Assembly (NCBI GenBank): GCA_010356995.1
Contig: ML996705.1
Coordinates: forward strand, 541,853 to 605,852
Direction: 5' to 3'
Source: Trichodelitschia bisporula
Taxonomy: Eukaryota; Ascomycota; Dothideomycetes; Phaeotrichales; Phaeotrichaceae
DNA: 64,000 bases
Every line of letters starts with the position of its first letter. Positions within the stretch are counted from its first letter, which is position 1. The translations under genes were made by a program, and so were the position numbers. The notes below the pieces were generated by a model that was given only the letters and a program-made list of their open reading frames with translations, ran no database searches and was not told where the DNA came from. Positions 1 to 64,000 of this stretch are shown in pieces.

Positions 1-1616
1 GGTTGTATTGAAACAGGATGCTTTTGATTGGAACTGAAGGCTAACCAGCGCTATGTTCGTGATGAGGTGAGATGGGAAACGTAAAAGTCGCAACAGGGTC
101 CTTGGGCAGATATACTTAAGGAAGACACTACCGCTTTATCGCGACTTCCGCCACCTCCGCCAGGTTCGGGTTTAGAACTAGCATTTCTAAGCGTTAAACC
201 CATGCGCCCTCGGGCTAATTAGCATCGCAAACCGCACGCGCTGCCCCACTTACCGTACTTATCCTTTGGTATGGCGTTCCCGCGCGGGGTATGGGGCAAA
301 CGCGGTAGGAGTGGAGCTAGATGGAGTTAGGGCGCAAGGCGCGGGTGGTCGGCATCGTGCATTTGGTAAAGCTTTGTGAGTTGATGAAACCCATGCTAGT
401 CCGGCTGTACTGTAGTAAAGCCGTGCGGAAATATTTCCATGCGACCATCTCTGACCGCATGTGACGTAAGGATTGGGTTGGATGCGCCTGGTTGCGGAGG
501 GGACAAGGGGAGAACGATCGTCATGGCCAATTGGAGTCTGGCATGTAGACGACTGATGGCGGACGCTGCCACATGGCGGCGGAGTACGTCAGGCGGTATC
601 GCTTATTGATCTAACGCGATGAGGGATCAGTGAAGTACCTCGTACACAGAGTCGATTTTCGCATTGGTGTCGATAGAAGGCTATGAGTTCGGGGATCTTT
701 ATCCCGGTGAAGTTGCGGGCCAGATCCCGCCTGCGGAAAACGGTGCGAGAAGAGCACTCATTCGACGGCCGATAGTTCCGATTGTTGTTGGCGACTGGGA
801 AAGCCAGCATATTCTAACAGGGTGATGTCGTTCAAAATCCCTCCCCATCCCCAGATCTTTCCCGTTGTGGGTCGGCTTGAGCGTGGGGCAGTTTGAGCTC
901 TGGCCCTGGACTGGACAATTCCGACGCTTACGATATGTAAGGCCCGCAGTCAACGGACTTTGGAGGTTACGGAGTAAAAGAATCTTAGTAAAGCGTTAGA
1001 AAGCGCGCTGCACAAGTCCATTCCACACTTGGGCCTGAAGGAATGCGAGATCGACGAACAGAGAATGACCATTGAAGGCAGGCACAAACGGTGTGGACGT
1101 CATTTGTCTTGGCCCGTAGCGTACCTTTTTGGAGATGACCTCACTGATCTTCAATCCTCGTATATCCTTTTAGAAATGACGTCTCCAAGCTGTCGCACCA
1201 ATGTACACTTGGGCCTAGAGCCTCATTAGCCCGATGGCTACTATGGTACAAGATAAATCGGCTAATATTTACTACCGAATGAAGCATCTCTGCATTGCAG
1301 ATCGATGCCTTATGTACACTACCTTGAAGCTTAACTTCGCCCAAGCTGCACCCCTCCACGAACAAGCTCCACAAGCCAAGGCAGAGCCCTCGAACCCGCT
1401 TCCCGTTATCGGCACGGCAGGGACGAACCAACACTCCTCACTGCATCCCCGGGTCGTTCCGGCGCCTGGAACACACCTTCCTGTGCCTGCATCCACTGGG
1501 CGCCTAATCAGACACGCCGCGGTGCCGTGCGATGGCGCGCACAAGGCGAGCGTGCGCCGTCCGGCGCGGCGCCGCTGCCGATGGATTTGCGCTTTGATAG
1601 CCGTAACAAGCATCCA
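1..1616. other. Left-edge stretch, no gene recognised
   Basis: No open frame here resembles a known protein on either strand. Frames open between 1234 and 1818 lie antisense to the 3' end of the acyltransferase gene and look incidental. I found no tRNA, 5S rRNA or intact repeat. The part nearest 1616 should hold the 3' UTR of the acyltransferase gene. Confidence 0.5.
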
Positions 1617-3124
1617 TCATATCGGAAGCGCCATAATGCGATGGTCACCCGGCAAGGCAGCAACAACCTCCGAACGCACGGGCAATACCGGCGCAGAAGT
1701 CGCCTTCTGGTCCCAAGTCGAGCACATGGTATCCTCGAGCCATTTCGTCGTACGCGCACACCACGGTTCCACGTTCAGCGTCCACCAGTGGCACGACAAA
1801 CCCACGGCCACAACGTAGATAATAAACCCCGAGTACAGGCGCCATAACGCCGGGTACTGGTAGATCGGGTACGCGGACATCAGGTTGCCCCCCCAGTCGT
1901 ACTGCTCGACCCACTGCGGTGGGATGAAGGCGTACAGGTACCACATCAGCTGCGAGCGCATGAGCGGGCCGTGGAGGAGGTAGATTGGTAGGCTTTGCTT
2001 GCCAAGCCAGAGGCAGATGGGATGCGAGAAGAAGGCCTGCATGTCCGGTGACAGCAGAACGCCGAAAGTGATCATGTTGGCGCCGACGCAGTACCAGACG
2101 TTGGCGGTCTCTGTGCCCTCAGGGAAGAGGAGGAGGCCGAGATTGTTCATCGACAGGGACCAGTGCATGAATTGCACGTTCTGACTCGGGAAGCTCATGA
2201 TGAACAGGCCGACCGCCACCATTGAAATGGGGATCGCGCGGTTGAGCAGTTGCCGGCTGGCGGAGAAGCGGACAATGGAGGGAGTGAGCCACAGCTCCGT
2301 GAACATGGCCCCGCAGTAGATTGGAATGCCGACCAAAGCTGCCACCGTTAGCTCCCAGTCTCTGCCGCTCATTCAGCACTTACTATCGCCAAAAGACCAC
2401 GAGTACATGAGGAGGATGAAAAATACTAGCATCCGATAATACGGCGCCGCCCGCACCGTCGCCAGCAACACAACGTACAGAGTGATGGAACCCTTGAAGA
2501 TCCAGTACATGGTCCACTGGTTCTTATCGTAAGGATCGATAGTGGTCGTCCAGGTCGTATAGATGGCAGAGAACAAGCCGTGAATCGCCGCGCCCATCGT
2601 CTTAGCAGGCACCGGACTCGTATCAACGAGCCACCACGAATAGTCGACATGAGCCGCAAGTCTAAATCCGCCGAACTGGCAAATCAACCAGGCGAACACT
2701 GTAGCCACGAACGTCGGCAAAACGAGACGGCTCGCGCGCCGGAAGCAGCTGCTTGCCATGCCCGCCAGCGCATCGTTGACACGGCCCGACCGGGCCTGCT
2801 GTATCGGCTTCAGGCCATTGACGAAACCGGTGAGGACGAGGAAGACGGTGACCCAGGCGCGGCCCTCGGCGAACGTGCGAATGAAGGGCAAGTTGTACCA
2901 CCTCGGAGTGAGGCCGGGGCCGGGTGCGGGAGAGAGAAGGAAGTCGCCGAAGGCGAGCGTGAGATGTGAAGTGACCTGGTTTGCGGGTTGGCACTGTACG
3001 AGGAGAAGATATGCGGATGACTGCTTACTACGAAGACTGAAGCCACGCCCCGGAGGCCCTGCAGTCGGGTTAGTGCTTGCACTACATGTGGTTCCGAGGG
3101 GGGGTCTGTCATACATCCACCCAC
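1617..3124 (-). CDS. Acyltransferase 3 family membrane protein
   Basis: Predicted 469-residue integral membrane O-acyltransferase (acyltransferase-3/OafA-like). Three exons join in frame: 3124-3029, 2975-2384 and 2338-1617. Intron 1 (3028-2976, 53 nt) starts GTAAGC. Intron 2 (2383-2339, 45 nt) starts GTAAGT, has a GCTAACG branch site and ends GCAG; unspliced, it would bring in a stop. The N-terminus carries the family signature LQGLRGVASVFVVTSHL, with the Arg and His that are conserved in the first helix region. Several hydrophobic segments follow, then WLGKQSLPIYLLHGP, typical of the last conserved helix. Family members move acyl groups onto carbohydrates or small molecules; the substrate cannot be told. 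An alternative start lies at 3112. No cluster of biosynthetic genes adjoins it, so the role is open. Confidence 0.85.
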
Positions 3125-5277
3125 TTTGTGTCGCGTGCCTTCATTGAGACGTCCTTCATTGCGGAGGCAGAACGGAGAGAGAAGGAAAGGTTAAGACATA
3201 AACAGGACGACGGAGGGGAAAGGAACGACTAGAGTAATCCGTAGAGATCGTGAGTAATCGTAAGGAGAGATGACAAGGAAAGGAAGGTATCAGGTCAGGA
3301 GAAGCGCAAACGAGTCGCCGTCAACCCAGCTTTTAGTTGAGGACACTCCAGGAGTGGAAGAGGAGGCGCCACACCCCTCGTGGGTTGACACCCACAAGGG
3401 GCTGGCTGGAGTCCATATCTTGACCAATTATGAGGCTGCCCCCTCTTGGATGCGCGGGGCCTGCGTTCGTGAAAAGGGGAGCCCGGTCTAGAAGGCATGG
3501 CGGCTGTTACCCGTAAGCCTTTTCATAGGCCGGCCCTACAGACTGCAGGGGGCAAGCCACGAGCAATATGCGGGAACACCAGGCGAGAACGAGCAGCTCT
3601 TCAACATCTACGAAGTATATCGGCACTCTTGGTGATCAGATGACGTTCTGCTTTACCTGATCAGCAAACAGCACTCTTTGCTCTTCTTTCAGTCCGCTCA
3701 CGATGATCGGGACAAACGTAATGACATACTGCTGTGTGGGAGCACAGGCCTGATAGGCTCCTCCGCAGCTGCCAGGAGCTGAATCGATATCACGCTCCTA
3801 GCCTCTGCAGATTGGCGAGGTTGGCTTGATAGGAGCGGGAAGTCTGGAAGCGCTCCAAAAAGGGGATTTGAAGTGGCGCTTTCGCTTGATATCGCTTGAT
3901 ATTGCGATTTACTACGCCAAAATGCCATCATGAGCCTCTTCGGTTTCCCGTCATTAACGGACGAAGTGACCCTGAATCCCCAAACTTCGACCCTAAATCT
4001 AGCAAGAACTTAACGGTGGAGGGCCACTTCCTAGCTCAAACCCTTTCTCCATCAAAAACCTAGCATTCTCAACCATCTCTCGACTTCCACCAAATCCTAT
4101 CAGCAGGTTCACCGCCGCCGAAAGCCGCGTCTTCGCCCGTCCATTTTGGCAGCATCTCCATCATCTCCAGCATTTCAAACGCGACAGTAAACACGAAGTA
4201 TTCCATCGAACCAAACCCTTCTCCGTCCACGTCAGTGGTGCGCGTTCTCAAACGGATCTGCGAAACAGACGTGCATCGACCTCACCTTCCGGGCTTCAGA
4301 GCGAACGATCGGTCCCTACGGTACATCCATAGCACCATCCATCCTGGCTCCCGCATCTGCCGGCATTGTCCTTGGTCCAACGAGGTCCAGCCGATCGCTA
4401 TTAGCATCCATACAAAACTAGCAAGTCGTCATGTCCTCCTCGGCGATCGCCAGTACCCTCCAAGCCTTTAGCAGCAGCACTAACATGCGGCTCGGAGCGG
4501 GAAGCTCGTGAAACAAGTGGCGTTTCATGCTGCAGAAAATCTCCAAACACACCGAAAAGCAGCTTTACATGCTCAGGAAGAGAGCATCATTGTTCAGTAG
4601 AAGATGAGATCGCTGAAGTCTGGCGGAAGGCAGTCGAGGAATCCCGAAGCTGTGCACAGGTCTTCATGCCTACACAGTAGTTTTCTGGACGTGATGACCT
4701 CGCGAAAACTTGCCCACGGGGAGAGACACTGGCGGAATGCCGATCCCCGCTTTGAAGCCGCCGTCGGTTGAGCTGGTCTGAGCAGCGGCTTGGTGTGGGG
4801 TGCTCGGGAATTTGGTTGTGCTAATTCGGAGGTCTCTCCGGGAAATACCTGGGGGCAGGAGCAGCTCCGCTTCAATCCGGCGATAGATCGGTTCTCCCGG
4901 CAGGCTAAACTCCAACATCCAAACTTTGGCGTTTTATAAGGCTTGTCATTCAGCTAATTGGCTGCCAATAGTATCCAGAAACAGCAGATAGCCACTTCAG
5001 ATCCATTGAGCATTAACTCCGAAGCGAACCCGCGAACTAAGTCGAGCTTCATCCCCGCCCGAGTCGTAGAATACTCCCCAGCTGCCGTAAACTGCTACAG
5101 TACAGAGACCTTTTTGACGCAGGTCATAGTCCGATTACCACCGCGGATCGATGAATGCTACCCAAGCACAGCCCATCGGCCCGCCAGCCGCCCGATATCC
5201 AATCCCGACGGCCCCAATCCAAACCTCAAGCTCACAAACCTGCACTCATTCCCAATCAGTCACACTTTCAACTCTTA
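3125..5277. other. Intergenic, no gene recognised
   Basis: The first part is the promoter side of the acyltransferase gene. Short open frames occur (for example antisense 4918-4594), but none shows a domain, splice structure or convincing composition. Confidence 0.5.
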
Positions 5278-6105
5278 TCAATGCATCTGCTGCCCCGCTC
5301 CTCCACGATACGTTGTATCATACCCAAACTGCTCCTCAGGCACCGCATACCCACTATGCGCACGCCCCACCCCCTGCTGCGCATTATACCCCGCCAGACC
5401 CTGATGACTCGCATTCAGCGGCGCCATCATAACCGGCGTATGTGCCGCAGGCTTATTATCCGGATCATGCATAGCATTGTACTTGCCCAGGCGAGTCGCG
5501 CGCTTGAACACGTAGATATCAAGCAGGAATGCCAGGGACGTGGACACACTGGGGCGGTTAGCTTGGCCTGGTATATGCCGCTGGGGATCGGGGGGGGGAC
5601 TCACAATCCAACAATGGTAAAAGCAAACAGCGCCTTGTAGATCCGGCACACCATCACGCCGACATCATCGTTCCACCGCGGCGCGGCGCACGCATCGCGC
5701 AAAGTCCCGCTGGCCCACCAGCTTAGTAAAGAGAAGCCCAGCGCCCAGAGGACGAAGAGTGTGAGGTTGAAGGCGAGGTTTAGGCGTGGGTTGAGGCCGA
5801 AGCAGCAGTGGAGGATGATGGTGGTGGTGAGGACGGCGACGGTGAGGAGGGAGACGGACATGAGCTGTGATGTTAGCGGGGCTGGACGATAGGAGGGTTG
5901 GATTTAGGGGGAGGGGCGGTGCGGCGCGTACCACGATGAAGGTCCATGGCGTGGGCCAGTGGTCGTGCGTGAGGTGCCAGATGAAGAAGGACATTATCCC
6001 GCCGACGACGAGGGCGGAGAGGAGTTGTGCGGTGCGGAGGGCGTGGAAGGGGAGGCGGGGGTAGGAGGACGGGGCGACTTTGGTTTTCTTGCTTCGGAGC
6101 GTCAT
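5278..6105 (-). CDS. MARVEL-domain membrane protein
   Basis: Predicted 234-residue four-helix membrane protein of the fungal MARVEL-like class. Three exons, 6105-5932, 5864-5605 and 5548-5278, sum to an exact frame. Intron 1 (5931-5865) begins GTACGC and has GCTAACATCACAG at its 3' end; intron 2 (5604-5549) begins GTGAGT and ends AGCTAACCGCCCCAG. A basic N-terminus (RSKKTK) precedes hydrophobic segments, including LLSALVVGGIMSFFIWHL and VLTTTIILHCCFGL. A third lies around FVLWALGFSLLSWWASG and a fourth around the exon 2/3 junction. The hydrophilic tail (about 60 residues) is rich in Gly, Ala, Tyr and Gln. MARVEL proteins act in membrane apposition and trafficking; no specific role can be given. 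Confidence in the structure is high, in the function low. Confidence 0.8.
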
Positions 6106-6901
6106 GGTTGCGGTGTCGTGGGGGAGGCGCTGGGGGGGGTGTCGATATACGGCGCTATCTTAATGCGACGGAGCGGGTCTCGGTGAAGGAGTGAGGGTCG
6201 CGAAGCTACCAGGCCGCGAGCTAGAGATGGAATGCTGTGCGAGCGTTGGAGTTGGGGAGAGATCGCAGTGTTGCGGTCTCGAGAGCTGGAGGTTGCACAG
6301 CCCGGCGCGCTTCAGCATGCTTGGCTCTTGGATGAGACTGGCGTGGATTGGATCTAGGCTCGCCCCGTGGCGCTGGTGGTCGTGACACTGGAGGGCAGCC
6401 ACCAATAGGGCAAGATCGTGTTTGCAGCCCCCAAATATTTTTCAATCACTGGGATTCAGATAGAGGCTCAGCCGCACGAGTCTGGAGGTTCAAACTGGTA
6501 ATGTTAACGATTTTAGCTGGGATTTAAAAGAGAGCAGTTAAAACTGTGTAACCTCCAAGTTAGATGGCCTGAATGTCAGCCTTGTTTAGCGATTGTCTCA
6601 CCATTTGCTCTAGGTTCAGGAGGCTGAAATGCCTTGGCTTCATGATGGGGCGCATCATGAAGATGGGGTCGGTATCGGGATGGAAAGCCACAGTTGGGCC
6701 CAATATTTATCCTAACCCACGCGCGGACAATTTGGTCGAATGTCATCAGAGCCTCCATTTTCAGGCGTGTCATACAGCACTTCGAACGAACAAAAGAGAA
6801 GAGAACGAGTAATGGCATTAAACAAACGTGTTATGGTATGTTGAGAGACATGTGCCTTTCCCGAGACTCCAGAAGCTCACTCTCAATTAGCATTACCAGC
6901 C
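6106..6901. other. Intergenic between two minus-strand genes
   Basis: Promoter side of the MARVEL gene and 3' flank of the GPI protein gene. No gene or structured element recognised. Confidence 0.5.
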
Positions 6902-9342
6902 TTATAACAGCACCGCAAGTCCAATGGACCCGATGACGGTCATATACAAGCACCAGACCAAGCTATCATCCGGCATTGCCACCAGCCCGCCAGCAGCAAG
7001 GGATTTCGGCTTCCGAGTTGCCGATGGCGGTCCCTTGGAACCAGCATTTCCGCTCCCAAATTCGCCATTATCTCCAGTACTTGAGCCTCCGACCACACTC
7101 GTTCCTTCCACCAACTCGGTTCCCACTGTCTTAACGGAGACAGCAGCACTCCCGTCAAGCAAAAGCCCCCCCGGCGCAACGGAATAAGTGTGGCCAGCAG
7201 TCTTATACGCCGCGCCGCCAGCCGATAGAGTCAGCGTCCCAATCACCAGAACATCGGACTGCCCCGCAGGCCGCAATGCAGAAACCGGTCTTCCAGCCAG
7301 ACCCACCACAACGGAATATCCGATTTGTTGCTGGTCTGCACCCGGTGAAGCCAGAGCAAGGAAGGAGGATCCGATCACCAATCCGCTTGCTGCTAGCGAG
7401 ATCGTATGGCCTTGGATTACGGCGTGGGCTCCTCCAGCAGAAAGTATGGCTGAGTTCACCCGGAGCTGGAGCGGGAAGCCTGGATCGTAGGCTAGTGTAA
7501 CGGGCTGGGGGCCGAGGGTTACAATGGTCTTGAATGGCGCGGTGGCTGGTTGTTGGGCTCGGGTGGTTCCCCTCGCTGGTGGATTTGGGCGGTTGAGACC
7601 GGCATCTGAGAGACCGTCCCATTCCTCGACCCAGTTCGGTCCTTGGGGGGAGCCATCGGATGAGCCACCGGACCAGCCATCGGATGAGCCATCGGATGAA
7701 CCACCGAATGAGCCACCGAACGAGCCACCGGGTGAGCCACCGGATGAGCCCCCGAACGAGCCATCGGGTGAGCCACCGGATGAGCCACCGGATGAGCCAT
7801 CGGACGAGCCATCGGACGAGCCATCTGGATTGGGAATATTGTCGATAATGGTGGAACCTCCAACGGGTCTCACACTCGGCGCCGTGGGACTTGGATGGGC
7901 CAGCTTTGGTGAAGAGCCCGGAAGTGCCGTGATTGTTGTGGGCCGTGAAGTTATGGCAGCGGTTGGGAGTTCGGAAGCCGATACTACTGCCGAAAGAACA
8001 ATGGGCGGATCTTGGCCCCCCATCGCAAACATGGAGCATCCCGCCCACTCAGGAAACAAACTGACCATGGCCGAAGGGATGTCGATTTGGGGGTTGTACC
8101 GGCCATCTGTTATCACTGTACAGTGGTCCTTCCAGAAGTAGCAATTCGTGGTTTGCTCCAAGAACACAGCTGCCGGGACTGGATCGACAAGATGCGCTAG
8201 GTTGAATGGCCGGGTAGTCGTTACAAGGTCGGTGTAAATGTCACCGTTTGAGGCATTGGCGAGGAACTTGGCATAATCCAGCTGCGCGCTGGTGAAGGCA
8301 GATCGGATGAAGGCGATGCTGCTCAAACTCTCGGGCGGAACTGCTATTGCCTGACCGGTTAGAGCGGGCCCAACTTGGCCGCAGCGGTCCCATGCGCCCA
8401 GCGTGTCGAAGGCGAGGTACATGGTTGGCGAGGTGAAAGTGAAAGGTCCTCTGATGACCTCGGAATCAAAGTTAGTGCCTAGAAAGTCAGTGACCATTCC
8501 TAACTAAGAACATCCCACTGACCATCGTCCCAAGTGAACGGATCATACGTGTGCACAGTGAGCTCGCTCATGGTCGTTACATAGTGCCCGCTATCTGACT
8601 GCGGTGCGGTGGCATAGCTTCCAGTGCCATCACTGGCGCAAATGTCACTTGCCGTGATATTTGGGGGCCAGTATATCAGTGCAAATTTTCCAACCTGCAG
8701 CTCGCACCCAGGAGCCTTCCTGCACAGATCCTTTGGAGGCGAGCAGCCATAAAACCTCTTGGTGTATCGCTTTGCAGCGTATTCAAAGCTGGATAGGGAC
8801 TTGCCCTGAGCGCGGTCCAGTGAGCTCCACTGCTCAGCACAGTCGACTGGGCCCAAGGTACATGAAGGGGGTTCGTCGGTGAAGGAGCTCCCGGCAGAAG
8901 CGAGGCATTGAGTGTTGGTACGCGTGGTCGTTTTCCATGTGAGTGCCGTGGACGTGAACTTGACTCTCGGAATCCCATCGCAGGCAGTATAGGTAGTTCT
9001 CTCGCCAAGAATGGTCGGAGTCGAATCCACAAGCTGGACCACGGTGCAGTTCATGGTACTCGCGGTAATGTCCAGCGATATCCTGAATTGTCGACTGGCA
9101 GTGGCCCAGGAGTTCCATGATGACACACATGGGTCAACAGCGGTGGTGGAGCTCCCGTTATGGGGAGCATTGGTACCTCCCGATTCTGCTATTGCTGCTT
9201 CATTTTGCCGGGAGAGAAGACCGGAGACCGTTGTATTCGCAAGTACTGTCCGTAATCAGCGATGTGCAATGGATGAAGGTAAGCGCCTACCCAAAGCCGA
9301 TACGCATTGTGATACTTGGAGCAAAGTCAGTGGCCAATGCAT
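6902..9342 (-). CDS. Large secreted GPI-anchored cell-wall protein
   Basis: Predicted 783-residue secreted protein. The first exon (9342-9291) encodes a signal peptide (MHWPLTLLQVSQCVSAL, continued by VLANTTVSG). Intron 1 is 9290-9246 (45 nt, GTAGGC...GCTGATTACGGACAG) and intron 2 is 8522-8479 (44 nt, GTCAGT...CACTGACTTTCTAG). Exons 9342-9291, 9245-8523 and 8478-6902 sum to an exact frame. The N-terminal half is Cys-rich with several N-glycosylation sequons. A Ser/Gly/Asp repeat linker (about 7650-7830) follows. Then come two copies of a module with the pattern ILSAGG-A-GHTISLA-SGL-IG, common in fungal GPI proteins of unknown function. The C-terminus is a hydrophobic GPI signal (CLYMTVIGSIGLAVLL). 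It probably sits in the cell wall or plasma membrane outer leaflet. The biochemical role is unknown. Confidence 0.8.
7650..7833 (-). repeat. 12-nt coding minisatellite (Ser/Gly linker)
   Basis: About fifteen degenerate 12-nt units of the form GAGCCACCGGAT / GAGCCATCGGAC (plus-strand reading) lie in frame in the GPI protein gene and encode GSSD/GSSG-type tetrapeptides. Units differ mainly at the third and twelfth bases. A linker like this sets the spacing between the Cys-rich head and the wall-proximal part, and its copy number is likely to vary between strains. Confidence 0.9.
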
Positions 9343-10178
9343 TCACTTTCAGATGAAGCACTACCGGTCGTCAGACATGAAAATGAAGAAGAAGCTCTGA
9401 ATGAGTTTCGACGATCCGAAGACGTGAGGACGATTTGGTGGAAAGCTGGATCACAATGACATGAATAGACGCGCAGGATCTGCTTTCCTATGGGGTATAT
9501 TGGGAAGAAACCCAAAGCTCCAAATTGCCACCGTCAGGTTGATGAGGTGGGCGGGCCATGCGAGTCGTGATAACAGGTTCGCCTATGTTAATACTGTAGC
9601 AGCACAGCCGAAGAGTACTGCATTAATGGATTAACCTTGGCAATACTTATTTCGAATGGGAGCCAATGCAGCATGTCTTCCGTACTTATTAGGTTCCTGG
9701 CGTGCCTGGGTACCTGTGGTTTGAAGCACGCCTACTCGAGCCGACGTGATAAAGGTGAAACATCCCATTTGCGGAATGATTCTTGGGAACCATCTAGTCC
9801 GACCGAGCCGTCGGCGGGATCCCATAGTAACCGACAAGGCTTGGGCTCGGCGTTTGGTTACCTTTGGGGAAAGGCACGGCTCTGCAGGCTGTTAGTGGTT
9901 AGTTGATTGATCCTCCTACAGGGGCTTATGAAAGCTGAGCGGCGAAGCCCATGCGGCGCTTAGCCTCCCGTAAGGTCCAACTCAATCGGTCCGCTGTGGC
10001 CTCCTGTGTACGAGCATTCGTGCCGTTGTTGGAGGCCGGGTAACCGCATCTATGTCTTCTCGCATCATGGTATAAGTCTGGGCTGAATGGTGATGCCCCA
10101 AAGTTGTTTGGTGCAAACGCTGGTCACTCATATAGAACTATCATCTGTCAATGATCTTTTCTCCCAGTGCTGTTGACC
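9343..10178. other. Intergenic, divergent promoters
   Basis: Lies between the divergently transcribed GPI protein gene and the NTF2-like gene. No further gene recognised; short open frames at 9637-9906 lack support. Confidence 0.45.
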
Positions 10179-10796
10179 ATGCTTTCCATTCAAAAGTTAC
10201 TAACCGTTCTCGGAATGACTACAATCCACTCTTCATATGCTAATCTCGATATATCCCGAAATCGCTTCGCATCACCCAGCATGACGTTCCCCACTACCCC
10301 CGCGTTCATCGTCTCCGACGCCAAAGGCTGGAAGGACGTCACCGCGCACCCCGTGATGGCTTGGATGCAAGAAAGCATGGAACGCATCGCCGACTGGACC
10401 GACAGAGACGAACTCGACTACACCATTTTTTTCACCTCGGATTTTAAATACCAGAGGATGAACGGGATGACGTACAGCGGGGAGAATGCCTGGATCGAAA
10501 TTGACGTGATCTACGCGGTTTTCGCTGAGGCCAAACACGAGCCCTCGGGCACAGTGGTGGCTTGGGAGACGGAGAAGGGCTGGGAAATGATGGGCCAGTT
10601 CTTCATGTGGGCCAACCTTCGCGGCCCACCTACGCCGCTCTCTAAAGGCGACTCGTGGGCGATCGACTCCGAGGGCCGCGAATGGGATAGAACCGGGCTA
10701 GCGATGTTCTACTTCAAGTTTGTGAAGGACCCTTCGGCGCTGCATGGTGGACTGCATATCAATGAGTGCAGGATGTGGGCGGAGTGGGAGGTATAG
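10179..10796 (+). CDS. Hypothetical protein, possible NTF2/SnoaL-like fold
   Basis: Single-exon frame of 205 residues from the ATG at 10179; an earlier in-frame GTG at 10167 is not a likely eukaryotic start. The first 25 residues are mildly hydrophobic (MLSIQKLLTVLG), but a signal peptide is doubtful. The rest is rich in Trp, Met and acidic residues. An alternation such as DELDYTIFFTSDFKYQRMNG, then ENAWIEIDVIYAVFAE, then TGLAMFYFKFVKD recalls small alpha+beta-barrel proteins of the SnoaL/NTF2 type that are frequent in fungi. That assignment is inference from pattern only. Codon use is normal for the window and the frame has no breaks, so I consider the gene real. Function unknown. Confidence 0.6.
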   Translation: MLSIQKLLTVLGMTTIHSSYANLDISRNRFASPSMTFPTTPAFIVSDAKGWKDVTAHPVMAWMQESMERIADWTDRDELDYTIFFTSDFKYQRMNGMTYSGENAWIEIDVIYAVFAEAKHEPSGTVVAWETEKGWEMMGQFFMWANLRGPPTPLSKGDSWAIDSEGREWDRTGLAMFYFKFVKDPSALHGGLHINECRMWAEWEV

Positions 10797-11499
10797 CCCG
10801 TGGAAGACGACTACCCGTAAGCAGGATATTGAGAGTGCAAAGGGCCTGGAGATGGTGTTCTTCGGCTACTAGTTCTAGGATCAGTTGCCTTTCCTAGTGG
10901 TTCGACATCTTCGACATTCTAGTCCTAAGGTTAGCTGCGTCAGGGAGAACAGAACTATGTAATCAGAAGCGTACCTAGTCTCGCCATGACAACGGAGAAC
11001 CTCAGCATTGCAAGAGAGGTTGTTATGCGTGGGCGCCTCCTTCGGAAGGCGCAAGGCTGATGGTTAGAGATGCTCGGTCAGATTTGAGCTGAAGGTGAGG
11101 TCAAGAAAATGTCACGGAAGGCGTTGGGTGGAGCGAATAGGGAACCACACCTGAGGTCCCCACTTCCGACCCCAGCTCATACCCCGCACACATCGGTCCC
11201 AAAAACAGTCCAAGGTGCGCCGGCTAGCCAACACGAGCTTCAGACGTGCATCAAAATCGTGCAGTCTGGACCCCAACCATCATGGTTGTCCGAACTGAGA
11301 TGAGTAGTCACCATTAATAAGCCCGCTCATTCATAATCGATGCGCTGACTAGCTAAGCATAGCGTTCGGAGGCGAGCTTCGTAAGTCTTGACGCCATACC
11401 TTGGCCATCCACAGTATATATCCTTTGCCGGTCGAAAACGGGCGTTATTGCATAGCCCCACCTCTACATACCTAGCAACAGGAGCACGTCACTCTCACG
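10797..11499. other. Intergenic, no gene recognised
   Basis: 3' flank of the NTF2-like gene and promoter of the flavoprotein gene. The open frame 11109-11303 has no recognisable feature. Confidence 0.5.
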
Positions 11500-13373
11500 A
11501 TGGCTATCTCACTTGCAATGCCGTGGCACTCAGGCGAGCAGGCCATGCACCGGCTCATGAACGTGCCGGAGCATGACAACCCGACCTCTGACAATTTGAA
11601 CCAGTTCGCCGTCACCAGTTTACATTCAGCACCGCTGATCGCTATCGGCGCCCTCGACGACGAAGGGCGGCCCTGGACAACGCTCTGGGGCGGCGAAACT
11701 CCATTTATGAGCCCGCTAGGGGGATCCGTTATGGGCATAAAGACGGATGTCGATGTGGCGTACGACCCGGTGCTGCCGTTTCTAATTCCCGAAGACAAGA
11801 GAAAGGCCGGCGATGTGGTAAAGCTGGAAGATGGTGAGGTTGGACGGGTGATGAGTGGGCTGGCGACAAACTTGATGACGCGGAGGAGGGTGAAACTCGC
11901 GGGTAGGTTCATTGCGGGAGCAGTGGATACCATGGGAGATGAGAATGGCGGACCTCTTGGTCGTGTGCAGCTAGTACTCAAGATAACCGAAAGCGTCGGT
12001 AAGTTTTATGTCTCCAAGATTGATACCAGCAGAGTGCTTACAAGATGACAGCCAATTGCCCGAAGTATTTGAACCAGAAGGACATTCGCCCGGCACCATT
12101 GAATCCGACACTGGTGCATTCTGGACCCAATTTCCCCCAAGAGGCCCTCGAGCTCATCAAAAAGGCAGATATGTTCTTCATGTCATCCTCGAATGCAGGC
12201 GCCACCATGGACTCCAACCACCGAGGAGGCCCGGCTGGTTTTGTTCGTGTGATATCAAATGACGAAGATGGCGCAGAGTTGGTGTACCCAGAGTACAGTG
12301 GTAACCGCATGTACCAGTCTCTTGGGAATCTCTTGAACACTCCACTGATCGGCATTGTCATTCCAGACTATGACACTGGAGATGCTCTTTACCTGACGGG
12401 CACAACCACCATTCTTCCCGGAGAAGAAGCGGCACGCGTTCTCCCCCGCTCAAACTTGGCCGTGAAGATCAAAGTAACCGAAAGCCGGTTCATCAAACAA
12501 GCACTGCCGTTCCGCGGCATTCCCGGCGAGCAGTCGCCATACAACCCAGCCGTGCGGGCGCTGGCAAGCGAGGGAAACATCGCCAGCCAGTTCCAGGCTC
12601 CATCGAACCGTGCGCAGATTGTGGAAAAGATTGTCTTGGGTCCAACAGTCTCTCGCTATCGGCTCAAGCTGGCCAGTCCCGTCACGTACAAGGCTGGCCA
12701 GTGGGTGGCACTGGATTTTTCCGAGGAACTGGACATCGGATACAGCCACATGCGAAATGACGACCCAACGAGCCTGAATGACGACTTCATCAGGACATTT
12801 ACTATATCTTCGCCGCCACAAGGCTCGGATGAAGCCCCGCAGCAGGAGCTTGAAGTCACCCTCCGCGATCACGGTCCTGTTACAAAGTTTCTGCAAAGGC
12901 TCAACATTAAACGTGGTTTCGACGTTCCTGTCCGCGGCATTGGCGGAGAGTTCGTCATCAAAACACCTGGGGACGGAGGCGTTATTCCCTTCGTTGCGGG
13001 CGGGGTTGGGATAACCCCGCTTCTAGGCCAGCTCCCTTCCCTGGACCTGAGCCAGCTCCGACTGATCTGGATCACGAAAGTTGAAGACGCAGGATTCGTC
13101 CTCGATACGTTCAAGCTGTATGAGGGGCTGTCCGCGGTAACCACCCTCTTTTTCACTGGAAAGTCAAGCACCAGTTTGAGTGCCGATGACGAGAAAAAGA
13201 TTGAAACGATTCGTCAATCGGGGGCACGTGCGGAGATTCGGAGGCCGACCAAAGCAGACTTTGAGGCCGTAGATGCGCAGACGTGGTACCTATGTGCTGG
13301 TAAAGCATTGAGGAACAGACTGATGGAATGGCTGGCCGAACATACTGTTCTATTCGAGAATTTTGACTACTGA
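11500..13373 (+). CDS. Fused PNPOx-like / ferredoxin reductase flavoprotein
   Basis: Predicted 606-residue oxidoreductase. Exon 1 is 11500-11998 and exon 2 is 12052-13373. The 53-nt intron (11999-12051) starts GTAAGT and ends GCTTACAAGATGACAG. Using the earlier AG at 12044 breaks the frame, while the AG at 12051 restores ESVANCPKYLNQKDI, a typical PNPOx-like segment. Residues 1-330 form two stretches of a split-barrel FMN-binding fold (PLIAIGALDDEGRPWTTLWGG; GNLLNTPLIGIVIPDY). Residues about 345-606 are a ferredoxin-NADP reductase module. It has the FAD-binding RTFTISSP near residue 414, the NAD(P)-binding FVAGGVGITPLL near 483, and the C-terminal aromatic ending ENFDY. No Cys cluster for a 2Fe-2S centre follows the reductase. 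Electrons probably pass from NAD(P)H through FAD to the FMN-type domain; the substrate is unknown. Confidence 0.88.
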
Positions 13374-13918
13374 AGCTCCATCGAAATTATACGGCTTCTG
13401 AGGCATTGTATGGCAATCAGCCTTGTTTGCGATGCGTGAACCTCATAGGAGTGTCCATTGACGGAGACAGCTGCTAAGTGAGGGCTTTAGGGAACGTTAG
13501 AGGTAGCCAAAAGCACATTTAATTGCAGCATCCTGTCTGTACTTTGCCTTGAAGCAGCCACATTCCAGAAGTGAAGAGGGCAGATGGTATGTCACAGTGA
13601 GGTGATGTTGTTGCAGTGCCGTTATTTCTTTTCCCAGTCTGGCCCGTGCGCCTTTCCAGGCTTGGCGTCGCCAGGGCAATTCTTTGCCAGTGGCAGGAGC
13701 TTCGACCACAACTGCCCGACGTGAATGCCACAAGCAAAGTCAAGCACCATCGACTTGCAAACTACAACTTCACTTCTTTCTTCTTCATCGTCATCCCCAC
13801 AACCCCCACAACCCCTCAATATCTCTGCAGCTGTCCCATCTGTGCCTTTTCCATAGAGTCATCCTCTGCCTTCCTCTAAATCCCCTCAGCTTCGCCGTTC
13901 TACGGACTCACCTGCCAC
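13374..13918. other. Intergenic and CT-rich 5' leader of the next gene
   Basis: The stretch from about 13740 to 13918 is pyrimidine-rich with many CCCCACAAC and CTTC runs, typical of fungal core promoters and 5' UTRs just upstream of the ATG at 13919. No separate gene seen. Confidence 0.55.
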
Positions 13919-16428
13919 ATGGCATCTGCCGTAAGTGTACACCTGTCCGCCCGCTTGAAGCATCACATTTCGGTGAGATTAGTGCTAATACTGCAAAGCA
14001 GTCTAACCAGCCGCGTCACTTCAATCCTCCTAACTACCTGCCGAACGGCGCGCCGGCTGCGGGAAACAACTCGATGCCGTCTGGCGCCACCCCAACCGCA
14101 GCCAACCAGGCTCGTGTCTTTCAGACGGGTCCGGTTAGGGTTCTCTGCATCGCGGACGTGAGAGGTTAGTTCATCGCTAATAGTTGTAGCTTATGGTGCG
14201 GACAGTGCTGACTCCGTAGGCAACTTGCGCTCACTCAACGACCTTGCGCGTGATGCTAGAGCCAACTACATTATCCACACTGGTGACTTCGGTTTCTATG
14301 ATGACAAGTCGTTAGACCGCATCGCAGAGAAGTAAGCAACATAACAATCGTTTCCAGCCCTGTGCTGACTCCTGCCCAGGACGCTGCGGCACGTGGCGCA
14401 ATACTCGCCCCTCTTGACCGAGCCCGTCAAGCGGACCATTGCCACTTCCCCCGCGCAGCCTTCCATCAAGGAGCGCATCCCGCGCGAGCAACTGCCGCTC
14501 TCTGAGCTCCCGAAATTTCTCGATGGCACCCACACTCTCGACGTTCCAGTCTACACGGTTTGGGGCGCGTGCGAGGACGTCCAGGTCTTGGAAAAGCTCC
14601 GCTCCGGTGAATATAAGGTCAACAACCTCCATATCATCGATGAGGCGCACTCTCGACTGCTGGAGGTGGGTGGTGTAAAGCTGCGGCTTCTGGGTCTCGG
14701 TGGTGCCGTCGTCATGCACAAGCTCTTCGACAACGGCGAAGGCCGCACCACCATCGCTGGAGGCCAGGGTACCATGTGGACGACTCTGCTGCAGATGGGA
14801 GAGCTTGTAGACACAGCCAATCGCGTTTACGACCCCACCGAGACGCGCGTTTTCGTCACGCACGCTTCGCCCGCCCGTGAAGGTCTCCTCAACCAGCTCT
14901 CCGTCACCCTGAAGGCGGACTTTTCCATCTCCGCGGGTCTGCACTTCCGTTACGGTAGTTCGTACAACGAGTTCAGCGTCAACCCTACCCTGGATCACTA
15001 TCGCGGCAAGCTTGCGGCGTCCCGCGCCTCGTTCGACGATGTCTGGCAGACGGTCAAGGGTGAGGTGGAGCCCGCGGTCGAGGAGAACGAGTCGCAGAAG
15101 CGTCTGCTTAACTACGCCTTGGAACTTGTCTCGAAGATGCCGAGCGTCGCGAACGGCGGCAACCCCTTTGGCGGTCAGTCCGCGCCTGGCAGCGGCCAGA
15201 TCGACGAGAGCGCGTTTAAGAACATGTGGAACTTCAATCTCGCTGATGCAGCCTACGGATGGCTGCTCTTGGATGTTGAGGCTGGTCGCATCGCCACGGA
15301 GATGCGCGCTCAGGGCTTCAACTTTGCTCACCGTAGCGGCAAATCCAATACGCAACAACAGGCACAGTCCGTCACGCCCGCTGCCGGATCCCCTGCTCCT
15401 CCAGCTGGCATAAGCCCTGTTGTGAACCAAGCACCGCAGCAGCGCCAACCCCCTCCGTCTGCGGCTCCGACGCAGCAGCCGCGGCCTGCCCCGACCCCTC
15501 CGGTTGCACAGCAGCAAGCGCCTCGTGGCGGGGCCCAGCCTCCCCGCACCGGACCTTCCCCGGCGCCTGTCACTCCGAAGGAGCCTGTCAAGCCCGCGAC
15601 GCCGCAGCCCGTTCCCACTGCTTCTTCAGCTCCCGCCACCGAAAACAAGCCTACTGCTCCAGAGGGCAAGCCTAATGGCACTCCCTCCACCGATAAGCCT
15701 CAGGACGCGAAGCCGGAGCCGCAGCAACAGCATCGGAAGCCGTCGCATGCTCTTTTCATCCGCAACATTCGGGATGAAGAGGAAGCTCGCAGCTTGATTC
15801 CCGAAGAAGACCGTGTCAAGGTCGAGCGCTTTGAGCGTTCTGGCAACTTCTACATCGTCCACTTTAAGACTGCCGAGGACATGACTTCCACGTTCGACCA
15901 CGTCCCGCGTGAACTCAAGAATTCGGGGGCGGGGGGCGAGCGCAACAAGCCGAATGTCGCTATCTATAAGGAGTTTATGCCTCGCGGAGCCGGGACGTGG
16001 CAAGGTAGCAACCGTGGGCCCAACACTCCGGGCGGCTACCGTAGCGGAGGTGCGAGCGACAGTGAGGGTGGTCGTGGTGGATACCGCGGTGGTCGTGGAC
16101 GTGGTCCTCGCGGTGGTGGAAACGAGCGTGGTGGTGGTCGTGGGCGCGGTGGTCGCGGTGCTTATAACAGTAAGCCTAATGACGCGCCAGCGGGCACCCC
16201 TTCCTCTAGTGGACCCACACCCGTTAACGCCGAACACTAGATTCCTCAGATTCTATCGAGGGCGCCGCCGATGGGCCTGCGCCTCCTGCTTCGTCTACCC
16301 AAACCGATCCGCCTCGTCAGTGGTCGGGTGATGGGCCTGCTCAGCATGGTCGCGGTAGGGGTCGGCGTAATCAGGGGGGCCGGAAAAAGGACGGTGACGA
16401 GAGCAAGGAGAGTGAGAGAAAGGATTGA
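13919..16428 (+). CDS. DUF2433 protein: metallophosphoesterase-like, RRM-like, RGG tail
   Basis: Predicted 752-residue protein of the fungal DUF2433 type. Exons: 13919-13930 (four codons), 13999-14164, 14220-14331, 14380-16169, 16250-16428. All introns have good donors (GTAAGT, GTTAGT, GTAAGC, GTAAGC). The N-terminal half is calcineurin-like: VLCIADVRGNL, HTGDFGFYD, VWGACEDV, VTHASP. The usual DxH is DVR and the usual GNHE is GACE, so metal binding may be lost. A Pro/Gln linker follows (roughly residues 420-540), then an RRM-like segment (SHALFIRNIRDEEEA...FYIVHFKTAEDM, about 550-612) and a Gly/Arg RGG region (about 640-690). Splicing the last intron (16170-16249) adds a tail with GRGRGRRNQGGRKK. 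If it is retained, translation stops at 16240 (716 residues). RNA binding is inferred. The first intron has tandem acceptors (AAGCAG). Confidence 0.85.
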
Positions 16429-19400
16429 TTTTGTGGCAGGTGTGGTGTTGATTTCTTTACTGTGATCATATGGTTATGTGGATCGGATTACTGTCTTCGG
16501 TTCAGGTGCACGGAGCCGAAGCATGGTGCGCATGGAGTCTGCTTGTCTCGATGCGCTTTTCTGCGATATGCTACATACTAGGTGGAATGGATGCGGGAAG
16601 GCGGGGCTATGCTATTCGTGGGATGCTTTCAGCTGGGCGCTGGCTGATGGTTCTTGCGGTTGTTCGTCTCATAAAACGGATTTCCTCCAAACCTCTCGGC
16701 CTGCGTGTGCTGTGTGTATTTTCTGTGACTCTTTTCTCGGAGCAGTGTTGAGTGTTGTGTGAGATACTCCCTATCTTACTTCACTTGGTGCGTTTGCGTT
16801 GCGTTGGGCTTGATGCTGGTTGCTTTCGTTGGTGCTGTCGGCGGGGACTGCTGGGAGATATGGGGGTTATTCGGTGTGCCTTTCGTGTATGATGCGATGC
16901 TATGAGCCTGAATGGCGCGAGCTATTCGTAGTAGATCTTAGAGAATAAGAGGTTGAGTTCGAGGTTGAACTTGAGGCGCTCGGCTTTTCGCATCACGGTT
17001 GCCATAATCACGTGAGGATGGTGCTACAAGAGCCGAATTGGGCAGGAAGACGAGGATTTATGATTCGGCTATGATTCTGGTCACTATCTGATGTTGCTAC
17101 CGCATGCTAACGTTGGGGTTTCTGCATGGCGTCCAATTTCCATGGGTATCGTGGAGTTTCAAACACGATCACGTGGCCTAGCATCCTTTGTGCTGGCATG
17201 CGGCTGCGTGATCCCGACCAGGAACGGATGCTGCCGGTTTGGTCACGTCGCTGAGGTGCTTCTGCAGGGCATTTATGTCGTTGTCTTCTTGGGGTTTGGG
17301 TAGGATTGACAGGGTTCCGGAATCGGTAGGCTAGTTCCGTAGGGGCTGGGTTCCCCTGCTGGTGATGACGAGGGTGGCCCACCAGTAGGATGGACGGGAG
17401 GTGACGATGGTACCTGATTTGAGGATGCGGGGCATGCTCTCGTGGAAGGCTGATGTGGGGAAGGGTCTTTGTTGTGAGTTGGGAGTTGGAGGTTGTAGAG
17501 TATGTGGTCTAGGGACAACACGAGAGTTTCTCGGATGCGACATGAAGGTGCCTGTAGCCATCCTTTCGTGTTAGCAACTCGACTACTTTGCAGCGGATGA
17601 ATGGGAGAAACGAGCTGGCCTTTCACCAGACGAAAGTCTTCAAGCAGGCGGTCCTGCACTTCGGTCCATGTGATGTCCTCCGGCCGCGAGCCTGGAAGTG
17701 TGCATTTCGGCAGCTATTGAAACCAGGGACTGCTGTTGAAGCTGCTTCATCCTCGTCGCGGATCAAACGCTCGTCCCTTACATGCTGAATATGCCCGATT
17801 TTATTTCGTAGCTGAATCATCTCTTGCCAATTACCGTCACGCTATCGACCCGCTGCCGGGCGTTTCGATCGTTCTGGTGATTCCTCCGCTCGGACTTGCC
17901 GATGGAACGTTGAAGGGGTACCTGGTATGTGAAGCAAGTCAACGGAAGAGGTTGGAGCAGTTTGACTCCACTTTACTGTGTCGAGCTCGCATATGGCTAT
18001 GCTTGGACTTTCACCAAACTCTTTCAAGCAGGATGTTAGCCGGCAGTGCGCGGCTCCGTCTGTCGAGTGGTGTTGCAGCTTGGATCGAAGCAAAAGACTG
18101 AAGGAGGAGCCAGTCAACCGGTCGACGGAGCCTGGTCCCTGTTCTCGTCGACAGGGACCGCTTACTACCCGGCACTAACAGGTCTCCGGGATCCACCGGG
18201 TCGACGGCTCTCCGCACGGCTGAGGGAATTGCGGGGAGATCCAAGGGATGATGTCGCTGGGGCCTCAAATCGGGTGGTACGGTACAGTGAGCGCGAGGGA
18301 CCGTGGAGTGGAGAGGAGTGTCTACCGTACAGTAACATCGGGCACTCCCAAAAGCTGTCGAAATTAGCGTCGAATATGGACCGTAGCATCAAACTGTCGG
18401 CAAGGTCTAGACGCTTGCCATTGGACTCTGACGTGGTTCTTTCGTTATGAGAGATTGCAATCATGGATAAAGCACACCGAAGGCTGTGTAGCCGAAGGAT
18501 TGACGTTGGGGACTAGTATCGGAAGTTGAAGAACGCGCAAGCCTTGAGGGGACATTATGACAAACAGTGGGGTGCTTTGTGGGGGAAGCTAAGGGGCTGT
18601 TGCCTTGTGGACCCTTCGTAAGGCCTTCAATCCGCTCTGACGTCAAACCCATCGCACCCATCGATGAGCCCACGCTAACCATTTGCTCCATCTGAAGTTC
18701 AACGCTCGTTCCGACTTGCTAGTTCTACTGTATCCGTAGTTCCTTAACGGCCTCTACCATGCTGTTGGAACCTTACCGCATCGTGGGTAACCTACTCCGC
18801 AACATTTGCATTTCTCGATCCCACGCTTCCAATCGCCGAGCAAAAACAAATGGGAGTCACAATCTCTTTGATACTGGCGCGTTAATCCGCGCTTACTTCG
18901 TACGGGCTGACGCCGGATGGCGCTTGGGCTTCCGAGGGAGCCAACCGGCGCTTGTGTTCCGATACGGTATATGGTGACGATGGCTTTGCCAAATCTCCTC
19001 AGCCATTTCTTCTCAGACCACCCATCCAATATCTTCATCAGCACAGAAGTAAACATCCTCGCATCGCACCCGAATGTGTTGAGAACCGCCCCACTCAACG
19101 CATAACATTGAGGTACGTTCGCTTAAATAACGGGTGTGGCTGCCGCTGCAGATACCTCCGCATTCGATTCCTTGGCTGACAGTTCCCCTGAGTCGGTGGT
19201 CCGCGGCCTTACGGTACGGAACTATGTGGCTGATTGGTCCAGTTTTGCATATCGGTACCAGTACGCTCACGGGATAGCATATGTGCCGCTGTTGTTGTGA
19301 TGATTTCGCTGCAGACAAATGAGCTTTTGCGTTTGACTTGGATTCTCCCGCAGTACGTACTGATATGACATTTCAGCTTCGCTCGGCCGGATCTGAATGC

Positions 19401-20599
19401 CCCAAAGGCACGGGATAGGGACGTTAAGGCCGTTCGGGCGCCACTATACTTCCGATATCCGACTTCGCCTGCAGTTCTGAAGCACACGCGTACCGTAGAG
19501 GACTATTTTCGCATCCATGAAATGTCTCAGTGGTCGTGAAATATCGCCAATCATAATCGAGGGTCCCACACTTCGATCGATTGCTCCTTCAATTAGAAAT
19601 AGTGCGGAACTTTTCCCGTAGCACCACAGTCTAACAGTGCCTTTAAACTCTAAACTGTGATAAGGGCGAAGCAGGTATGAAGGCTGTCTGTGATATGAAC
19701 GGCCATCATGAAGCGCGACGGTTTTCTGCATGAATTTGTTATCATGTGGTAAGCTGCCCAATGAGGTGCTGAAGATCTCACTGACCTGGGTTCTGGTTGG
19801 CCTCTTCTCGAAGTATATTTCCTAGCGGCATCATCACTGCCAACTCCAGCAGTGACTTGGCGAAGTAAAAGGCCCTATGAGGCCATGGCGACGCAGGACG
19901 ATATATAATTGAACATCTCATGTTGCAAACCGGAATGACTGCCAGCAGTCAGCGCAAAACACTGCTAAAGTGAGAATCTCCAGAGTGGTGAGCATGATGC
20001 CCGGCATGGGAAGCATTTCCACATCTCGGCCGTCATCGATCGCCCTTCACTTGATGATTTCCAACTCTCATGCAAGCCGGACCCAGATGAAGCTGCAAGT
20101 GTCCCGAAGTGGAAAGGTCCGGTTTCGAGGATCAAGCATGAGCACAAGTGGCGTCAGCCCCAGCACCTGACAGTTGGTCATGACCGAGCTCAAGACCTGG
20201 CGCTAAGATCGCTTGCGAGAACTTAAATTCTTTCCTTTTGCGGGGATGATCCTTTCGGGCTGTCGGGCCTTGGGCCCTTGCCCCCGCATTCTTCAGCGAG
20301 GCTGGAGGCTAGTAGGCGGACGCCAACATGCTGCAAGTGGGTTGGTCGTTTCTGTTCTACCGGGGATAGCAAGCGGGAAGGAACATCAAGGCCCAATGGC
20401 GAACGCCATACTCCAACCGTACGTCCCATCCGGGTACTTGACCCATCCACTCACCCCAGTCGAAGGGTTTTATTTCTTTTTTGTCGTCTCTCTCACTCAC
20501 CTCTTCTATCTCCAAACTTTGACAAGGCATTACGCTTGGGTTGGGAACATCTCCAGGTCTCAATAACATGTCAGACGCCCTGACGATCAATTCAACACC
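16429..20599. other. Long gene-poor stretch
   Basis: 4.2 kb without a convincing gene. Frames are short, cross-strand and without domains; the stretch may hold UTRs and decayed sequence. A perfect 9-bp inverted repeat with an 8-nt loop occurs at 18134-18159. The last 150 bases form the promoter of the rhodopsin-type gene. Confidence 0.45.
18134..18159. repeat. Short perfect inverted repeat
   Basis: GGTCCCTGT (18134-18142) and its reverse complement ACAGGGACC (18151-18159) flank the loop TCTCGTCG. It would form a stable hairpin. There is no T-run or neighbouring gene to give it a role. Confidence 0.6.
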
Positions 20600-21902
20600 A
20601 TGTCTTCGACGGACGACCGCATGCCGTCACGGGCACACGCTCAGGCAGTGGTAGCGATCGTGTTTCTTGCGCTCGCATGGCCATTTGTCCTACTTCGCGT
20701 GTGGGTGCGAAAGTACATGATGAAATCTTTTGGTTGGGACGACTGGCTCATGGTTGTGTCTACTGTGGGCTCTTCTTACTCGTTTGCTCCGACATCGCTA
20801 ACCGCGCAGTGCCTCTTCACTGCACACGTCGCCATACTACTGGAGGTAACTGCCCATGGCGGCGGTACGGATACGCAAGACTTCAAAGAAATTGAAGTTG
20901 CCGTCAGTGTAAGCAGACCCTCACTGCTCTGGAAGTGACTAATAGCAATCAGTTTGTCATCGCGAACATCGCCATATTCCTAGTGACGACGATGTTTCTG
21001 AAGCTGTCGCTTGGCTTCTTCTTTTTGAGGATTGCTGTCGTGCGGTGGCAGCGGTGGTTCATTTACGGAATCATGGCACTTTCGACTGTTGTCCATGTGT
21101 GCAACACCTTCGTTGTCCTGTTCCAATGCAAAAACCCCAAAGACACCTTGTTGAAGACCCTCCTGCATCAATGCCTTCCGCGAGACGTCATCCTTGGCTT
21201 TGCATACGAGCAGGTCGCCGTTGCAACATTCTGCGATTTCGCATTAGCCATTCTGCCAGTTTCGATCCTTTGGAACACCAAAATGAACAGTCGCACCAAG
21301 TTCTCAATCGGTTGTCTACTGATGCTTGGCACTATGTGAGTAATCCTTGTGGTAAATGATCGAAATATAGAGTACTAACACCGCCAGAGCAAGCATCTGC
21401 TCGGCGATCCGGATACGTTATATTGTTGGGCTCGTCGCGATTGACGGCTTTTTGTGTGAGTGCGTGGCAAATTTCAAGCATCACATACTCATTTACCGTA
21501 GACCATGCTGCCAATGCCGCGATCTGGAGCACAGCCGAGATGGGTATCGGAATCATATCTGGATCGCTCGCCACCTTACGACCACTCTTCCGGAAGCTTG
21601 CGTACACCACACGCTCATTGGTTGTTCCACTCCCTTACAAATCGCTTTCCAAAGGAACCGGGACGCAATCGAGTCGGGGCCAGGACCCAAAAGCTGTGGA
21701 GGTGAAGCATATCGGAGTACTGAGCTCAGTAGCCAACATTGAGCCTGATCCAGAGCAGGGAGACGTTGAACTTTTGTCGGTTGGGCAGCTTCGAGATGGA
21801 CAGGAGGATCGACGGGACGATACTTACAGCCTGAATGACGACAGAAGCTTCCGGAACAGTCCTACGACCGAACAGGCCCAGTCAACCAGGGAAACTGTGT
21901 GA
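20600..21902 (+). CDS. SAT4/fungal rhodopsin-domain membrane protein
   Basis: Predicted 371-residue seven-helix membrane protein of the fungal rhodopsin-domain (SAT4-like) family. Five exons: 20600-20764, 20810-20908, 20953-21335, 21388-21455, 21502-21902. The introns are 45, 44, 52 and 46 nt; intron 3 has a textbook ACTAAC branch site. Family marks are FGWDDWLMVV after the first helix, then IANIAIFLVTTMFLKLSLGFFFLRI. Later come LAILPVSILWN and IWSTAEMGIGIISGSLATLRPLF, the conserved end of the last helix. The cytoplasmic tail (about 95 residues) is polar, Ser/Asp/Gln-rich. These proteins lack the retinal lysine of true rhodopsins and mostly have no assigned ligand. Intron 1 is a multiple of three with no stop, so an unspliced mRNA would stay open. 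Confidence 0.85.
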
Positions 21903-24810
21903 GTTCCGCAGTTCTGCGGGTCCTGCCCCACAGGCATTCCATTCTTAATTTCCAACCGGTGGCATACCAGGCGCCCTCGACGGGACAGCTTTGAGGCCCA
22001 GATCCCAGCTGCATCACAGGAGTCTCAAACCATGCTCTTCAGGCAACTGCCCCCCTCATGAAACCCACTGGTTTGGTAGCTTCTCCGGAAGACATGGTGG
22101 GAGTAGGACAGCCGAGTGGATGGATCTTGTTTGTGGATCTATGGATTCTCCACGGCGACCACCGGCAATGGCAACGCCACCGACACCACGTTTAGCGACT
22201 TGTCTCATTATCACCGCTCAATCAAGGGCACGCGGCGCCTGAACCTTTTGACAGGCATGGAAAATCTGGACCATGGGCAAGGCAGACCCACCGACTCCAT
22301 CCGTTGAGTTTTTCACCAATCAGTCGCTCCGGGAACTTCGCATGTTGGCATGATGTACATGGCGAGCCGATCTTCTGGACTTTCAGGCATTTGGTCACAG
22401 ATTTTGGCAACTACTTCAAGCCGGAAGAGCTCCGCCCGATCGTCTTCGGAACGGCACAGCGAAAACTCCCAGATTACCTGGTTCGCGGCATGCGAACTGT
22501 GTAACCGGATGCTGAGGCACAAGCTGTGTGCCGGAATCCACGCCCTACTGTCCACAACCAAGACGGCGAGACTATGACGTGATGGTCAAAGCGTGAGTCT
22601 CCCGAGCTGTTTACCCGTACATGAGCTAACAGCTGAAAAGGAAATGAAACTTGTACACATGAAGAGCTAAGCGAAATAGCGGGGAGGTGGGAAAGAGCAA
22701 GAAGGAAATGACATTGTAAGGGACATTACTGGGATTTTCTCGTCTCGATGCCGATGGCTCTTCGACTGCCGCGAAGGCGACGAGTCTTTAAGGCCACCGC
22801 GGAGATCCATCACAATCATGATTATAATAAGTCTCGATGGCGGCCTTTAAGACTGCACCACTACGCGGTTATCGGGGAGCCACCGGCTCGCGCGTTTCGA
22901 AGCCTGATTCCGGGAGCAATTCGCTGGATATTCTGAAATTATTGCTGTCCTGAAGCGACGGCTTTGAGAAGTTCGGTTTTTGACGGCTGGCTGCGTCTCA
23001 ACGTGGCTCCAAATTGTCCACTACATCAAGTCTTTTTCCTGAGGCGGACTAGGAGGCTGGCCAACACCCGCCGAGCGCTCTAAGATACGCTGGGTGGAAT
23101 GAGTCCTGGGAATAGATATTGACGGTCGAACTCTTTCCTGGCGCAACCTCACCCCTTCATAGCTCTTCCATCTTCAGTCGTTGGTGTCTCCCCGAAGGAG
23201 TATGTGGACTGAAATAATATCACACCAGTTCGAACTGATTTTTGCCGTCTTTAGTGTACTCACGCAGTGACTCACCTGGCGCCGGAGAGCCCGTCCAACT
23301 CCGATTCACCGCGGAGTATCCAACTTTCTGGCAAGCCTGCCGCGTCTTCGCTGCTGAAAGAAAAGCAGACGCCTTCCGGTCGCTGCTGAAGTGGTCGTGG
23401 CATCTCACCCGCCTGTGGGCCCTTGGTGATCTGGTTTACATCGGCTACGGTGTCTGGGAGACGAGATGCCCATTTCTGGCGCTGATGATTCCCGGCTTAA
23501 CGTTCTGGTTTCAAACAGCCACTCCGAGCCATAGGCCAGCATCGACTATGGCCGCAGATATGGAAGACGAACTGCTAGCACGACGGTGAGAAAATTCGAT
23601 TCATCTTGAGCACAGTCCATAATCGGCGTTTTACTGTTGACCAGCTGGTACGAGGCAGGAGCATTTTTATCAGGAAGGTGCATACTTATCTGCGGAAGGG
23701 CCGTGATGTAATGTGTGCATGATAGGAGGTAGGAGCAAAGAAAGGCAGTTAGCATCACAGTGTATTCAGTCTCGAGCACCTTTGACTCTCTCCTCTCTTC
23801 ATATTTCTCACAACCTTTCACTGCACACCGGAACTATTGCATGTGTCAAGCCTATGCTCCATTACAAGGCGACTAAAGAGCGAAGTAGGATGCTACGGCG
23901 GCCTGATGGTCGGCCTTCGTTTGAGGGTCGTAACTGTGGAGAACGTACGTATAGCAAGACCTTGCCGATTGCTAGTCCGCTAGCTTTTGCAGTGATGTGA
24001 TGCCTCCTAGAATCCCAAACTCTCAGTTTCGAGTTGGAGAATCTCTCCATTGAGAAAGTGGGTCTTCGAAGTCAGCATTTTCAACCGTTTAAGCTAGCGA
24101 TACCAAAGGGACAAACTCGCCGCTGAGGTGAGTTCAAGCTTCGGACCTGCAGCCGAGTCTGTACCACAAGCGGCCGAACACCCGAAGCCCTCGGTTTCAC
24201 AACCCGTAGGTCCCCACTCCGAAGGTCCTAGGCCACCCACCAACCGCGAATTCGCACTTCATCCCCGCACCAAACTTCAAGATCGTCGGTGGGATTTCCA
24301 AAGTGGCGCCCCATCACGGGATCACGCTGCGCCGCTTCGCATAAAGCTTCGCGCTAACACTGGGGTAGGCTGACCGATTAGAACTAGGGCTGGGGGTAGA
24401 GTACCAGGCCACGACAACCACGGACCGTGAAGACAACACCTCCGCTTCTTAGTCCAACATTTGGAACTGTAGTCCTGAGAACATCGTATTTTCGAGACCT
24501 GCTGTGCTTGAGGCGGTGGTTTAGAAGGTATGTCGCGCTTTTTGCTGTCCTACTGCTTCTAGTTAGCTGGATATCATGGCTCTGTGCCCCACGGTGTCAA
24601 GGTACTGATCTCGTTAAGTGTCTATCTGGTGCCTGGGGAAAACGACATGCGGTGGTCGACGTCGGCTTCACCTTCGTTATGACAGAGGCCTCGCCCTGGC
24701 CATCATCACTGGCTTTGCCGCTCTTCTTCATCTACAGGCGTCAACAACAACACCATCCAGCTGCCTTCGACCCTCCACCGCCCACCTCCTCCACCGGCTT
24801 AACCACCACG
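21903..24810. other. Gene-poor stretch with a dispersed repeat fragment
   Basis: No convincing gene. A frame at 23242-23589 (115 codons) has no recognisable domain. A roughly 150-nt segment around 23673-23825 resembles one at 39841-39985 (see repeat entries). The end from 24427 is an open upstream extension of the F-box-like frame. Confidence 0.45.
23673..23825. repeat. Dispersed repeat fragment, copy A
   Basis: Aligned by eye with 39841-39985: both begin GGAAGG(A/T)GCAT, share TGATGTAATG(A/T)GTGCA, then AGG(A/T)AGGAGCAAAG, and continue through TCTCGAG into a CT-rich tail. Identity appears to be about 70%. It may be the end of an old transposon or a solo LTR fragment. Confidence 0.6.
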
Positions 24811-26301
24811 ATGGGACCCCCGCACCCTCCCAACGGCGAGTTCTTCCCTCCCTCCCTTACCCCCCGCCGTCCCGATCCCACCACCGCGCGCGCAGGAGAC
24901 CGGGACAGAGCCCTAACCCTCAAACTCCACCGCTGGGCCTACACGCCGCTCCTCCCTTTCCCCACTCCCACAGCCCTGCACCCCCTCACCCCAGACCTGT
25001 GGTCAACAACCCACCCCCCGATATCTCCACAACCCCACGCACCCCTCCTGCATCTCCCCGCCGAACTCTTCTCAGCAATAATAACTCAACTCGCCCCCGA
25101 ATACACCGTCTCCCTCTCCCTAACCAGCAAACTCGCCACCTACCGCCTCTACAACCACCCCTGGTTCGCCCTGCACCGCACCCTCGCCTCTCTCCAGAGG
25201 CATACCATAACCACCCTCCTCAGGCGCGACGCTCCGCACCGCCCGTGCCGCACTTGCCACACGCCCCACGAGAAACCCGCCCAGCCCACGCCCTCCCCCG
25301 ACTCATCGCGTTACACCTGCCACCGCCGCCCAACCTGCCTCGCCATTCCCATCCCCCTCGGCCAGCGCTTCTATTACGCAACAACCCGCTGCCACGCAGC
25401 AATGGCCTGGCGCGCGCGCCTCGCTCCCTCTTCTCCCGTACCCGCCGCGCCCCCGGGCTGGACTCCCTGCCCGCCCGCCGCCGCACCGCCGGGCCCGTTC
25501 TGTCCCCCGCTCGAGGGAGAGAGCATCTTCGCCTTTAGCAGCGTGTGGATGCGCGTCGCGGCCCTTGAGCCGGCGGAGGGGCAGCTGGTGGCTGAGGCGC
25601 GGTTCTGCGGGTCCGGCCACAAGGCTGGTACCACGGGCGCGGACGAACTCGACACCGCTGCCATCCTTATCCTTCACCTAACGGCGCGCATTGTAACGCC
25701 CGGCCCAGCGCCGGACTGGGAGCTCCTGGCGCCGTGCGTTCATACTAGGATGGGAGCCTTGATGCGCCGCCGCAAGCTGCGAGGGCGCCTCCTCGCGTGT
25801 GCACACTGCGGGGTTGAATTCCGCGGGACCGTGTGGTGGGGGGTGGGGGCGTGTCTTGCGAGTGTTGAGGTTTGGATTAATCTCGGGGGGCGGGACGGAC
25901 GGGGAGGGGTGTGGGATGTCAAGGGAGGAGAGGTGGGCGGGGGGGATGTAAGAGTTATTGATGCTCCGGACCCGTGGGAGGGGATGGATGTAGAAATGGG
26001 GACGGGGGTGGGGGAGGGGGAGTGTTTGGCGCGAAGCTGGGAAGACAGAAGTATACCGAAGCAGGTGGTGAAGGTGCCGGAGTGGGATCCGTATCGGGAT
26101 TTTTGGGCGAAGAAGCCGAGGCCGGCGCTGAGGGGGCCGAGGCCGGGGATATGGACTTGTGTGAGGGCGTGGGTTGGAGCGGTGGTGGATTTTTGCAGAG
26201 AAGAAGGGGGGGATTATTGGGGGCTTGATATGAGGACGATGAAGTACATGAGCACTAACGTACTGGCAAACAGGGAGGGAGAAACAAGTTCCGAGGAATG
26301 A
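24811..26301 (+). CDS. F-box-like hypothetical protein
   Basis: Open frame of 496 residues from the ATG at 24811 (MGPPHPPNGEFF). The same frame is open up to an ATG at 24427, which would add 128 residues including a hydrophobic stretch (YVALFAVLLLLVSWISWL). I prefer 24811 because the upstream part reads like leader sequence. The segment LLHLPAELFSAIITQLAPE, followed by SLTSKLATYRLYNH, matches the start of fungal F-box domains (an L-P-x-E-L core and a later S-L-T-S-K). A Cys pattern follows (CRTCHTP...YTCHRRPTC), common in fungal F-box-like proteins. F-box proteins bring substrates to SCF ubiquitin ligases; the target is unknown. It converges with slm1, with a 167-base gap. Family assignment is moderate; the start is uncertain. 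Confidence 0.6.
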   Translation: MGPPHPPNGEFFPPSLTPRRPDPTTARAGDRDRALTLKLHRWAYTPLLPFPTPTALHPLTPDLWSTTHPPISPQPHAPLLHLPAELFSAIITQLAPEYTVSLSLTSKLATYRLYNHPWFALHRTLASLQRHTITTLLRRDAPHRPCRTCHTPHEKPAQPTPSPDSSRYTCHRRPTCLAIPIPLGQRFYYATTRCHAAMAWRARLAPSSPVPAAPPGWTPCPPAAAPPGPFCPPLEGESIFAFSSVWMRVAALEPAEGQLVAEARFCGSGHKAGTTGADELDTAAILILHLTARIVTPGPAPDWELLAPCVHTRMGALMRRRKLRGRLLACAHCGVEFRGTVWWGVGACLASVEVWINLGGRDGRGGVWDVKGGEVGGGDVRVIDAPDPWEGMDVEMGTGVGEGECLARSWEDRSIPKQVVKVPEWDPYRDFWAKKPRPALRGPRPGIWTCVRAWVGAVVDFCREEGGDYWGLDMRTMKYMSTNVLANREGETSSEE

Positions 26302-26468
26302 GAATGCGGAGACGAGACGGAGGTGTAATTATAATGCTAATCCAACCAACAACAAGGAGATCGAGATCGAGGTTATATCCCCCACCCCTTCTCCACAACG
26401 GATCCGTATTCATGAGTCATGCCGTGCGTAGCGATCGTCAGTGCAATCGTAAACCCGATAACTTGGTA

Positions 26469-28127
26469 TTAAACAGCCGTTTCCTTCCCTACCGCCGGGG
26501 CCCCGGACGGCACCCCCGCCGTCGCCGTTGCCGTCGCTGTCACCGTTCCCGGCGACGTAGTTGCGGCCGTCGCAGCCGGTTGCGGGGCCTTGTCCACTGC
26601 CGCAACGCCCTCATGCGCGCCGGCCGGTGCCTCTGTGGGGGTGTGCACCTTCTCGGCATCGGAGATCGTGCCCGTCGTCTGGGAATTCGTGGGGCTGACC
26701 GTGGCAGCGAGGCTGCTCTCGCCCGTGCCCTGCCGACTAGGCGCGGTGGGGGAATTAGGCGGGCTAGGCATGGGCGGGAGGGTAGTGTAGTGGCCGGCGG
26801 ACTGGTGGAGGACGTCCCACCACTTTGCGGCGTCGATGGGGGTGTGCGCTTTGAAGTGGTACTCGTGGGTCATGGACATGGTGTTTCCGATGCGGCCCTT
26901 AGACACGTCTTTGCCTTTGACGTCGAACTTGTCGCCTGCGATGCCGCCGACCATGCACTCGGGCAGGTAGAGGGAGAGTTCTGGGGTTGGGTCCTTGATG
27001 AAGTTGTCGTCTGTCTTGTATTCGTGCAGGTAGTGCGCGGGCGTGACAACGTAGTAACTCGTTTCGTACTTGCGCATGAGCTTCCCTTTGCGGTCCAGGC
27101 TGCCGGAGATGAGCGGCTGCGTCGTCATATGGTTCTGGTTCGGGAAGCCGATGTTAGCGATGCTGCGTGGCGGGGCCTCTGGGTCGATGAGCACACCCTC
27201 GGAACGGCGCACGAAGGCCGCCCACTCGAAGTCTGGCGGGATGCGTTGCGCGATGGACACCATCTCGCCGTAAAGGCTCTTGGTCAGGTCGGACTGCTTC
27301 GTGATGATGGTGTTGAACTGCGCGAGGCCGTGCTGGATTGTGCTTACGACGTGGGCTTCGAATTGGGCGAAGCTGCTCTGCACTTGCAACAGGTCCTGCC
27401 GGTTGTTGTTTTCTTCTTGCACCTGCTTGTGCAGGCGGTGGAGCAGGCCGCGCTGCAGGACGTAGGGATCTTCGGGCGCGGTGACCTTCCCCGTCGCTCC
27501 GCTCTCCACCGTCGCCGTCGCCATGGCCAGTTGTTGGATGTGCTTCTGAGTTACCTCGCGCGCCTTGTCGACGGCCTTGCTGCCCTTGCCGGCGCCCTTG
27601 GCCAGTTCCTTGTTCTTGCTCTTGATCTCGGCATGCAGGCGCTCGAAGGTGGGCAAAACGCCGGTCTTCAGCGCTTTTGCCGTCTCGTAGTGCGAGTTTG
27701 CGATGCCCTGTACGATAAGCTTGCGGCCTCCCTAGACGCGGGGAAAAAAATGCGGACCTGCGTGTTGGACCGGATGTTTTCGAACATGCCAGCTACGCCT
27801 CCAAGACTCTCGTCGAAGTGGTGCGCTTCACGCAACGGGCGCGAGACATGCTACGCGGGTCAGCGGCGCTATTTGAGGCTGTAAATTTCTCACCTTCAGA
27901 ATCTTCTCATGTGCTTTTCCTTGCTCCGTCTGCAGCTTCTCCAGCGATGTGAGGTACTCCTCGAGGTAGCCGCAGGCATGCTTCCAGGCCTGCAGGCGCT
28001 CGGAGAAGAGACGTGTCACCTCGCTGGTGTCTTCGCCGGAAAGGACATCGTCGTCACTGAGGGTTGAAGAGCGCGTAGCGTTGGTGGCACTACGCTTGGG
28101 GATGGTGCTTTCGGGTTGCGAGGCCAT
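26469..28127 (-). CDS. slm1: Slm1-like F-BAR and PH domain protein
   Basis: Predicted 521-residue plasma-membrane PI(4,5)P2-binding protein of the Slm1/Slm2 family, TORC2 substrates and calcineurin-linked effectors in yeast that shuttle between eisosomes and TORC2 domains. Three exons, 28127-27894, 27850-27758 and 27707-26469, sum to an exact frame. Intron 1 (43 nt) is GTGAGA...GCTGACCCGCGTAG. Intron 2 (50 nt) has an unusual donor, GTCCGC, but restores NTQGIANSHYETAKALK. Residues about 50-290 are helical F-BAR-like (QAWKHACGYLEEYL; HFDESLGGVAGMFENIRSN; a long coiled-coil segment). Residues about 305-415 are a PH domain (LISGSLDRKGKLMRKYETSYYVV ending with AAKWWDVLHQSAGH, parts quoted). The tail is Ala/Thr/Pro-rich. 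It is divergent from zds1, with about 2 kb between the starts. Confidence 0.9.
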
Positions 28128-30085
28128 TGTCGCGGTGGGTTGGCGGGTTCGTTATGAAGAGGGAGGGGTGGGTGAGGTGAGGGGAAAAAGGTGAGTGGGG
28201 GAGAAGCTGAGTAAGGGTACACAGACGCTAAACCTAGGGGCCAAGGGATGCGACTTTGCTAGTGATAGATGAATTAGGGCGCTGGGAGGAACGCGTCGAA
28301 TAGCTGATGCCTCGATTTGATACAAATGGACGATGATATGGAGAAAGAGAATGATAGAATGTGACGGAGATAGAGACGAGGGGCAGATGACAGGCTCCAA
28401 CCCCTTGTAGATCGGCCCGAGAGCCTTCGATGACGTTTTGCCCTCGTTCTTCAAAGCCACTTCGCCAAGCTGAGGGGGGGAAACAGCCACACCGACTGTT
28501 TCTTGATAGTGGCGTATTGGCGTCAACTACTTTTGGTTGTCTCCTGGACAAACATCTGTCATGCATCTACATCTGATATACGCGCCGAACGCACTGCACG
28601 TGCTGCTGAGAGATGATGAATATGCTTGCTGCTCAATGTCAATCAGCAGCTGCTTTGAGAGTTGACTGGAGTTGCCTCATTGCGGCTTGTGTGGGGGTCA
28701 TGGATAACAGCGTTGGACATGTTATCAACGTCGGATCGCTAAACAAGCCTGTGCTCACAGAATGGAAGTCAACTGAGAACTCCTCCGCCACAAAGGACCA
28801 TATTCAACCGGTTCAAAGGGATTCCAGACTTCCACTAACAGGCAGTCCGCCCAAAATCAGCCAGCAAGACAGCACACGTCGTCTCACGCTTGTAGGTGGT
28901 AGCAGGTCGACCGAAGGAAACCTGAAGTTGCGATCAGCGAATCGTCAAACCTTAGCGTAGGTGCCAGTCGGTGCGGCCCGATGTCGACACCTAGAAAAGC
29001 GAGATTGCCCGGGATCGTGTGTCGAAAACCGTTGACTTCACTCTCTGTCCAAGTCCTACAGGAAGACGCGCCAGCCATGCTACTGCAAAATGCGGACAGC
29101 CGATCGATGGCAAAGACTCTATTGCAGTAATAAGAAGATACGAGCCATATATTGTTCCGTCTCGTCCTCTGCCCAGTGAGCTGACGGTTCTCGGGTCTCG
29201 CGGCTGCCGGCGCTTCCGGCGGTCGTCAATTGCGTAGAAGCGCGAACAAAGGCGTCACCAGAGTAGGAGTTGGCCGGGACACGGAGAGCGCGCCGCGGAG
29301 TCGAAAGGGTGCTATAGGATCGGTCCGAGAGAAGTGGGATTGTAACCGGGGCCCAAGGGTAGGGGATGGTGTTGCAATCTCGGAGTATGGAGTAGGTACA
29401 CGGCGAGACCTTCTAGAATGCCCACAGAATGAATGGACGTCCAGGCTTGTAGGCCAGCTGCGGTGGAACATGTACTCGGAGCTGAGGGGTCGTTGGGCAT
29501 GATGCTTTTGATACTCCGTAACCTGTCCCGATCGTGTGGGGGTTGAAGAGAAAGAGTGAGAGAGAGAGGGGAAAAGGACAAGAATAGACCACGGAAATCA
29601 AAGGGTAGTTCTAGAGCCATTAAAACAGCCCACCCGCCCCCAAAAGGGCCAAGAGGCCAAACGCCTTCCCCCTTAGGGTCTAATCACCCCCATCTCCCTA
29701 GCATCAAGCCCTTGCATTCCTCCCTAAAGCGCAAAAGTTTACAGGCTTCAAGGCGTCAAGACGTGGGCCTAACAGACGCCACACCCCTCTCTAATACGCT
29801 CAGTTGTGCGACAAGCGGAGTACAATCTCTCTCTACCTCGCTGGAGTGTCTGTCTACCACCTGTCCAACCTCAACACCAACTTCCCTCGTGTCTCTCTTG
29901 TCTTCTTCCACTTCTTCACATTCATCACGGACCTTTATCTCTCCCTCCATTTCATGCTGCACCGACGGCCGCCCCAACCTGACTCCGAGTCCCGTACGAA
30001 CATCTCATGCTCGCCCCTTCGCCGCCCTCTGCGACGCTGCGCTCCGTGAGCCTGTCGGCACATCTACATTCCTCCACCCGCCCAG
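28128..30085. other. Divergent promoter region of slm1 and zds1
   Basis: Non-coding as far as I can see. The part from about 29640 to 30080 is strongly pyrimidine-rich, the usual look of a fungal promoter and 5' leader ahead of zds1. No gene or structured RNA recognised. Confidence 0.55.
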
Positions 30086-33000
30086 ATGCAGGTGAGTGCG
30101 AGTACCCTTCCCTGCACATTCAAACAAGCCCACACCCCTCCCCCTCCGCGCTCCGTCCTCCGTAACTACACCACTCAAACTCCTTACTCCGCAATCCAAC
30201 CCCTCTCTCTTCCATATACCCCCACACACACCTACTACCTATAATTCAACGCCTCCGAAGTGAGCGAAACCCGGCCTTTCGCATGCTAACAGAACCGTCT
30301 CGCCGACAGGCCTCCCAACGAGCGCGAGAGCTGGAGCGGGTGTACCAGGCACGACGCGGCCATGCCCCCAAGATATCCATCAGCGACGATAACCACCACG
30401 TCACAGAAGCCATCGGCGACATGTATGGCAGCGATGAGTTCACGTCCAACCGCAACTCTCGTCCCTTGAGCTTTTTGCCTTCGCCGCTCGGAGATACATT
30501 TGACACGGTCGAAAAGAGCGCAGCCTATTACGAGCCGACAACCCGTTCTAGTCCACTGGCGTCATCATCATCGTCACGGTCCAACTTCTTGGAAGCACCG
30601 TCGAGTGAGAGGAGACCACCACCCAGTGAGCGAATAACGACGGCAATCACGCCGCCCAAACCTGGTATAGCACGTAGCGAGTCTGGCGGCAACCTCAACG
30701 GACAATCGCACAATGGCTCGTTGTCGCCGCCGCAGGCCCAGTCGCCGGGCCAGCGGTCACCGCCCGAGACCGCCGGAAAGTCATTCCCGCTGCCCGATAT
30801 CGATTACGAGTCGAACCCCGCTGCCGTGGCACAGGAGTTGAGTAACCTGCAGGCCATCCGCCGCATGTCCATGGACGTTCACGCCTCCGATCCCGACCTG
30901 CCAAGCTTTGGCTCGAGCTGGGGTGTACCGCCCGTCGCGCCCAGCCCCGACGCCGACGAAGAGGACCCCTCTCGTCTCTTCTGGGTGCCCGCGCGCTTAC
31001 ACCCGGAGCTGGCGCCCGTCGAATTCAAGACTTTTATTCAGGATCGGGCCAAGACCATCAAACGGTCGAGTTTGAGCGATGATGCGCTGTCGCCGAATAG
31101 CACACAGAGCGGGAGCTTGCGTCGGAAGAAGTCGATGCTCTCGCGACAAGTCAACGACGGCACCGGCTACGAGGACGGCGCCGAGCGGTTAGAGCGCAAA
31201 AGGTCGGGCCACGCTGGGCCGGATCGGACAGCTATAAGCTTGCACCAACTGGAAAACCTGGTCAACGACCCCTCGGGCATAGCGCGACGGATGAGCATCG
31301 ACTCGCCGCGGCCATCAATGGATTCCGGGTCCGACGCTTCGGCCAACGAGGACGTCCCTATACTGCCGCCGAAACCGGCTGGGTCGACGCTCAAGCGCTC
31401 GACGCGGACAACATACCGACGGGGTAGTCTGAAGAAGGGCGAGCGGGTACCATATTCGCGGCGCGCTGCGCTGCGAAATGCCGCCGAAGCGGACGAGGAG
31501 TCGGGTGGTCCACCCCAGCTGCCTGCGCTACCCGACCTTGAGCAGCTCGAAGGCGCATTCGGGCTCACGAGAGTTCAGACCGACCCGCTCCCCCAACCGC
31601 GGGCCGTGGAGAACTTTTCTAGACCAGGAAGGAGGGCGCGCACGCCCCCGATGCCGCACTCTGAGTTTGACCGCCCTGAATCGCCGTCATCACCACCGCC
31701 CGATGAGCGCGCAGTGTCTCCCCCTCATTCACACTATGTGAATTCTAAATCTTCACCCTCTCTGCCTGTACCAACGATTATCGAAACACCACCTCCAGCT
31801 AGCGACCACTCCCGTGCGCACTCTTTGCCTACGATTCAGCACCCCGAGCGGACTTCATCTCACCCCGAGCGGAGTTCCTCAATCGACCCGCATCAGCCCC
31901 CTTCACAGCCTCCGACAGGCCCGCTTCCAAGCAGACCGGCGCGGCCGCCACTCACGCGGCCCGGCACGCTAGAAAAGCAGCACCGCCAGCCATCTGTCAA
32001 GAGCTCCAGCTCGACCGCGACGCTTGATGACATGGCTTCTCACCCATCCCCTCTGCCGGTAAGCGGCATGAGGACTGATTCCTTATCCATTATTCCTACG
32101 TACACCGAAGAAAAGAAGGGTGATCGCAAGTCAAAAGAGAAGAAGGACGAGTCATCAGGACGCAAGACGAGTTGGGGCTGGCTACGGGGCAACGAAGACA
32201 AGGAGAAGGAGAAGGACCAGTCAAAGAAGAAGGACAAGCGGGACCGCCTCCAGAAGCCTACGGAGAAGCAACCGCAGCATCACGATAACACCCGCCTCGA
32301 CGTGTTGCAGTCGTCGATTGACGGTAATCCCGGACGCAGCCGTGAGAGCGTCGTACTTGATCGCCGAGAAGTGCAGCTGGAAGTCGAATTCGACAAGCGC
32401 CCCGTGCGCAAGGCGTCGCACGAGGGCCGCAAGGAGAAGGAAGAGAAGGGCCTATTCTCGAGCCTCTTCGGCGGCAGCAAGAAGTCGCGCGACCGCGACT
32501 CGCACTCGAAGAAGTCGGGCTCGTCGCTCCGCGGCGTGTCGCCAGACCCGGGCCCGGCGAAGCGCCTTCGGCCCGACGTCGACTACAACTGGAGCCGTTT
32601 CAGCATCTTCGAGGAGCGGGCTATTTACCGCCTTGCCCACATCAAACTCGCCAACCCGCGCCGCGAACTCTACTCCCAGGTCCTGCTCTCGAACTTCATG
32701 TACTCCTACCTCGCCAAAGTGCAGCAAATGCACCCGCAAATCCAGATGCCACAGAGCGCAGCTCAAAAGAGCGCTGCACGTCAGGCCCAGCAGCAGCAAC
32801 AAAATGGCCGTTCCCGCTCCGACTCTTCCGCCTCCCAGTCTTCTCAGTCCTCCCAGCAGCCCGCCCAACAGTCGGAGGAGTTCGCACAGTACCAGCGCTA
32901 CCAAGAGGTGGGTGAATAAGGCCGCCGCTTTCGTATAAGACTAACAGTACCAAGCAGCAGGCGCGGCTTGATTCGTCGGGTGACGCGGCGGGACCGGGGG

Positions 33001-33134
33001 TGGATGAGGACGAGGAGAGGGGAGGCAGACCGGAGGACCGGTATGCGGCTGGAGGCCGGAATGGCGATGCGTATACAGTGAGCAGTAGTGCGGCGCTGGT
33101 GGGCGGGGCGGGCGGGTATGGCCGCGGAGCGTAG
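30086..33134 (+). CDS. zds1: Zds1/Zds2-like regulator of PP2A-Cdc55
   Basis: Predicted 926-residue protein. Exon 1 (30086-30091) encodes only Met-Gln. A 218-nt intron (30092-30309) with GTGAGT and a GCTAAC branch precedes the main exon, 30310-32907. A 50-nt intron (32908-32957, GTGGGT...GACTAACAG...CAG) leads to the last exon, 32958-33134. Most of the protein is disordered and Ser/Pro/Arg-rich. The diagnostic part is the C-terminal Zds_C domain, read as YNWSRFSIFEERAIYRLAH and then KLANPRRELYSQVLLSNFMY, at about residues 767-810. In yeast this domain binds the PP2A regulatory subunit Cdc55 and acts in mitotic exit and polarity. A Gln-rich stretch and a Gly-rich tail follow. The last acceptor is a triple AAG/CAG/CAG, all in phase, so one or two Gln may vary. 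Confidence 0.88.
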
Positions 33135-33509
33135 GCCGGTGGGGTGTCTTTGCTTTTTAGGGTTGATGCGCGGCGCTGGCTGGGAAAGACTTGGGTGGAC
33201 TGGAATGGGACTTTCGCGTGAGTTCGCTTCTGAGGCGAGGCGGGGGCGCCGTGGGCGTTTTTCTTTTTTCGAGGTGTGGCCCTGTGTGTGTCGTGCGTGG
33301 GGCGGATGAGATACGTAACGATGGATGGATGGGATCCTGATGATGAGGGTGTTTATATACGCGGGACGAGCGACGGTCCTGGGTAATGGCGTCGATATGT
33401 GCGCTTTTGGGTTTTGTCTATTGATGCCGCAAGATGCGCCTCCATGCCCCCTCTAAAACGCCTATCAGACACATCCACATCCATCCAACCCGTCAAAAAA
33501 CCCCCCCCC
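33135..33509. other. Convergent intergenic between zds1 and gem1
   Basis: Shared 3' flank of two converging genes. Nothing else seen. Confidence 0.6.
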
Positions 33510-35441
33510 CTAACCCCCCAACGCCCTCCTCCACACCACCGCCGCCGCCGCACCCGCACAAACAACAGCCCCCAACGCAATCCACCCCCCAAGCCCCTCC
33601 CTCTCCTCCCCCTCCCCCTTCGGCCTCGCCTGCGCAGGGAACATAGCACACTCCGCTAGATGCACAAACACCTCCCCAATACTCCCCCACCGCGCACTCA
33701 CATGCATGGGCACCGCGTATCCCTCCCCCTGCGCCCACTCATCCGGCTGCATCTCCGCGCGCTGCATCGCCTTGTCCGCATCCGCTTTGGTCGCTACGAA
33801 AACCGCGGGACAAGACGCTAGCGCCGGGTACCGGGACCGGAGATCCAGGATGCGCGACCAGGAACTGGGGTCCGAGGAGTCGTAGCAGAAACAGAGCAGG
33901 TCGGCGGCTGTGATGCGTTGGGTGTGGGCTAGGATGGCGGGTTCTTCAGACCCGGGCTCGTGCAGGATTAGGTAGGCTTGCCGGCCGCCGCGGAGTTCGA
34001 CGGCGTTGACGGCGGCGCGGGGTTTTATGGTTGGTGAATAGGTGGTTCGGTGTGGGCGCGCGAGGAAGGCGTCGAGCAAAGCACTCTTCCCTGACCCGGG
34101 CGCGCCGAGGACGTACGCGCTGAAGACGTGGCGATCGGTCCTAGGAGCGGGTTTTGGCGAGGGGCGGTGGGGGCGTGTGGTGCGGAGGGCGGCGGTGGGG
34201 GAGGGTTCGAAGCCGAGGTACGCGAGGTATTCGAGGGTTGTGTGGGGGGTGGTGAAGGTTGTCATGCTCCATTGCGCGAGCCAGCCTTGTAGCGTGACGT
34301 AGCCGGCTTCGTTGTGGACTGTAGTTGAGGGGAAGGAGGAGTCGACCCATTCTGGGGGGAGGCCGGGGGTGGGGGCGAAGAGGGTTGCGAGTTCGGTGTC
34401 GTTTAATACGCCATCGCTGTCGCGGTCGTGGCGCTGGAAGAGATCGAGGAAGAATCTGTAGCCTGCGGGGGAGAGTTCGGTGGTGGAGTGCGCGGGGACG
34501 TCGTATTTTGGGTGCAGGAAGGTGGGTTTTAGGGATAAGGAATCGGTGTAGTGGAAGGAGCGCAAAAGGGCCCAGATTGTTTCGTGCCTGCCCGTTTCGG
34601 CGAAGTTTTTGTTGAGGAGCAGGAAGCCGAGCGCGGTTATGCCCGCGTCAGTGGCGCCCGCCGGGTCCAGACCCCGGATCGCGGATTTGATGGCGCTGGT
34701 TTCGGAGGTGTCGAGGGTGCGGCCGAAGGTGCGTTGCTGCAGGGCGAGGAGCTCGGTGTCGTCGAGGACGCCGTCGCGGTCGCGGTCGCAGAGGTAGAAG
34801 ATGCGTTGGAGGGCGGCGACGGCGGCGGGTTTTAACGCTGCTTCTTTGGCGTCGTAGAGGGGGGATATGGGGTGTGTGACGGCTTTTTGGCACAGGTAGA
34901 AGGCTTCGTTGACGTTCCTGTGCTCCTTTGCGGAGGTGCGGATACACGTGTCTATTTCCTTCCACTCGTTCATGAGGGGGAGCATTTCGTCGTCGATGAC
35001 GGAATCCGTGTCCGCCGCGGTGGAGGCATCGGATTTATTGGCGCACAGCACGACGGGCACGTTTACGCCCAGGGAGCGGAAGAAGGGCATCCAGAAGAGC
35101 CCGACGCGCTCGTAGGAGTAGTGATCTGAGTAGACGAGGAGGATTACATTCGCTTTGCGGAGTTCTTTGCGCAGCGCGTCGCGGTCCTGGGGGAGGGCGG
35201 AGGTGTCCGCGATGGTGGTGGTTACGTTGTCCGGGGTACCGAGGGTGGCCGGGAGGGTTATGGTGGGGAGTTTGGGCTGGATTTTGGTGGTGATGAAGAC
35301 GTCTTTTACGAGGCCGGTTATGAGGCTGGATTTGCCGGTGCCGTCGTCGCCGCAGACGCAGACGCGGACTGGAGGGGGTTAGTTTGATAGGGACAGAAAT
35401 GGGGGGTGAGAGCGTGGGAAAGAGATTTTACCTGTAGCCAT
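33510..35441 (-). CDS. gem1: Mitochondrial Rho GTPase Gem1/Miro
   Basis: Predicted 622-residue tail-anchored GTPase of the outer mitochondrial membrane, which regulates mitochondrial morphology and inheritance and associates with ER-mitochondria contacts in yeast. Exon 1 is 35441-35432 (ten bases), the intron is 35431-35369 (63 nt, GTAAAA...AACTAACCCCCTCCAG) and exon 2 is 35368-33510. The first GTPase domain has the P-loop GDDGTGKSS (residues 10-18) and NKSD (114-117). The EF-hand loops [12 protein letters not shown] (near 198) and [12 protein letters not shown] (near 318) are intact with all acidic ligands. The second GTPase domain has GAPGSGKS (425-432) and TKAD. A single C-terminal helix ([18 protein letters not shown]) with Arg-Arg after it is the tail anchor. 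Domain order and length match Miro exactly. Confidence 0.96.
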
Positions 35442-36326
35442 GATGGTTTGTGATGGCTTGCTGTGATTGTTGTATGCGTATTGACCCTATGCTATGAGGT
35501 ATGGTTGGTGTTTATGTATGAATTTTGGCGTGACGTTTATGAGTGGCTGGGCAGGTCTATGGGCACGTGATACTAGATGTTCGGGTTCAGGCCACTCTTT
35601 GATGCTGTCTCTGGTGACTTTCTGGATAGCCTTACTTGTTCTCTTTCTGCTCGAGACCCTATGGCGTTTGCCTGGTGTTCTAGGTAGCAGCTAGATATAT
35701 GATCCAGAGTCTTGACTTTAGACAGAAGGAAATCTTTCTTCCTCACAGTCACGTTGAGAGCAGATCATGTCGTCGGTTTGGATAGAGTTTGGCGGTAGAC
35801 ACAGAGTGGGTCTGGTGTAGCAGAAAGGAATCGGTCGCAACGTTCCCCCGGCTGACGGCCCGCACGCTGGGGCCTGCACTGACGGGCGCGCGGAGTTAGC
35901 GGTAGGAGAGTCAACACCACGTTGCTCGCCGTTTGTTAGACAAGTCTATCCAAATCATTGACGCCCATCCGTCTCTGCTTCTCGTGTACCTTCTTTGCGA
36001 CCTCCTCCCAGCCCTCTCCTCTCCCCTCCGCCCCATCATGTTGTAAGTCAATCAGGTTCCCATTTCCCCAAGCCACACAACTCGCTTTCCCCCCGCACTT
36101 TCTTCCCCTTGCGCCAATCCCATCCCCGCGTCGCAGCCACAGTGCCGAGGGAGACGCAGAACTCCCGTTGAACTTGCGCGTGGGTGGCTTGGGGGGAAGG
36201 GTGGAAGATACGGCAGTGCGGACGTGCAGTATGCGCAACGTCGGCGGAAGATCACCTGTTAACTTGAGCCGATACCGTCTCTTGTCACTTCGTCCCTTCA
36301 ATCTTCCCTTCGTCTCCGAGTCTTGA
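35442..36326. other. Divergent promoter region of gem1 and creC
   Basis: Holds the two promoters. An antisense frame at 36364-35936 (142 codons) overlaps the creC start and has no recognisable domain; I do not call it. The creC side is CT-rich. Confidence 0.55.
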
Positions 36327-38432
36327 ATGCTCAACTCATCAGCCATCTTCTCCCCCGTCCACATCCCCTACACTCACCCCACTCCAACCTCCACCCTCCA
36401 GCTGCTAACCAGCAGCGTCCTCCCCCCACCCCCAAAGTACCCCACAATCGCCACCACGGGTCCCATACTCGAGCCCAACAACACGCTGGACCCGACCACG
36501 GGGCCAGAGCACCAGCTCTCCGTCGGCGAAGGTGCGCTTCCCACCCACTCCCCACCACCAGCTATCTAACCCCCTCAAAGGCACCTACATCCCGCGAGAC
36601 ACCATCCTCCTCGCAACCCCTCCGCCTCACCCCTCCGAAACCCCCCCTCCAAACCCCAACCCGCTCGCAACAACCCCCCACCCCCCAACAAGCGGCACCA
36701 AGCTCTCCCTCGCCCGCCTACACTCCGCCCCAGTCCCGCGCCCCGAATCCCCCCACAGCCGCACCAGCACCTCCACCGGCGACGCAAGCAACCCCTCCTC
36801 CGCCCCCCCCGCCGGTCCCGCACCCATCTTCGGGTCCGGCAACCCGCTCCTGTCGCCCACGCCCGGCGCCACCCCCGTCCCCGCCTCCAAGCGGCGCAAG
36901 CCGAAGAGCAACATCGTCAAGAGCAACTCCAGCTTCATCAGTCGCGTCACCGTGCACGAGGGTTTAGCAAAACGCATTGCCGAGGCGGGGGCTGCGGGGG
37001 CGAGCGGGTGGGCGTTTGCGAACGTCAACCGCGCGCTGCAGTGGCTGGACCTGGGGGCGCCTGGGCGGGCAAAGCTAGACCCGCTGGTTAAGATCCTGTT
37101 TACGCGCGCGCATGCCCTGTGCCACGACGTCAATCCCGTGACGCGCAGTGCCGGGCATCTCGATGTGGCCGTGGGCTTCAGCACAGGGGATCTCATGTGG
37201 TACGAGCCCGTGAGCGGGAAGTACAGCCGGGTGAACAAGAACGGAGTCATCCACGCAGCGCCCGTGGCGGACGTGCGCTGGATGCCAGGGAGCGAGAACC
37301 TCTTCCTTGCGGCGCATGTAGATGGGAGTCTCGTGGTGTACGACAAGGAGAAAGAGGATGCGGTCTTTGTGCCTGAGTGTGCGGATGCGCTTACCCCGGC
37401 GCGGATCGTGGTGCGCAAGAGCGTGGGGAGTAAGAGCCAGAAGACGAATCCGGTGGCGTGGTGGAAGGTGAGTGCGCAGCGGATTAATGCGGTTGCGTTT
37501 GCGCCGGATGGGCGGAGGGTTGCGGTTGTGAGTGAGGATGGGTGTTTGAAGATTTTGGATATGCATCGCGAAGTGTAAGTGCACTCCCATCAAGGCGTCT
37601 CCATGGTGTAGTCGGTTATCACGTCGGTCTCATACGCTGTTATGATCCGGTCGAAGACTGGAGCGATCCGAAGGCCGCGAGTTCGATTCTCGCTGGGGAC
37701 ATTTCTTTTTGCCCTTCCCCATCACACCCTACCTAACCCCCTGGCCCTTCAACCCTAATTAACCTTTTTTTATCCAGCCTCCTCGACGTCTTCACCTCCT
37801 ACTACGGCGGCCTACTGAGCGTATGCTGGTCCCCGGACGGGCGGTACGTTATCACAGGCGGGCAAGACGACTTGGTATCCATCTGGGCCGTCGACGATGC
37901 CGCCCTCGTCGCCCGCTGTCAGGGACATAATTCGTGGGTCACGGCTGTGGCATTCGATCCCTGGCGCTGCGATGAGCGGAATTATCGTTTTGGGTCAGTG
38001 GGGGAGGATTGTAGGTTGTTGCTGTGGGATTTTAGTGTGGGGATGCTGCATCGGCCGAGGGCGGCGAGTGTGAGGAGGGCGGGTGGGGGGAGCATTGCCG
38101 GTGGGGTCGGGGCTGGGGGTGGGGTTGGGAGGGGGAGTGAGGCGCAGTTGACGCATTTGAGGAGCGGGTCTGCGGTTAGTGGGCGGAGTTTTTTGGATGG
38201 GGCGTCTGATGAGGAGGGGAGTGCGAGTGAGGAGGAACAGGAGATTGTGCATCCTGTTGAGGCGAGGGCGAGGACGGCGGTCCTTCCGCCGGTTATGGCG
38301 AAGTGTGTGGATGGGCATCCGCTTGCTTGGGTGGGGTTTGAGGAGGGGGGGGTGCTGGTTGCTTGTACGGAGGGGCATGTTAGGGGGTGGGATAGGCCGG
38401 TTGAGGGGGGAGGGGAGGGGGAGGAGGAGTGA
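36327..38432 (+). CDS. creC: CreC WD-repeat protein, CreB deubiquitinase partner
   Basis: Predicted 617-residue WD40 protein orthologous to Aspergillus CreC, which stabilises the CreB deubiquitinase in carbon catabolite repression (UAF1/Bun107-like role). Exons: 36327-36531, 36581-37574, 37778-38432. Intron 1 is 36532-36580 (GTGCGC...TATCTAACCCC...AAAG). Intron 2 is 37575-37777 (203 nt, GTAAGT...TATCCAG) and contains a complete tRNA gene. CreC-like marks are LPPPPKYP and QLSVGEGTYI near the N-terminus, then LLATPPPHPSE, the basic KRRKPKSNIVKSNSSFISRV, and FANVNRALQWLD. WD units follow, including LLSVCWSPDGRYVITGGQDD after the second intron. A low-complexity Gly/Ser/Glu region interrupts the last repeats, as in other CreC proteins. 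The exact first codon could lie elsewhere in the CT-rich leader. Confidence 0.92.
37597..37701 (+). tRNA. tM(CAU): Elongator tRNA-Met(CAU) with intron, inside creC intron 2
   Basis: Folded by eye. Acceptor GTCTCCA pairs with TGGGGAC, with discriminator A at 37701. The D arm is GTGTAGTCGGTTATCAC. The anticodon stem is TCGG/CCGA with the U31-U39 mismatch seen in elongator tRNA-Met. The loop reads CTCATAA once a 31-nt intron (37635-37665) is removed after A37. The T arm is GCGAG-TTCGATT-CTCGC. The intron contains TTATGA, able to pair with the anticodon loop as in other eukaryotic tRNA introns. The anticodon is 37631-37633. A T5 run at 37706-37710 can end Pol III transcription. The gene lies in sense orientation inside a spliceosomal intron of creC. 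Confidence 0.92.
37706..37710 (+). terminator. Pol III T-run after tRNA-Met
   Basis: TTTTT begins five bases after the tRNA 3' end, and a T7 run lies further on at about 37766-37772, next to the creC acceptor. Confidence 0.7.
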
Positions 38433-39840
38433 GGGAGGGAGGGGGGTTGGAGAGTGGGGGAGAGGGGAGGTGAGGAGGGAGGATAGTGTGTGGTGTAGGA
38501 TGTGGTATGGAGGCGAATGGGATGGTGCCTTGTGGCGCGGAGACGCGGGGTAAGAGTAGATTGGGAAGTTGTGCTCGATCGGGTATGGATCAGGGTCGGG
38601 GAAGCTATTTCGGGCACCGGTCAGGTGCGCCGGGAAGCGGACCGGTCGCCACGCGAGCGGGTGTCGGCACGGTATGTAGCACATAATGAAGCATGGCTTC
38701 TGGTTTGTAACTCCGAACTGGCTCGGGGTTAATCCCCTCTCCTTTGAACGGTTGCGATCACCGGTGCGATCGCTGGTAGAGCGCGGTTGGATATTAACGC
38801 CCACACCTACGCGGACGCTGAACCGGAGCTGCGTCGCTGCCTGTGAGGATCGACGGTGGAGTGAGAGGGGGGAAGGGGGGGTAATATATCGGCCGTTGAT
38901 GCGGGGTCGTAGGGTTTGGGGGTTGTGGATGGGATCCGGGGAACGGGAGCGAGGCTGGGTCACGTGCGTGGACGTCAGGCGCGCAAGGCTGGTATTTCCC
39001 AAACAACGATCGCCCGCAACCCGCTTCTAAACATCAGATCATTCTCCTAAGCCCAGCCATGGTAGCAGATGCTGGTGATAGAGCTAGACGCCGGTTGCAG
39101 TAGTACCTTTCTGAAGTCTCAACTCTAGAAGGCGTTAGTAGAATCCCACGACTCAAATGATGAAGATACCTCTCAGCATACTGAGCTTCGGTTAACCATC
39201 ACGTTCTTATGGAGTTTCACCATCGTCGGTACGTGCCGAATATGGCACAGGAGCCTCTGTGGAGCAGGCACTGAGTCTCCTATTTCGTATCTAGAGGGCG
39301 GACTTCGCATGTCTATTCCTTAGTCGCCCTTTCCATTTCACTACATTTGAAAAACGGAGGATGCCCAGAGAAGCGCGAGATAAAGTGTATGCCAGCCCTC
39401 CCTTACAAGCATGAGCTAAAGAACCTTCGATGTCGTCTGGGTAGAGTTGAGATCGTTGACTCCATTAACAGATCGCCGGATCAGGCTCCGGTTAGACTTG
39501 CCAATTAGGTAGTACTCATACGCGGACTCTGGGCAGCTAGTATAACCAGACTCCAGATGTGACCATCGCCTTTTTACACCCGAACTCTGCACTTCTCTCA
39601 GCTATGGTTCAGTCTCAGTAACGAAACAGCATCCCTTAGACGGGCTAATTGCCGACAGGTAGCTTACAAGTACATCCTCGCCACCACCAACGCTACCCGC
39701 TCTCCCAACTCCGACAGCCTTTGTCAACGACACGCCCATTTCCTAGACTCCGCAACAAGATATCCAATAACCAGGCCCCGCAAACACACCCGGAAGAGAC
39801 TGAAAACGTAGCTCGCTAAATAATCCAGTAATATAGTTAT

Positions 39841-39985
39841 GGAAGGAGCATTCACATGTAAGCCAGGGACATGATGTAATGAGTGCAAGATCGAAGGAAG
39901 GAGCAAAGGAGGACACTTGGCATCGTGCAATTAAATCTCGAGAGTCTCTTCATCTCTTCCTCTCCTCGTCTTCTACTCCAATCTT
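39841..39985. repeat. Dispersed repeat fragment, copy B
   Basis: Counterpart of 23673-23825; the same ordered blocks GGAAGGAGCAT, TGATGTAATGAGTGCA, GGAGCAAAGGAGG and TCTCGAG occur at similar spacing. The opening 20 bases also resemble 57986-58005. The element type is unknown. Confidence 0.6.
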
Positions 39986-40400
39986 TCAGTTTACAACAGA
40001 TGTTTTGCCCGTGCACGAGCTCCGCTCCCATCATCAAGTATCGATATCCTGTCCCCGCCCCATCGAACCACTTCTCCGGAACCCCGTACCCCGCACCGGG
40101 AAACAGTCTCCTTGCCCCCCTGGTCTGGGGGTTATAAACCCCGCACCCCCGAGCCTCCGCCTCCTCACGCCCCGCGGCGTTCTCCCCCTCATCCCGACTG
40201 CCCTTTCCCCAGCGTTCTTCTCCTCTCCTCCGTCCAGCTATGCTCGCCATCCGCGCGGAGCGACGGCGAGGCGAGGCAGGCACGCCACATGTAGCCGCGC
40301 GGAAAGGCATACTGTGTTACGCAGCACACAGCGTGGCAGAGGAACATAGACAACATAGCACAGGCAAGTAGCGTAGCAATTGAACAGCCATTAATTCAGC

Positions 40401-40445
40401 CTAGGCACACAATGATCTAGGCACACAATGATAGACACACACACA
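40401..40445. repeat. 16-bp tandem duplication and CA microsatellite
   Basis: CTAGGCACACAATGAT occurs twice without a gap (40401-40416 and 40417-40432), followed by a short (AC)n tract. Probably replication slippage. Confidence 0.9.
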
Positions 40446-40580
40446 CACTCATACATACTCACACGGGTATCCCTCTCAAACCGTACGCCCTCAAAAAACG
40501 CCATCGGAATCCATCTCGTTCTCATCCCGCTTCACTCTACTCCCTGGATCTCTACTCCGTCACCCCTCTCCTCCCTCAAC

Positions 40581-42380
40581 CTACTCCCCCCCAACACCCA
40601 CCCCCCGTCCCTCAACAACCTCCTCATAAAGCGGCAACCCGCCCTCCCCAGGCGCCCCCCCAACATCCCCACTCCTCACCGCAGTATTATAACTCGGCGT
40701 CCTAGCCAAAGCCTCCATATCATACACCCCCCCCCCAAGGAACCCGGGCACCGCAGCGATCGCCCCCGCGGGATAATGAAACGAACTCCGATTACTCGCC
40801 GCCCCGCTCCCCGGCTGCGCCCAACTCAGCGTCTGCGCCCAACTCGGCCCCGCCGCGCTCCCCCTCCTCGACGCATCGTGCGCGAACGGGGCGCTGATTC
40901 GTGCGTCGAGGGGGGGGGTCGGGGGGCCGGAGTGTGTCACGCCCGGGGGTAAAGAGGCGAGGCGCGCGTGCAGCGTGTGTGGGTTTGGATGAGGGGCGGT
41001 GAGTGTTAGGGCGGGGGGGGCGAGGGAGTCGGATACCGCGCCCACGAGGCTTGCGCCGCGGAGGTTTTCGTAAGAGGGGTTGCGGGAGAGCGCGGCGGCG
41101 GAGAAGGGCGTGTTTGCGCCGGAGAGGAAGGCGGCGGGGTCGATGTCGTCGTAGAGCGTGTCGAGGGTGTGGCGGCCGTAGGTTGGGGGGACGTCGGGCG
41201 CGGTGGAGGCGTGGGCGGGATGGTGGGGGTGAGAGAGGGTTAGAGGGGCTGTTTGGCCCATTTCGTCGACGGGGAGGGAGGGGGAGAGGAAGAGGTGCAC
41301 GAGGTTGCGGATTAGGAGTTGGGAGACGTGTCCGTCTGGGTTATGGAGGTTGACGTAGATCTTCAGATTGTGGTAGATGCGGATGTGTTCGCTCTCCACG
41401 CTCTGCCGGCAGCGGTTGAGGGAGCGCTCCAGGGGGAGGGTTACCCGGAAGTGGTGTGATTCGTCGGGGAGGCCGGTTGATTCTTCGGTCATGGGGGGGA
41501 GGGGCGTGGTGCCTGTTGGCATGTCCTGCTCGGTGGCGAGGACGACGGTGTCTTTTTGGTGTTGGCGTGCGCGGTCGGTGTGTAGTGTGACGCGCTCGAC
41601 GAGTTCCATGCGGATTTTGCCGATGGTGACGCCCTTGTGCAGCGGGCAGAGGGTCAGTTCGGCGGTTATGGCCGTGCCGTAGATGTAGTAGCGGGTGGGG
41701 AGGTAGATGTGGTACCAGAGCTTGTCGCGCCAGACATCCTCGTTGCTCTGCTTTTGTCAGCCTCGCGCCTTTCAAAACCCAACCGCAAGGAAAACGTACG
41801 TATGGCAGCGGCACCGTATCCGACACATCCCGCCCTAGCGTCCGAATCACACGGACATGCTTCGTCGCCGTGAGCGTCTTACTCATATACCCCCGATCAA
41901 TCTCAGCGTGCAAATCATAAACAATATACGCCCCCGGCAAGCCCTCCAAACTCTCCGGCATCGCGGGGTCAAGCGTGAACTTAAACGGCCACTCGTGGTT
42001 CCCCGGCGCAATCTTGTGCGTCGCGCCGCTGCCGCCTTCAGTCGGGTACAGCAGGCGTTCTTCGGATATCACGCTGCCTTTATCTCGGACGGCTGCGCCG
42101 GCTGCCCCGCCTTCCACCGGCCAGGACACTTTCCACTTGCCCTCGAGCCGTATGCGCACGGCCCGCACGTTCATGTGGTCCGGGCAGTTGAGGTGTAGTG
42201 TGCCCGCGAGCGTGGCGGGCTCGGCTTCGGCGGCTTCGCCCGTGAAGACTACGAAGGGGGTATCGAGGCTAGGGAGCGTTAGCTGTACGTCTAAAAGCAA
42301 GCGTGACGTCACGCCACTTACCGAATCTCAAACTGCTTCGGGAAGCGCGTCCTCGCGCCCCCGCTGAATACCCCCGCCAT
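40581..42380 (-). CDS. Alpha-arrestin with PY motifs (ubiquitin-ligase adaptor)
   Basis: Predicted 564-residue arrestin-related trafficking adaptor (CreD/ART type). Exons 42380-42322, 42268-41800 and 41747-40581 sum to an exact frame. Intron 1 (53 nt) is GTAAGT...AGCTAACGCTCCCTAG and intron 2 (52 nt) is GTACGT...GGCTGACAAAAGCAG. Arrestin N-domain: FEIRLDTPFVVFTGEAAEAE, RAVRIRLEGKWKVSW and the family core LDPAMPESLEGLPGAYIVYDL. Arrestin C-domain: NEDVWRDKLWYHIYLP, then CPLHKGVTIGKIRMELVERV. The tail is disordered, with PPTY near residue 363 and LPLY near the C-terminus, both ligands for WW domains of Rsp5/HulA-type HECT ligases. These adaptors drive endocytosis of nutrient transporters. I do not assign CreD itself, because several arrestin paralogues exist in moulds. 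Confidence 0.88.
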
Positions 42381-45300
42381 CTCACACAGCTGCGTGAAAG
42401 CGCGGGGCGGAGCGGACTTGCGGCGGCCGGTAGGATAAGCCTCGCGCGGCGGAGTCGGCGGACCAGAATCAGGATCAGGCGACGCAGAGGACGAGTGCTT
42501 AGCGATAACGGAATGATAACTCGGCGGACGACGGGGCCGCGGGAAACGCGCTTGCAGCGGGGAGAGGTATGACGCGGGCGCGGGCGCGGAGGGAGAGGCG
42601 TGGGTAGCCAGGGTGGGCGGGTGGTCGGGGGGATAAGGTTATATGGGAAGGCTGAAGGCGATGCTTTTTTTTCTGCACCCCCACCCTTGTTCGGGAGCGC
42701 AAGGCAGCGACGAAGATAATATGACGGAAGGATGGCGATTTGGCCGGCAGTGGGGGGTCTGGCTTCTAGCGTGGGACCGGGGGGGGGGAAGTATAGATGA
42801 GTGTGCTGGGGCTTCTGGACCGGTTGAGTGGAGCCCTGTGTGCGTGTGTGAGGAATTTCGGAGGGGGGGGGGGAAGCGAGATAGGCGCGATTACTGAGCT
42901 CGCAATATGTAAGTATTCGGCGGCGACTGGTCTGCGGTGCCGCAACGATGCCCTCTCGTCGAGGCCCGGAGCAATAAAGGCGGATCTGCGTCTGCCTTCT
43001 CTTCCCTTTCGCGGGGGAATTGCCTCTCTCGATCGGCGGTGACGAGCAAGGAGCCGAGAATGCCGATTGCTCTTGCACAAGGATATGCGCTCCTCCCAGG
43101 CAGCGAGCAAAAGAGCCTAGCCCGCGGCTTGGAGCACTATCACAGATTGCAATCTGTGCGCGGTCGATGACGCCAGGGAGGGGTAGGCGGGACCGGGGCG
43201 ATGGGCGGGACGGCGTAGAGTAGGCGAGCCGAGCGTCGAAAAGAAAGCCTTGCGTCCAAGCGCCGGCAAAAAATGTAGCTGTAGAACACAACGTCGTGGC
43301 ACAGGCTATGTCAACCGGCAGGCAGCCGTATCACAGGCTACGTCAACCGACAGCTGCGGGCAACTCTGCCACGCAAACGGGATCGGGACAGCTGCGCTCG
43401 TGGTCTGGTCTGGCCCGTTGGTAGCCGGTTCTCGCACGGGTCCGCTAGAAGCCCGATCCGGGCCTAGAGACGGGTGGCGGCGCTGGGCCACTCGGGTCGG
43501 CGGGTCGGCGGGGCGGCGGGGCGAGCGGTGACTAGAGTGGGCCGAGGCGTATTCTGTATGGTAGGGCGGAATGAGTGGGACGAGTTGGCGTGGAAGCGGG
43601 GGGATTATTTGTGAGCCACGGGCTGGACCGTGGATTTGTGAGAAAGAACGGGCTGGGCGAGGCCGGTTTGTTAAGCTGTGCCTGGAGGGCGAGGTCTGAG
43701 ATAACGACCGCTGGTGGTGAGATGGTGGTGAGAATGGAATGAGGTCAGTGGTGAGCTGGTGGTGCGACCGATTGCAGAAAATCCTTCAGCTATCAGACGC
43801 GGGCGACGCGCTCGTTACATATCTATCCTTCCCACGCAGGTCGCTCGCCAGCAAACGCCAGCCCGGCCATCGAAACGGGGCATTCGTGCCGTGTATCCCC
43901 CTTCGCCTCGCATAATCCATCGCATACCCACGCCCCGGGTACGCACTTAGCCTACCGTAGGTTGTTAAAGCGCTGAACAGGAAGCCACCTAGCCACCGGC
44001 GCACCCATCTCATGCCGTATTCAGCCCATCCATCACCACGTATCCCAGCCCGCCGGCAGCCTCATGACACCTCAAACCCCCCCCCCCCACGCTACAAAAC
44101 TAAGAAGGAAAAAGATCTTACCCCTCCCCAACAAATCCCACACATGCCATCCCAGCCCACGATCCATCCCCCTCCCAGGAACACGCACACCCCGCCCCAC
44201 GCGCACCGCACACCACCCTGCCCTAACAACCACTCCAAACACAAGAATAGGCCGCCATCCCCCCCACCAGGATCCCCACGCCTGCCCGAACAAGCGAGCA
44301 CGCTGCCCAGCCCACGTTCCCGGGAAGAAAGGACACTACTGACCGAGTTCTCAACACCACTACCGGGCCAGTATCCAGCACGCCAACAAAAAAAAGTGTT
44401 TTTCTTCTTCGCAATGTATGCGTAGCGAGGCAAGGTGAGGCACCACGATATCGCGCCCACACTGCACGTCGAAAACCCCCATCACGCCATGCGCGCCAAT
44501 CGTGCCCCGCCACACCCTGCCCGTCCCGCAGCCGGTATCGCTGCTTTAGTGGCCCTGCGTCAGAGGCCTGCGTCAGTGTCGGTGTCTCCATGCTGCGATC
44601 CTCCGATCTTGGCACGTCGCACGAAGGCGGCGCGGCCTGCACGTGTTGCCCGTCGCCAAGGCGTGTATATTAGGGCGGGAAGAGAGGGCAGGATGGGGCG
44701 GGATGGTTGAGGAAGGTATATTGGGGGCGTGGTATTGTGCTGCTGCCTTGAGCGGGGTTGGTGAGGGTGTGGAGGGGGGTCGTCATGTGATCTCGGAGTT
44801 GGAAGTCGGGCTCGGAGTTGCGCTAATGACGCGAGGTGAGGCACGGCTCGGAGTCGGTTCGGGGCCCGATGACCGCCTTCGGGATGCATGTCTGCCGATC
44901 TCACTGAAACCCACTTTACGGTACCTGACAGGGGCCGAGCGCCATGGTGCGCTTAGCAGCAGCGGCTGATTCCGCTAGCGGGCGAATTGGCGTGAGGGCG
45001 GAAGAGAACCGCGTACTACGGTAGTGTATGGCACACACTCGTTCTGGCGCCTGCCGGGCCCGGCATGATCACAAATACTTGACTTCGGCAGCGAGGCAGG
45101 ACGAGCCCCCGAGGTTCCCTCACGAGTTGGCGGAGTCGTTCGGTCGGGATCCAAATCTTCGGACCGATCGGTGAGTGACGGTGTCGGCATCGAGGCATGG
45201 GCCGGCCGGGTTCAATGCGAGTAGCTGAGTTGACAGACTAGGAGTGATTTGACAGACTAAGTTGAATTGACGAAATGGGGGCGGGGACGGACCTGACTGA

Positions 45301-45950
45301 GCTGACATACCGGCCTGAGTTGATGCATCGACTTGAGGGGACGCATCTTCCAGCGCGATGCCGCGGGATATGCCGGCCACGGTGCTGATTTCTGCTCTGA
45401 GGCTGTTAATGGGAGCAAGGCTCTTGATATGCAACAGGCGAATGTGAAAATCTGAAGTTTGAAATAAAGATAAGGAAAGGAAGAGGGTCGAGAGACTCTC
45501 TAGAATATATATACCCTGTCCTCCGTAGGTCCTTCCATTGCTATTCGCACGTCATCGGTGCCTGCCTCAGTCGTGCGCACATTATGACATGTACGCCTTT
45601 CTTTGGCAGGCACCATCCTCGAATGGTACGTTTCTTCCCAAGTAGATATGCTGCCCTGTAACCATATCTGCCCTACTGCCTTGATGGCTTGTGCACCCAC
45701 ATTAGCTGTGATTGAGGGCGACATGGGACGTGGCGAAGGGTAGGGCGTGGGGTACGAGACTTTTGCGTGTGTTTGCATGGCGGCACGAGTGAAAATTGGC
45801 CTTGCATACTGTAGAACTAGTATACGGAATGAACTGGTAGGGTGATACATTACTCATCAGACAAAAGATATGCTCAAAATCCCCCATTGATACCGAACCC
45901 CGCACAACGCCCCGAAGCCTAACCCGCGTCTCAGAAATGCAATAACAAGA
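42381..45950. other. Long GC-rich intergenic stretch
   Basis: 3.6 kb with many G- and C-homopolymer runs (for example near 42781 and 42860) and CA/CCC-rich tracts around 44060-44250. Open frames are numerous because of base composition, but none shows a domain. The first part is the arrestin promoter. Confidence 0.5.
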
Positions 45951-47051
45951 CTAGATGGGAAATCTCTCGTAGCCCGAATTCCGGTGCGGGGGTTGGTGGT
46001 ACACGCTTGCTGCATACTCGGACGCCGTGTCTTGATACAACGTCGTGCGCCGGTTGTCGTCCGGTAGCGGTTCCTTGATTTCCCAGTTGTTTTGCTTGAG
46101 CACGCTGAACTCGAGGTCTTCCTTGGTGATGGAGTCCCAGTACTGTTGCGTTGTCAGCCGTAAGCATCCCAAACAGGAAAAGCAATATCCATACCTTGTA
46201 CACCATCATCACCCCGAGCAGATTGGTGACCGTGGCAAAGAGGAGGCCGTCAAGATAGTGCGACGCAGCCTCGCAGATCTTGCTGCTGAACACGTACATG
46301 ATCACCTGACCAATGATGAACAATGAGACGCCCGCGGCAATATCCCAGAGGGGCCAGCGGTCCTGAAGCGTGTTCATGACCAAGAAGACCTGCATCACAA
46401 CATACACCAGCAGGAATATCCCGTTGATGATGTACATGACCACAAACAGCCCAACCGTGTTGGTGGGACCGAGGCCCGCCCACCCTTTGAAGGTCAACAG
46501 CGAGACGGCGCCCGATACGATGAACATGGCCAGCGACACAAGCCGCAGCAGCCACACGGACAGCGTCGTCCCGTCCTCGTACAGCTGGAAGCCGACGAAG
46601 CCGTTGATAAGTAAGCATGTGCAAAGCGCCGACGTCAGTCCGTTCTGCACGGCCACGAAGTACGGGTACGAGCCGGATCCTGGCGGCGCAACTCCGGTGT
46701 CGAGAATGAGCGAGGCGAGCGAGAGAATCATGTAGACGTAGAAGAAAGTCATAATCTCCTTGCGGCCTGAAGCTGTTAGCAGGGGCGAAGCACCGCACGA
46801 ATGCAGAACGCACCAACGGCAGTGAACTTGTTCCGCACGTGGAATATCATGATGGACGTCATAACCATGGCCAGAATGTGCGCAAAGCCAACGGCGCCCT
46901 GGAAGATGATGGTGTTGGCGAGATCAACTGAGCGCGAGTAGCACTCCGTCTCCACGCCCGTCTTGCCCGAGATGTGCGAGACGGGGCCTACGAGCGGGCA
47001 CAGAGGCAGTGCCGCCGTCTCGCATATGCTCTGGAAGTCGCCGAAACCCAT
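45951..47051 (-). CDS. chs7: Chitin synthase export chaperone Chs7
   Basis: Predicted 333-residue polytopic ER membrane protein needed for export of class IV (Chs3-type) chitin synthase from the ER. Exons 47051-46814, 46766-46195 and 46142-45951 sum to an exact frame. Intron 1 (46813-46767) is GTGCGT...CTGCTAACAGCTTCAG and intron 2 (46194-46143) is GTATGG...GGCTGACAACGCAACAG. The N-terminus MGFGDFQSICETAALPLCPL is the family hallmark. Six to seven hydrophobic segments follow (for example GAVGFAHILAMVMTSIMIF and FVVMYIINGIFLLVYVVM). The signature ICEAASHYLDGLLFAT, then WDSITKEDLEFSV, closes the conserved region. The tail is cytosolic and polar. The gene starts head-to-head with the pectinesterase gene, 1.1 kb apart. 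Identification is secure. Confidence 0.95.
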
Positions 47052-48171
47052 TGTGCGCGGTTGACTGCTGATCGCATACGAGGTGGGAGGGGAGGGGAGG
47101 GTGCGGCGCTTCGGCCAGAGGACGAGAGGTTCGACGAGATCAGGGCGGGGTACTCCGTAGAGATAGGATTAAAAGAACGGAGGAATATGCGATTGTCGAT
47201 GAACGAGGAGTGAGTGTGCGGGGAGCGATAAGTAACCGGAGGTGCTGGTCGGCGCCTTTGTGTTGTGAGGTTGGCGAGTGGTGGTTGTTGAAAGGAGACG
47301 CCCAAAACAAGGGTCGCTTGGCTGCGCCACGGGGCAACCCGCTGGTGTCATCTAAATGCGTCTCAGGAATTCAGGCAGCAATTTTCATGCGAAAACATCA
47401 CGTCTACACTGTTGAAGAGAGACGGATGTCTTTGCATGATACATACCACCGCCGGAGGTTAGGCGATACCTATGGATGAGGAGGGCGGCAACGCCGTGAG
47501 AAAGCTCATACTCCTAGTTGCTTCATATGCCCATGAATCTCGAAGCCAGAGCCCCATCTACTCGAATCTCTACATTCCTCCTCTCCTAGCTAACGTGGAG
47601 TCGGCATCAAGCGGAAACTCGTAGCAGAGGTTACACGCTCTTGTGATGGTCAGCTGTTGACGAAGCTTGTGTTGAAGATTCCCCTACTATCTAGCTAAAT
47701 TTTCCGCTCATCACCACCGTTAGCTCTCCACAGCTCAAGGCGAGGATACCGAACGTGCTCTTAATGATGGGTGTCGTCTGCGGAGCGTTGAGCCTTTTCC
47801 GGACCATGCAGACAGTGTTCATATCGCGCGATGATCAACTGGGCGAACCGTCTCTTCCGTCATGCCGCTTACCGTACTTGCGAATCCCAAAGTCGCCGGA
47901 CCCGGGGATTCGCACATCAATTCCTGTCTCCCTGGAGGCTCAAGATGCCGCCGCTTCATTGGCAGGCACCGATCTCCGCGGACGTTTTAAGGTACCAAAT
48001 CGGGCTTCTCCCTTCTCGATCTTTGATTAAATTAATACCTGGTGGGTGCACACTCTGGAACATATACCTTCATTTGGGCTTCACTCCAGATGGTGATGGA
48101 GGGACGATAGACCTTTATACCCGCCGTTCACCGGTTTCTAGCACGACTGAAGCCACCGCCATTTCTCCAGT
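47052..48171. other. Divergent promoter region of chs7 and pectinesterase gene
   Basis: No gene recognised; short frames only. Confidence 0.55.
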
Positions 48172-49653
48172 ATGAGATCCACAGTCTTTTCCGTGTTGCT
48201 GGCAGCGGCTAGCTGCCTCGCCGAGCCGACCATCTTCCCCGCCAACAAGGCAACGAACGTCAACCCCGACACGCATCTCATCCTCACCTTCCCCAGCCCG
48301 CCCAAGATCGGTACATCGGGATTGATTCGGATCTACGATGCCGCAGACAAGAAGCTCGTCGACACTCTCGACATGAGCATCTCGCCGTCGCCGAACCCCT
48401 CCGGCCGCGCACCCAATGCCAACGGCCAGACCAAGCAGCCTGGTCCCGCGGACCCGAACGACAATAGCAAGTACCAAGTCACCATGATCGCTGGGGTTGA
48501 CTTTCACTTCTTTCCCATCATCGTCCGCAATAATACCGCCACCGTATATCCGCACCACGGCGCGCTCAAATACGGCCACTCGTACACCGTTAAGATGGAC
48601 CCCACCGTCCTGACGCCTGCCGCGGGCGCTTTCTCCGGGTTTACAACAGACACAGCGTGGACCTTCACGACCAAGGCTGCGTCCCCTACAAACAGCTCGC
48701 GCATCGTCGTTGCGGCGGACGGAAGCGGCGACTTCAACACCGTCCAAGGGGCAATCGACTTCGTCCCAAGCTCCTCCAGCAAACGCATAACCATCTTCAT
48801 TAAAAACGGCTTCTACGAGGAGCTCGTCTACATGAAGGGCAAGAACAACATCATAATCCGCGGCGAGAGCCGCGACAAAGTCATCGTCGGCTACCCGAAC
48901 AACAGTGCCTTCAACCCACCCAAATCCGGCCCCTCGCGCCGGCCCGCCTTCACCATCACACAGTGCAAGAGCGTGCAGCTAAGCAGCTTCACAATCAACA
49001 ACTACTTCGTCGGGCAGGCGGAGGCGCTGCTCGTGCGCGGCGAAAAGGTGGTCCTTGACCACATGACGCTCAGTGGGTCGGGCGACGCCTTCACAACTTA
49101 CGGCTCCATTTACTTCGCCGACAGCAAGCTAACGGGCCACGGCGACACGGTGCTCGGCTACGGCGCCGTCTTCTACCTGCGCAGCGAAATCCACTCCATC
49201 GGTCCGTTTACCTGGACGCGCACGCCGGCCGGCCAGCACGGCAATGTCTTTGTCAACAGCTCGCTGATCTCGATTAACGAGCCGCTGCCGTGGACGGTGA
49301 CGGAGGCGCGACCGACGGGCCAGGACAGTAAGTCTACGTTTGCGCGGCTGCCGCGCAACGGCGGCCCGACGGGCGTGTCCAATTTTCCCAATGCGGAGAT
49401 GGTGTTGATCAATGTTAAGACGAGCGGGGTGCCGCCTGAGGGGTGGGGTCCGATTCAGAGTGCGCCGTTTGACACGTCTAACGTGCACTTTTGGGAGTAC
49501 AATACTATGGACTTGGATGGCAAGCCTGTCGATATGTCCAAGCGTCATCCTGTGTCGAAGCAGCTGAAGCTGCCGACTGATGGGAAGACGATTGCGGATT
49601 ACAGTAACCCGAAGTTTGTGCTAGGGTGGGAGCCGGTGATCGTCGGGCCGTAG
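48172..49653 (+). CDS. Secreted pectinesterase-like protein (CE8, divergent)
   Basis: Intronless frame of 493 residues with a clear signal peptide (MRSTVFSVLLAAASCLA). Residues about 20-165 form an Ig-like N-terminal module (PANKATNVNPDTHLILTFP ending in DTAWTFTT). The catalytic part starts IVVAADGSGDFNTVQGAIDF and shows the pectin methylesterase landmarks in order: GFYEE, GQAEALLVRG, SGSGDAF, GHGDTVLGYGAVFY and a TWTR segment. The general acid and nucleophile Asp positions appear kept (SGD, GDT), but the usual QDT is changed to GSGD, losing the oxyanion Gln. Expected to act outside the cell on methylated pectin or a related polymer. Fungal enzymes of this divergent CE8 branch are little characterised, so activity is likely but unproven. 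The N-module may help substrate binding. Confidence 0.87.
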   Translation: MRSTVFSVLLAAASCLAEPTIFPANKATNVNPDTHLILTFPSPPKIGTSGLIRIYDAADKKLVDTLDMSISPSPNPSGRAPNANGQTKQPGPADPNDNSKYQVTMIAGVDFHFFPIIVRNNTATVYPHHGALKYGHSYTVKMDPTVLTPAAGAFSGFTTDTAWTFTTKAASPTNSSRIVVAADGSGDFNTVQGAIDFVPSSSSKRITIFIKNGFYEELVYMKGKNNIIIRGESRDKVIVGYPNNSAFNPPKSGPSRRPAFTITQCKSVQLSSFTINNYFVGQAEALLVRGEKVVLDHMTLSGSGDAFTTYGSIYFADSKLTGHGDTVLGYGAVFYLRSEIHSIGPFTWTRTPAGQHGNVFVNSSLISINEPLPWTVTEARPTGQDSKSTFARLPRNGGPTGVSNFPNAEMVLINVKTSGVPPEGWGPIQSAPFDTSNVHFWEYNTMDLDGKPVDMSKRHPVSKQLKLPTDGKTIADYSNPKFVLGWEPVIVGP

Positions 49654-50581
49654 AGTACTGTAGATCGTTGAGATCAATTCGCATGGCTGAACTTCTTCAA
49701 ATGGTGATCAGATGGAGAAGTGCATATTAAAGTCGTTGCTCATAACACGGCTATGGTCTGCCTGGACTGCGTTCTACCACTTTCCCCAGAAACCCTGCTC
49801 CACTCGCCCCGCCTGAGCCACACCTCCACCTTGAGGTGACGCTTCCACCGGACATCTACACAGTACGCTTCAACGGTACACTTGACATCACCACCGACCA
49901 TGCCAGCACTCTATCCATCGATGATACAATCCTCTCTACTCGACCGTTGATGCTACAATAGCCCATTCTCTTTCGGTAGGTCTTGTCTCACGCCTAATCG
50001 CTACTGGTCTCGTCGTTTGACAGCAAGCTGAACCATATATCCTCAAATATCAAACCGTTTGCCTGAGAGACATCGATTTCCTGGCGATGATAGGATCTTA
50101 GTGACACCCAAGCTGTGATCTCTAGCGGAGAGACACATCTGAGATTCTTGAAGCCAATTGTTGTCTCTGCCTCTTTCATATCCTTCCTACTCCAAGGGCC
50201 ACTTCAAGGAACATGTCCCTCAGCGGTTAAGGCCTTTATGGTCTTTGATAGTAGTCTTTACTATCACTGCTACTCTCTAACCGCACAAGCGGAAGACAGT
50301 TATACTCACTGCCTTCATTCACGAACATCTATTGCTATTTCAAAAGCCCATTTCAGCATCTACCACCAGCTTCACCACATCTGCCAGCGGCACTCTATCA
50401 CCTCTCCACTCTCAGCATATCTCCCACTCCACTCCTTGCACATCCCCATCCCCTCCCGTCCCGTCCCACAATACACATCACCAACCTGCCTTCCCCACGA
50501 GTTCTAGACCCCACCACACCTCCGGTCCCTCCTACCCCTCCCCCGCCCGGAACCCCGCTAATCCCCAGCCCACCCATCCTC
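49654..50581. other. Intergenic, no gene recognised
   Basis: 3' flank of the pectinesterase gene, then CT/CA-rich sequence (50340-50580) that looks like the leader of the next gene. Confidence 0.5.
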
Positions 50582-51206
50582 ATGCCCGACCTCCCGCCCT
50601 ACCTGAGCAAATACCTAAAAATGACGCCCGCGGCCCTCTCCCTCGCGGACGACGACCGGCTCTGCCCGTTGGACAGCTCCTCCACCGACGTAGAGCTAGT
50701 CTACGACGCGCGCATCGGCGCTTTCACGGCGCATGAATGGTCACAAGCATACCTGCTTAAGATGGCGCGGAAAGGTACATCCCCTCCCAGCTCGGTCTTC
50801 AACCCGGACTAACGCACCAGACACGAACATCCACCTCGCCCGCATCCCTGTCACGGGCATGGACATCACGCTCCGCCGACGCGACCTATTCAACGACAAG
50901 GAGCGGGCGCAGCGCGAGAAGGCGGGTGAGAAAGACCTCAACCGAGTGCTGCTGTTTTGTCGGGTTGGGTACTTTGTTGCACGGGACCGGAAGTACGTGT
51001 ACCTCGTTTCGAGGCGGGAGACGCAAACGACGCGTGTGGACTACTCTCAGATGGAGAATATGCGGCCGGGGAAGAGGGTCACGGTGAGGGATTTTAAGGC
51101 ACAAGGCTTGCATCGGGTGGAGGAGGGGGAGTCGATGGAGGGCGTTGAGGAGGAGGTGCATGGCATTGTGACGATGGATGGGCGGAGGGGTCCCTTGGGC
51201 GGTTAG
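50582..51206 (+). CDS. Hypothetical protein, 192 residues
   Basis: Two exons, 50582-50774 and 50821-51206, joined across a 46-nt intron (GTACAT...GACTAACGCACCAG) to give a continuous product. The N-terminal part reads MPDLPPYLSKYLKM; the middle has VYDARIGAFTAHEWSQAYLL. After the splice comes a basic stretch, then LFCRVGYFVARDRKYVYLVSRRE, probably a beta-rich core. There is no signal peptide, membrane segment or known motif that I recognise. The good branch site and restored frame argue for a real gene. The start could be further upstream, because the leader is open in places. Function unknown. Confidence 0.6.
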
Positions 51207-51702
51207 TGTGTGGTTGATGTGAGGGAGGTCGCGGCGTTCTTTGTCTGGAGTGTTTTCCCCCGGAGATGGCGTTATTTTAGTAAGTGAGATGTCCTTCCAC
51301 GGCTTAGAACAGAGACATATGAAATTGTCCATTGTTCGTGCTGTGCTCAGAGTGACGCGTGGATCGAGCAACTTGGATCATCGTGAACGGAAGAATGTTG
51401 TCCCGTCCAGTGTACAGTAGACTCCAGACGTCGAACACCTACGTCAAGCAAAGACCGCTTTGATTGAATACACTAGAACTTGTATAATCAAGAATCCAAC
51501 CGCCCAAACTATTCTACTGCGAACTGCCCGTCGAATATCTCAACGTCTCATAACGACAGACAAAGCCTATCAATCTATCTTCATCGGTTCATGGTCCGTC
51601 GTCACTGGCTCCATCATCACCACCTTAGAGTCAGGCTCGTGGACTCTCCCAGATCCAGAGACAGGCTGCTGGTCCGTCATAACCACCTCGGACTCAGGTT
51701 CC
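51207..51702. other. Convergent intergenic between two hypothetical genes
   Basis: Shared 3' flank; nothing else seen. Confidence 0.55.
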
Positions 51703-52710
51703 TCAACCTTTTTCAACTTTAGACACAGGCTCCTGAACATTCTTAGTCCAACGAACCGGCCCCAACAACTCAGTCATCTCCTCATCCCCAAGCACCAACT
51801 TCCCAAAATACCTCAACTGCCTAACCACGTGCTCGCCATACCGGGCCAACATATCCCCCTCCCGTACATCGCGCCTCACATCGCTCCAGCCCCCACCGAA
51901 CGCCACTTTCTTCAAATCTCTGAACTGCCCAAACCCCCACTTAAGGTGGAGCACCTCATCCATCCTCCACAGCCGCCTCAGATAGTCCCTAAACGGCTCC
52001 CTCGTCTCCTCCGCCTTGGCCGAGTACCCCAACTCCGCCCGGTACAGCCGGAACGCGTCGATGAGCAGGTCCGCTGCGTCGGCGAACGGCCGGTCGTACA
52101 ACCATCTGCTGCGCAGCAGATCGGTGAAGGGCCAGTGCGTGGGGACCAGGTCGGCGGCGGTGGGGATCAGGGGCGCGGGCGGAGGGTTGACGGAGGGGAA
52201 GGTGGGGATGGCGGTGGGCGGGGGGGTGTCGACGGGTGCGCTGGTGTCGGCAGCGGCTAGAGCGATTGCACCGTGGCCCATGTAGTTGCGGAACGCTTCC
52301 ATGGCTGCGGCGGGGGGGGGTGAAAAGTAACTGCGTCTGCGGCGCGCAGACGGTTCGCTCGGCTCCCCCGTCTTCAACACGTCCGGTGCGTCTCCCTCTT
52401 TTTCATTTGGAGATTCGCCTGGGACGGAGGGGTTAGGCTGATGAGAGGGGATGCGCGGGACTTGGCTGAGCGGGTCTACGGGACCGCCGGAGGGAGAGTT
52501 GACTGGGGAGACGGCGCGAGAGCAGGGGTGAGGGGGGGAGGGCTTGCTGGACTTAGGTGTGCCGGCTGGGTTCTCGGCGTCGCGTCCCGCGGCAGCGGTG
52601 CTCCCTTCTATGGACGTTTTGAGCCGCTTGCCGATGTGGGGCTGGTCTGGGTCGTTGGTCGTTTCTTCGGGTGTGGCATTTGCTTTGGGGGGTGCGCTCT
52701 CCTCTGACAT
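51703..52710 (-). CDS. Hypothetical protein, disordered N-half and helical C-half
   Basis: Single-exon frame of 335 residues. Residues 1-185 are disordered, rich in Pro, Ser, Glu and Ala, with a basic patch (ARRRRSYFSPP) near residue 125 that could be a nuclear signal. Residues about 190-335 look folded and helical, with many aromatic and charged residues (THWPFTDLLRSRWLYDRPF, DYLRRLWRMDEVLHLKWGF, GEHVVRQLRYFGKLVLGDEE). I do not recognise a family. The even frame, length and change from disordered to folded composition support a real gene. The stop lies at 51703 just after a Lys/Glu/Val-rich end; a 3' intron cannot be excluded. Confidence 0.6.
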   Translation of the reverse strand: MSEESAPPKANATPEETTNDPDQPHIGKRLKTSIEGSTAAAGRDAENPAGTPKSSKPSPPHPCSRAVSPVNSPSGGPVDPLSQVPRIPSHQPNPSVPGESPNEKEGDAPDVLKTGEPSEPSARRRRSYFSPPPAAAMEAFRNYMGHGAIALAAADTSAPVDTPPPTAIPTFPSVNPPPAPLIPTAADLVPTHWPFTDLLRSRWLYDRPFADAADLLIDAFRLYRAELGYSAKAEETREPFRDYLRRLWRMDEVLHLKWGFGQFRDLKKVAFGGGWSDVRRDVREGDMLARYGEHVVRQLRYFGKLVLGDEEMTELLGPVRWTKNVQEPVSKVEKG

Positions 52711-53569
52711 GCTGATTTATTTGTAATGGAAGTTTGGTAAGCGATGGGATGGTATTGGCCCGGGGTGGGATTGTAAGGGTTAAGTGTTTGTATTAAAACG
52801 GGTGGTGGATAGAGGTGGTAGATGGTTGGGGGTTTGTTTGGTGGTGGTAGTTGGTGTGGTTTATAGGCGCAGCGGGCGTGGAGTGGTGATGGTTGAGGAA
52901 GGTACGGAATATGTAAGCGCGATGAGAATAGCGGGAAAGCGGGAGGGAGGAGCTCTCGCACCAGATTGCGGATACTTACGCCTTATGGAGGCATGATCGT
53001 GCTTGTACTATCAAGATGAAGGCTAATTTTGGCAGATCTGGAGATGGCATATCACATCCCGGAATAGCAGCATCACTCACTCAGATTGGCAATATGGCAG
53101 TATCACCCGAACTGGCAGCATCATATCCGAAGACAGACGACCAGAGATTCGCCCAAGACGAGGCAGTCAGCAACAATGTCATTCGGCCTATTTGATCGGC
53201 TCGGTTGCTTGCCGTAAAGGCTGTTATCATCGAACTCCTTCAGTAACCTCTCATGGAAACTGACGTCGACAGGACAGGGACGCCACAGGGTTCAATGTCG
53301 ACGGGAAGGAGGTATCTTCCTTCGACCGGAAGGTCCAGAAGCCGGCGGGCACTCGTACAAGCAGCCGAATCCCGGAGACATAATAATACGTCTACCGAGA
53401 AACGCGGCCCCGGCCCCGACGCTGGCGTTCCGTCCGGCCTCGACTTCTTGAAGGGCACGGAGAACGGATGTCAGTTCATGCTTGCATGTATCCTCATTGC
53501 TAGATTACAATTGCCATGGAAATCAGCCCTGATGCCGCTGCACTGGTCTCTGTGGAAGGGCCATGTCCG
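52711..53569. other. Intergenic, no gene recognised
   Basis: Promoter of the preceding minus-strand gene, then sequence downstream of the broken NLR-like gene. A plus-strand frame (53253-53879) is mostly antisense to the TPR region and is not credible. Confidence 0.5.
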
Positions 53570-56203
53570 CTACCTGCGCAACCTCTTCGTGCCCCTCGGA
53601 TTGTCTGAGGCATCCTCCACATCCGGTCCCCTTTTTGTCGTCTCGATGTGCGCCTCCGGCCCTAGGTTCTCGGGTCCTTCGTCCTCTGGCACTTCGTCCT
53701 CCATCTCTTCATCATCTGACTCTTCGTCCTCCATCTCTTCATCCTCTGACTTTTCGTCCTCCACCTCCAGTCTCCTTTTCACCGCCTCGATTTCCGCCTC
53801 CAAATCTTCAGCTTCCTGCACGAGCCCCTGGTCCCGGTATACGAGCGCCAGACCGGCCATGGCCCACAATCTCCACTGATGCTCCTTCCCATATGTTCTC
53901 TTGTTCCCTTCCACTAATTGCATAAGCACCTCTTCGGCCTCCTTCATGCGCCCCTGATCCCAGTATATCCCTGCCAGGTGGTTCATGGCCCCCAATGTCC
54001 ACTGACGCTCCTTCCCATGTGTGCTCTTGTCCACTTCTGCCAATTGTACCCACATCTCTTCGGCCTCCTTCACGCGCCCCTGGTCCCGGTATACGCCCGC
54101 CAGATTGGCCATAGCCACTAATGTCCATCGATGCTCATTCCCATATGTTCTCTTGTTCCCTTCCACCAATTGTACAAACACCTCTTCGGCCTCCTTCATG
54201 CGCCCCTGGTCCCGGTATACCTCTGCCAGACGGCTCATGCTCCATGATGTGTTCCCATTCCATTTCCCTAATACCCTCTCACACCATTCTACCACTTGCA
54301 CGAGCAGCTCTTCGGCCTCTTCCAGGCGCCCCAGAATCCGGTATGCCCCCGCCAGGCTGCCCATGCCCTGATATGTGTATATGTTCTCCGTCCCCAATAC
54401 TCTCTTTCTCCCGTCTACTACTTGTAGTAGCAGCTCTTCGGCCGCTTTCGCCCGTCCCTCGGGAGCACTTCGCCAAGCCGCAAAATCACCGTACGGGCCC
54501 GCTGAGCAAGGAGTTGTTGCTTGCGAAGCCAGTTTCGAGTCGCGAGGTGCACCAGCAGGTGAAGAGACACCGTGTCGCTGTCGATTCTGTGAAGAAACCG
54601 TAGGCGCGGAGAGTCACGATCGCATCTATCTCTTTTTTCCGAGGTTGCCTTGCAGGAAGAACAAGACTCAAGGGAATGACTTTCGAATCAATTCAAGATA
54701 TGAAGGAAAGATATCCCGCTGCCAGAGGGGTATGGCATCGTATGTGCTCAAAGGAGATCAGCCATGTGGTGGCTACAGGGTCTGTTTTGCTTCGATGTGG
54801 GCCATCTTCTAGAAAACCCTCACTGAGAACTTCGATAACGTCCTCTTCTTGCTCCCCCAGTAGCGCCATGTAGTCCGCAATTCCAATTCCGCTCTCATTG
54901 ATGTAGGCGGCAGCTTGAGCAAGAGCCAAAGGAAGATGAGTGAGCTGGGTAAAGAGCGCTTTGGCGTTCTCCGGGTCATTTGTGAACAACCCTTTTTTTT
55001 CAAGATAGCTTTCCATCAACGTGAAGGCCGACTCATCATCCAGGGGCTCGAGAGTGGAGATGTTGTGCTCTGCTAATCGGAGCGCCACCTTTCTGTCGCG
55101 CGTTGTGGAGAGGACGAAACCTTGCTTGCTCCTCGGGAGGCAGTCAATCAAACGACCAGACTGCTGTTCCGGTGGATACCACATTTCAATGTCATCGGCG
55201 TTGTCGAAAACCAAAATCCAGCGACCGGCGTCGTCCTTGCTGAGATAACTCTGCAAAAGCTGTGGAATGTGAACATCGGTCTGGTCCCAACCAGGTACAT
55301 TGAGCTGTTGAGCTGCATTGCGGTAACCCTGTTGAAGGTTCGCCATGCTGGTTGCTGAAATCCAAATGACGGAGCAGTCGGTGTACTTTTCCTTTGCTCG
55401 TTAGGCCAGCTCCAAAGCCAGTTGTGTCTTGCCCACTCCTCCCAGGCCTGTGACGGCGATCGTTCGGCGTTCTGTTGGCACGACCATTTTTTCCTCGAGT
55501 TTGGCGAGCTGCGAGTCCCGGCCCGTAAATCGTAGATTCCGGTCGTAAGGAACAATCCAAGTTGCAGCTGCACAGAAGTTAGCCTTAATGTCACAATGCG
55601 AACGCGGCACTAACTGATCCTTTCCTAGTCGGCGGCAGCAGCAGTATGACCCCTTTTGCGCACGCTGCCGCAGTTCCTGCCGCAAAGTCCTGCTAGCGGT
55701 CGTTCTTGTGTGAATCCGCGTAATCGCATATCCCGCGCACCACAAGGCATGGAAGCTGGTTTATGAGCCCTGCGGCCTCCATCTCGAAGCATAGAACTCT
55801 GCCAAACTCCTTGCTGAGCCTGTCCCCTGATCACCGCTTTTTTTATGGCTTGATTGCCGGATGCGATAGTGCCGAAGTGGATGACGATATCCTCGCGACA
55901 CTGCAGCCGCAGCACTTGGTGCTCTGCCATACATTTTGTGCAATCGCCCTCGTCTTTCTTGTGGGTGTAGTGAGCGTCGAACAAAATATCTGGCCCAGCG
56001 TCCTCCCTCCGAAACTGCATTTGTCGACCGGGTTTCACAAGATGGTCGACAAGTTGCAGACTACCTTCGCGCTGTTTAGCCTTGAAAGTAGGGAAACCGG
56101 ATGAGGGCGGCCACGACTTTTTCAGGTAGCCAACAGACGTTACTTCCTTAGCGGCCCAAGTGCACGGAATGATGTCACCAAAGCAACAACTGCTAGACGC
56201 CAC
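53570..56203 (-). pseudogene. Decayed PNP - NB-ARC - TPR (NLR-like) gene
   Basis: Remains of a fungal NLR-type gene, read from 56203 down to 53570. First comes the second half of a nucleoside-phosphorylase-like domain (HFGTIASGNQAIKK, then after a frameshift [29 protein letters not shown]). An NB-ARC NTPase follows, with P-loop GLGGVGKTQLALELA, RWILVFDNADDIEMW and THLPLALAQAAAYI. Last come five or so kinesin-light-chain-type TPR units and an acidic tail. Breaks: an extra G in the run at 55824-55827; stops at 55693-55695 (at an expected Trp), 55401-55403 and 54693-54695; further frame changes near 54570 and 54400-54440. The N-terminal half of the phosphorylase-like domain is missing. A plausible intron (donor GTTAGT, branch GGCTAAC) lies near 55615-55565. 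Intact relatives act in non-self recognition and programmed cell death; this copy should be non-functional. Confidence 0.85.
53800..54270 (-). repeat. Tandem TPR-coding repeats of about 126 nt
   Basis: Three to four 42-codon units share the pattern LA-VYRDQGR-KEAEE-x-x-QL-E-x-K-TYG-EH-WTL-AM. The units stay close at DNA level (for example the repeated CTCTTCGGCCTCCTTCATGC and TGGTCCCGGTATAC). Such similarity points to recent unequal exchange between units before or after the gene lost its frame. Confidence 0.85.
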
Positions 56204-56440
56204 CCAAACGCCATGTATACGAGCCTACAAATGCGCCCGGTAATCGCACCCTACACGGCTTATACATGTGACGACGTAGCAACAAAGCCCTCAGCTGAGA
56301 ACTTTCCCTCTCATCGCACACCCTTCTCCGCCTACGACACTACCTCATCAACCTGACCACACCGACATATATACAGTACAACCTCACCACCAAAGCCCCT
56401 AAACCATCTCCTCACTAAAGTCGCTCAATCTGTCCGACCC

Positions 56441-57031
56441 TTAGCCTCCCATATAAGGCGACGCACTCCCCAGCGTCGGCGTCGGCGGCACAGGCGGGTA
56501 ATACGACCCGCGGTCCGCAGCCGGCGGGCTATCCGGGTAAGGCGCTCGGGGCGAGCCCGACAAACCAAGCGGGCCGGATGCGCGTGAGCGAGACGAATCC
56601 GAGCCAGGCGTGCGCGGAACCGGTGCCGATACGCGCGCCGTCGCTTCCTCCCCTCCCCTCTGCACACCGCCCGCCGCCGGGCCAGCAGTCCCGCCGCGTA
56701 CGGGACCCGGTGTCGGAGGATGCGGCTTGTCACGGTAAGACGCGGGTCGTGAGCTGTCCTTGGACCAAGTCGTTGAGCCTTCCATTTCGCGGAGCGGAGT
56801 GCGGCGGCCGGGGGCTGGGAGGATGCGCTTGTTGTATGTGGAGTTGGGGGGTGAGGGCGGGGGAAGGAGGGTGGTTTTTGGGCCAGGAGTGGATGGGGGG
56901 AAGTTGTAGGTGCGGTGGCGGGTGTGTCGGAGGAAGAGGGTTACGGCTAGGAGGGTGAGGAGGGAAGATATGATGGTTGTTGCGGCGAGGGCGAGGAGGA
57001 AGGTTTGGAGGGGGATTTGGGGGGGGGACAT
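56441..57031 (-). CDS. Single-pass membrane protein with Pro/Ser-rich tail
   Basis: Single-exon frame of 196 residues. A hydrophobic helix near the N-terminus (TFLLALAATTIISSLLTLLAVTLFL) is followed by basic residues (RHTRHRTY). The remainder is a disordered Pro/Ser/Gly/Arg tail ending YYPPVPPTPTLGSASPYMGG. The helix is preceded by only a few residues, so it may be a signal anchor with the tail in the cytosol. Small proteins of this plan are common in moulds and have no assigned function. Support rests on the clean helix, the frame and the composition; I do not recognise a family. It is flanked by the NLR-like relic, 237 bases away. Confidence 0.6.
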   Translation of the reverse strand: MSPPQIPLQTFLLALAATTIISSLLTLLAVTLFLRHTRHRTYNFPPSTPGPKTTLLPPPSPPNSTYNKRILPAPGRRTPLREMEGSTTWSKDSSRPASYRDKPHPPTPGPVRGGTAGPAAGGVQRGGEEATARVSAPVPRTPGSDSSRSRASGPLGLSGSPRAPYPDSPPAADRGSYYPPVPPTPTLGSASPYMGG

Positions 57032-58713
57032 TGTGGTCGGAGATGAGGTGAGGAACGCGGCTCGTGGAAGATGGAGGCTACCTTCGCCATCTACGCAGAG
57101 GAAACATGCACCTACGGCACCCGGCCAGATATATCATCCCCCGACGGCAGGCCCACCATCACGGTGGGCTGCCATGTTCGCAACCGGCATCACTGCACCG
57201 CTATGCTTGCAGCTAGATCACAACGCCATCTCCGCCTAAACAAAGCACATATGAATCGTATGGCAGGCAGGTCGCGTTTCCAGGCGGGCTGGCGCTTAAA
57301 TGCAGGCGCATGTTTCAGCGCTGGGCTCGCGCGATGCGGGATCTCTGCAAGATTTGGCCTGCAGATACTCTTCTCACTAGTTTACGCATCCCCTTCGGAG
57401 CAATATACTCACCCAGACGGACTGGATATCCACGGCCGTGAATTCGTCGTGCTGATGGCGACGTGAAGTTGCGATCCTAGTGTGTGGAGATATGACCCGT
57501 GCGCAAGGCTGAGCAATTCGGCGCCCCGCAATCAGCGGGTCCACCACGCGGAAGTGGAGACTGTCGACTCGGCATCACACACCAGGGGGCGCATAAAAGC
57601 CATTCCGCCCGCGATTTCTTTCCTCGCTTTGCACGCATTGCTATCAAGCCTAAACGGGCGGAGAGGCGCAGCATAGCGTGCGGGTGTTGGAAGCTGTATG
57701 CAGCTTCACGATTGGCGCGGCGCGGGTTTCAGAGTGCGCTGCTGGGGGCCTGGATGTGATGCTTTTACGGCATTTTTGGTCGGTTACAGCCAGTCTCGCG
57801 ATGCTTGTGGCGCTAATGCGGTGCAATTAATGGCCTTTACACCTGCCTGATCGTCTACACTCACATTCTGGACCCCAGTGCACCATTAATGGCTCTCATA
57901 TCTTGCGGCATGCACGCATGAGATACAACCTATTGTAGATCCCCGCGCTCTGATGTTGCCCTAAGGCAGGCGCATCGTGCCGTTGGAAGGAACATTCATA
58001 TGTATCCTAGGAAAGTGCGCACCAATATCAGAAGAAGCTGTATCTTTTATTCTTGGAGGGCGCACCAACATCAGAAGGAGCAGTAACCTTATCCCTTATT
58101 CTTGGAGGAAAGGACAGGCGGATGCTTTCAATACGGGTGCATAAGGGATCAAGGCATTATGCCAGGTATGACTACAAGACAGGATACTTAGTTCGAAGGA
58201 CTATAGCACTCTTAAGAGAAGGGGCTTGCCAGGGGAAGGCGTAAATGTCATGAGATGCATATGCGCATGACTGACGTATCCGTGGTATCTTAGCACGGCT
58301 TCGCCGCTCCCTCTCCCTCCCATCTCTTCACTCTGCACTCGTCGCCCGCACATGCTTACGCTATGCCCATCTACCAATGAACACAGCACACACACAAATC
58401 CCGCGACACGCAACCAACTTTCAAAACCAGCATCGAATTCATCAAACCCTACATAACCCGGAACCCGTCCGTCCGGCTAGCCAGCATCAATCATGACCCG
58501 CCAGCATCTCGCATCCATCCCCAAACTCTTAGCGACAAGATTACACAGTAACCCTCCCGTCATACAATCGAATCGAAGAAACCCCAATACACGCCAAAAA
58601 AACCCGGGGTATATCGCCCACCATGCACACCATACGCGCGCCCAGGCCCAGCCGGGGACCCCGCGAAACCCCAAACACCCGAACGACTCGTTAACTCAAA
58701 AGCGTGGCCCAGC
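57032..58713. other. Intergenic with a tandem duplication
   Basis: No convincing gene; the open frame 57071-57466 has no domain and reads across a promoter region. An imperfect tandem duplication of 43-49 nt lies at 58017-58108. Confidence 0.5.
58017..58108. repeat. Imperfect tandem duplication
   Basis: Two copies both start GCGCACCAA(T/C)ATCAGAAG and both end TTATTCTTGGAGG, differing by a few bases and a 6-nt insertion in the second. The 20 bases at 57986-58005 resemble the start of repeat copy B at 39841. Confidence 0.85.
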
Positions 58714-59091
58714 CTACACCAAAACCACTCCCGCCATCAACGCGGCGATGCCGACTCCCCACGCGCCCACACGCACCGCAGCACCCCCGTTCGTCCCAGG
58801 CGTATAAACCGCCGGACTGGGCGCCTTCGGCACGCCCGTCCCTGTCGCGATAGGGGCCACGCGCGTCCCGTTACCGGCGAAGTGAGACGGCAGCGCGGTG
58901 CCGTAGCTGGCGGGCCAGGTGGAGGCAGGGACGACGGGTGGCGGCGTGCCGGTGTGCACTTCGGTGGTGACGCGGACGACGGTGCGGGTGGAGGTGAGGG
59001 TTGTTGTCCCGGTGTCAGCGGAGGAGGCGGCGGGGGAGGGGGCGTAGGCGGCGAGGGCCAGGGCGGGGAGGGCGAGGAGGGTGAAGCGCAT
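58714..59091 (-). CDS. Small secreted GPI-anchored protein
   Basis: Frame of 125 residues from the ATG at 59091. The start is chosen because it gives an ideal signal peptide (MRFTLLALPALALAAYA); the same frame is open further upstream but reads like leader sequence. The mature part is Thr/Ser/Pro/Ala-rich and includes TSTRTVVRVTTEVHTGTPP, a pattern seen in many fungal GPI proteins. The C-terminus has a short polar region (TNGGAA) and then a hydrophobic end (VGAWGVGIAALMAGVVLV), consistent with a GPI attachment signal. No cysteines occur in the mature part. Probably a plasma-membrane or cell-wall mannoprotein; function unknown. Confidence 0.75.
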   Translation of the reverse strand: MRFTLLALPALALAAYAPSPAASSADTGTTTLTSTRTVVRVTTEVHTGTPPPVVPASTWPASYGTALPSHFAGNGTRVAPIATGTGVPKAPSPAVYTPGTNGGAAVRVGAWGVGIAALMAGVVLV

Positions 59092-61362
59092 TTTGGTGGT
59101 TGGGATGGTGAGGTTGGTAAGGAGGTGGTTGTAGTTGGTAGGTGGTGAGGTGGAGAGGTGGTGGTATGTTCTGGTGAAGTATGTGCTTGCACAAAACGTA
59201 ATCGATATCGAAGCCGAAAAGAGTGACGGCCTGCGTAAAGAGCGAGTGACAGAGATCGAATCCAAGTGAGCGTGATTGCGTTCCAGCGGAAAAAAGACTC
59301 ACACGAAGCCGGGCGACACCGCCCATTTACATCCCCTCCGTCGGGGGGAGGCTCATTTCCCTCACCCCACCGCGCCCGTACAGACCTCCCAGTCATTTCC
59401 CGCAAAACAAGGGACGGGTGCCCAAACAAGGGGCGCAGCGGAGCGCCGCCGTCCATGGGCCCAAACAAAGCGCGGTCCGCCTCCCGCCCTGTCCACACAA
59501 AGATCCCTGACTCCAGTGGGTTCATTGGTCGAGTGGACGCCGTTTTCGGGCTAGTCAGGTACGCCGCGGAGGCTGGAGTGAAACGGCGGCGATGGGTGGG
59601 CCCGCGCCGCGAGTGAGGGAGTGGAGCGGAGATGGCGCAGGATGCAATCGATAACCCGCAGCGACAGCGCATGCGTAGCGGCGCGATCGCATCGCACCGC
59701 ATCGCGTGAAGGATGGAGCCGCGATGGAGCCGCGCTCGGTCGGGTCTCCACAGAAGCACAACGTCAACCGACCTCGCCTGACTGCGCACACAACCCATTT
59801 CCGACTCCGAACCAAACGCCCAACCCCCCCCCGGCTCTCAGCGTCTCAGGTGTCTCCAGCGCCTACGCCGCAGCAGTGACTCGTACCAACTTACCGCGGG
59901 CCCGCCCAGCAAACTCAACCCACGAAATGGCCGGCCAATGTGCGATCGACGTCATCTCCGGTCCCAGGGCAATCCGCGGCCCGGGCACTCGCACACCCTC
60001 ATTGACCGAGGAAGTGCAGTCGACGAATCGTGGCCCCTCCCCGAGCGGGGGGAAACGTGGTTAGGGCCGGGGGAGGGATGGGGCCGATCTCGGTGGTGGT
60101 GTGCTGGCGCACACCTCACCTTCACCGGCCTTGTGGGCATGGTAACCATGGTGCCACGGCATATATCCAGCCGCCGCGAGAACTGCGTGCGCTGTTCGTA
60201 TCGCATTCCCCCTCAGCACAGCAGGTGCAGGAACTCGCGCCGCCCGCTCTAGTTCTACAGTTCGGAAATGCGCGAGTGCGACGCCGTGACGGTGCACCAG
60301 GCACGGACGGCGGAGGTGATTTGCGCGGGGCGGGGATGGCCCGGTTGTAGGTTCGGTATGGGTAGGGGTTTGTGGGTTGGGGCCGAGATGGTTTACGGCG
60401 CGCCGGTTGAGTAGTCTGATGCTGCGGGAAGGAGTCAGACGCGGAGACCGGGCCGGTGGGGAGGGAGAGGTGGGGTGAAGGGTGAGAGGTCGGGGACGAC
60501 GTTGAGGGTCCGGCTTCGGCGTAGTCAGGTTGCGACGTCGTCGGTACGTAGACGGTGAGCGATGGCAGGGATATCGCGTGCGCAACTCCAAAAAGCGAGC
60601 GCTCAACATGCACTCTAAGCGTGGAACACACATGGAAAACCTCGAAGCGCAAGCAAGGGGTACACATTCGCACCGCACTGCACACAGATCCCTAGGCATA
60701 TTTTTCCGGTCCCCCACTGTCGTGCTCCCTAGGCACCACCATACATACGAGCAGCTACCTCATTCCTACATCCGGACTCGGGCAACAACCAGCCGGATAC
60801 GAGCCCAGCATCACATCTATCATAATTCTACCATAGCACTCTATCCACCCCCGCCGCAAATCGTAAGCGTTACGGCAAGGCAACCAGCCCTATTACCAGA
60901 CCTCGCCCCCATGAACTCAAGCGCTGGGCCGTCGCCGGAAGTGTGGCCTGTGCGGCGCGCGTTGCCGTTGTGATTTCGGCGGTGCTCTATGCGGTTGTTC
61001 TATGGAGTTGCTGCTTCCGGCGATATAGTGAGATGTTTATGCGGGCATTCCCCCGCCTGTTATGGGTCTGTTGCGGCGCAACGGCGAGCTTGCTTGCGCG
61101 GAGCCGGTTTGTGATGCCGAATTTATGCACAACTATGTTGTGATATGTGCTGGCTGCTATTGTAAGCTCGGTCGTTGTTGTTGCTCTATGGTGGGGGCTG
61201 AGGTCGTGAGGTTCGCGATGGTGATTATGCCAAAAACAAAGACGTCAATCGCGCAATCCCGCCACATTCCCCTCCTCAAAGCGCAAAAAGCTGTCACATA
61301 CGCCACATGTTACGATCAGACAAAGAGAATGGTCAAAGAAAAAAAAAAAAGTATAAGGGCAT
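59092..61362. other. Intergenic, no gene recognised
   Basis: GC-rich, with many long but domain-free frames on both strands (for example around 59266-59616 and 60061-60717). The part nearest 61350 carries the tRNA-Trp terminator. Confidence 0.5.
61339..61350 (-). terminator. Pol III T-run after tRNA-Trp
   Basis: A run of twelve A on the plus strand reads as T12 twelve bases beyond the tRNA 3' end on the minus strand. Confidence 0.85.
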
Positions 61363-61455
61363 TGAACCCGACCCGACTTGAACGGATAACCTTCTGGAGA
61401 CTCGTCGTCATTCCATTTGCTGGAATCAGATGCGCTACCGTTGCGCCACGGGTCC
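61363..61455 (-). tRNA. tW(CCA): tRNA-Trp(CCA) with intron
   Basis: Folded by eye. Acceptor GGACCCG (61455-61449) pairs with CGGGTTC (61370-61364), discriminator A. The D arm is GGCGCAACGGTAGCGC. The anticodon stem is TCTG/CAGA, the loop TTCCAG, with anticodon CCA at 61423-61421. A 21-nt intron (61419-61399) follows G37 and contains TGGAA, complementary to the anticodon loop. The T arm is ATCCG-TTCAAGT-CGGGT. There is an A31-C39 mismatch next to the loop. A T12 run follows downstream. Confidence 0.92.
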
Positions 61456-62015
61456 AATTTTGATGACAAAAAAGGTGTTAGGCATAATGTTAAATGCTTA
61501 TTAAGTGTTCAACCAGTGATGTCAGCGCCTTCCTCCCATGAAAGACCAAGGGCTAACCAAAAAATGTCATGCCGCCCCGGCGACTAGTTCTAGCCCTCTG
61601 CCAAATTTTGGAGAGAGGAGGACATGACTTTTCCAGGTAGCCCTTGGAGGTCTGCAAGATCCAGTCCTGTCGTTCTTTGACGGGCGGAGGTCCGTACTTA
61701 ACGTCTTTCAGAAGTTCATTGTCCGTTGCCATGAAAGGCATATTCCGCATCATTCAGGTCAATTCCCTTCAGCGATACACACGCTCTAGATTCCGCATCC
61801 CGCGCTAGCCAACTTCCAAGGTTGAACTGTTGATCGACACCTCCAGCTCGCTGCAGGCGTGACATCACCACAAACGCCGCGCAGCATGAAAGGCCGCGCA
61901 CCCGCAGCGCCGGTCCGCGGGAAGCATTTGAACCTACAAAGAACTTCTCGGGCACTTGCAAACACGCCTCGGACACCTACATATCTCATCTCAAACCTCA
62001 TACAAACACTGTACC
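61456..62015. other. Intergenic, no gene recognised
   Basis: Upstream of both the tRNA-Trp gene (minus strand) and the small mitochondrial-type gene. Antisense frames at 61553-61976 lack features. Confidence 0.5.
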
Positions 62016-62348
62016 ATGCCATTCCTCCGCCTCATCCCCGTCCGCACCCTCCGCACCCTCCGTCCCCAACCGCGGGCCCCACGCTATCTCCAGTCTCGCG
62101 CGCTGTCTCTCACCCCGCGCTGGCAACTGAAAGAAGACGGCGACCGCAGCCCCGAGCAACTTGAGAAGAAGAAGCAGGAGCAGATCGAGAAGCAGAAGAA
62201 GGGGGAGGGGCATTGGCATGAGGAGCTGGCGAGCAGTGGGGAGACGGCGGTGAAGGCGGATCGCGAGGATGTGGATGATCATGGGGAGCATGTGGAGAAC
62301 TTGCAGCAGGAGACGGTGGAGCAGACGAAGGGGGATAAGGGGCGGTAG
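62016..62348 (+). CDS. Small mitochondrial-type protein, 110 residues
   Basis: Single exon from the ATG at 62016; the longer in-frame extension to 61956 is less likely because the ATG at 62016 gives a classic presequence. Residues 1-35 (MPFLRLIPVRTLRTLRPQPR...SRALSLTPRW) are rich in Arg and Leu with no acidic residue, typical of a mitochondrial targeting sequence. The mature part is very charged and helical (SPEQLEKKKQEQIEKQKKGEG), followed by HWHEELASSGE and an acidic, His-containing end. Similar short proteins occur widely in ascomycetes without a known function, as I recall the family. A link with a helical regulator such as an ATPase inhibitor would be speculation. Confidence 0.72.
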   Translation: MPFLRLIPVRTLRTLRPQPRAPRYLQSRALSLTPRWQLKEDGDRSPEQLEKKKQEQIEKQKKGEGHWHEELASSGETAVKADREDVDDHGEHVENLQQETVEQTKGDKGR

Positions 62349-63711
62349 ATGAGGTTGGGTACGGCACTGGATTGCAGTACCAGGGGGCAGAGGTTCTTTG
62401 ATTTTGGTTTGGAAGACCTCAGCGCGATGAGCCAAAGTCCAAAGCGGAGCCTTTTCAATATGAGCAACATAGACAGAGACTGTCGTTTTCCCTAGCTACC
62501 GCGCCGGACGGACCCTTCCCCCTCGGGAGGAAATCCGATATCCATGGCGCAACAGTCTTGTCTGGGTTGTTGATGTTGAACAGGCATCGCTTTGGGTTTT
62601 GGCCCGTCTCGTTCAAGTCTTTCGAATCAATGAGACTCTGACATACATCCGTATAGGAAAGTGATTGGAGGGGATGGGTTGCTTTTGATGGGGTTTGCTG
62701 ACAGATCCGACTGCTGGTTGGAAGGTGTAGAGTTGCACATAGCACCATTGCACGCGATCACCGCCGTTGGCGAAGGATAGGTTCTTGCCATTTAAACGAG
62801 AGTCGATTTATCACCAACTGTTGCACTACTTGACTTGCTCCTTGAGTCCTCAGCTATGAATCCTTGAAGGCCCGCATACATCTGTTGTCTCTCCCAACGG
62901 AACCATTCGCAGCGAAAGTCAGGACGTTTATAAATTAAAAGTCGAATGGATTGACGAGCCGAAGTAAGAGCTGGCTTTTCGCCGACAGGACATCCAGCAT
63001 TTGCCGAGAGCAGCCGGGAGCGGAACTTGCCCGCCTCGCGTGATGGACATCTAGAAGCTCTCCAGAGACGGCAAGCGGTAGACTATGGAGATGAAGCGGG
63101 TAAAATCCTGGATGCTTGCGTCGACACAGCTTGCACTCCATAACCATGAGCAGAAAATAGATGACTGCAGAGCAAGGCGTGTCAACACCTGTTTTCGTAG
63201 CAAAGCCGAGGGGTAAGCTGCAGCAAGAACTAGGATTGTTTTTGTTGAACAGCAGAGAATGACGGGCGAGAGATGGCAAGCATCAGTCAATCAACGTTTC
63301 GATCCCATCCTGACGACTCGCTTTCTAACGTCGATCTGAGAGGTGAAGCAACAGACGAGTCGCTGTCGGAGAGTTATTGTCACCGTCGTTTGTCATCGCC
63401 ACAGTCGCGAACACCAGCCACGTGCGTGCACGGCCACGAGTTACCTCACTGTTAGCCAATTCCTGGGCCAAGTGCAAAAGGAGCAACTTGTTCCTCCTCT
63501 CTCTCACCGCGACTTCCCTTTCAACCCACAACTATCACCGAAATAAGACGCACAACGCCATTACTCCCCGCTACTGCTGGCCGACCACCTCCCGGGCCAT
63601 CCTCATTCCTCTCCGCCTCCTACATCCTCCACCAACCGCCGGTTCTCACCCATCCAACCTCCTTCCTCACCCATCCACCACCAAACCCCACATGTCACTC
63701 CATTGAGAGCC
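62349..63711. other. Intergenic and leader of the right-edge gene
   Basis: No gene recognised to about 63300. From 63480 the sequence is CT-rich and looks like a promoter/5' UTR. A four-codon upstream frame (ATG at 63692, stop at 63704-63706) precedes the right-edge ATG by six bases. Confidence 0.5.
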
Positions 63712-64000
63712 ATGGACCTCTCCCCCAGTGGCGCCTGCGCCCGCGGGTTGGCTGCGCCGGGCCAACGACACACAACGCACCTCACCAGCAACGGCACCGC
63801 CAGCACCACCCACCCGCCAGCATCAGCACACGACCCGCGCACCGCGCACGCCGAACCCGATCCATCATCCAGCGCGCCCAGATCACAACAAGGGCAAGCG
63901 GCGTCATCGCATCAGCAGCCGCAACAACAACAACAACAACAACAACAACAACCACAACCCTCTCACCAACGCACGCACTCCCCCCCCCCCCCCCCCCCCC
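63712..64000 (+). CDS. Partial Gln/Pro-rich protein, N-terminus only
   Basis: Open frame from the ATG at 63712 to the window end (96 codons, no stop). It begins MDLSPSGACARGLAAPGQRH, then is Ser/Thr/His/Pro-rich. A (CAA)n tract from about 63924 encodes nine or more Gln. The frame ends in a C-homopolymer (63980-64000) that encodes poly-Pro if real. A long disordered N-terminus of this kind is common in fungal transcription regulators and kinases, but no domain is visible. The pyrimidine-rich leader and a short upstream frame support translation start here. Which protein it is cannot be told from this part. Confidence 0.55.
   Translation, partial: MDLSPSGACARGLAAPGQRHTTHLTSNGTASTTHPPASAHDPRTAHAEPDPSSSAPRSQQGQAASSHQQPQQQQQQQQQQPQPSHQRTHSPPPPPP

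Follow-up and report, generated by a model that had tools for sequence, protein, structure and literature searches.

Small RNA genes nested in the introns of protein-coding genes include those of snoRNAs, and intronic snoRNAs usually depend on the transcription of their host. Intron-nested tRNA genes are also already known, and are common in worms. For C. elegans, the available part of the source gives 44% of 609 tRNA genes as intronic, a share no different from chance given the intron content, with 56% of the intronic genes in sense (PMC4999229). The same excerpt reports lower Pol III occupancy at intronic tRNAs, and a pairing with the host gene that is more conserved than in controls (PMC4999229). 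tRNAs of the sea cucumber are said to avoid introns in the portion available of another study (PMC8580430). In human reporters, mitochondrial-type intronic tRNAs raised splicing and five nuclear tRNAs lowered mRNA, according to the accessible text (PMC7722341). Judged by titles and the starts of abstracts, none of the hits listed in searches of one open-access library was recognised as a report of a nuclear tRNA gene inside a spliceosomal intron in fungi; one group of seven hits was made up of mitochondrial genome papers.

The locus analysed here is a predicted tRNA-Met gene lying within an intron of the fungal gene creC. It resembles intron-hosted snoRNA genes in that a small RNA is nested in a protein gene, and differs from them in carrying its own predicted promoter. 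Host-gene tRNAs of Caenorhabditis, such as sup-7 in C03B1.2, are likewise nuclear tRNA genes in spliceosomal introns, as the available text describes them (PMC4999229). The creC case departs from these in two respects: with the introns of this fungus peaking at 40-69 nt, most of the host intron is taken up by the tRNA unit, and the nested tRNA has an intron of its own. A tRNA fold inside an mRNA intron is also shared with the nimtRNAs of human introns, which can change splicing; the nimtRNAs, however, are of mitochondrial tRNA origin, and their processing as tRNA out of the host transcript was not observed in the part of the study available (PMC7722341), whereas the creC-nested gene has three paralogues on nuclear contigs and full Pol III signals.

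The creC gene and its 203-nt intron

The window, which is the whole 64 kb stretch of DNA that was analysed (G000:C19:541853-605852), belongs to an assembly of 25.65 Mb in 30 contigs. The features of the locus are as follows.

36327..38432, + strand: creC gene model with exons 36327-36531, 36581-37574 and 37778-38432; 617 aa, start codon uncertain
36532..36580, + strand: modelled 5' intron of creC, 49 nt, taken from 11 listed options that restore the frame
37575..37777, + strand: creC 3' intron, host of the tRNA, 203 nt, GTAAGT...ATCCAG
37587..37593, + strand: CCATCAA motif, putative Pol III start region, upstream of the tRNA and inside the creC intron
37597..37701, + strand: predicted elongator tRNA-Met(CAU) gene of 105 nt, with 74 nt in the mature tRNA, in sense to creC
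37635..37665, + strand: tRNA intron, 31 nt, after position 37
37706..37710, + strand: T5 Pol III terminator followed by GC (CTTTTTGCC from 37705), inside the creC intron
37733-37737, + strand: CTAAC, alternative branch site of the 203-nt intron, 41 nt from the intron end
37755..37759, + strand: CTAAT, likeliest branch site of the 203-nt intron, with branch A at 37758, 19 nt from the intron end

The joined translation of the three exon ORFs gave the 617 aa protein, in which the Pfam WD40 domain was a clear match in the right part (40 bits) and barely above the cut-off in the left part (28.2 bits vs 27). Relatives were taken as the best 120 of 1413 proteins found by search; those listed include Venturia effusa (64%, the top match) and Verruconis gallopava (65%), both Venturiales (Dothideomycetes), and no close relative was among these best 120 of 1413. 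Searching for DNA of creC relatives gave two bacterial WD40 loci of 27-30% identity in genome contigs, which were left out, and none in viral contigs, either by protein search or by tRNA pattern. Downstream of creC, an Arrestin_C domain protein (52.7 bits) lies at 40581-41756 on the - strand of the window.

At the 5' intron, the 49-nt option was chosen because its SVGEG-TYIPRD join matches the relatives, whose consensus at this point is VVGEGTYVLRD. The predicted N-terminus (MLNSS...) does not match that of the relatives, which begin MFVLPPPP, and a further 5' intron may exist in creC. The earlier note had named the 203-nt intron the second of the gene; the intron itself stands, but owing to the unlike N-terminus its ordinal is provisional and may be wrong. 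Seven introns are reported for the Verticillium creC gene in the available part of PMC11546859.

At the level of sequence, 37575-37777 reads as a spliceosomal intron with good splice signals, as GT...AG borders, a branch-like site and an in-frame join were all found. Its coordinates, length and GTAAGT...ATCCAG borders had been given correctly by the earlier note, and the in-frame joining of the exons on both sides that it described holds as well: the translation joins, and relatives run contiguously over the junction, which is gap-free within 10 residues in 120/120 of them (best 120 of 1413). If the intron were retained, translation would end directly after ...DMHREV. In 273 kb of the genome, with both strands considered, the lengths of consensus-bounded introns peak at 40-69 nt (37 seen vs 8.5 expected), hence the creC intron, which compares with 49 nt for the other modelled intron of the gene, has about four times the usual length, as had been estimated.

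The nested tRNA-Met gene and its paralogues

The tRNA model RF00005 matched 37597-37701 on the + strand with 52.8 bits (gathering score 29) and an E value of 1.7e-08 on 64 kb. The gene looks intact, and the anatomy first proposed for it is borne out: a full tRNA-Met(CAU) gene in sense within the creC intron, a 31-nt tRNA intron and a T5 terminator are all present, with a Pol III gene, an mRNA intron and a tRNA intron stacked in one locus. By their consensus, we take TGGTGTAGTCGG (37604..37615, +) to be the A box and AGTTCGATTCT (37680..37690, +) to be the B box. ARAGORN missed the gene with bacterial defaults and called it His(atg) with introns allowed (the three paralogues were called Met(cat)), and a genome-wide Rfam search, in which 63 of 690 candidates were scored, did not list it. 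The case is a warning that fungal introns may hide tRNA genes, and that tRNA finders at default settings can overlook or mislabel those with introns, as ARAGORN did here.

The anticodon is CAU, within the loop CTCATA, and initiator-type marks are absent. Six intronless Met(cat) genes elsewhere in the genome (L002, L008-L012) share an A1...TA end and a GGATCGAAACC T-arm, which are presumably the initiator marks. Introns of elongator tRNA-Met are expected to lie one base 3' of the anticodon, to be complementary to it and to form a C32-G pair near the 3' site. This pattern is matched by all four tRNA-Met copies found (4/4), in which columns 34-38 pair with 45-49 and column 33 pairs with 67; in the creC copy the intron has a TATGA that can pair with the anticodon loop, and its positions 37646-37652 form a 7-bp hairpin with 37656-37662. 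We therefore predict a nuclear elongator tRNA-Met gene, with the intron and Pol III signals speaking for a nuclear identity. A tRNA-Val body with a changed anticodon was considered and rejected, as three Val(CAC) genes seen were unlike it and all four relatives read CAT.

Flanking signals were compared over 64 tRNA loci, a set made up of 62 of the 63 in the genome-wide Rfam list (C3:91361, within L018, was left out) plus C19 and C7, and biased in that these last two, both added by DNA search, are absent from that list. A CATCA-like motif occurred no more than 25 nt upstream in 34 of the 64 loci (33/63 without the creC copy), against a background of 434 in 11479 random nearby 25-mers (3.8%), and CCATCAA is thus likely to be the Pol III start region of the creC tRNA. 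Runs of T4 or more were present within 40 nt downstream in 61/64 loci, followed by GC in 43/64. The whole predicted Pol III unit, from the start-like motif to T5 (37587-37710), sits inside the intron at 37575-37777.

A DNA search of the genome gave at least four elongator tRNA-Met copies, namely C19 (the creC copy), C2, C21 and C7, all of which read CAT and have tRNA introns of 30 or 31 nt. Both C2 and C21 scored 52.9 bits against 52.8 for C19. All 74 nt of the mature sequence are the same in C19, C2 and C21, and the creC copy thus matches paralogues whose contigs measure 1.9 and 0.5 Mb; C7 has four differences, all in acceptor-stem pairs with pairing kept. Within the tRNA intron, the columns differing from C19 number 6/31 in C2, 10/31 in C21 and 13/31 in C7. 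If the exons changed at the lowest of these intron rates, all 74 of their positions would stay unchanged with a probability of about 1e-7, a plain estimate that ignores gene conversion.

A pre-tRNA structure of 32 pairs was defined from the cloverleaf, the 7-bp hairpin and the helix between TATGA in the tRNA intron and the anticodon loop, leaving out two unpaired positions (one in the D stem and one U-U beside the anticodon loop). These pairs hold in 128/128 cells (32 pairs in 4 copies). Eight cells were changed on both sides, compared with a shuffled mean of 2.7 and with 0/500 shuffles as high; pairs changed on both sides numbered 4, a value reached by 21/500 shuffles. The test used four sequences and a structure drawn from the same four, and the anticodon-intron pairs are invariant, so covariation is not seen there. 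The hairpin of the tRNA intron covaries across the four copies.

Energy folding alone did not give the cloverleaf for the creC copy or for its paralogues. The defined structure lay at -26.6 vs a minimum of -38.0 kcal/mol in C19, and about 11-12 kcal/mol above the minimum in C2, C21 and C7. The minimum-energy shapes of these three contain the anticodon-intron helix and the hairpin, both of which the C19 minimum lacks. Compared with shuffles, the fold of the creC tRNA was not unusual (z -1.10).

Two transcription units or a regulatory link

Most probably, two independent transcription units share this DNA, with the tRNA a tolerated passenger of the creC intron that has no dedicated regulatory link to its host. 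The support for this is the intact tRNA with an Rfam score like those of C2 and C21, the mature sequence shared with these two copies although their tRNA introns differ, the flank signatures, the covariation, the gap-free relatives over the exon junction and the good splice signals. Against it stands the preference of energy folding for other shapes. An elongator tRNA-Met Pol III unit would have the orientation of creC and sit after the 5' splice site and before the branch point, and this passenger would have made a short fungal intron long. Pol III would start within a few nucleotides before the tRNA and end at T5, and RNase P, tRNase Z, the splicing endonuclease and tRNA ligase would mature the product. 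Pol II would read through the tRNA, which the spliceosome would then discard along with the intron. If expressed, the locus would offer, in a genetically tractable kind of organism, a small natural setting in which to see how transcription by Pol II and Pol III, the spliceosome and tRNA processing coexist on one short piece of DNA. Conserved pairing of tRNA and host, as the available text reports for nematodes (PMC4999229), would argue against a mere passenger.

The earlier note had further suggested that the nested tRNA could affect the level of creC and that tRNA demand could be tied to creC output. Its anatomy is upheld, and these two links are possible in principle, with nothing computed here that supports them. 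In the form we considered, Pol III occupancy or cutting by RNase P/tRNase Z would lower creC mRNA, or host transcription would lower output of the tRNA copy. Intron retention or cutting would indeed truncate CreC at DMHREV, and there are partial precedents elsewhere: the available text on C. elegans describes an intronic tRNA influenced by the promoter of its host, and less Pol III on intronic tRNAs of the same strand than on those of the opposite strand (PMC4999229), and in the accessible part of the human study mRNA fell when five nuclear tRNAs were put into a reporter intron (PMC7722341). Such regulation is nevertheless unlikely at creC, where no structural signal beyond chance was found and where at least three other tRNA-Met genes exist, so the nested copy is not the sole supply.

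The structural signals considered include a fold switch, seen in silico, in which the acceptor stem forms in a short Pol III transcript and not in the longer creC intron. A switch of this kind shielding the pre-mRNA from RNase P was rejected, as 22% of 300 shuffles of the middle tail of the intron were at least as strong. Nor is it special to creC: among 41 tRNA loci with the stem formed (0.5 or more) in short context, 16, creC included, lost it (0.05 or less) when the flanks were extended. Shuffling the leader left the stem unformed in 98.5% of 200 trials, so the leader does not explain the loss. When 10 nt of exon were kept at both ends, the intron folded no better than shuffles (z 0.30).

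It also seems unlikely that the creC copy is silent, with Pol III blocked by Pol II read-through and the sequence preserved through recent origin or gene conversion. That same-strand intronic tRNAs carry less Pol III in C. elegans, according to the available text (PMC4999229), is consistent with silencing, and identical exons would also be expected under conversion, which the accessible part of a review describes for one-isodecoder tRNA genes (PMC4090602). Conversion would, however, equalise the tRNA intron too according to the same review text (PMC4090602), whereas the tRNA intron of the creC copy has diverged from all three paralogues with its pairing kept.

A reading in which the pairing is kept because it joins the two genes is very doubtful; here, in a fungus with tiny introns, the siting of one of four elongator tRNA-Met genes would set creC transcription and splicing against Pol III and RNase P within 203 nt, co-adjusting a carbon-repression regulator and tRNA-Met. 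Maturation of the tRNA from the excised creC intron, as for snoRNAs and not by Pol III, would fit its sense orientation and its position upstream of the branch site, but is highly improbable given a start-like motif, A and B boxes and a terminator of its own within the intron, and human intronic tRNA-like sequences were not seen processed from their host in the available text (PMC7722341). A tRNA-like pseudogene or chance match, for which the ARAGORN miss with bacterial defaults and His call with introns allowed might speak, is highly improbable in view of the Rfam E value of 1.7e-08 on 64 kb, two paralogues with identical mature sequence and the covariation.

Other tRNA loci in the genome

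The same 64 loci were scanned for further nested tRNAs by asking for a hexamer coding score of 15 or more on both sides, on one strand. The scan is weak, as the last exon of creC itself scores only 16, and with creC included it passed 2/64 loci within 150 nt (creC and L054), 4/64 within 200 nt and 10/64 within 300 nt. L069 was excluded as a nested tRNA by a stop codon before the tRNA. At L030 a zinc-dehydrogenase ORF lies upstream, and the downstream coding score is stronger on the opposite strand. The other loci considered were L010 and L054 (ORF lists only), L002, L021, L045, L051 and L063.

L054, a tRNA-Asp gene, is the sole other locus of the 64 with coding-like scores on both sides within 150 nt, and these scores are weak. 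All ten tRNA-Asp(GUC) loci of the set (L046-L055) are preceded by a near-identical leader that abuts the tRNA and measures about 25 nt; its sequence, in most cases CACTACGACGAGC[A/C]CAGCTCGCCCA, holds a CGAGC/GCTCG hairpin. As CATCAA lies upstream of this leader in L051 and L054, the leader would be transcribed.

Three of the 64 loci (L007, L018 and L064) have no T4 run within 40 nt downstream, and at L007 (Lys-ttt) the CATCAA-like motif is also absent. These loci are possibly pseudogenes or terminate differently.

A second intron-bearing tRNA lies in the window at 61363-61455 on the - strand and was read as tRNA-Trp(CCA). It was missed by the whole-window Rfam scan, and ARAGORN called it Leu(cag); in a short scan it scored 46.7 bits with Rfam. 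The ORF list gave no clear host gene for it. CATCAA is found just upstream of this tRNA, and a long T run follows it.
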